In this document: piece after piece, positions 1 through 34,498 of the stretch
Position numbering within the stretch: position 1 is the stretch's first letter
How the letters are laid out: the number at the start of each line of letters is the position of its first letter
Assembly: GCA_937922735.1 (NCBI GenBank)
Contig: CALAJL010000134.1
Span: 1 to 34,498 of the forward strand
From: an uncultured Gammaproteobacteria bacterium
GTDB lineage: Bacteria; Pseudomonadota; Gammaproteobacteria; UBA4575
Length of the DNA stretch: 34,498 nt
Direction of reading: 5' to 3'
Program-made: the position numbers and the translations under genes
The notes under the pieces: generated by a model
What the model saw: the letters and a program-made list of their open reading frames with translations, nothing else
Told to the model about the DNA's origin: nothing
Database searches by the model: none

Positions 1-217
1 GCCTCAACCTCAAGAACAACTCTCTGATCTCTCAATACAGTTCGATGATCGTTGTATTACACACCAAATTTGGGATGAACTAAGTACTAAGATTTACAAC
101 TACTTAGACGGTGTTTCTCTAGGAGAATTTACGCAACGTCCCGAGTATCAAATGCTCAGACAACAGGCTACTGGTGGTAATCGAAGTCACATGTTTCCGA
201 AAAGAACGGCAGCATAA
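1..217 (+). CDS. C-terminal end of an unrecognised protein (partial)
   Basis: An open frame runs in from the left edge (codons in phase from base 2) and stops with TAA at 215-217, giving the last 71 residues of a protein. The tail is polar, with Gln-rich stretches, and ends in a basic FPKR-type segment followed by two Ala. I see no signal peptide, membrane helix or motif and do not recognise the family. A good intrinsic terminator follows 33 nt after the stop, which supports this being a real gene end. Its function cannot be assigned from this piece. Confidence 0.6.
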   Translation, partial: PQPQEQLSDLSIQFDDRCITHQIWDELSTKIYNYLDGVSLGEFTQRPEYQMLRQQATGGNRSHMFPKRTAA

Positions 218-249
218 GTTGTGTAATAGCAAACGACGCTAAAATTCAG

Positions 250-276
250 AAGCCCGCTAATCGCGGGCTTTTTTTT
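250..276 (+). terminator. Intrinsic terminator after the partial gene
   Basis: A perfect 8-bp GC-rich stem (AAGCCCGC at 250-257 pairing with GCGGGCTT at 263-270) with a 5-nt loop is followed by an unbroken T run to 276. It ends the upstream gene and insulates the tetR promoter behind it. Confidence 0.92.
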
Positions 277-322
277 GGCTAAATTTGATACTTTTATTTG
301 TAGTTTGGAGTGTGTGATAGTA

Positions 323-342
323 TTCTGAACATTCATTCAGAA
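323..342. promoter_or_regulatory. Palindromic operator candidate before the TetR gene
   Basis: Perfect 7-bp arms, TTCTGAA at 323-329 and TTCAGAA at 336-342, flank a 6-nt spacer. The palindrome ends 11 nt before the tetR start codon and overlaps where its promoter should be. Size, symmetry and position are typical of a TetR-family autoregulatory operator. That the adjacent regulator binds it is inference. Confidence 0.6.
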
Positions 343-353
343 ATAAGGCGCGC

Positions 354-938
354 ATGCCACGTAAATCTATAACTGATCATGATGAAGTCATAAACAGGGC
401 AATGAATTTGTTTTGGCAACGTGGTTATAAAAAAACTTCTGTCGAAGACTTGATAAACGAAGCGGGTGTTAACCGATTTAATTTGTATGAGAACTTTGGT
501 GGTAAACATGGGCTATATTTGAAAGCTCTCGATAAGTATCGTGATGAAGTATTTTTACAGAGGATGGAAAAAGTTGATGAATACGAGAATGGTATAGAGG
601 GGATAAAAGAATACTTTGAATCACTGAAGGTATTTTTAATAGAGTCGAAGGGTAATTACACGTGTTTGATGATGAATTCCCAGATCGAATTGGTACCTAA
701 GGATAAGGAAGTGGCAAAAAAAGTTTCTTTTTATTTTTCGAAAATGGAACAAACTTTTTATCGTGCATTAACTCGTGCAATGAAATCAGGCGTATTATCT
801 CAAGAGGTTGATTTAAATGATTTAGCTAAATTTCTAACAGGAAGTGCACAAGGTATGTGTGTTATGAGCAAATCAAATCAAGCAAATGAATTCCTTATCG
901 CTTATACAAGGTCGATTATGAGAATTTTGCATCAATAA
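354..938 (+). CDS. TetR/AcrR-family transcriptional regulator
   Basis: This 194-residue protein has the normal TetR length. An N-terminal helix-turn-helix lies at about residues 28-47 (TSVEDLINEAGV followed by the LYENFG recognition-helix region), which is the family signature. The rest is the all-helical ligand-binding and dimerisation domain, with two Cys/Met-containing stretches in the middle (CLMM near residue 105). Such proteins usually repress their own gene and a neighbour until a small molecule binds. The hydrolase starts 35 nt downstream on the same strand and is the likely co-regulated target. The start codon has only a weak AAGG upstream. The ligand cannot be predicted; electrophile- or xenobiotic-responsive relatives are plausible because of the neighbour. 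Confidence 0.93.
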   Translation: MPRKSITDHDEVINRAMNLFWQRGYKKTSVEDLINEAGVNRFNLYENFGGKHGLYLKALDKYRDEVFLQRMEKVDEYENGIEGIKEYFESLKVFLIESKGNYTCLMMNSQIELVPKDKEVAKKVSFYFSKMEQTFYRALTRAMKSGVLSQEVDLNDLAKFLTGSAQGMCVMSKSNQANEFLIAYTRSIMRILHQ

Positions 939-973
939 ATATAATAATAACTACTAAGTAAGAAGGAGAGGTT

Positions 974-1831
974 ATGAAACAAGAAGTCACCGTTGATGGA
1001 TTGAAAATAAACATCAATATCGAAGAAAGTGGTAGCGGAGACACTACGTTATTGATGGTTCATGGAATACCTACTAATGCTCGTTTATGGAGGCATGTAC
1101 AGGCTGAGCTTCCACAATACCGAACTTTAGCCATGGATATGGTGGGTTATGGGCAATCAGATATGCCACTGGATAAGTTTAAACACTCTTTCATGAATCA
1201 AGCAGAGGCCGTCAAAGGTGTAATTGATGGTTTGGGCTTAAAAGGAAAAGTGATTCTAGTCGCTCACGATCATGGTGGAGGAGTGGCACAAGTATTTGCA
1301 TCCAAATATTGTGATTATATTTCTCGTCTCGTATTAATTAATCCCGTGTGCTTCGATCAATGGCCGGTATGTGAAGTAGAAGCTTTAGCAGGATTAGATG
1401 GAGCGCCAGATGAGGTCTTGATGCAAGCATTGCCACAGGCAGTTGCTGGATTTCCGGCCCTGATGCGCATGGGTAGCTATGATGGTTCACCTTTTACCGA
1501 TAAAAATTGCAAACAAAATTATTTGCAATTTTGGGGCCGTGGTCCGGACATTACTGGATTTAAATCCTTAATTAGGATTTCTGCAGACCCGCAACAATCA
1601 GATACCGATGTTGATCATAGTAAAATCACATGTCCAACCATGGTGATGTGGGGTGTGGCGGATAACTTTATGTCATGTGAGGCGGCAGAAAAGCTAAAAC
1701 AAGAAATCTCTGGCCCAACCCGCGTTCAATACATTGAGCGCGCTGGTCATTGGATTCAAGAAGACCGTCCAGATGAAGTTGCCAAGTATATCAATGACTT
1801 TGTAACAGAATGGGAAGGAGTCAATCTCTAG
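974..1831 (+). CDS. Alpha/beta hydrolase, epoxide hydrolase / haloalkane dehalogenase type
   Basis: This 285-residue protein has the complete alpha/beta-hydrolase layout. The HGIP oxyanion-hole motif is at residues 30-33, and the nucleophile elbow VAHDHGG places Asp99 where lipases and esterases have Ser. The acid is probably Asp230 (VMWGVAD) and the catalytic base His259 (AGHW). An Asp nucleophile with HGxP is typical of epoxide hydrolases and dehalogenases, which form a covalent ester intermediate that water then attacks. A cap domain lies at about 130-200, with Tyr169 and Tyr182 as possible ring-opening residues. There is no signal peptide, so it is cytoplasmic. A strong AAGGAGAG ribosome site precedes the ATG. 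It probably forms an operon with the TetR gene. Epoxide versus halide substrate cannot be decided from sequence. Confidence 0.88.
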   Translation: MKQEVTVDGLKININIEESGSGDTTLLMVHGIPTNARLWRHVQAELPQYRTLAMDMVGYGQSDMPLDKFKHSFMNQAEAVKGVIDGLGLKGKVILVAHDHGGGVAQVFASKYCDYISRLVLINPVCFDQWPVCEVEALAGLDGAPDEVLMQALPQAVAGFPALMRMGSYDGSPFTDKNCKQNYLQFWGRGPDITGFKSLIRISADPQQSDTDVDHSKITCPTMVMWGVADNFMSCEAAEKLKQEISGPTRVQYIERAGHWIQEDRPDEVAKYINDFVTEWEGVNL

Positions 1832-1857
1832 TGCGTCAATCATTAATTTGTAATGAT

Positions 1858-1884
1858 AAAAAAGGGCCAATTTGGTCCTTTTTT
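1858..1884. terminator. Bidirectional intrinsic terminator between convergent genes
   Basis: An 11-bp stem (1858-1868 with 1874-1884, one G-T wobble) has a 5-nt loop, A's on the left and T's on the right. It can therefore stop transcription from the hydrolase on the plus strand and from mdh on the minus strand, which lie on either side. Confidence 0.85.
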
Positions 1885-1975
1885 GTTTTGACAACTTCTA
1901 ACGAAATAAGTGGGACAGTTATTGTATAAACGATTTTATTCTTAGCTTTTTTACATTTTAGTTAGCTAAATAAAT

Positions 1976-2947
1976 TTACAATAGATTCTTAATAGTATCT
2001 CGTTCTTCTAGTAATTCATTTTCCGTCTTTTTCATCATCTCTATACAGAATTCATTTTGTGTTAGTCCTTGTACAACTTCACAATTTCCATTGTTACAAA
2101 TAATAGGGAACGAATACATGAGTCCCTCTGCTATACCATAGTCGCCCTTGGAAATTATTCCCATGCTCACCCAATCATTACTGCCTAATGCCCAGTCGCG
2201 CATGTGATCGATAGCGGCGGATGCGGCGGACGCTGCAGAAGATGCCCCACGTGCGTTAATAATCTCTCCGCCACGTTTTTGCACTTTTGGCATAAACTCA
2301 TTCTTGTACCAAGCTTCATTTACGAGTGATGTAGCATCTTTACCATTTATGATGCAGTGACTAATGTCAGGGAATTGTGATAGTGAATGATTTCCCCAGA
2401 CCGCAATTTGTTTTATTTCAGTTACGGCTGAATTTGTTTTTGTTGCAAGTTGGCTAATGGCGCGGTTGTGGTCTAATCTCATCATAGAAGTGAATTGAGA
2501 GGGGTCTAAATCAGGGGCGTTATTGCATGCGATCAGTGCATTGGTGTTGGCTGGGTTGCCTACAACAAGTACTTTTACATTTTTTGAGGCATTGTCATTA
2601 ATAGCTTTGCCTTGTGGACCAAAAATCTTACCATTTTCGCTAAGCAAATCCGCGCGCTCCATGCCTTTAGATCTTGGTCGAGAGCCAATTGATAAGACGT
2701 AATCGACATCACCAAAACCTTGGTTTATATCTGCTGTGCAAATAACGTCGTGTAGTAGTGGGAATGCGCAATCACGCAATTCCATTTCTACACCCTTTAG
2801 TGCATCCAGGGCAGGAGGGATTTCGATAAGCTGTAATATAATGGGTTGGTCAGAGCCAAGCATGTTTCCTGCGGCGACTCTAAATGCGGCAGCGTATCCG
2901 ATGTTTCCTGCGGCGCCTGTTATTGCTACACGTACAGCTGGCTTCAT
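1976..2947 (-). CDS. mdh: Malate dehydrogenase (NAD-dependent)
   Basis: It interconverts malate and oxaloacetate in the cytoplasm as a TCA-cycle step. The 323-residue protein matches the bacterial type related to cytosolic MDH. The NAD-binding GAAGNIG loop is at residues 11-17, the substrate-binding mobile loop with RPR at 90-92 and GMERADLL follows, then the NPANTNALI strand near 131-139. The catalytic Asp159 (RLDHNRA) is paired with His187 (WGNHS). The start has a clean AGGAG site. The gene lies 22 nt after zapE on the same strand, so the two are probably cotranscribed. Small departures from the usual sequence (SRPRSKG for ARPRGPG, HSLSQF for HSATQY) do not touch the catalytic residues. An Ala/Ser-rich run near residues 235-246 is normal for the family. 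Confidence 0.96.
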
Positions 2948-2969
2948 TTATTAACTCCTAAATAAGATC

Positions 2970-4070
2970 TTAATCAGGTTGATGTTGTTTCTCTAAATAC
3001 TCATGCGACTGCATTTCTGTCAGTCTGCTTATAGTGCGTTCGAATTCAGATTTCAAACGTGAGCCTTTGTATAGTTTAGCTGGACAAGCCTCTGCTGACA
3101 AAATCAGTTTAACATTACGGTCGTAGAACTCATCAATCAATGTGATAAATCTTCTGGCTTGATCATCTTTACCATTAAAGATAGGTACGTGTGATAGAAG
3201 CACAGTATTAAATTCTTTAGCAATTGCAATATAGTCTGAAGCACTTCTTGGACTATCACATAATTCTTTAAAATCAAACCACGCGATTCCCTCTGCATGA
3301 CGTATAGATTGTAGCTCACGGTTATTAATTTTTAACTTTTCCCATGACTCATTACTTCGTTCTGTTGCAAGTTTTAAAAAGCTACGTTCTAACCAATCGT
3401 GAGAATCAACATTGATAGGGGAGTTATATAGGTCATTTTTTTGTAAAAACTCAAATCGATGATCTATTTCGCCACCTAGATGAATAACTTTAGTATGATT
3501 TTGTAAGAGTTTGATGGTAGGAAGGAAGCGTGCACGTTGTAGACCATCTTTATATAGCAAACTAGGTTCCACGTTAGAGGTGGCAATTAAGGTAACATTA
3601 TTTTCAAATAAGCCCTCTAGTAAGCCCGCTAGAATCATGGCGTCACCAATGTCATTTACAAAAAACTCATCGAAACAAATTACTTTAGCCTTGCTTGAAA
3701 ATTCTTTGGCTACTAATTTTAAGGGATCTGGTTGATCACGGTAGTTGTTCAACATTGCATGCACTTGCTCCATGAATCGATGGAAATGTAAGCGCAACTT
3801 ATCCTGAAAATGAAGATTTGAAAAAAAGAGGTCCATTAAGAATGTTTTGCCACGCCCCACGCCGCCCCATATATAAAGCCCTTGAATGCGATTTGTATTG
3901 GATTTGCGTGATAAAAGAGTCGTAAATCGATTAATGATCGTGGATTCATCTGGACTATCCGCAGCAAGTTCATCATGCAAGACCTGTAAGGCATGAATTA
4001 CTTGTTTTTGATTAGGGTCTTCTACAAGCTGTTCACTATCAAGTAACGCTTGGTATACGGATTCAATCAT
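2970..4070 (-). CDS. zapE: Cell division ATPase ZapE (AFG1 family)
   Basis: This 366-residue P-loop ATPase has the AFG1/ZapE signatures: Walker A GGVGRGKT at residues 69-76 followed by FLMD, the HFHRFM segment at about 95-100, and Walker B ICFDEFFV at 131-138. In E. coli ZapE associates with the Z ring and helps division under low oxygen or heat stress. The mitochondrial homologue works in respiratory-complex quality control. The protein is cytoplasmic with no signal peptide. It is the first gene of a likely zapE-mdh operon. The ATG lies behind an AT-rich stretch without a visible ribosome site. Confidence 0.93.
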   Translation of the reverse strand: MIESVYQALLDSEQLVEDPNQKQVIHALQVLHDELAADSPDESTIINRFTTLLSRKSNTNRIQGLYIWGGVGRGKTFLMDLFFSNLHFQDKLRLHFHRFMEQVHAMLNNYRDQPDPLKLVAKEFSSKAKVICFDEFFVNDIGDAMILAGLLEGLFENNVTLIATSNVEPSLLYKDGLQRARFLPTIKLLQNHTKVIHLGGEIDHRFEFLQKNDLYNSPINVDSHDWLERSFLKLATERSNESWEKLKINNRELQSIRHAEGIAWFDFKELCDSPRSASDYIAIAKEFNTVLLSHVPIFNGKDDQARRFITLIDEFYDRNVKLILSAEACPAKLYKGSRLKSEFERTISRLTEMQSHEYLEKQHQPD

Positions 4071-4298
4071 TATTTTTATTATTTATTAATTGAGTCGAGT
4101 GAGACTGGATACCGTGTCTGTCGGGTTGTTTTTCTTTGCTCTAATCCCCCAGTATAAATAGAAAACAACTGCTAAGGGGTGCAATAGATAGTTAAATATT
4201 TGGATATGTACACAAAACATGTTGTGCGGTAAGTGAGATAAATGTGCCAAAAAACCGTTAACAATCAATGTACTTACGTTACTTTAATGATATAAATT

Positions 4299-4312
4299 GT
4301 CACAAATGTGAC
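4299..4312. repeat. Palindrome GTCACA-AA-TGTGAC, possible regulator site
   Basis: Two perfect 6-bp arms (4299-4304 and 4307-4312) flank AA. The half-sites are those of CRP-type regulators but in inside-out order. The right half with its flank (TGTGACCAA, 4307-4315) recurs exactly at 8260-8268 before the PEP-CTERM gene. No known regulator can be named from the sequence. Confidence 0.35.
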
Positions 4313-4388
4313 CAAAATTGTCGATAATCTAAGTAATGAATGTGCACGGTATTTAGGTAAGTGGCTGAAAATCAAGAAAATAGGGTTT

Positions 4389-4417
4389 TTGGCATTAAAA
4401 ATGCTTGTTTATATACG
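4389..4417 (+). promoter_or_regulatory. Sigma-70-type promoter for the candidate small RNA
   Basis: TTGGCA at 4389-4394 (4 of 6 to consensus, keeping the key TTG) is separated by 17 nt from TATACG at 4412-4417 (4 of 6). Transcription would start near 4424, about 90 nt before a strong terminator. Confidence 0.55.
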
Positions 4418-4423
4418 AGCCTC

Positions 4424-4514
4424 TCAACATGATACGAATATCCTCTATTTGTAACTGTTGTTATTCTCGACTCCTCCTGGATTCGGCCGTCTTATTAAGA
4501 CGGCCTTTTTTTTT
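4424..4514 (+). ncRNA. Candidate small RNA or leader/attenuator transcript, about 90 nt
   Basis: It is defined by a well-spaced promoter on the left and a strong Rho-independent terminator on the right, with no trusted gene between. Just before the terminator stem a second small hairpin can form (CGA-C-TCC at 4468-4474 with GGA-T-TCG at 4479-4485), presenting a UCCU loop at 4475-4478 that is complementary to Shine-Dalgarno sequences. The last base of this hairpin is shared with the terminator stem. An alternative reading is a leader peptide: an ATG at 4430 opens 34 codons, including a Cys cluster and three Leu codons in a row, that run through the terminator, suggesting attenuation of nagZ 100 nt downstream. 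I recognise no known RNA family. Confidence 0.4.
4485..4514 (+). terminator. Strong intrinsic terminator upstream of nagZ
   Basis: A perfect 9-bp stem, GGCCGTCTT at 4485-4493 pairing with AAGACGGCC at 4497-4505, has a 3-nt loop and is followed by nine T's. It lies in front of nagZ rather than behind a gene, so it must end a short transcript starting in this gap. Confidence 0.93.
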
Positions 4515-4614
4515 GCTTTTAACAGTTGTCTAAAGAATAATTATGCAATTGCCCCTGATCGTAAAAAGCATCACTATGCTTCACTTCTAGTAACCAATCA
4601 CAAATAATTCACAC

Positions 4615-5664
4615 ATGTCACTTGGCCCATTAATGGTAGATCTTGCTACAGATTGCATATCTGAGCAGGAAATGAAATTGCTTCAATCACCACAGGTGGG
4701 TGGTGTAATTCTATTCAGCCGAAATTTTACTTCAGTGGAACGTCTGATTGCACTGATCGATGATATCCATGAATTACGTCACCCAAGATTGTTAATAGCA
4801 ATTGACCAAGAGGGTGGTCGCGTACAACGCTTAAGAGAAGGCTTTACTCAACTTCCGGCAATAAATCTTTTAGGTAAGGTTTATGATGTTGATCCTAAAC
4901 GTGCGAGTGAGCTAGCCACGGTGAGTGGTTGGTTAATGGCATCTGAATTGCGTTCGGTAGGTATTGATTTTAGTTTTGCACCCATACTAGATTTGAACTT
5001 TGGTGTGAGCCAAGTAATTGGTGATCGTGCATTTCATAAGGACCCGGAAATAGTAGCAACCTTAGCGGGTCGCTATATTCAAGGTATGCGAAATGCAGGT
5101 ATGCAAGCAGTGGGCAAGCACTTTCCAGGTCATGGTGCCGTGACAGCTGATTCGCATATTGAACTTCCAACAGACAAACGTGCATTCCAAGATATTGCAA
5201 TGCAAGACTTAGTGCCATTTAAGCGCATGATCGATCAAGGTCTTGCAGGTTTGATGAGTGCACATGTCATATATGAAAAAGTTGATCCTATTATTGCAAC
5301 GTTTTCAAAACTGTGGCTGCAAGATGTGCTGAGGAAACAACTGGAATTTGAAGGCGTAATTTTTAGTGACGACTTAAGTATGAAAGCTGCAGATTGTAAT
5401 GATGAATATTTACTGCGTACGCAGAAAGCCTTGGATGCCGGTTGTGATATGGCATTAATTTGTAATTCTAGTGAAAATGCCTGCCTAGTAGCGGAGCAAT
5501 TAGGTGATTATAACAATCCAGCTTCACAAATACGTTTAACTCGTATGCATGGTGGTAAGAATCCACAAGCTTATGAAGAATTAAGAAACTCAAGTGAATG
5601 GAAACAAGCGGTAGCCCAGGTGGAGTCATATCAGGATTCACCTTATGGCGAACTAACTCTATAA
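4615..5664 (+). CDS. nagZ: Beta-N-acetylhexosaminidase NagZ (peptidoglycan recycling)
   Basis: This glycoside hydrolase family 3 enzyme removes N-acetylglucosamine from anhydro-muropeptides in the cytoplasm during cell-wall recycling, and thereby affects ampC-type beta-lactamase signalling in many relatives. The 349-residue length is normal and there is no signal peptide. Visible signatures are IDQEGGRVQRL at 63-73, KHFPGHG at 168-174, the DSH catalytic dyad (Asp179 with His181), and SDDLSM with nucleophile Asp253. There is no visible Shine-Dalgarno sequence before the ATG. It is the first gene of a tight run: the channel gene begins 11 nt after its stop. Confidence 0.97.
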   Translation: MSLGPLMVDLATDCISEQEMKLLQSPQVGGVILFSRNFTSVERLIALIDDIHELRHPRLLIAIDQEGGRVQRLREGFTQLPAINLLGKVYDVDPKRASELATVSGWLMASELRSVGIDFSFAPILDLNFGVSQVIGDRAFHKDPEIVATLAGRYIQGMRNAGMQAVGKHFPGHGAVTADSHIELPTDKRAFQDIAMQDLVPFKRMIDQGLAGLMSAHVIYEKVDPIIATFSKLWLQDVLRKQLEFEGVIFSDDLSMKAADCNDEYLLRTQKALDAGCDMALICNSSENACLVAEQLGDYNNPASQIRLTRMHGGKNPQAYEELRNSSEWKQAVAQVESYQDSPYGELTL

Positions 5665-5674
5665 AGAATAAAAA

Positions 5675-6787
5675 ATGGAAAATATAGATTTTACAAAAAT
5701 ATTTGGTGATTCAAGTCTAGCGATGTACTTTAAACCATGGGTCCTGCAGGTTTTTGTCGTCGTACTAGCCGTATTATTAATTAATTTCGCATTTAAAATT
5801 TTCTTGCGAAAATTATCTACAAGGGCAGAGAAAACTGAAAATCCTTGGGATGATGCATTTATAAATGCAGCTGGCAAGCCTTTTCGTTTTTTAGTTTGGG
5901 TAATTGGTATTTTGTTTGCAGCAGAAATTGTTGCAAGTCAAAGTGATGCTGAAATATTTCGAGCTATTGAACCAATTAGAAATGTAGCGATAGTCGCTAC
6001 ACTTGCGTGGTTTTTAATTCGATTTGTAAAAGAATTTGAAACGGCTTATATCAGACGACAACGTGAAAAAAATAAACCTGTAGATCTAACGACAACGCAC
6101 GCACTAGCAAAACTCGTTCGTGCTTCGATATTTATAACTGCTGCTTTGGTAATGCTGCAAACGCTTGGGTTTAGTATTTCAGGTGTACTAGCATTTGGTG
6201 GGATCGGCGGCATTGCAGTTGGCTTTGCAGCCAAAGATCTTCTGTCTAATTTCTTTGGTGGTTTGATGGTGTACTTAGATAGGCCATTCAAAGTAGGCGA
6301 CTGGATTCGATCGCCCGATAAAGAAATAGAAGGCACAGTAGAAGAAATTGGTTGGCGACAAACACGTATCCGTACTTTTAGTAAACGTCCGATCTATGTG
6401 CCTAATTCTATCTTTATGAATATTATTGTAGAGAACCCTTCAAGAATGTCGCATCGAAGGATTTATGAAACGATGGGGCTTCGCTATGACGATATTTCAG
6501 TAATAGATGATATTGTAAAAGAAGTAAAGCAAATGTTGTTAAGTCATAAAGAAATAGATACTAATCAAACTATGATAGTAAATTTTAATGAGTTTAATGA
6601 ATCATCAGTCGATTTCTTTATTTACACTTTCACCAAAACCGTAAACTGGGTTAAATATCATGAAGTGAAGCATGAAGTCCTCTTAAGGATATACGAGATT
6701 GTTGAAAAACATAATGCTGATATAGCGTTTCCAACACGTGTTTTGCAAGTAGAAAATAATGACACCAGTGTTTTAACTAAGGCGTAA
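5675..6787 (+). CDS. MscS-family mechanosensitive ion channel
   Basis: This 370-residue inner-membrane protein has about five predicted helices (roughly 22-42, 70-90, 102-118, 148-163 and 168-186). The last is the Gly/Ala-rich pore helix, with GVLAFGGIGGIAVGFAAKD at 170-188, followed by the MscS beta domain (LDRPFKVGDWI at 201-211, EGTVEEIGWRQTRIRT) and a C-terminal alpha/beta domain. The extra N-terminal helices resemble the YnaI-type subfamily. These channels open when membrane tension rises and release solutes on osmotic downshock. The gene sits between nagZ and hpt with short gaps (10 and 13 nt), so it is probably cotranscribed. Conductance class cannot be told from sequence. Confidence 0.92.
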   Translation: MENIDFTKIFGDSSLAMYFKPWVLQVFVVVLAVLLINFAFKIFLRKLSTRAEKTENPWDDAFINAAGKPFRFLVWVIGILFAAEIVASQSDAEIFRAIEPIRNVAIVATLAWFLIRFVKEFETAYIRRQREKNKPVDLTTTHALAKLVRASIFITAALVMLQTLGFSISGVLAFGGIGGIAVGFAAKDLLSNFFGGLMVYLDRPFKVGDWIRSPDKEIEGTVEEIGWRQTRIRTFSKRPIYVPNSIFMNIIVENPSRMSHRRIYETMGLRYDDISVIDDIVKEVKQMLLSHKEIDTNQTMIVNFNEFNESSVDFFIYTFTKTVNWVKYHEVKHEVLLRIYEIVEKHNADIAFPTRVLQVENNDTSVLTKA

Positions 6788-6800
6788 GCAGACACGATTC

Positions 6801-7367
6801 ATGGAAGAACATCTAAGCCAAATTGATATTAATAGTGTTCGTGAGAATGCAGAAATTCTAATTACAGAAGAAGATATTAATTTGGCGATTGATACTGTGG
6901 CTAAGGATATTGAGTCTAGTTTCAATAAAGAAGTACCTGTTATGTTATGTGTAATGAAAGGTGGCTTAATGTTCACCTCGGCACTTATGCAACGTATTGC
7001 TTCACCAATGGTGCTTGATTATGTGCATGTCGATCGGTACCGAAATAAAACACAAGGCAGTAGTATTCATTGGCATAAAGAACCCGATACTTCTCTGCTA
7101 AATAAAACGGTTATTATCGTAGATGATATATTCGATGAAGGGTATACCTTGCAAGAGCTGATTGCTTATTGTGAAGTGAAAGGAGCAAAAAAAGTATTAT
7201 CAGCCGTTTTGTTAAAAAAGAAACTTTCTAATACTCCAACAAATGTAACACCAGATTTTATCGGTCTTGAAGTTACAGATCGCTATGTATTTGGATGGGG
7301 GATGGATTATAAAGGTTATTTGCGAAATCTATCTTCAATTTATGCCATAACGGAAAGTGATTCATAA
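6801..7367 (+). CDS. hpt: Hypoxanthine-guanine phosphoribosyltransferase
   Basis: It transfers phosphoribose from PRPP to hypoxanthine (or guanine), making IMP (or GMP), in the cytoplasm. The 188-residue protein has the type I phosphoribosyltransferase signature VIIVDDIFDEGYTL at 104-117 (two adjacent acidic residues, then the PRPP loop), the MKGGLMF loop at 52-58 and a flexible-loop region near 80-92. No Shine-Dalgarno site is visible. The following gene starts 4 nt after its stop and encodes a phosphorylase that releases hypoxanthine, so the pair forms a salvage route from methylthioinosine to IMP. Related hypoxanthine-specific enzymes exist, so guanine use is uncertain. Confidence 0.92.
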   Translation: MEEHLSQIDINSVRENAEILITEEDINLAIDTVAKDIESSFNKEVPVMLCVMKGGLMFTSALMQRIASPMVLDYVHVDRYRNKTQGSSIHWHKEPDTSLLNKTVIIVDDIFDEGYTLQELIAYCEVKGAKKVLSAVLLKKKLSNTPTNVTPDFIGLEVTDRYVFGWGMDYKGYLRNLSSIYAITESDS

Positions 7368-7371
7368 AAGC

Positions 7372-8112
7372 ATGTCTAAGATTGGAATAATAGGTGGTAC
7401 GGGTCTTACTTCATTAGATGAATTGTCTATCGTTTCAACCGAATCGGTAGATACACCTTACGGAAGCCCTAGTTCCGAATTAGTTAAAGGTGAGTTCGCA
7501 GGCAAAGAAATTATTTTTCTTGCTCGTCATGGCAAAGATCATACCATTCCGCCTCACAAAATTAATTATCGTGCCAATATTTGGGCGCTTCAAAATGCAA
7601 AGGTGAGTGAAATTATTGCTGTTGCAGCAGTTGGCGGTATTCATAGGGATATTCCACCCGAAAAGATAGTCATACCTGATCAAATAATTGATTATAGCTA
7701 TGATCGCCGACATACATTTTTTGAGGACAATCTTGCCCACGTTACTCATATAGATTTTACCCATCCATATAGTGAATTACTTAGGCAAAAACTATTACAG
7801 GCTGCTATAGACAGCAAGGTGGACGTTTGTGAAAGCGCTGTTTATGGAGCCATGCAGGGGCCAAGATTAGAAACGGCAGCTGAAATCAGGCGTTTGGAAC
7901 GAGATGGTTGCGATATTGTGGGCATGACTGGTATGCCAGAAGCTTCATTAGCAAGAGAACTAAATATAGACTATGCATGCTGTGCATTATCGGTGAACTG
8001 GGCGGCAGGTAAGTCTGAAAGTGAAATCACTATGGAAGAAATTCAACATGCCATAGAAAATGGAATGATTGCAGTCAAAAGTCTTTTAGAGAAATTTTTG
8101 TTACATCGGTAA
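7372..8112 (+). CDS. S-methyl-5'-thioinosine phosphorylase (MTAP/PNP family)
   Basis: It cleaves methylthioinosine with phosphate to hypoxanthine and methylthioribose-1-phosphate, in methionine and polyamine by-product salvage. The 246-residue protein has the family phosphate-binding motifs IIGGTGL at 6-12 and LARHG at 50-54, NYRAN at 65-69, GPRLET at 163-168 and VGMTGMPEA at 183-191. Asn209 (SVNWAAG) stands where adenosine-specific MTAPs carry the Asp pair that binds the adenine amino group. It closely resembles, from memory, the characterised P. aeruginosa enzyme PA3004, so a 6-oxopurine substrate is favoured. I chose the ATG at 7372 over an in-frame GTG at 7357 because it gives the family N-terminus. 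It follows hpt by 4 nt. Confidence 0.9.
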   Translation: MSKIGIIGGTGLTSLDELSIVSTESVDTPYGSPSSELVKGEFAGKEIIFLARHGKDHTIPPHKINYRANIWALQNAKVSEIIAVAAVGGIHRDIPPEKIVIPDQIIDYSYDRRHTFFEDNLAHVTHIDFTHPYSELLRQKLLQAAIDSKVDVCESAVYGAMQGPRLETAAEIRRLERDGCDIVGMTGMPEASLARELNIDYACCALSVNWAAGKSESEITMEEIQHAIENGMIAVKSLLEKFLLHR

Positions 8113-8259
8113 GTCTCTGTATAAGAGTCAATTATTTGATAACTTATCAATCAATTTAGTTTCCAAACAATCTAAACCTGAAAAATAGATATCAATTCTA
8201 GATTCGACTTATTCAGTTTGATATGTAACCACTAATTTGTGAAAAATTTATATTCGTTG

Positions 8260-8274
8260 TGTGACCAAGTCACA
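8260..8274. promoter_or_regulatory. Palindrome TGTGAC-CAA-GTCACA, CRP-like with shorter spacer
   Basis: This perfect 15-nt inverted repeat has TGTGA and TCACA half-sites separated by 5 nt rather than the 6 of a canonical CRP site. It lies about 50 nt (centre to centre) upstream of a canonical site. It may bind the same regulator weakly or a different one. Confidence 0.4.
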
Positions 8275-8308
8275 TAAGCAATCAATTGTTCAGCATTTCT
8301 TTTTTCAA

Positions 8309-8324
8309 TGTGAGTGAATTCACA
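8309..8324 (+). promoter_or_regulatory. CRP/Vfr-type binding site
   Basis: TGTGA at 8309-8313, six bases, then TCACA at 8320-8324 matches the CRP consensus core exactly. If the TATAAA at 8386-8391 is the minus-10 element, transcription would start near 8398 and the site centre would be about 81.5 nt upstream, a helical phase used by class I CRP promoters. The regulator identity and the start site are inference. Confidence 0.65.
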
Positions 8325-8472
8325 AAAATAATATGTGTGGTTATTAGAATGATTCAACTGGCAATTAGTACAGTTGGTCGAAAAATATAAACCATGCCAT
8401 GCATGAGGTTATTTTTTGAAGCTAATTGTTCATGCAATTGATTTTATATGTTCGATATCCAGGGAGGATGTT

Positions 8473-9240
8473 ATGAGAGGAAATTCAAAATTTAGAAAAC
8501 TCGTTATAGGTGCTGTGTTTTCTGCATGCGTATCGATGACCACCGCGAATGCAGCCATTATCGAGCTTGCACTTGTGATTGATGGTTCGGGTAGTATTTC
8601 AAGTTCTGATTTTGCGTTGCAAACAGGCGCTTATGATAATATTTTTAGTAATAACTTTTTAGGCAGCTTTGTTAATCCAGGTGACACATTGTATGTAAGT
8701 GCATTCCAGTTTTCCAATAATTTCACTCAAGAGATTGGTTGGACATTAATAGATAATAATGCAGCGGCAGCTGCGTTTGGTGGCCTATTTCCGGGTATAA
8801 CACAACAAAATAGTACAACTAACACATCACTTGCAGTAAATATGGCTGCAGCAAGTATTCTTGGAAATGGCATCGCGGGTGATAGGCTAGTGATTGACGT
8901 ATCAACTGATGGATTGCCAAACGTAGGTGGTGGTCAAGCGGGTGCTAATATGGCTGCTGCAGATGCACTAGCAGCGGGTATTACCGTAAATGCAATCGGA
9001 GTAGGCTCTGGTGTTAATTCAACATTTTTAAATGCCTTTTCAACCGCGGGTGGCGGATTTTTTGAAACAGCTGCTAACTTCAATGAGTACGAAGCCGTTT
9101 TAGCCAGAAAAATTAGAAGGGAAATAACGGGTGATCCTGATCCTATGGATCCGGTTGATGTGCCAGAGCCTGCTTCAATGCTTTTATTAGGCATTGGTAT
9201 GTTAGGGCTTGGTGCAGCTAGAAGAAAAAAATTAATATAA
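8473..9240 (+). CDS. Secreted von Willebrand factor A protein with PEP-CTERM sorting signal
   Basis: This 255-residue protein starts at the ATG behind GGGAGG at 8462-8467; a longer frame from a TTG at 8416 lacks a ribosome site. A signal peptide covers residues 1-27, ending ANA. The von Willebrand A domain follows, with the MIDAS motif DGSGS at 37-41, a TNTS segment near 115 and STDGLPN for further metal ligands. The C-terminus is a textbook PEP-CTERM tail: VPEPAS, a hydrophobic helix LLLGIGMLGLGA and a basic ARRKK end. Such tails are recognised by exosortase EpsH/XrtA, which should be encoded elsewhere in this genome. A DUF1194-like VWA assignment is possible. It probably acts at the surface or in extracellular matrix; the partner is unknown. 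It stands alone, with its own regulatory region and terminator. Confidence 0.9.
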   Translation: MRGNSKFRKLVIGAVFSACVSMTTANAAIIELALVIDGSGSISSSDFALQTGAYDNIFSNNFLGSFVNPGDTLYVSAFQFSNNFTQEIGWTLIDNNAAAAAFGGLFPGITQQNSTTNTSLAVNMAAASILGNGIAGDRLVIDVSTDGLPNVGGGQAGANMAAADALAAGITVNAIGVGSGVNSTFLNAFSTAGGGFFETAANFNEYEAVLARKIRREITGDPDPMDPVDVPEPASMLLLGIGMLGLGAARRKKLI

Positions 9241-9269
9241 GCTGAAGCTATCAGTTATATAATTTTAAG

Positions 9270-9297
9270 AGCCTCACTTATACAGTGGGGCTTTTTT
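9270..9297 (+). terminator. Intrinsic terminator after the PEP-CTERM gene
   Basis: AGCCTCAC at 9270-9277 pairs with GTGGGGCT at 9285-9292 (one G-T wobble), with a 7-nt loop and six T's to 9297. It ends the single-gene transcript before the convergent csiV gene. Confidence 0.9.
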
Positions 9298-9347
9298 ATG
9301 TCTGATGCTTGCTCAAGGTTAGTAATGGTAACGTTAGAAAGGATTAA

Positions 9348-9977
9348 TTAATTTGCCGGTCTAATTTCAATTAGAATACCTAGGTAGGGGTGGTCAATAT
9401 AATGCAATGTGCTGCTGCGCATTTTGCGGTGCGTTTTAATGGGGAAATCAGCAAGGACACGATTACGACCCAGAGCATCACTTGTCGATATATTGAAGGC
9501 TTTACGATAAGCTAAATCCGTGTATACATGAAGAAATCTTCCAAGAACTACTTTGACGGTACCATCCAATTCATTCGCGGGTTGGTTCGCAAATGATCGT
9601 TCACTGAATTCATTTTTATAGTTTTTGCCTGCACTAACGCGAACTGCAATCGCATCTTCTCTTGCTAAGCCTGGCTGTAACCATGACATATGTTTAAGGA
9701 CTTTATATTTGCCTGATTTTGCAAGTGCATTGGCTTTTCCGGAAAGAGTGAAGGTGTCTGATGAGAGTGGGATAAATCCATTAGAGGGTGAGGATTGATT
9801 CAAAGAGATAGAGCCACCAAGGTCAGGAGTAACCGTTTGATTTGATATATGTACAGAATTATTGTCATTACTAGTGTTGGCAAAAAATATCATTTCAACA
9901 ATGTAATCTTTACTTATCGCTACTTGAGAAAATAATAATAGAGTAAGTGTTAATAGAAGGTGTTTTAGTGAGTGCAT
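9348..9977 (-). CDS. csiV: CsiV-family periplasmic peptidoglycan-binding protein
   Basis: This 209-residue exported protein has a signal peptide at about residues 1-22 (basic start, Leu-rich core, cleavage near ISK). It begins after the signal with YIVEMIFFAN, a family hallmark, and has a C-terminal block ending KMRSSTLHYIDHPYLGILIEI, the most conserved part of CsiV. In Vibrio cholerae CsiV is needed for normal peptidoglycan synthesis in the presence of D-amino acids and works with the LpoA/PBP1A machinery. It lies 18 nt after mfd on the same strand, the usual place for this family, and is probably cotranscribed. Low sequence conservation elsewhere keeps confidence below certainty. Confidence 0.8.
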   Translation of the reverse strand: MHSLKHLLLTLTLLLFSQVAISKDYIVEMIFFANTSNDNNSVHISNQTVTPDLGGSISLNQSSPSNGFIPLSSDTFTLSGKANALAKSGKYKVLKHMSWLQPGLAREDAIAVRVSAGKNYKNEFSERSFANQPANELDGTVKVVLGRFLHVYTDLAYRKAFNISTSDALGRNRVLADFPIKTHRKMRSSTLHYIDHPYLGILIEIRPAN

Positions 9978-9995
9978 AGAGTGTTTTGTTAGTGG

Positions 9996-12900
9996 TTAGG
10001 CGGCTTGTTGTAATTGTAGATCATTTAATAGATTGACGATGGTGTCAATTCGTTCCCCAATACTTTCAGTTTCGGTATATACCGTGAGCTTTTCTGACCC
10101 ATCAAGCTTATATATATCAGGTTGTTGTAAAATAAGTTCTAGTATTTTTGTTGTATCTATTTTGGGCGATGTGCCAAAATGGATGCGAACATTTTCGTGG
10201 CTAGCTTCAATGCGTGACACACCAAAGCTGCTTGCTAATAACTTTAGGTGAGTCACTAAGAATAGGTTTTTGGCAAATTCTGGTAATAAGCCATATCGAT
10301 CGATTAATTCAATCTCGATATCATCTAAGTCATCATTTGTTTTAGCACTTGAAATGCGCTTATACATCACGAGGCGACCATGAATATCTGGTAGATAATC
10401 ATCAGGAATTAAAGCGGGCACACCCAAATTAATTTCTATTCCTTGATCTAATGGTTGGTCTAGATCTGGAATCTCACCGGCTTTTAATGCTTCAACCGCT
10501 CTACTCAGTAACTCATTATATAATGTGAAACCTACCTCATGTATTTGTCCGCTCTGTTCTGCACCGAGTAGTTCACCCGCACCACGAATTTCAAGATCAT
10601 GTGTGGCGAGTGTGAAACCTACGCCTAAGTCTTCTAGTGACTCGATTGCTTCTAAACGTTTTACAGCATCGGGAGTCATGGAAGCACGTGGAGGTGCCAT
10701 CAAATAAGCATAGGCGCGATGATGAGAGCGACCTACTCGACCACGAATTTGATGTAGTTGTGATAAGCCAAGTTTGTCTGCTCGATTTATAATGATCGTG
10801 TTTGCAGTGGGGATATCGATTCCATTTTCGATGATCGTAGTACATACCAGGATGCTAAAACGCTGATGATAAAAATCTAGCATAACTTGTTCGAGGTTTT
10901 TCTCGGGCATTTGACCATGTGCGATGCGTATAGTGCTGTCAGGTAATAGCTGTTGAATGTCTTTAGCAACTTTCTCAATCGTCTTGACTTCATTGTGCAA
11001 GAAAAAGACTTGTCCGCCACGTTTCATTTCGCGCATACACGCTTCTTGAATCATGTTGTCATTCCAAACTCCAACAAATGTTTTGATTGCAAGGCGTTGC
11101 GTGGGAGGCGTGGCGATAATGGATAGGTCGCGTAATCCGCTCAATGACATATTTAATGTTCTTGGAATGGGGGTTGCGGTTAAGGTCAGAATATCTACTT
11201 CAGTACGCATTTTTTTTAGTAGCTCTTTCTGCCTTACGCCAAATCGTTGTTCTTCATCAACAATGACCAATCCTAAGTTATTAAATTTGATGGAGGAGTT
11301 AAATAATCTGTGGGTACCAATAACAATATCAACACTGCCGCTTTCTAAACCAGCTAGAACCTCTTTTTGTTTTTTGGCTGGGATAAATCTGGATAATGAC
11401 TCTATTTCTATAGGTAAGTCTGCAAAACGGTCACTAAAGCTTTGGAAGTGTTGTGTGCAAAGAAGTGTAGTAGGTACTAAGACGGCAACTTGTTTTCCTG
11501 AATTGGCCGCAATAAACGCTGCACGCATTGCTACTTCAGTTTTTCCAAAACCCACATCACCACAAATTACACGATCCATGGGTCGTGTGGATTCCATATC
11601 ATCCGATACATCTTCTATTGCTTTTAATTGATCGGGTGTTTCTTCATAGGGGAAAGCACTGCAAAAGGCATTGTTTTCAATATGATCAATTTTATATTGA
11701 TATCCTTGTTTAGCTTCGCGTCGTGAGTAGATGTCTAATAACTCAGCAGCAACATCACGCGCTTTTTTGGCAGCACGACGTTTTATATTCTTCCAAGCCT
11801 CTCCACCAAGATGATGGAGAGGTGCGTTTTCTTCAGAGGCGCCACCATAACGACTGACTAAATGTAATGATGAGACGGGTACATATAGAATATCGCCATC
11901 TGCGTATTCAAGTGTTAAAAATTCAGTGTCAGTACCACTTAGACTTAATGTTTTTAATCCTCTAAACCGACCCACACCATGGTCTTCATGAACAACAGGT
12001 GAGCCTTCATTTAAATCTGAAAGGTTTTTAATTAATGATTCAGCATCTCTTATTTGTCGACGGCGTTTTCTTTTTTGCTTTGCTCTAGCGCCAAATAGAT
12101 TACTTTCAGTTATTATCGCAATCTTTTCTTGTTGTAGTATTAATCCATCATCTAATGGTCCTAGTGCGATTGATATTAGGTGTTCATTTTCTAAAAACTC
12201 ATGCCATGAGTTGACGACAACAGGTTTAATTTTAAAGTCTTTGAGAATGTCCAGGATATATTCTCGTCTTCCTGGAGATTCTGCTAAAAATAATATTTTA
12301 TTTTCACTGTTTTCTATAAAGCGAATTAAATCACTTGCGGGATCTTTGATACGTGAATTAATAGTTAACGTTGGTAGTGCTTGAGCATCAAAGTTATATT
12401 GGTCACGATGAAGTTGTTCTAGCTCATACTGTTGTAACTTAATTGTATTAAATTTGAAAATATTTTTTTCAAAATAATCACTAGAAATCCATAGCTGCTT
12501 GGGATGTAAGGGTGGACGTTCTGTATCATATTTTCTTTGCTCGTAGCGATAGAAAACATCGTTCTCAAATTCAGAAGCAACGTCAACAATATCTTCAATT
12601 AATACTAGTTGGCTTCTTTCGGGGATGAATTCGAAAAAATTACTCGTTTCTTCGCAAAAAAGTGGCAAGTAATATTCAATTCCTGATGGTAAATTGTTAC
12701 TGCTTACACCTCGATAGATAACACTATTGTTTGGGTCACCTTCAAACTGGATTCTATAGTTTTTTCTGAAACGCTTAATGGCTTTTTCATCAGTTGGAAA
12801 TTCTCGCGCAGGTAAGACTTGGAATGAGTTAACTTTATCAATTGAAACTTGTGTTTCAGGGTTGAATGTTCGAATAGTTTCTATTTCGTTATCAAATAAA

Positions 12901-13451
12901 TCAATTCGATAAGGCAGATTGCTGCCCATTGGAAATAAATCGATTATAGAGCCTCGCACGGCAAACTCACCGTGTGTAATGACTTGAGAAACGTATTGGT
13001 AACCAGCTTTAATTAATGTCTGCTTAAACTCTTCTAGATCTAATTGATCATCAGTGGAAAGATGTATTGATTGCCCGAGGATAAAATCTTTAGAAGCTAA
13101 TTTTGATAAAAATGTGCCAGCAGAAATAATTAAGGCGCTCTGCTGCGTTTTTGGAAGGGCACTTAACGCTAAGAGTCGATCAGATATGATGTCTTCATGC
13201 GGTGAAAAAACGTCATATGCTAGTGTTTCAGAATCAGGGAATAAATAGATTTCTATACCGGTTTTACAAAAAAATGTAAGTTCACTCTCTAAACTATGCG
13301 CCGTTTGGATATCAGGAGTAATGATTAAGGTAAGACCACTAAATTGCTCGATTGCTTTGGCAAGTGCGAGTCCTTTACTGCATCCATAAGTACGTCCCCA
13401 AGTAACATGAGAATGTTTTTTGTTTGGAAGTGGGGGGTTAAATATACTCAT
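9996..13451 (-). CDS. mfd: Transcription-repair coupling factor Mfd
   Basis: This large ATP-driven DNA translocase pushes stalled RNA polymerase off damaged template and recruits UvrA for nucleotide excision repair. The 1151 residues match the normal length. The order is an N-terminal UvrB-like UvrA-binding region, an RNA polymerase-interacting domain near 480-545 (HEDHGVGRFRG, then EFLTLEYADGD), RecG-like helicase motifs with Walker A GDVGFGKT at 631-638 and DEEQ at 732-735, the TATPIPRTLNM motif, and QIRGRVGRSHHRAYAYL. The C-terminal regulatory domain follows. It is the first gene of a likely mfd-csiV operon. An AATTGATCAATT palindrome lies 22 nt upstream of the start. Confidence 0.98.
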   Translation of the reverse strand: MSIFNPPLPNKKHSHVTWGRTYGCSKGLALAKAIEQFSGLTLIITPDIQTAHSLESELTFFCKTGIEIYLFPDSETLAYDVFSPHEDIISDRLLALSALPKTQQSALIISAGTFLSKLASKDFILGQSIHLSTDDQLDLEEFKQTLIKAGYQYVSQVITHGEFAVRGSIIDLFPMGSNLPYRIDLFDNEIETIRTFNPETQVSIDKVNSFQVLPAREFPTDEKAIKRFRKNYRIQFEGDPNNSVIYRGVSSNNLPSGIEYYLPLFCEETSNFFEFIPERSQLVLIEDIVDVASEFENDVFYRYEQRKYDTERPPLHPKQLWISSDYFEKNIFKFNTIKLQQYELEQLHRDQYNFDAQALPTLTINSRIKDPASDLIRFIENSENKILFLAESPGRREYILDILKDFKIKPVVVNSWHEFLENEHLISIALGPLDDGLILQQEKIAIITESNLFGARAKQKRKRRRQIRDAESLIKNLSDLNEGSPVVHEDHGVGRFRGLKTLSLSGTDTEFLTLEYADGDILYVPVSSLHLVSRYGGASEENAPLHHLGGEAWKNIKRRAAKKARDVAAELLDIYSRREAKQGYQYKIDHIENNAFCSAFPYEETPDQLKAIEDVSDDMESTRPMDRVICGDVGFGKTEVAMRAAFIAANSGKQVAVLVPTTLLCTQHFQSFSDRFADLPIEIESLSRFIPAKKQKEVLAGLESGSVDIVIGTHRLFNSSIKFNNLGLVIVDEEQRFGVRQKELLKKMRTEVDILTLTATPIPRTLNMSLSGLRDLSIIATPPTQRLAIKTFVGVWNDNMIQEACMREMKRGGQVFFLHNEVKTIEKVAKDIQQLLPDSTIRIAHGQMPEKNLEQVMLDFYHQRFSILVCTTIIENGIDIPTANTIIINRADKLGLSQLHQIRGRVGRSHHRAYAYLMAPPRASMTPDAVKRLEAIESLEDLGVGFTLATHDLEIRGAGELLGAEQSGQIHEVGFTLYNELLSRAVEALKAGEIPDLDQPLDQGIEINLGVPALIPDDYLPDIHGRLVMYKRISSAKTNDDLDDIEIELIDRYGLLPEFAKNLFLVTHLKLLASSFGVSRIEASHENVRIHFGTSPKIDTTKILELILQQPDIYKLDGSEKLTVYTETESIGERIDTIVNLLNDLQLQQAA

Positions 13452-13467
13452 CTATCCACAGACAAGG

Positions 13468-13482
13468 TTGATAATTGATCAA
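13468..13482. promoter_or_regulatory. TTGAT-N5-ATCAA inverted repeat before mfd
   Basis: Perfect half-sites TTGAT (13468-13472) and ATCAA (13478-13482) are separated by 5 nt, overlapping the self-complementary AATTGATCAATT at 13473-13484. FNR/Anr sites have the same half-sites with a 4-nt spacer, so this is not a canonical site. A second copy with N5 spacing lies at 8136-8150. Binding is speculative. Confidence 0.3.
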
Positions 13483-13666
13483 TTTTGGAGTTCATGCAGA
13501 TCATTCAAGACAATTAGGCGCGAAAAGCACGCTATTCTACTGCTTGTATACGTGAATTTCAGGCTTCATTTTTAGCTATTGCATATGCAGATAAGACATT
13601 TTGAAGGAATATTTGGCACCAATTATCGGGGTCATCTCATCGTTCATCGCTTCTACGCCACCACAT

Positions 13667-13706
13667 GTTAAGATCTTTATGTAATTAATGAGTTACACGT
13701 CTTAAC
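13667..13706. repeat. Nested inverted repeat upstream of the ccm operon
   Basis: The outer arms GTTAAGA (13667-13673) and TCTTAAC (13700-13706) enclose the inner arms TGTAA (13680-13684) and TTACA (13693-13697). The structure sits 28 nt before ccmA, where the promoter should be, so an operator is more likely than a transcribed hairpin. The cognate regulator is unknown. Confidence 0.4.
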
Positions 13707-13734
13707 CTATATTTTTCTTAACTATTAATATGCT

Positions 13735-14370
13735 ATGCGCACTCAGGAGGTAAGTGTACTCAGCGCACATGATTTAAAATGTGTGAAGGGTAGTACAGAG
13801 CTATTCTCTAATATTCACTTCGAAATTAGATCTGGTGAAGCGTTAGTGGTTGAGGGGAGTAATGGTAGCGGTAAAACGAGTTTATTAAGAATTCTCTGCA
13901 ATTATAATTCTCCTGCAGAAGGACAGATCACTTGGAATGACGAAAAGATTGACGGTCATGAAAGTTATCAACAGCAAATATCTTATATTGGTCATGCCTC
14001 AGGTGTGAAATTAGATCTTACCGTATTAGAGAATCTAGTATTTGCGCAGCGTTTAGTGGGTACTGATAGGCAAGAATCCGAGATTAAAGAAATCATACGT
14101 GCTGTTGGTTTGTTCAAACAGAGGAATATTTTAGCTCGCAAACTATCTGCTGGACAAAAACGTCGTGTAGCGTTAGCCAGATTGCAATTAGAAGAAAGAC
14201 AACTATGGATCTTAGATGAACCATTAACGGCATTAGATAAAGATTTTGTAACAGAATTCGAGTCAGTATTAAAAAATCATTTAGATCAAAATGGTATGTT
14301 GATCGTTACAACACATCGAGAACTTTTGCTACCTGAAGCACAATTAAAACGTATCAATCTTTCTAGGTAA
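13735..14370 (+). CDS. ccmA: Cytochrome c maturation ABC transporter ATPase CcmA
   Basis: It powers the CcmABCD complex that releases holo-CcmE, the haem chaperone, during System I cytochrome c assembly. This 211-residue ABC ATPase has Walker A GSNGSGKT at 41-48, signature LSAGQKRR at 137-144 and Walker B LWILDE at 157-162, and is cytoplasmic, bound to CcmB/CcmC. The ATG has no ribosome site upstream. A TATTAA at 13723-13728 lies exactly 6 nt before it, so the message may be leaderless; a GGAGG sequence just inside the gene has no in-frame start behind it. It is the first gene of the ccmABCDEFGHI operon. Confidence 0.97.
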   Translation: MRTQEVSVLSAHDLKCVKGSTELFSNIHFEIRSGEALVVEGSNGSGKTSLLRILCNYNSPAEGQITWNDEKIDGHESYQQQISYIGHASGVKLDLTVLENLVFAQRLVGTDRQESEIKEIIRAVGLFKQRNILARKLSAGQKRRVALARLQLEERQLWILDEPLTALDKDFVTEFESVLKNHLDQNGMLIVTTHRELLLPEAQLKRINLSR

Positions 14371-14395
14371 TTCTCTTAGGGTAATTTATTTAATA

Positions 14396-15064
14396 ATGTT
14401 TAGTGCACTCATTACAATTATACGACGTGACTTATTGGTTGCGTTTCGTAGACGTGCAGAGCTAATGAACCCAATATTATTCTATGTAATTGTAGTGACC
14501 TTATTTCCTTTGGGCGTTAGTCCCGATAAAGAATTTTTAAGTCAATTAGCGCCAGGTGTTGTCTGGGTAACCGCATTGCTTGCTGCATTAATTTCTATGG
14601 AAAGTATTTTTCGACAAGATTTTGATGATGGTAGCGTAGAACAACTCTTTCTTAGTCAACATCCTCCAACAGTATTGATATTAGGTAAAGTCATTGCCCA
14701 CTGGTTAATAACTGGATTACCTATGTTGATCATCGTGCCTTTGATGGCTCTACTACTATATATACCTCAACAAGCTATACCCACATTATTTATCACAGTA
14801 TTAATTGGTACACCGATACTCAGCTTAATTGGCGCAATTGGTGTGGCGTTGACAGCAGGATTACGCGGTGGTGGTGTATTATTAGGCTTATTAGTGCTGC
14901 CTCTATACATACCGGTTCTTATTTTTGCATCAGGTGCGGTAAGTGCAGCGATAACCGGTTTGCCTTATTCCGGGCATGTGGCATTGTTAGGTGCAGGGTT
15001 AATATTAGCTTTAATTTTGGCACCTCTTGCAATTAGTGCGTCTTTAAAAATTAGTATGAGTTAA
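14396..15064 (+). CDS. ccmB: Cytochrome c maturation permease CcmB
   Basis: This 222-residue inner-membrane protein with about six hydrophobic helices is the channel-type subunit partnered with CcmA. Family features are the N-terminal RRDLLVAFRRRAELMNPILF segment at about 10-29, VTLFPLGVSP near 34-43, and the ESIFRQDFDDGSVEQL stretch near 79-94. It lies between ccmA and ccmC (gaps of 25 and 6 nt). The role is holo-CcmE release, not haem export. Confidence 0.96.
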   Translation: MFSALITIIRRDLLVAFRRRAELMNPILFYVIVVTLFPLGVSPDKEFLSQLAPGVVWVTALLAALISMESIFRQDFDDGSVEQLFLSQHPPTVLILGKVIAHWLITGLPMLIIVPLMALLLYIPQQAIPTLFITVLIGTPILSLIGAIGVALTAGLRGGGVLLGLLVLPLYIPVLIFASGAVSAAITGLPYSGHVALLGAGLILALILAPLAISASLKISMS

Positions 15065-15070
15065 TTAAGT

Positions 15071-15808
15071 ATGTGGCAATGGTTTCATAAATTATCTACA
15101 CCAAAATACTATTATCAATGGTCTGGTAAATGGCTGCCGTGGTTGGCTGGTTTAACTATTATTTTGTTTGCAATTGGATTGTATTGGGGACTGCTCGTTG
15201 CACCAACAGATTATCAACAAGGTGAATCATATAGGATTATTTATATTCATGTGCCTGCTGCTTGGATGTCTATGTTTGTTTATGTGGTGATGGCATGTGC
15301 TGGGTTTGTTGCATTGGTGTGGAAGACTAAACTATCCGAAATTGTTGTTTCTGAGTGCGCAGTAATCGGAGCAGTATTTACAGCAATAGCGCTGATCACA
15401 GGAATGCTTTGGGGTAAACCAACGTGGGGTACGTACTGGACATGGGATGCACGTTTAACATCTGAGCTAATTCTTTTGTTTTTATATTTTGGTGTAATTG
15501 CGATCTATTCTTCAATCGAGGATAAACGTGTGGCGGCTAAAGCTGCAAGTATGTTGGCAATAGTTGGGGTAGTGAATATACCTATTATTCATTTTTCAGT
15601 TAATTGGTGGAATTCGTTACATCAACCTAATATGGATATAATTTCAGACAAACCCTCTATGGACCCAAGTATGTTGTGGCCGTTATTGGTAATGGCAGTC
15701 GCGTTTAAAGTGTATTTTGGGTGGGTGTTGTTTATGCGAATACGAAATGAAATTATTTCTCGTGAACGTGCAACAAAATGGGTTAAAGAGCTAGTAGTAG
15801 GAAGATAA
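15071..15808 (+). CDS. ccmC: Haem exporter/handling protein CcmC
   Basis: This 245-residue, six-helix inner-membrane protein of the haem-handling family loads haem onto CcmE. The periplasmic tryptophan-rich WWD motif (WGKPTWGTYWTWDARLTS) is at 114-131, and the two haem-ligand histidines, His60 and His184, fall at the same positions as in E. coli. The gene is 6 nt after ccmB and 3 nt before ccmD. Confidence 0.97.
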   Translation: MWQWFHKLSTPKYYYQWSGKWLPWLAGLTIILFAIGLYWGLLVAPTDYQQGESYRIIYIHVPAAWMSMFVYVVMACAGFVALVWKTKLSEIVVSECAVIGAVFTAIALITGMLWGKPTWGTYWTWDARLTSELILLFLYFGVIAIYSSIEDKRVAAKAASMLAIVGVVNIPIIHFSVNWWNSLHQPNMDIISDKPSMDPSMLWPLLVMAVAFKVYFGWVLFMRIRNEIISRERATKWVKELVVGR

Positions 15809-15811
15809 GAG

Positions 15812-15961
15812 ATGCAAGAATTTTTTTATATGGATGGCAAGTGGATGTATATTTGGGGCTCGTATGCCATCACACTGGCGGCACTGGTACTGAGTATATT
15901 GTTTGCAAATAGACGCAAGAGAAAATTAATCAGAGAAATTGAAGATAGTTTAGAAGAGTAA
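15812..15961 (+). CDS. ccmD: Small haem-exporter subunit CcmD (49 residues)
   Basis: This short gene fills the space between ccmC and ccmE. It has an ATG at 15812 and a TAA at 15959-15961. The translation shows the CcmD pattern: an aromatic, Gly-containing N-terminus with a conserved-type WGSYAITL segment (15-22), one membrane helix (about 16-34), then a basic RRKRK cluster and an acidic coil ending DSLEE. CcmD stabilises the CcmABC complex with holo-CcmE. It is 3 nt after ccmC and 6 nt before ccmE. Confidence 0.93.
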   Translation: MQEFFYMDGKWMYIWGSYAITLAALVLSILFANRRKRKLIREIEDSLEE

Positions 15962-15967
15962 TTCATT

Positions 15968-16429
15968 ATGAGACCAAAAAGAAAGCAACGTTTAATTTTT
16001 GTTACTATCCTTTTGATTGGCTTTAGTAGTGCTACAGCGCTAGGTGTATACGCACTGCAGAAGAATAAAACTTATTTCCATACACCTGCTGAAATTAATG
16101 CAGGCAGTGTAGAGCAAGATATTCTATTTAGAGTAGGTGGATTGGTAGTCGAAGGTAGTGTGAATCGATTTGATGATGGTGTAACTACTGAATTTGATTT
16201 AACCGATACCGAAGGCACTGTGACATTGAGATATAAAGGATTACTGCCAGATTTATTTAGAGAAGGGCAAGGTATTGTTGCTCAAGGCAAGCTAAATGCA
16301 GATGGAATAATTGTCGCGCAAGAAGTGTTAGCAAAACATGACGAAAATTACATGCCTCCGGAAGTTGCAGATGCATTAAAAGCATCCGGTGCATCTCATC
16401 CAGAAAACATCCCCAAGAAAAATTATTAA
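15968..16429 (+). CDS. ccmE: Haem chaperone CcmE
   Basis: This 153-residue protein has an N-terminal membrane anchor (about 9-29) and a periplasmic OB-fold. The covalent haem-binding histidine is His124 in the HDENY motif, with Tyr128 as axial ligand, as in the standard His-type CcmE. It receives haem from CcmC and hands it to CcmF. It lies within the ccm operon, 31 nt before ccmF. Confidence 0.97.
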   Translation: MRPKRKQRLIFVTILLIGFSSATALGVYALQKNKTYFHTPAEINAGSVEQDILFRVGGLVVEGSVNRFDDGVTTEFDLTDTEGTVTLRYKGLLPDLFREGQGIVAQGKLNADGIIVAQEVLAKHDENYMPPEVADALKASGASHPENIPKKNY

Positions 16430-16460
16430 CTAATAGCTACTCAATAGAGATCAAAATTTT

Positions 16461-18464
16461 ATGATTCCAGAAATTGGACATTTTGCCTTAGTCATCGCGC
16501 TGTGCTTAGCATTGGTGCAAACCATTGTTCCAATAATTGGTGCTCAAACAAATACGAGTCAGTGGGTGGCTGTTGCAAAACCAGCTGCACGTGGACAATT
16601 TCTATTTATTATTATTAGTTATATCTGCCTTACCTATAGCTTTATAAAAAATGATTTTTCTGTTTTATATGTTGCAAATAATGCAAACACGGCATTACCT
16701 CTAGAATATAAAATTTCAGCTGTATGGGGTGCACACGAAGGTTCCTTGCTTTTATGGGTACTGATGTTAAGTGCCTGGACGTATGCAGTTACTATATTTA
16801 GTCGTAGTTTGCCGAATAATATGGTTGCTCGAGTAATAGGAGTGATGGGTTTTGTAAGTGTTGGATTTTTATTATTTACACTACTCACTTCTAACCCATT
16901 TGAGCGTATATTTCCTGTTCCTCTTGAAGGCAGAGACCTAAACCCTCTGTTACAAGATCCTGGTTTGGTTATTCATCCTCCTATGCTTTACATGGGTTAT
17001 GTAGGATTTTCTGTAGCTTTCGCCTTTGCAATAGCCGCGTTGCTAGATGGTAAACTCGACTCGGCCTGGGCTAGATGGTCTCGCCCTTGGGCCACTATGG
17101 CGTGGGTGTTTTTAACGATTGGAATTGCACTAGGAAGTTGGTGGGCCTATCAAGAGCTGGGATGGGGAGGTTGGTGGTTTTGGGATCCAGTTGAGAATGC
17201 TTCATTTATGCCATGGTTGGTAGGTACAGCGTTAATTCATTCGCTTGCGGTAACTGAAAAACGCTCCAGTTTCAAAAATTGGACCGTGTTGCTAGCGATT
17301 TTGGCATTTTCACTCAGTTTATTAGGAACGTTCCTGGTGCGTTCTGGAGTGTTAGTTTCTGTGCATGCTTTTGCTACCGATCCGGCTCGTGGTGTATATA
17401 TTCTAATGTTTTTAGCTATTGTAATTGGTGGCTCATTACTGCTGTATGCATTACGTGCACCAAAGATTAAATCTATTGGGCAATTTGAGTTGGTTTCACG
17501 AGAAACAGCATTATTATTAAATAATGTGCTGTTATTAGTTGCCATGTTTACAATCTTGGTTGGAACGCTTTACCCATTATTTTTAGATGCATTAAATGCA
17601 GGGAAAATTTCAGTTGGCCCTCCGTATTTTAATGCGGTTTTTGTACCTCTCATGCTGCCTCTAGTATTGATTATTGGTGTAGGACCGTTTTTGCGTTGGA
17701 AAAAAGCTGGTTTGGCAGAGACGCTTAAAAAGCTTCTCAAAATCATTGTAATCGGTTTAATTGTAGGTGCTGCATTGCCGTTTGTGGTTGCAGGGAAAAC
17801 ATCTATTCTAGTTGTAGTAGGAATTAGTTTGGCCGCATGGTCGGTTTTAGCTGCATTGTATTATCTTTTTAAGAATGTATTTCGTGGCGAATCGACATTA
17901 AGTTCATTACAGCGTTTCAAGAAAATACCTCGAGCAACATATGGAATGGTTGTAGCCCATGTTGGTATTGGAATTTTTGTGATTGGTGTTACGTTCGTGA
18001 GTGCATTTGAAGAAGAGAAAGAAGTGCCAATGAGAGTGGGCGAGAAAGTAGAAATGTCTGGCTATGAATTTGGATTTAATGGTGTAAAGGATGTTCAAGG
18101 CCCAAACTATTCTTCTAAACAAGCTTCTTTAAGTGTATTAAAAGATAATAAATTGATAGCAACGTTGTTGCCTGAAAAAAGAACTTATTTAGTCCAAGAA
18201 AGTCCTATGACAGAAGCTGGGATTGATACAGGGGTTTTTCGCGACATTTATGTTGCACTAGGAGAGCAAATTGATCATGAAGCATGGGGTATGCGCTTAT
18301 ATTACAAACCATTTATTCAATGGATTTGGTTTGGTGCGGCGCTAATGGCTTTAGGTGGATTGTTAGCTGCACTTGATAAACGCTATAGACTTAAATTAAA
18401 GCGAGAAAAGGTTGCGATTGCATCCACTGATAATAAACAAACAGCAGCTCCTGTAGCGCCATAA
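16461..18464 (+). CDS. ccmF: Cytochrome c haem lyase subunit CcmF
   Basis: This 667-residue multi-helix inner-membrane protein joins haem from CcmE to apocytochrome c thiols. The WWD motif WGGWWFWDPVEN is at 235-246 with HPPMLYMGY at 172-180, and His172 and His260 are likely haem ligands. A large periplasmic domain lies at about 510-615, before the last helix. It is followed by ccmG after 11 nt. Full length and without damage. Confidence 0.98.
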   Translation: MIPEIGHFALVIALCLALVQTIVPIIGAQTNTSQWVAVAKPAARGQFLFIIISYICLTYSFIKNDFSVLYVANNANTALPLEYKISAVWGAHEGSLLLWVLMLSAWTYAVTIFSRSLPNNMVARVIGVMGFVSVGFLLFTLLTSNPFERIFPVPLEGRDLNPLLQDPGLVIHPPMLYMGYVGFSVAFAFAIAALLDGKLDSAWARWSRPWATMAWVFLTIGIALGSWWAYQELGWGGWWFWDPVENASFMPWLVGTALIHSLAVTEKRSSFKNWTVLLAILAFSLSLLGTFLVRSGVLVSVHAFATDPARGVYILMFLAIVIGGSLLLYALRAPKIKSIGQFELVSRETALLLNNVLLLVAMFTILVGTLYPLFLDALNAGKISVGPPYFNAVFVPLMLPLVLIIGVGPFLRWKKAGLAETLKKLLKIIVIGLIVGAALPFVVAGKTSILVVVGISLAAWSVLAALYYLFKNVFRGESTLSSLQRFKKIPRATYGMVVAHVGIGIFVIGVTFVSAFEEEKEVPMRVGEKVEMSGYEFGFNGVKDVQGPNYSSKQASLSVLKDNKLIATLLPEKRTYLVQESPMTEAGIDTGVFRDIYVALGEQIDHEAWGMRLYYKPFIQWIWFGAALMALGGLLAALDKRYRLKLKREKVAIASTDNKQTAAPVAP

Positions 18465-18475
18465 GTACATAACCA

Positions 18476-19006
18476 ATGATTAAGTATCTATTGCCCGTAG
18501 TACTCTTCTTTGTTTTATGTGGATTTTTGTTTATTGGTTTATATAAAGATCCTTCAGAAGTGCCATCACCGCTAATTGGCAAGCCGGTTCCAGAGTTTTC
18601 ACTACCCAAATTATTAGATAATTCTACAAACTTCACGCATGAAGATTTTCTAGGCAAAGTATCAGTATTAAATGTTTGGGCAACTTGGTGCTTTGCGTGT
18701 AAACAAGAGCATCCAGCATTATTAGCATTAGCAGATAGAAATGTCGCACCTATTTATGGTTTAAATTATAAAGATGATTCTGCAAAAGCTAAAATGTATT
18801 TACGTGACTTTGGTAATCCTTTTGAAGCAAATGCTTTTGATGAAGCAGGTAGAGTGGCAATTGATTGGGGTGTATATGGCGCACCAGAGACTTTTATTAT
18901 TGATCAAAAAGGTATCATTCGTTACAAACATATTGGCCCAATCTCTAATAACGACTTGGAAAATAAAATTATCCCGTTTGTGCAGCAATTAAAAAATGAA
19001 ACATAA
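18476..19006 (+). CDS. ccmG: Thiol:disulfide oxidoreductase CcmG/DsbE
   Basis: This 176-residue periplasmic thioredoxin-like protein is anchored by an N-terminal helix (about 4-22). The active site is WCFAC (Cys72 and Cys75) within NVWATWC, and a cis-Pro region (YGAPETF) follows near 139-145. It reduces the haem-binding CXXCH cysteines or CcmH. Its last codons overlap the ccmH start by 11 nt, indicating translational coupling. Confidence 0.95.
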   Translation: MIKYLLPVVLFFVLCGFLFIGLYKDPSEVPSPLIGKPVPEFSLPKLLDNSTNFTHEDFLGKVSVLNVWATWCFACKQEHPALLALADRNVAPIYGLNYKDDSAKAKMYLRDFGNPFEANAFDEAGRVAIDWGVYGAPETFIIDQKGIIRYKHIGPISNNDLENKIIPFVQQLKNET

Positions 19007-19475
19007 TATTTCAAATTTTTCTCATATATCTCGCTTCATTTTCATGCTATTTATTCTGCTTATCGGAGTGGCAAACGCCATTGCACCTGTAGATGTTAAG
19101 CCGGAGTATGAACAACGTTATCATGACTTGCTTAGTGAATTACGTTGTCTGGTTTGTCAAAACCAAACCATAGAAGAGTCCGACTCGGAACTGGCACATG
19201 ATTTACGTGTCGAGGTGAATAAACTGTTAAATAATGGCGCATCAGATTCAGAAGTAATAGATTTTATGGCAGATCGCTATGGTGACTTTGTGTTATATAA
19301 ACCTCTGGTTAAGCCAAAAACATATCTGTTATGGTATGGCCCATTTTTATTTCTTGCCATAATTTTATTTTTAGTATTGATGTTTGTAAAAAAACAAAAA
19401 CCATCTATCAAAACAGATCTTTCTGATAACGATAAACAGAAACTAGATTCCATTTTAAAAGAAACTAAAGAATAA
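18996..19475 (+). CDS. ccmH: Cytochrome c maturation thiol oxidoreductase CcmH
   Basis: This 159-residue protein has a signal-like N-terminal helix (about 13-29), the redox motif LRCLVCQNQ at 49-57 (Cys51 and Cys54), and a C-terminal membrane helix at about 107-129. It is the short CcmH (CcmL type), with the TPR part encoded separately as ccmI. It holds or reduces apocytochrome c for CcmF. It starts inside the end of ccmG. Confidence 0.95.
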   Translation: MKHNISNFSHISRFIFMLFILLIGVANAIAPVDVKPEYEQRYHDLLSELRCLVCQNQTIEESDSELAHDLRVEVNKLLNNGASDSEVIDFMADRYGDFVLYKPLVKPKTYLLWYGPFLFLAIILFLVLMFVKKQKPSIKTDLSDNDKQKLDSILKETKE

Positions 19476-19481
19476 AACCGG

Positions 19482-20717
19482 ATGTTATATTTTTGGATTA
19501 TTTGTGTGTTATTAATAATGATCTCATTGGTTATTATTATGCCATCTTTGCTAGCGAAACAAGCGCCTAAAGATTTAGATCGGAAGAAAATCAATCGTGC
19601 AGTTTATGATAAAAAGTTATTAGAATTAGAAAGTGACCGTGAAAATGATTTGATCGATGTTGACCAATACAATATTGCTAAATCTGACTTGGAACGATCC
19701 CTTATTGATGATTTAGAAGATTATAAAAAGATTGTAGTCAATAGAAGTAATAAAACGCTTCCAATTCTTGTTTTCATTCTCCTGCCAGCACTTGCTGTTT
19801 TTACGTATTTAAAATTAAACAATGGTCTGGTTTCACTTGATCCAGAATTTGAAGAGCAGATGGCTTCTCAGCAAGGGCAGATGCCTGATATTAATAAGGC
19901 TATAGCAGAATTAGAAGATAAGCTTAAAAAAGATGAAAATAATATTGACGGTTGGCTGATGTTAGGTAGGTCTTATGTTGTTTCTAAACGCTTTGATGAG
20001 GCAAAAAATGCATACAAAAAAGCGAACGAATTGTCAGATGGCGCCAACCCAGATATCTTAATTTCCTATGGCGAAGCGAAAGGACTTGCAGCAGGCAATG
20101 TTTTTGATCAAAGCGCTATGACGCTGTTTACGAAAGCATTAAAGATAAGTCCTAATAATGAACGCGGGTTGTGGTATGCCGGTCTTGCTTCTTATCAATT
20201 ACAAGATTATCAAGCATCAGTACAATATTTAGAGAAATTATTACAGCAAGTACCTGATGAGCAAAATGATGTTAAGACCGCTCTTATAAAGTACTTAAAT
20301 GATGCTAAACAAAAAGCTGGTATTGAAGTTGTTGAGGAAGTTGCCAGTGAAAAAATAGAAAGTACATTAAAATCAAGCATTGTCGTTAACGTGAAATTAA
20401 GTGACGAGCTTCACAATAAATATGTGAAGTCGGACACGTTATTTATTTATGCTCGGGCTATGAATGGTCCCAAAATGCCTTTAGCGCTAGTGAAAATGAC
20501 CGCTGGAGACCTACCTACAACTGTTACCCTAGATGATTCTGTTTCAATGATGCCTAGCATGACTTTATCTAGCATGGAGCAAGTTGAAGTTATTGCCAGA
20601 ATTTCTAAGTCTGGACAAGCAGTTATGCAGAGTGGCGATATATTTGGAAGCGTTCAATCTGTAAACACTAACCAGTCTGAGACAGTAGATGTTGTTATAA
20701 GTGAGTTAGTGCAGTAA
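19482..20717 (+). CDS. ccmI: Apocytochrome c chaperone CcmI (CycH), TPR protein
   Basis: This 411-residue protein has two N-terminal membrane helices (about 3-23 and 85-105) and an acidic, charged cytoplasmic loop between them. Tetratricopeptide repeats follow at about 135-260 (DGWLMLGRSYVVSKRFDEA and the next units), then a C-terminal beta-rich periplasmic domain. CcmI binds apocytochrome c C-termini and brings them to CcmFH. The gene begins 6 nt after ccmH and completes the canonical ccm set in this window. Confidence 0.92.
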   Translation: MLYFWIICVLLIMISLVIIMPSLLAKQAPKDLDRKKINRAVYDKKLLELESDRENDLIDVDQYNIAKSDLERSLIDDLEDYKKIVVNRSNKTLPILVFILLPALAVFTYLKLNNGLVSLDPEFEEQMASQQGQMPDINKAIAELEDKLKKDENNIDGWLMLGRSYVVSKRFDEAKNAYKKANELSDGANPDILISYGEAKGLAAGNVFDQSAMTLFTKALKISPNNERGLWYAGLASYQLQDYQASVQYLEKLLQQVPDEQNDVKTALIKYLNDAKQKAGIEVVEEVASEKIESTLKSSIVVNVKLSDELHNKYVKSDTLFIYARAMNGPKMPLALVKMTAGDLPTTVTLDDSVSMMPSMTLSSMEQVEVIARISKSGQAVMQSGDIFGSVQSVNTNQSETVDVVISELVQ

Positions 20718-20772
20718 GTAATACTTTCTAATCTAACTCTTTAAATTAAGGATGATTTAGAGGTTACTTAGC

Positions 20773-21654
20773 ATGTATTTGTTAGCGAATGTTTTAATTC
20801 TATGTGGTATATGCCTATATGCTGCTTCATTATTTACAGTCCAACAGCTAGTAAGAAAGTTACCACTAGGTGAAGTACGTAATAATTGGAAAATACTTTC
20901 ATTCTTTATAGTTGGTTTTATCGTAGCTTATGTAGCGTATATGTTTCTGCTATATACAGGTAAAATGAGTCTCCAAGGTATAACTTATCCAGCGATCTGT
21001 TTTGCAGCATCAGCATTTGTACTGCTTTTATGTTTTCTTACTTATCAGACCACTTGTGATATCGGTGAAGCTATTGCGATGGATCAAGCCAGTATCATTG
21101 ATCCTGTTTTAGATATTTATAATCGTCGATATTTTGATCGTCGAATAGATGAAGAAACTCAACGATCGCGCCGTTATAATCAACCGCTTTCAATAATTCT
21201 ATTTGAAGTTGATCAATTAGAATCGATTGCAAAAAAACATGGTCGATTGGTAGAGGATGTTGTATTGAGGAAAATTAGTGATTTTGTGGTTGGTTCAGTA
21301 CGTGCATCAGATATTGTTGCGCGTTACGATGAGAATAAAATAGTTATCGCAACTACACAGACAAAGCCGGATATGGCGATTATGTTAGCAGATCGTATTC
21401 GCGGTGAAGTGGAGAAATTAGATATCTTGACCGATAGCGAACAAAATTCTATTGAAGATTTGAATGTAACAGTGACTGCAGGTGTATCTTGTGTTGAGGA
21501 TCGAATAAAGAGCGGCTTTGATTTAACAGATGTTGCCGTAAAAGCAATGAGCCGTGCGGATACTGAAGGTCATAACCGTGTTTATGCATATGATCCCACT
21601 GATATTCATACACCTGATGATGTAACTAATACTCCTGCAGCTGCAGCAGCATAA
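20773..21654 (+). CDS. Membrane protein with degenerate GGDEF domain and intact I-site
   Basis: This 293-residue protein has three N-terminal helices (about 3-23, 42-61 and 73-91) and a diguanylate-cyclase-fold domain from about 105 to 275 (DPVLDIYNRRYFDRRI, the family entry motif). The catalytic GGDEF is replaced by DENKI at 186-190, the metal-binding first Asp is Glu145, and the guanine-binding Asn is lost (SIAKKHG). Cyclic-di-GMP synthesis is therefore unlikely. The inhibitory-site motif RxxD (Arg177-Asp180) is kept at the correct distance, so it may bind cyclic-di-GMP as a receptor. It follows ccmI by 55 nt with a GAGG site. The tail is Ala-rich. The link to cytochrome maturation is unknown. 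Confidence 0.85.
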   Translation: MYLLANVLILCGICLYAASLFTVQQLVRKLPLGEVRNNWKILSFFIVGFIVAYVAYMFLLYTGKMSLQGITYPAICFAASAFVLLLCFLTYQTTCDIGEAIAMDQASIIDPVLDIYNRRYFDRRIDEETQRSRRYNQPLSIILFEVDQLESIAKKHGRLVEDVVLRKISDFVVGSVRASDIVARYDENKIVIATTQTKPDMAIMLADRIRGEVEKLDILTDSEQNSIEDLNVTVTAGVSCVEDRIKSGFDLTDVAVKAMSRADTEGHNRVYAYDPTDIHTPDDVTNTPAAAAA

Positions 21655-21804
21655 ATTATCAGTTCTTCGATGCTTCAAAGTTATCAGCGATCTCTAATGA
21701 TCGTATAGTTTGATCGATTTAAATAAGTAATTATCTTACTTGTTAATAATTCAGCCTGGAACTTGTAAGTATAGTATTCATGTATGTCTTAGAATAAACT
21801 TAGA

Positions 21805-21843
21805 TTGAGTTATAGTAATCTATTAATATATTATTGAACTCAA
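21805..21843. promoter_or_regulatory. Inverted repeat overlapping a promoter for the small membrane protein
   Basis: The arms TTGAGTT (21805-21811) and AACTCAA (21837-21843) are separated by 25 nt of A/T. A promoter fits between them: minus-35 TTGAGT at 21805-21810, 16 nt, then minus-10 TATATT at 21827-21832, giving a start near 21839. An operator flanking the promoter is inference. Confidence 0.35.
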
Positions 21844-21881
21844 ATTTATATGTTATTTTGAAGTCAATATGAGAATTATTT

Positions 21882-22115
21882 ATGTTATTTAAGGGGATAA
21901 TATTTACACTTATTTTTGCTTTATTTCTTTCTCGTGTCATCCCAAAATATGAAGAATATCGAGAAACAAATATTGTAAATCTTTTGGGTGTAGATTGGGT
22001 AGGTGCTACAGCTGCTATCGTCTTACTATTGGTTATGTTGCTTGGTTTTGCTGTATTTGCTATCGCCATACAAAGTTTCTATATATTTTTTACTGGAAAT
22101 AATAAAGAAGATTAG
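21882..22115 (+). CDS. Small two-helix membrane protein, unknown function
   Basis: A 77-residue frame starts at ATG. One hydrophobic helix lies at about 4-19, a charged loop (PKYEEYRETN) at 21-30 and a long second helix at about 41-70, and the tail is NNKED. Separate hydrophobic and charged blocks and an upstream promoter-like repeat suggest a real gene, although no ribosome site is visible. It ends 7 nt before the convergent aguB stop. I do not recognise the family. A helper subunit of a membrane complex is possible, but nothing in the sequence names one. Confidence 0.55.
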   Translation: MLFKGIIFTLIFALFLSRVIPKYEEYRETNIVNLLGVDWVGATAAIVLLLVMLLGFAVFAIAIQSFYIFFTGNNKED

Positions 22116-22122
22116 CATTCAA

Positions 22123-23013
22123 TTAAGTTTCGTCGATAAAGCGTTTAGTAATATTCCCATAAGCATCGATTCTTCGGTCACGAAGGTAGGGCCACAGTTG
22201 TCGTGTTTGTTCCGATTCAGTTAAATCAATAGCCGCTTGAATGGTTTCTGGCTCATCTGACGAGGCTTGAGATACAATCTTGCCCATTGTATCGGTGATA
22301 AATGATTGCCCCCAAAAGTTTATACCAGCGGATTGATTCGATGGATCTTGTTCATGTCCCACTCTATTTGTGCAAATCAATGGCAGGTTATTAGCGATCG
22401 CATGACTTTGTTGAATGGTTTGCCAAGCATGCAGTTGACGATTCTTTTCTTCTGAACTATCACGTGGGTCCCAGCCAATCGCTGAAGGGTATATTAGTAT
22501 TTGTGCGCCTGCTAGAGCCATTAAACGCGCACCTTCCGGAAACCATTGATCCCAGCAAACCATTACACCTAATTTGCCTATAGATGTCTCTATTGGATTA
22601 AAACCTAAGTCGCCAGATGTAAAATAATATTTTTCGTAATAGCCAGGATCATCAGGTATATGCATTTTTCTATAGATACCTGCAATGCTTCCGTCTTTAT
22701 CAAATACAACTGCAGTATTGTGGTAGAGGCCTTCCGTGCGCTTTTCAAATACCGTGCTTACAATGATAACGTTATTACTCTTAGCTGCTGCCGCTAATCT
22801 TTCTGTTAAAGGTCCAGGTACACTTTGTGCATATGAAAAATATTGTGTTGATTCTTCTTGGCAGAAGTATAGGTGGCTATGTAATTCGCATAGGACGATA
22901 AGGTCTGCGCCACTATTAGCAGCAGTCTGGATTTCTTCAAGGCTATATCTGAGATTAGTTTCATAATCAGCATGCATTCTTTGCTGAATAAGTGCGGCAT
23001 TAACTTTATTCAT
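22123..23013 (-). CDS. aguB: N-carbamoylputrescine amidase
   Basis: This 296-residue nitrilase-superfamily enzyme converts N-carbamoylputrescine to putrescine, CO2 and ammonia in the cytoplasm. The Glu-Lys-Cys triad is visible: Glu43 (VLCELHS), Lys116 (YRKMHIPD) and Cys153 (VMVCWDQWFPE). The sequence DPGYYEKYYFTSGD at 122-135 is typical of the AguB branch. It follows agmatine deiminase by 21 nt on the same strand, which fixes the pathway. Confidence 0.95.
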   Translation of the reverse strand: MNKVNAALIQQRMHADYETNLRYSLEEIQTAANSGADLIVLCELHSHLYFCQEESTQYFSYAQSVPGPLTERLAAAAKSNNVIIVSTVFEKRTEGLYHNTAVVFDKDGSIAGIYRKMHIPDDPGYYEKYYFTSGDLGFNPIETSIGKLGVMVCWDQWFPEGARLMALAGAQILIYPSAIGWDPRDSSEEKNRQLHAWQTIQQSHAIANNLPLICTNRVGHEQDPSNQSAGINFWGQSFITDTMGKIVSQASSDEPETIQAAIDLTESEQTRQLWPYLRDRRIDAYGNITKRFIDET

Positions 23014-23034
23014 TATTTATATCAACTTTGCCTA

Positions 23035-24087
23035 TTATTCTATTGATAATGCTCCACAAGGAATTTGCATGGTTGCGCAATGTATTCCCCCATATTGCTC
23101 GATTAATGAGTTGCTTTCAATATCAATGATTTCACGAGATGGAAACAAATCATCTAATATTTTAAGTGCTTTGATATCTTGTGGGTCATTAAAAACAGGC
23201 ACAAATACATGCTGATTTGTAATTAGAAAATTTGCATAGGTAGCAGGTAACTGTTGATTATTTTTGAAAATAGGCTGAGGGCAGGGTAAAGGAACTGTCT
23301 CCAAAATGTTAGATTGTTGCGTATAAAATAGTTGTACTTGGTGTGCTAAAGATTGCAGTGACTGGTTATTTGGGTCAGCATGGTGACCTATGCCTGAGTA
23401 TGCAATGACGTCGTTATTACAGAATCTAACTAAGGTATCTATGTGGCCATCAGTGTCATCGCCCGCCAGTATTACATTATTAACCCAGAAGATTTCTTCA
23501 CAGCCAAACCATTCATTATATTTAGCTTGTATGGATTCTAAATCTATAGGTTTTTCGTTTGTATGTTTTGTTTTCGATCTTCGTTTAAAACAAGTGCTAG
23601 AGCTTAACATAAGACTTTGGCTATTAATTTCAAGATTTCCTCCCTCAAGGATGAAATCTATATTGATATCCGCCACATGATTTTTGATCTTTTGTTTAAA
23701 GTTTTGGTTGAATGCATTGTCATTAGTATGTGAATATTTTTCACCCCAGGCGTTGAATGTGAAATTGAGCATCGTCATGCCATTGTTTGACGCTACATAA
23801 ATTGGACCAAAATCACGCACCCATGTGTCATCTGTCATGATATCTAAAATGATAACGTTAGTTTTTTGGATGTTATGTATTGATAAAAGATTATCTAAAT
23901 AGTGATGATGAGCTTCGTTATATGCGATTAAGAACAACCTTTGATGTCTTGAGATGTATCGACTCAGCTCGAGATAAGTTTGCTCAATCACGCTAAGTTG
24001 GTCAATCCAATCAGAGTTGGAATGAGGCCAAATAAGTATTACAGCGTCTTGACGCGCCCATTCGGGAGCGAGGTGGTTTGAGGCCAC
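23035..24087 (-). CDS. aguA: Agmatine deiminase
   Basis: This 350-residue guanidino-modifying enzyme hydrolyses agmatine to N-carbamoylputrescine. Signatures are PEWARQDAVILIWPH near the start, DTWVRDFGPIYV, LEGGNLEIN, GDDTDGHIDTLVRF and the C-terminal GGIHC with nucleophile Cys337. The start is a GTG at 24085-24087: the frame has a TAA 33 nt upstream and no ATG, and the sequence then begins as the family does. No ribosome site is visible. With aguB it makes putrescine from agmatine. Confidence 0.95.
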   Translation of the reverse strand: MASNHLAPEWARQDAVILIWPHSNSDWIDQLSVIEQTYLELSRYISRHQRLFLIAYNEAHHHYLDNLLSIHNIQKTNVIILDIMTDDTWVRDFGPIYVASNNGMTMLNFTFNAWGEKYSHTNDNAFNQNFKQKIKNHVADINIDFILEGGNLEINSQSLMLSSSTCFKRRSKTKHTNEKPIDLESIQAKYNEWFGCEEIFWVNNVILAGDDTDGHIDTLVRFCNNDVIAYSGIGHHADPNNQSLQSLAHQVQLFYTQQSNILETVPLPCPQPIFKNNQQLPATYANFLITNQHVFVPVFNDPQDIKALKILDDLFPSREIIDIESNSLIEQYGGIHCATMQIPCGALSIE

Positions 24088-24144
24088 TTTGAGTGAAATT
24101 AGAGTGTTAGATAGAGTTTATTGTGCTAGCAGATTCGATTGGAA

Positions 24145-24423
24145 TCAATGTGCAACCGAATGAATAACGATGCTATTTTCAAAGAAAACAGAATAGTTAT
24201 TATAGTCCCAGCGATAGATTGATGGGTTGCCGATTGGGCCTTGCTTAACACTTGGTTGGCCAAAGCGTGATTCGACCTGGGATTTTGAAAGACCCCTGAT
24301 TGGCATAGAAGTGTTGGTTACCACTTGAGCACTGCTGCCGGGCGTCTTCACTACCTGAGCGTTTACCTGTAAGGTTGCGATTGCTAAAAACAGGGTAAGA
24401 ATTGAACTTATAAAAATTCGCAT
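24145..24423 (-). CDS. Small secreted SmpA/OmlA-like protein
   Basis: This 92-residue protein has a signal peptide (about 1-22, ending VNA-Q with no lipobox Cys). The mature part has PIRGLSKSQVESRFGQPSVKQGPIG, then PSIYRWDYNNYSVFFEN and an IHSV end. The pattern (an SxxxVxxxFGxP turn, then an aromatic strand pair) is that of SmpA/OmlA/BamE-like domains and of a conserved gammaproteobacterial hypothetical family. It is periplasmic. It lies 57 nt upstream of aguA on the same strand and may lead that operon, although a functional link to polyamines is not evident. Confidence 0.75.
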   Translation of the reverse strand: MRIFISSILTLFLAIATLQVNAQVVKTPGSSAQVVTNTSMPIRGLSKSQVESRFGQPSVKQGPIGNPSIYRWDYNNYSVFFENSIVIHSVAH

Positions 24424-24699
24424 ATATCTAAGCTAGTAGTTGAGACTTAGTTAAATCATATCATTGCCATGTATTGGCTGGAATACAGGCATGAATAAAG
24501 CAGGATGATAGTTGAGTTTTAGCGGACTAAAGGGAGTAATGCTAAGGTGATTAAGGAGTTATAAAATAATTCATGACTAAATCCCAACCATCATAGACTT
24601 TATGTTTACAATGAGTAATTATCATTAAAAATTCTATTAAAATCAGATTATTAGAATCAATACTTCAACTAATTTAACCGATATAAATATATAATTTCA
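24424..24699. promoter_or_regulatory. Divergent 276-nt gap; promoter-like TATAAT before lolC
   Basis: No gene is seen between the secreted-protein gene (minus) and lolC (plus). A perfect TATAAT at 24690-24695 lies only 4 nt before the lolC ATG, and an alternative TATAAA sits at 24682-24687. No good minus-35 element is paired with either. A start here would give a leaderless or nearly leaderless lolC message. Confidence 0.4.
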
Positions 24700-25947
24700 A
24701 TGTTCCGGCCACTCGAACTTTTTATTGGTTCACGCTATCTGCGTGCAAAACGTCGTAATCACTTTATATCGTTTATTTCATTTATCTCAGTATTTAGCCT
24801 AGCACTTGGCATCACGCTTATTATCACGGTTCTTTCTGTCATGAATGGCTTCCAGTTCGAAATAAAAGATCGAATTCTAAGTATGACGGCACATGCGACG
24901 GTGCTTGAACTAGATGGCAAACTACGTGATTGGCAGAAAGTGGAGCATGAGCTTAAAGATAACACCGAGATTAAAGGTTCAGCCCCATATATTTCTGGCC
25001 AAGGAATGATTGTGAATGGTAAACAAGTTACCGGCGCAATGTTGAATGGTATCGATCCTAATCTAGAATCGAAGGTCTCTAGGATTGGTAACCACCTGCA
25101 AGAGGGTAATCTAAACATTCTTAAACCTGGTGAGTTTGGAATACTGCTTGGCAGTGATTTGGCGAATTATCTTGCCGTGGATATAGGCGAAAAAATAACA
25201 GTTATTACGCCCGAGGCGACCGTTACACCAGCAGGGATTATTCCGAAGTTTAGGAGATTTACAGTGGTAGGTACGTATTCAGTGGGTATGCCGCAATACG
25301 ACCGTAATACAGCTGCAATTCATATCGATGATGCTAAACGTTTATTTCATCTAGGTGATTCGGTTACCGGGTTAAGGTTGAAGTTTGAAGATTTATTTGA
25401 TGCCCAAGAAATTACTTATAAATTACGTGATCAACTTGGTGGATCTTATTGGGTAACAGATTGGACTTATCATAATCGAAATTTTTTCCGTGCGTTGAAG
25501 ATGGAGAAAACGATGATGTTTATTATTACGATCATTATAGTTTTTGTGGCGGCATTTAATATTATATCGATGCTTGTGATGGTGGTGACTGAAAAGCAAA
25601 GTGATATAGCCATTATGCGAACTTTAGGTGTATCACCTAAGAGTATTATGGGGATTTTTGTTGTGCAGGGAACGGTTATAGGGTTTGTGGGAACCTTGTT
25701 GGGTGCACTGGGTGGTGTTCTGTTATCATCTAATCTAGAAAGTATCGTAAGAGGTATGGAAAAAATTCGAGGATCTAAATTCCTATCGCCAGATGTATAT
25801 CCAATAAGTGATTTTCCATCCGATATTATTCCTAGCGAAGTTCTAACGATATGCGTTGTTGCATTTATTATTACTGTACTAGCAACAATTTATCCTGCTT
25901 GGAAAGCGTCAAATACTCAACCAGCAGAAGCTTTAAGATATGAGTAA
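24700..25947 (+). CDS. lolC: Lipoprotein-releasing ABC permease, LolC/E family (possibly LolF type)
   Basis: This 415-residue inner-membrane permease of the complex that extracts outer-membrane lipoproteins and passes them to LolA has four helices: one near 24-48 and three in the C-terminal third (about 270-400). A large periplasmic MacB-like domain lies between them, and the end is the family QPAEALRYE. The segment with TPAGIIPKFRRFTVVGTY near 178-196 looks like the LolA-binding hook of LolC. The stretch SKFLSPDVYPISDFPSD near 360-376 resembles LolE. Only one permease gene is present beside lolD, so a LolF-type homodimer is possible. No ribosome site is visible. Confidence 0.9.
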   Translation: MFRPLELFIGSRYLRAKRRNHFISFISFISVFSLALGITLIITVLSVMNGFQFEIKDRILSMTAHATVLELDGKLRDWQKVEHELKDNTEIKGSAPYISGQGMIVNGKQVTGAMLNGIDPNLESKVSRIGNHLQEGNLNILKPGEFGILLGSDLANYLAVDIGEKITVITPEATVTPAGIIPKFRRFTVVGTYSVGMPQYDRNTAAIHIDDAKRLFHLGDSVTGLRLKFEDLFDAQEITYKLRDQLGGSYWVTDWTYHNRNFFRALKMEKTMMFIITIIIVFVAAFNIISMLVMVVTEKQSDIAIMRTLGVSPKSIMGIFVVQGTVIGFVGTLLGALGGVLLSSNLESIVRGMEKIRGSKFLSPDVYPISDFPSDIIPSEVLTICVVAFIITVLATIYPAWKASNTQPAEALRYE

Positions 25948-25953
25948 GAAATT

Positions 25954-26631
25954 ATGAGTATCGTATTGCAATGTGAAAATTTGACTAAGACATTTGATAG
26001 TGGTCCTGCGCCAGTAGAAGTGCTGAAAAATATTAATTTTAGTGTAGAGCAAAAAAGCAGGGTAGCCATTGTCGGAGCATCGGGCAGTGGTAAGAGTACA
26101 CTAATGCATTTACTCGGTGGTTTAGATGTGCCAAATTCTGGAACGGTTACTGTTTGCGGTCAGGATATGTCAGCCCTTTCAGATGCCGCAAGAGGAAATC
26201 TTCGTAATCAATCTTTAGGCTTTATCTATCAATTTCATCACTTGCTCCCAGAATTTACTGCATTGGAAAATGTAGCGATGCCATTGCTGGTACGTAAAGG
26301 ATCAATAACAACTGCAGAAGCAGAAGCGAAAGCAATGCTCGCAAAGGTAGGCCTATCAGGGCGTATCTTGCACAAGCCTACAGAGCTATCGGGCGGAGAA
26401 AGACAGCGTGTCGCGATTGCAAGAGCACTTGTGACACATCCCAAAGTAATTCTGGCTGATGAGCCAACTGGAAATCTTGATAGTAAGAATGCCACGCAAG
26501 TGCAAGATGAAATGCTTGCACTAAATGAAGAGCTAGATACAGCAATTGTGATCGTGACTCATGATTCTAAAATTGCGGAATCCATGGAAATTACCTATAC
26601 ATTAGCAGATGGAATATTAATAAAATCCTGA
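25954..26631 (+). CDS. lolD: Lipoprotein-releasing ABC ATPase LolD
   Basis: This 225-residue ABC ATPase has Walker A GASGSGKS at 41-48, IYQFHHLLPEF at 91-101 (the LolD-type Q-loop), signature LSGGE at 145-149 and Walker B VILADEPTGNLD at 165-176. It drives lipoprotein release with the permease encoded 6 nt upstream. A second permease gene (lolE) does not follow; the next gene is an unrelated GAF protein. Confidence 0.96.
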   Translation: MSIVLQCENLTKTFDSGPAPVEVLKNINFSVEQKSRVAIVGASGSGKSTLMHLLGGLDVPNSGTVTVCGQDMSALSDAARGNLRNQSLGFIYQFHHLLPEFTALENVAMPLLVRKGSITTAEAEAKAMLAKVGLSGRILHKPTELSGGERQRVAIARALVTHPKVILADEPTGNLDSKNATQVQDEMLALNEELDTAIVIVTHDSKIAESMEITYTLADGILIKS

Positions 26632-26694
26632 TAGATTAGTATTCATCCTCGTTACAACGACGAATGATGATTTAATATTAACAGAATAGTTTAG

Positions 26695-27255
26695 ATGGCA
26701 AAGCCCCCTATACCTAACGATGAGTCATCAAGAGTAAGTGATCTCAGAAATTTACATATTCTTGACACAGATCCTGAAGAAAAATTTGATTTAATTACTC
26801 GTTTAAGTGCACAAATATTTGATGTTCCCATCTCGTTAATTAGCCTGGTGGATTCAGAAAGGCAATGGTTTAAATCTAGATATGGTCTAGTGGAAAAAGA
26901 AACTCATCGCGATTTCTCATTCTGTGCGCACGCTATCGCTAAGCCGATATCAGAAGGAAGTGAACAAGTAATATTTGAAGTAGAAGATGCGCTAAAAGAT
27001 GCTAGATTTAGAGATAATCCTTTGGTGCTAGAGGAACCCTTTATTCGATTCTATGCAGGGTTTGTATTGTTGTCTCGTGACAATTATAAGCTTGGTACTT
27101 TATGTATTATTGATAATAAACCTAGAAGTTTATCTAGCTTTGAAAGAGAATCGTTCTTTAACCTAGGAATGCTAGCCCAATCGCAGTTACAAGTATTTCA
27201 GCCAGTAGTTGGAAATCATTTTACAAAAAACTATGTTTGCAAAAGAGAAGCATAA
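26695..27255 (+). CDS. Stand-alone GAF-domain protein
   Basis: This 186-residue cytoplasmic protein is almost entirely one GAF domain at about 25-165. It has VPISLISLVDSERQWFKS, DFSFCAHAI, DALKDARFRDNPLV, IRFYAGFVL and LGTLCIIDNKPR in the order seen in GAF sensors of the cyanobacterial/proteobacterial signalling type. No histidine kinase, GGDEF or EAL output domain is attached, so it must act through another protein or be a remnant. It has no visible ribosome site. The convergent DUF2062 gene ends 22 nt away. Confidence 0.88.
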   Translation: MAKPPIPNDESSRVSDLRNLHILDTDPEEKFDLITRLSAQIFDVPISLISLVDSERQWFKSRYGLVEKETHRDFSFCAHAIAKPISEGSEQVIFEVEDALKDARFRDNPLVLEEPFIRFYAGFVLLSRDNYKLGTLCIIDNKPRSLSSFERESFFNLGMLAQSQLQVFQPVVGNHFTKNYVCKREA

Positions 27256-27277
27256 ATAATTTATCTAAGTCTACAAT

Positions 27278-27796
27278 CTACCTATTAAATTTACGAAGCT
27301 TTCGTTTGTTCCAAAATGAAACTACGCGAATGCGCCATAATACTCTAGCAGCAATAAAGCCAAATAATCCTGCTGCCGTCCCAAGAAACAAACAACCTAC
27401 CATAAATGGGCGCCAGCGATCACGCAGTTCTGTAAATAGCCAATTAAAACTTAATTCAAACTCAAATGGACCTAAGTGAGTATCGGTTAAGGCCGCACCG
27501 ACTTTATAGGCCAAGTAAAATAGTGCCGGCATGGTAATTGGGTTTGTGATCCAAACTAGTGCAACTGAAATAGGCAAATTGCATCGCAAGATGATGGCAA
27601 AGCCCGCCGCAATCAGCATTTGAAAGGGTAGTGGAATGAATGCGCAAAATAAGCCTATGCCGCAAGCGCCTGCAACAGATCGTCTGCGCATATGCCATAA
27701 GTTTTGGTCATGAATTAATTCACCAAAAATACTAAAAGACTTTTCTTCTTTAATTCGATTGTTAGAGAAATACTTTTTTAGGAAATTGCGGGGCAT
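27278..27796 (-). CDS. DUF2062 membrane protein
   Basis: This 172-residue protein has the DUF2062 pattern: an LWHMRRRSVAGACGIGLFCAFIPLPFQM segment at about 33-60, a helix, VWITNPITMPALFYLAY near 81-97, and a further helix near 132-150 followed by a basic tail. It is an inner-membrane protein of unknown role. Its place beside comEC, on the opposite strand, matches the arrangement I recall in Pseudomonas. The two genes share a 80-nt divergent promoter gap. Confidence 0.88.
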   Translation of the reverse strand: MPRNFLKKYFSNNRIKEEKSFSIFGELIHDQNLWHMRRRSVAGACGIGLFCAFIPLPFQMLIAAGFAIILRCNLPISVALVWITNPITMPALFYLAYKVGAALTDTHLGPFEFELSFNWLFTELRDRWRPFMVGCLFLGTAAGLFGFIAARVLWRIRVVSFWNKRKLRKFNR

Positions 27797-27832
27797 TTAA
27801 TTTGTTTTAGGTCTATCCTGGCCTGGTTGGGA

Positions 27833-27838
27833 TATAAT
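27833..27838 (+). promoter_or_regulatory. Minus-10 element TATAAT for comEC
   Basis: A perfect TATAAT lies 38 nt before the chosen comEC ATG. No strong minus-35 hexamer is visible at 16-18 nt upstream, so the assignment rests on the minus-10 only. Confidence 0.4.
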
Positions 27839-27876
27839 ATTGTCAAGTATATGCATTCAGTTGGGTGATCTTGTAT

Positions 27877-30183
27877 ATGTTTAAGGTGGCATTCGCATTT
27901 CTGCTTGGTGTTTACAGTTTAACAGTGTTTGCAAGCTTGCCGCACTGGTATTGGACCTTTTGTATTCTACCGATTGTCTTAGTCTTAATTAAATATCCAC
28001 GTTGTTACCTAGTAGTTTGTCTAATGTTGGGATTTTTTTGGGCATTGATTCACGCATATATGGATTTCTATCCACAGCTTGAAAAAAACCTAGAAGGTAT
28101 AGACATAGAAGTAAATGGTCAGATTATTTCTATTCCCAGTAAACATGGCAGAAGTTCTCGATTCGATTTTTCAATTAAGCATGCAAAATTATCGGCTAAT
28201 GGCAATGAGGTGCTGTTGCCTAAAAAGATTAGACTCAATTGGTATGGGAATGTTCCTTCCTTAACATTAGGTGAAGTTTGGCAATTACGCATTCGTTTAA
28301 AACGACCATGGGGTTTTGCTAACCCAGGTGGGTTTGATTATGAAAAATGGTTATTTGAGCAAGGGATACGTGCTACGGGATATGTGCGGAGCAAAGGTAT
28401 CAATAAGCGTATTCAGACCACAAGTATATTAAATCCTGCTTTTTATCTGCGTGCAGCCTTGAATGCTAATTTGGAGCAATCCAACGTAGAATCTATTGCA
28501 GTAATTAAGGCATTGGTATTGGGTGAACGTGGTCAAATGACTTCAGAACGTTGGCAGGTATTAACGCAAACAGGAACCAATCACTTGCTGGCAATTTCTG
28601 GTCTACATGTCGGTATGGTTTCTGGATTTGTATATTTTATCGTTGTATTTTTATGGAAACGTTGTGAGCGCTTTTGCTTGATGATTGCAGCTCAGCGAGT
28701 GGCTGCTTTGGCTGCAATATTAGCGGCTGTGTTTTATGCCATGTTAGCGGGTTTTTCTATCCCTACACAACGAGCGATGGTGATGGCAACAGTTGTGTTT
28801 TTATCTATATTTACCATGCAGTCGTTACGCCCATGGAATATCCTATCGTTAGCATTATTATGTGTATTAATTCTGGATCCTTTTTCAGTTTTATCGCCAG
28901 GTTTTTGGTTGTCTTTTGTTGCGGTAGCCATCATTCTTTTTTCAATCAAAGGACGATTAACCACAAAATCAAAATGGCGTAGTCTGGTGCGCATACAACT
29001 TGTTTTATCTCTCGGATTGTTGCCACTAACCTTGATTTTCTTTCAACAAGCCTCATTAGTTTCGCCCATTGCAAATTTATTTGCTGTGCCTTGGGTCAGT
29101 ATATTGGTAGTACCAATTACATTAATGGGCTCGTTGATTTTATTGTTGAATCAAAACATCGGTGTATGGTTTCTTAATATTAGTAACTGGTTGCTTGAGA
29201 TATTTTGGGCTTTTCTAACTGCTTTGCATTCACTACCGTTTGCAAGTTGGCATCATGCGGTGCCATTGTGGACATTAGTTCCAGCAGTGTTTGGAATTAT
29301 AGTAGTTCTCATGCCAAAAGGATGGCCATCAAAAGCAATGGGTGTTGTGCTATTGAGTCCTTTGGTGTTTGCGAACGCACCCGTTATTTCTGAAAACGAA
29401 CTAAGATTAACCACATTGGATGTTGGGCAAGGTTTAGCGATCGTGGTGGAAGTGGGGCAGCAAGTGCTTGTATATGATACTGGACCAAAATTTAGTGAAA
29501 GTTTTAATACAGGTGACGCTGTCGTAATTCCATATTTACGATTTCGTGGCATCAATCATATTGATAAACTTATCGTAAGTCATGGTGATAATGATCATGC
29601 AGGAGGTTTGCAAGGTATATTAGACAATATGACAGTTGGTGAATTGGTGAGTACATTCAATGAGGAATATAAACATAATAATTTGAATACGTGTGATGCA
29701 GGCGTTGTTTGGCAATGGAATGATGTGCGTTTTCAATTTCTATATCCAACCGAAACATCAAAGTCAAAAGCTAAACTCTCCAGTAATAATAGTTCTTGTG
29801 TTCTGCATATCCAACATCCAGCTGGAAGCATGTTGTTAACAGGTGATATTGAGAAAACGGTAGAGAAGCAGTTGCTCGAAACATATACAGATTTGCTTGA
29901 TACCGATGTGCTTATCGCCCCTCATCATGGAAGTAATACTTCCTCAACTAAACAGTTTATTCGGGCTGTTTCGCCTAAATACGTCGTATTTGCAACCGGC
30001 TATAGGAATCCGTATGGTTTTCCCGATGAAAAAGTGATCTCACGTTATAAAGAGTTTGGTAGCCACTTAGTAAATACAGCATCTCACGGTATGATTACGT
30101 TTAAATTATCAAATAAATATGGATTGCAATTACTGCCAGGATATCGTGAAGTGCGTCAACGCTTTTGGCATTCCAAAAGTTAG
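27877..30183 (+). CDS. comEC: DNA internalisation / competence protein ComEC (Rec2)
   Basis: This 768-residue inner-membrane channel protein takes up single-stranded DNA during natural transformation. The layout is N-terminal helices and a DUF4131 region, a competence domain with many helices (TNHLLAISGLHVGM is its hallmark), and a C-terminal metallo-beta-lactamase-like domain with SHGDNDHAGG (His569-His574 core) and APHHGSNTSS. I chose the ATG at 27877 because GGTGATC at 27864-27870, a 7-nt match to the 16S tail complement, lies 6 nt upstream. An in-frame GTG at 27865 overlaps that ribosome site. All metal-site histidines are present, so it looks functional. Confidence 0.95.
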   Translation: MFKVAFAFLLGVYSLTVFASLPHWYWTFCILPIVLVLIKYPRCYLVVCLMLGFFWALIHAYMDFYPQLEKNLEGIDIEVNGQIISIPSKHGRSSRFDFSIKHAKLSANGNEVLLPKKIRLNWYGNVPSLTLGEVWQLRIRLKRPWGFANPGGFDYEKWLFEQGIRATGYVRSKGINKRIQTTSILNPAFYLRAALNANLEQSNVESIAVIKALVLGERGQMTSERWQVLTQTGTNHLLAISGLHVGMVSGFVYFIVVFLWKRCERFCLMIAAQRVAALAAILAAVFYAMLAGFSIPTQRAMVMATVVFLSIFTMQSLRPWNILSLALLCVLILDPFSVLSPGFWLSFVAVAIILFSIKGRLTTKSKWRSLVRIQLVLSLGLLPLTLIFFQQASLVSPIANLFAVPWVSILVVPITLMGSLILLLNQNIGVWFLNISNWLLEIFWAFLTALHSLPFASWHHAVPLWTLVPAVFGIIVVLMPKGWPSKAMGVVLLSPLVFANAPVISENELRLTTLDVGQGLAIVVEVGQQVLVYDTGPKFSESFNTGDAVVIPYLRFRGINHIDKLIVSHGDNDHAGGLQGILDNMTVGELVSTFNEEYKHNNLNTCDAGVVWQWNDVRFQFLYPTETSKSKAKLSSNNSSCVLHIQHPAGSMLLTGDIEKTVEKQLLETYTDLLDTDVLIAPHHGSNTSSTKQFIRAVSPKYVVFATGYRNPYGFPDEKVISRYKEFGSHLVNTASHGMITFKLSNKYGLQLLPGYREVRQRFWHSKS

Positions 30184-30253
30184 TTGAGATAGACTTTATT
30201 CGTCAAAGGAAGTATTAATCAAAGCAATGTATATTCTCAAGGAGTTATTCTAA

Positions 30254-30871
30254 GTGTATGAAATTGTAAAAGCTGGTGGTTGGTTGATGTTACCAATTAT
30301 CGCAAGTTCTATTGTTGCTTTGGCAATTATTATTGAGCGCTTTTGGACACTCCAAAAAGAGCGTGTAGCACCAAAATATTTGGCTGCAAAGATTTGGCAG
30401 TGGAGTAAAGAAGGCAAGTTAGACGAAAATCGTATTTTGCAAATCCGTAAAAGTTCTCCACTTGGCAGAATTCTGGCCGCAGGTCTGCTTAACAAGAACT
30501 ACGACCGTGAAATCATGAAAGAAAGCATTGAGGAGACAGGTAGACATGTCGCTCATGAATTGATGCGTTTTCTCAATACATTAGGCACGATTGCAGCTAT
30601 TTCTCCATTACTGGGGCTTTTAGGGACAGTAATTGGAATGATTCAGGTGTTCAGTGTAATTACTAGCATTGGTGTTGGGGATCCTGGTGAGCTTGCAGGA
30701 GGCATCTCTAAAGCATTGATTACGACTGCTGCTGGGTTGAGTGTCGCCATTCCAAGTTTAATTTTTGTACGTTACTTCAGAAGAAGGTTGGATACTTTAG
30801 TAGTGGGCATGGAAGAAGAGGCGATAAAGCTGGTTGAAGTAATGCATGGTCAACGTAAAGCTGGTTCATAA
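30254..30871 (+). CDS. exbB: MotA/TolQ/ExbB proton-channel protein
   Basis: This 205-residue inner-membrane protein has three helices: one near 6-26, one at about 107-130 and one at about 145-175. The family core LNTLGTIAAISPLLGLLGTVIGMI is at 96-119 and GISKALITTAAGLSVAIPSL near 150-169. Start: GTG at 30254, with AAGGAG at 30239-30244. With the ExbD protein encoded 18 nt downstream it forms a proton-driven motor. Its place before the lipid A genes is that of the exbB2/tolQ-like gene of other gammaproteobacteria. The true partner, TonB-type or other, is unclear because no tonB gene is nearby. Confidence 0.9.
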   Translation: MYEIVKAGGWLMLPIIASSIVALAIIIERFWTLQKERVAPKYLAAKIWQWSKEGKLDENRILQIRKSSPLGRILAAGLLNKNYDREIMKESIEETGRHVAHELMRFLNTLGTIAAISPLLGLLGTVIGMIQVFSVITSIGVGDPGELAGGISKALITTAAGLSVAIPSLIFVRYFRRRLDTLVVGMEEEAIKLVEVMHGQRKAGS

Positions 30872-30889
30872 AATCAAAGCAAATTAAGA

Positions 30890-31303
30890 ATGAAATTTAG
30901 TCGCGCAGAAGAAGATCGTCTGGATGTAAATATTACCCCACTGATTGATGTGGTGTTCTTGTTGTTGATATTTTTTATGGTTACCACCACGTTTAATCAA
31001 CAAGCCGAACTGAGAGTGGATTTGCCTGAAGCCTCATCAGAAGAGCAAGCATTAGAGATAATTCCCATAGAGATTACCATCGATCCATCAGGTGCATACT
31101 TTGTAAATGGTCAGAGTTTGGCAAAAAGCTCTGCAACCGCTCTTTTTCAAGCGCTAAAAAAAGTGGTCGGTGACGATAAAGACAAGAGTGTGATTATCAG
31201 AGCAGATGCAACGACACCGCATCAAGCGGTGGTTACTGCAATGGACACGGTTTCAAAAGTAGGTGTGTCTAAATTATCCATAGCTACTTCAAAGCCAAAA
31301 TAA
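30890..31303 (+). CDS. exbD: ExbD/TolR-family protein
   Basis: This 137-residue protein has a single N-terminal membrane helix (about 19-37) and a periplasmic domain. The proton-relay Asp is visible in NITPLIDVVFLLLIFFMVTT (Asp20). It partners the ExbB protein encoded just upstream. msbA begins 18 nt after its stop, so the motor genes lead the lipid A operon. Confidence 0.92.
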   Translation: MKFSRAEEDRLDVNITPLIDVVFLLLIFFMVTTTFNQQAELRVDLPEASSEEQALEIIPIEITIDPSGAYFVNGQSLAKSSATALFQALKKVVGDDKDKSVIIRADATTPHQAVVTAMDTVSKVGVSKLSIATSKPK

Positions 31304-31321
31304 TTAACCAAAATTATCAAA

Positions 31322-33103
31322 ATGGCCGATCAAGCCTCTAATCTACCGCAACAATCTGGTTGGCAAGTATACCGTCGCCTATTAAGTTATAGCTTCTCTA
31401 AATGGCAATATTTAGCGTTGGGGTCTTTAGCCTTAATGGTGCTATCAGGTATGGAAGCACTCATGGTCTATTTGCTGGGTCCTTTTATTGATGGTTCGTT
31501 TGTAGAGAAAAATTATAGTGAAATAAAGTGGATACCTATTGTCATGGTAGTTATCTTTTTAATTCGGGGTGTAGCGAACTTCATTGGCACCTATTTAATT
31601 GGCTATGTGGGTGCGCATGTAACCAAAACACTGCGTCAAGAAATGTTTGAGCGAGTGCAATTTCTTCCTACTAATTACTTTGATCAGCAAACCACTGGTA
31701 CATTGTTATCTAAATTTTCTTATGATGTAGAGCAAGTTACCGGAGCAGCAGTTAAAAGTCTGCGAAGTCTTGTAGAAGATACGTTCAAAGTTATTTTTTT
31801 ATTAGGTGTTATGTTTATAAATAACTGGAAGCTAACGCTTCTGTTTTTAATTGTAATACCGGTAATTGCTGGAATCGTTGGTTATACAAGTAAGTTGTTT
31901 AGAAAATTTAGTACTAAAATGCAAAAATCTGTAGGCAAGATTACGCATATAGTTGAAGAGAGTGTGATTGGCCATCGAATTGTGAAAATATTTGGTGGGC
32001 AGCAGTATGAAATAGATAAATTCGAACATGCGAATGAACGTTTTCGGCGCAATAGTATGCGTAAAATTACAACCAAAGCTGCGAGCACACCTGTCATTCA
32101 TACTTTGGTAGGGTTTGTGTTGGTTGCGGTGTTAGCTATTGCAGCGAGACCAGGTATTGCTGCTGAGGAAACTGCAGGTGGTTTTGTGAGTTTTATTATT
32201 GCCATGGTTGCAATACTCACGCCTGCTAAAAAGTTAACGCTATTAAATGAAATATTACAAACTGGTATCGCTGCTGGACTTAGTGTGTTTGGTCTAATTG
32301 ATTCTGAAAAAGAGCACGATACTTCAAGTAAGTCATTGGCAGATTGCAATGGAAGAGTAGAGTTTAATAATGTTTGTTTTAAATATGCTACACGTGAAGA
32401 AAAAGCTATTGAGCATATTAACTTAACGATTGAGCCAGGTGAAACGGTTGCCTTTGTTGGTCGATCGGGTAGTGGTAAAACAACGGTCGTTAATTTATTG
32501 CCTAGATTTTATGATGTGGATTCAGGATCTATAAGTATTGATGGTGTAAACACGATTGAACTTAGTTTAGTATCTTTGCGTAATCAAATAGCAATTGTTA
32601 ACCAAGATGTAACGCTGTTTAATGACACTATTGCTAATAATATTGCCTATTCTCAAGGTATAGATCCTCAAAATAAGCGTGTGATAGAAGCAGCAGAGGC
32701 TGCAAGGGTTACAGAATTTACTGATAAACTCCCGGATAAATTAAATACTCTGGTTGGTGAGAACGGTGTGTTGTTATCGGGTGGTCAAAGACAACGCATA
32801 GCAATCGCAAGGGCATTGTTAAAAGACGCACCAATATTGATACTTGATGAGGCTACATCGGCGTTAGATACAGAATCTGAGCAATACATACAAAATGCTT
32901 TAGAGCTACTGCAAAAAGACCGTACTACTTTGGTTATAGCGCATCGACTGTCAACGATAGAGAAAGCGGACCGCATTGTGGTGATGGATAAAGGGACTAT
33001 CGTAGAAATTGGTAGTCATAAAGAACTTTTAGATAAGAATGAAGCATATGCATTATTGTATAAAATGCAAAGAAGTGAGCCTAGTTTAGCTATAAACGCA
33101 TAA
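31322..33103 (+). CDS. msbA: Lipid A flippase MsbA (ABC transporter)
   Basis: This 593-residue half-transporter flips lipid A-core from the inner to the outer leaflet of the inner membrane. Six helices lie in the first 320 residues, then an ABC domain with Walker A GRSGSGKT at 380-387, signature LSGGQRQR at 485-492 and Walker B ILILDEAT near 506-513, followed by the IAHRLSTI switch region. An msbA-lpxK order is standard in enterics and supports this call over a generic multidrug exporter. lpxK starts 38 nt downstream. Confidence 0.94.
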   Translation: MADQASNLPQQSGWQVYRRLLSYSFSKWQYLALGSLALMVLSGMEALMVYLLGPFIDGSFVEKNYSEIKWIPIVMVVIFLIRGVANFIGTYLIGYVGAHVTKTLRQEMFERVQFLPTNYFDQQTTGTLLSKFSYDVEQVTGAAVKSLRSLVEDTFKVIFLLGVMFINNWKLTLLFLIVIPVIAGIVGYTSKLFRKFSTKMQKSVGKITHIVEESVIGHRIVKIFGGQQYEIDKFEHANERFRRNSMRKITTKAASTPVIHTLVGFVLVAVLAIAARPGIAAEETAGGFVSFIIAMVAILTPAKKLTLLNEILQTGIAAGLSVFGLIDSEKEHDTSSKSLADCNGRVEFNNVCFKYATREEKAIEHINLTIEPGETVAFVGRSGSGKTTVVNLLPRFYDVDSGSISIDGVNTIELSLVSLRNQIAIVNQDVTLFNDTIANNIAYSQGIDPQNKRVIEAAEAARVTEFTDKLPDKLNTLVGENGVLLSGGQRQRIAIARALLKDAPILILDEATSALDTESEQYIQNALELLQKDRTTLVIAHRLSTIEKADRIVVMDKGTIVEIGSHKELLDKNEAYALLYKMQRSEPSLAINA

Positions 33104-33141
33104 TTCTTTACGAATCGGTAATCGCATAAAAACTATTTGAT

Positions 33142-34122
33142 TTGAAGATTGATATTCAACAATGTTGGTATTCAAAAAATATTCTATCTATATTTTTATT
33201 GCCGCTGTCTTGGTTATTCAGATGTGTTTCTTTTGGGAGGCGGATAATCTACCAAGCCTCAGCTTCTAAAAAAAACCTTCAAAACTGCCAGATAATTGTA
33301 GTCGGCAACCTCACAGTGGGTGGTGCAGGTAAAACACCCTTTGTATCGTATTTAGCTCAACGTTGTATGGAGCATGATTTAACAGTCGGTATCATCGCAC
33401 GAGGCTATGGAAGAGAAGATGAGTCCCAGCTGATTGAAGTCATGCAAAACAGCAATCCTGCGCAAGTGGGCGATGAAGCACACATGCTTAAGCAACAGTT
33501 AAATTGCCCTATCGCAGTTTCAGCAAAGCGTATAGAAGCTGCAAAATATTTACATGATAAATACCAGCTTGATCTGATAATTTCGGATGATGGATTGCAA
33601 CATTATAAACTACCTCGTGATTATGAGATTATCATCGTTGATGGGGAACGAGAGTTTGGAAATGGTTACTGTTTGCCAGCTGGACCATTGCGAGAACCTG
33701 TTTCACGACTAGATCAAGCTAATCTAATTATCAGTAACGGTACCAATGCTGCGTATCTTTACCAATATAAACTCGACTACAAAGATCTTCATCCACTACA
33801 AGGGAGTGCTGAAAATAAAATTCTTAACAGTTTTAAAGGCCAAAAGGTTCATGCTGTAGCTGGAATCGGCAACCCTAAACGCTTTTTTACCGTGCTTGAG
33901 GATGTTGGCCTGCTGGTGATTCCACATGTATTTCCAGATCATTACACTTACAAGCAAACAGATATAGAGTTTAATGATAATTTGCCTATAATCATGACTG
34001 AGAAAGATGCGGTAAAATGCAAACAGTTTTCGAAGACTAATGCTTGGTACTTGCCAGTAGTTGTCGTGCCTAATAAACCACTCGATGACCAAATTTCGAA
34101 TTTACTAGAGGAAATACGTTAA
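33142..34122 (+). CDS. lpxK: Tetraacyldisaccharide 4'-kinase LpxK
   Basis: It phosphorylates the 4' position of the lipid A disaccharide at the inner membrane. The 326-residue protein starts at TTG (33142): no suitable in-frame ATG or GTG lies nearby, and this start gives the family N-terminus (CWYSKN...LLPLSWLFR). An N-terminal membrane-associated helix lies at about 14-30, the P-loop [12 protein letters not shown] at 55-66, IARGYGR near 89-95 and [12 protein letters not shown] near 149-160. Its TAA overlaps the A of the next ATG by one base, indicating coupling. Confidence 0.94.
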
Positions 34123-34316
34123 TGGATATGCAATTGTTAGACATCCTAGTCTGTCCGGTTACTAAGGGACCGTTAAAATACGATAAAGAAAAGCAAGAAT
34201 TGATCTCTACTTCTGCTCGTCTTTCCTACCCAGTACGCGATGGAATTCCCGTGATGCTTGAAGATGAAGCTCGGACTCTTTCCGAAGAAGAGTATGAAAA
34301 ATACAAAGCTATGTAA
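34122..34316 (+). CDS. ycaR: Trm112-like small protein YcaR
   Basis: This 64-residue protein of the Trm112/UPF0434 family has the [14 protein letters not shown] motif at 5-18 and [16 protein letters not shown] near 36-51. Only Cys11 of the usual zinc-type ligands is evident, as in many bacterial members. It sits between lpxK and kdsB as in most gammaproteobacteria. The exact role is unsettled; related proteins assist methyltransferases. Confidence 0.93.
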
Positions 34317-34343
34317 CGTTTATTATAAATATAGTATTAAAGA

Positions 34344-34498
34344 GTGAGTTTCAAAGTAGTAATCCCTGCGCGATATGCCTCAACGCGCTTGCCAGGTAAG
34401 GCTTTATTAATCCTAAAAGACAAGCCAATTGTGCAGCATGTGTACGAAAATGCTTGTGCAAGTGGTGCCGATGACGTAATTATCGCTACAGATGATGA
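34344..34498 (+). CDS. kdsB: CMP-Kdo synthetase KdsB (partial, N-terminal)
   Basis: The window ends inside this gene. A GTG at 34344 opens a frame of 51 codons whose product matches the KdsB N-terminus: [17 protein letters not shown] (nucleotide-binding start), then [11 protein letters not shown] and DDVIIATDD. The enzyme activates Kdo with CTP for attachment to lipid A, in line with lpxK and msbA upstream. AAAGAG lies directly before the GTG. Confidence 0.93.

Follow-up and report, generated by a model that had tools for sequence, protein, structure and literature searches.

Between zapE and nagZ of an uncultured gammaproteobacterium there is a gap that looks as if it were transcribed on its own, and the question is whether it houses a small RNA, an attenuator of nagZ or the beginning of a short peptide. 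The window, i.e. the whole stretch of 34,498 nucleotides that was analysed, has zapE at 2970-4070 on the minus strand (NCBIfam ZapE) and nagZ, the neighbouring beta-N-acetylhexosaminidase gene, at 4615..5664 on the plus strand (NF003740, 455.6 bits with a cut-off of 207). A few genes downstream of nagZ, at 8416-9240, a protein with a PEP-CTERM sorting signal is predicted (TIGR02595, 26.9 bits, cut-off 16). The original prediction described 4389-4514 as a candidate small RNA or attenuator behind a -35/-10 promoter. From the comparison with related genomes we conclude that it is a real and conserved small-RNA gene, which by its sequence is sigma54-dependent, and that the gap has the following features.

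4295..4322, plus strand: conserved block AATTGTCACAAATGTGACCAAAATTGTC, seen by eye in the aligned upstream regions of the genera g1 and g4, where an enhancer-binding activator of the sigma54 promoter may bind
4389..4404, plus strand: sigma54-type promoter TTGGCATTAAAAATGC, with GG at 4391-4392 and GC at 4403-4404, GG-N10-GC being common to the family elements
4416..4514, plus strand: small RNA of about 98 nt, from the models R1, R2 and R3 and the pair counts, its putative start 12 nt after the -12 GC
4425..4460, plus strand: 5' hairpin with the loop UCCUC, helices 1 and 2 of the pair counts and present in the predicted fold
4468..4480, plus strand: candidate seed CGACTCCTCCTGG, a Shine-Dalgarno complement, conserved in the family and predicted to be mostly unpaired
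4485..4514, plus strand: intrinsic terminator with a 9-bp stem and nine T, from the sequence and compensatory changes

The part between 4424 and 4514 (91 nt) folds at -28.9 kcal/mol, and 200 dinucleotide shuffles give -12.3 +/- 2.7 (z -6.1). The sequence confirms the terminator that had been described, a perfect 9-bp stem and nine T; stem and 3-nt loop occupy 4485-4505, before the T run. Folding also predicts the second hairpin of the original description, with its UCCU loop (GACUCC-UCCU-GGAUUC at 4469-4484). This hairpin is weak and not conserved; the conserved part is the CUCCUCCUG stretch. The main 5' hairpin at 4425-4460 was not singled out in the original prediction. When the RNAs of the relatives are folded, the terminator is formed in all of them but the divergent RNA of G010, where it is weak.

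All 19 genomes of the family have nagZ, and in 14 of them, our own included, the element is found upstream in the same orientation. The full element is present in 11 genomes, belonging to the genera g1, g3, g4 and g5, and the three genomes of g2 (G004, G009 and G012) have the promoter, the hairpin, GUUGUUAUUCUC and the terminator without CUCCUCC. The element was not found in the nagZ loci of the five g6 genomes, neither by reading nor with model R1 or R3, and since g6 was scanned only around nagZ these genomes may have a copy elsewhere. Model R1, made from four sequences, recovered the other seven full elements of the family at E<=6e-8 and gave the three g2 elements E values of 0.007-0.11 (both in 19 loci); L030, which has a second, terminator-only row, was excluded from A7. 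Whole-genome model scans covered three of the 19 family genomes (G000, G005 and G010), the others being scanned at their nagZ loci, and our own genome has a single copy of the RNA with a second match at chance level (E 2.3). Strong matches outside the family were not found when the gap was searched with BLAST against 55 genomes. Conservation of stem and loop in relatives with a conserved nagZ had been proposed as a check on the small RNA. The stems are kept and co-vary, and the small RNA is thus not refuted by it; of the loop part less remains, as the apical UCCUC is conserved in genera g1 and g4 only and the element is not upstream of nagZ in g6.

The alignments in which pairs were counted had been fitted to the structure and therefore favour it. 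In the 11 sequences of the family, 11 of the 22 pairs show changes on both sides, compared with 6.0 in shuffles, and the contrast with shuffles and slid versions is still large; over three families 20 of the 22 show them, compared with 8.9. The covariation score is 0.379 in the family, where 92.8% of the cells are paired (0.205 in shuffles and at most 0.102 in slid versions), and 0.476 over the three families (0.186 and at most 0.145, respectively). Compensatory changes in the terminator amount to six of its nine pairs in the family and eight of nine over three families. Because compensatory changes fall in the transcribed part and an unpaired stretch is conserved in sequence, selection would act on the RNA, and for the same reasons it is highly improbable that we see nothing but a conserved DNA feature, a promoter and a terminator without any functional RNA product.

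The promoter is another one than was first thought. The letters that were taken for a sigma70 pair at 4389-4417 are certainly there (TTGGCA at 4389-4394, 17 nt, and TATACG at 4412-4417), but the '-10' is not conserved. Of the six positions of TATAAT it has four only in the window and in G005, and 0-3 in the other twelve of the 14 elements, and the sigma70 promoter was rejected on these grounds. Sites resembling sigma70 promoters are at chance level in the region, 11 with 11.2 expected from shuffles, and the proposed pair is not among the 11. What comparison shows to be common to all 14 elements, including that of the window, is GG-N10-GC, a pattern that alone also arises by chance upstream of nagZ genes without the RNA (e.g. 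in G016 and G008), and all 14 match the sigma54 consensus at 8 or more of its 10 fixed positions. In their alignment TTGGCAYnAnnnATGC is constant and the bases 3' of GC are variable, and TTGGCA at 4389 reads as the start of a -24/-12 sigma54 element. Sigma54 sites of Salmonella resemble it, e.g. that of fdhF, TGGCATAAAACATGCATA (PMC3844500). The gene rpoN was found in all 19 family genomes, in 18 of them above the cut-off. With the -24/-12 element placed here, transcription would start near 4416, where a conserved GAGCC block begins. Comparison across relatives thus resolves a site that in a single genome resembles a -35/-10 pair.

An activator may bind at 4295-4322, in the block whose conservation was seen by eye. 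PrsR was considered as such and rejected, as no genome out of the 19 in the family had a match above the cut-off of its model (TIGR02915). Another lead to the activator is found in G123 (L235, with the RNA at 1501-1587), where a perfect palindrome, GCACCGCGGTGGTGC, lies upstream of the sigma54 promoter, and it resembles an NtrC site.

Model R2 (11 sequences) matched 13 of 369 genomes of the class at E<=0.01, three of these in the family. The sigma54 pattern, the hairpin, GUCGACUCCUCCUG and the terminator are all present in G168, G374 and G279 (f151), and the RNA of G374 is directly upstream of nagZ. Upstream regions of nagZ were surveyed in the best-scoring 129 of the 306 non-family genomes that have the gene, some of those listed being omitted, with about 700 nt each (164 nt for L182, and the 29 loci L104-L132 cut approximately at contig ends), and in three of the 129 (G374, G353 and G144) the sigma54 pattern is followed by TCCTCC within 30-130 nt. 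R2 and R3 recover the same three and match G079 (f62) more weakly; R2 adds two or three at chance level. Model R3, with 13 sequences from three families, gave 20 of the 369 class genomes at E<=0.01 and 18 matches outside the family; L039, L041 and L043, with antisense rows in A8 and A9, were excluded from A10 and R3. The sigma54 pattern is not part of the R3 model, and it is present at all five non-family matches used in training and at three of the 13 held-out matches (G123 of f106, G379 of f158 and G163 of f146), compared with 0.39 expected from the same-locus rate. It is absent from the other 10 held-out matches, some of which may be due to chance or represent a related but different group of RNAs. 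L236, L241, L244 and L245 (G356, G260, G148 and G382; f131 and f10) form a subgroup that has GTGACTCCTCCTGA before or with its terminator and no sigma54 pattern. CUCCUCC is kept together with the sigma54 pattern in six families. A pattern scan of contigs gave 12 loci, seven from the own family, one from an Acidihalobacter MAG (L062, the same element) and four others. The pattern matches L065, L068, L069 and L071 were discarded; they look like chance and have no terminator in the displayed sequence.

The RNA is close to nagZ in G374, G353, G144, G123 and G379. Since G353 and G144 were found by searching nagZ upstreams they are not independent evidence of linkage, and G374, G123 and G379 come from whole-genome scans; G163, where the contig end is too near the RNA, was left out of the judgement. 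In G123 the RNA is upstream of nagZ at a distance of about 870 nt, and a frame on the opposite strand separates the two. The first match of G379 is about 1.1 kb upstream of the gene, and here, too, another frame intervenes. In G168 the distance is about 9 kb and in G279 about 185 kb. No nagZ is found within the fetched loci of the matches that do not have the sigma54 pattern. As linked RNAs occur in other families and the linkage is interrupted or missing in some, comparison shows it to be old but not obligatory: it is fixed inside the family and broken in G123, G379, G168 and G279.

The same distances bear on the idea that the RNA is a cis-acting 5' leader, so that the sigma54 promoter would drive nagZ, with hairpins and terminator attenuating the read-through. 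Such a leader would fit well with the family, where the orientation is the same and the T run is 70-187 nt from the nagZ match in 14 of 14 elements, and with the position directly upstream of nagZ in G374, G353 and G144, but it is difficult to combine with the frames that intervene in G123 and G379 and with RNAs located elsewhere, as in G168 and G279. The terminator is also formed in the predicted folds except that of G010, and an unsystematic look at them revealed no alternative antiterminator. We regard the leader as quite improbable, and the attenuator of nagZ that was originally suggested as unlikely and disfavoured by the intervening frames and unlinked copies. The leader peptide fares no better. 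Its ATG does exist, at 4429 and thus one base off the 4430 first given, but an ATG is present in 5 of the 14 elements, the frames differ, and only that of the window reaches the terminator. A short frame which is not conserved over 14 elements was rejected as a peptide gene, and this also weakens the case for a leader of nagZ.

The candidate seed is CTCCTCCTG in 10 of the 11 full family elements and CTCTTCCTG in G010. Comparison shows CUCCUCC(U) to be the most constant feature outside g2, and it complements strong Shine-Dalgarno sequences. Its predicted unpaired probability is 0.58-0.99 in 19 RNAs, with g1 and g4 at only 0.58-0.59. The small RNA of the original prediction is well supported by the conserved structure with its compensatory changes, the promoter pattern and terminator of its own and the stretch complementary to Shine-Dalgarno sequences, and a promoter and terminator of its own together with a conserved stretch predicted to be unpaired are also what is expected of a small RNA acting in trans. 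It is in our opinion probable that this is a free-standing sigma54-dependent RNA that acts in trans and uses the CUCCUCC seed to block ribosome binding sites.

Candidate targets were sought with CAGGAGGA-N(2-10)-ATG, which occurs in 77 rows in 11 family genomes compared with 14 for the reversed pattern, an excess that mainly consists of ordinary Shine-Dalgarno sites. The best candidate is gltA (citrate synthase), with CAGGAGGA before the start in six of six g3 and g5 genomes. It was rejected as a conserved target, for there is no co-variation with the seed: the g1 genomes bear the seed and lack the site, and two g2 genomes without the seed, G009 and G004, have retained the site unchanged or nearly so. 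The gltA leaders themselves (L323-L327, L331 and L341) have GAATCCAGGAGGAC before the start codon in g3, g5 and G009, and a near form in G004. Such constancy is unusual for a leader, and the RNA described in this study does not account for it. Other clusters with CAGGAGGA join G005, G007, G010 and G013 (presumably a membrane protein), G002 and G007 (which we take to be a transporter permease), and G001 and G002 (presumably an MscL-like protein).

That the co-variation test left no target would also be expected if the sigma54-dependent RNA binds a protein or serves as a decoy for another RNA, without pairing to ribosome binding sites. The g2 elements agree with this, for they have no seed and yet retain promoter, hairpin and terminator, and there is a precedent in GlmY, which is a decoy (PMC7073468). 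We nevertheless consider it unlikely, since outside g2 no other part is as constant as CUCCUCC, which six families share, and inspection by eye revealed no protein-binding motif that is repeated.

No family of Rfam reached its cut-off in the whole window, and in the 14 loci no small-RNA family did, the only match there being one tRNA. With relaxed thresholds RF02278 scored 32.2 bits (cut-off 50), suhB 26 (cut-off 41) and VqmR 24.7 (cut-off 76), and membership in these and other families was rejected, the scores being below the cut-offs. RF02278, the Betaproteobacteria toxic small RNAs with bdhR1 of Burkholderia cenocepacia and S17 of Bordetella pertussis, is the one most alike in that CUCCUCC, GGAUUC and the terminator align to the model, but the model has no 5' hairpin and the score is 32.2 bits where 50 are needed. 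S17, kin of bdhR1, represses messages at their ribosome binding sites with unpaired sites, one of the messages being that of a sigma54 activator, and is Hfq-dependent; its promoter is of the sigmaA type, whereas the RNA studied here has one of the sigma54 type (S17 as described in PMC11722255). By analogy with S17, a translational repressor acting in trans is the most likely function.

When the class was scanned with RF02278, 139 of the 369 genomes had matches at E<=0.01, two of them above the cut-off. The best 30 of these loci (L074-L103) do not resemble the RNA upstream of nagZ: 19 carry CATCCTCCTTTGGTGG or the form C[AC]TCCTCC, and only two have a sigma54-like pattern before TCCTCC. By eye they often lie behind a TTGACA..TATTAGA promoter, and the pattern TTGAC-TATTAG, which was set too narrow, is found at three of the 30. 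Three tandem matches, about 150 nt apart, are seen at G279:C3:217943-218301. The RF02278-like RNAs, widespread in the class as these matches indicate, are an under-annotated group of small RNAs.

Sigma54-type promoters also precede the genes of GlmY and GlmZ in enteric bacteria (PMC3844500), but there is no Rfam match to them here and no common sequence was found. The Qrr RNAs of Vibrionaceae are likewise sigma54-dependent and use enhancer-binding activators (PMC10162802); they differ in that our RNA has no Rfam match to them and in its neighbourhood, as it adjoins nagZ. The suhB/mmgR family (RF00519) has a similar cUCC-rich unpaired stretch before its terminator, and the match is below the threshold as given above. 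Literature searches of open-licence papers brought up no title or opening of an abstract in which this RNA is described. As far as the searches go, the RNA family is new, and its kind is already known.

In the mechanism that we propose, RNA polymerase with sigma54 and an enhancer-binding activator would transcribe about 98 nt from around 4416 to the intrinsic terminator. Between this and the 5' hairpin the CUCCUCCUG stretch would be mostly single-stranded; it would pair with Shine-Dalgarno sequences in messages from other loci and block the binding of ribosomes, and a chaperone such as Hfq would probably take part in the pairing.

To our knowledge few families of sigma54-dependent small RNAs have been described, and quorum sensing and the supply of amino sugars are among the central decisions that the known ones govern. 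A wider reading, possible though doubtful, is that the RNA belongs to an old and undescribed family of sigma54-controlled anti-Shine-Dalgarno RNAs, which at least five families of Gammaproteobacteria have kept close to nagZ. A signal from a two-component system or another enhancer-binding protein would then damp the translation of a set of messages whose ribosome binding sites are strong, those of sigma54 activators possibly among them (cf. S17), in a feedback loop tied to the recycling of the cell wall. A further family of sigma54-dependent small RNAs, spread over several poorly studied lineages, would give a handle on their sigma54 signal and a regulon that can be tested.
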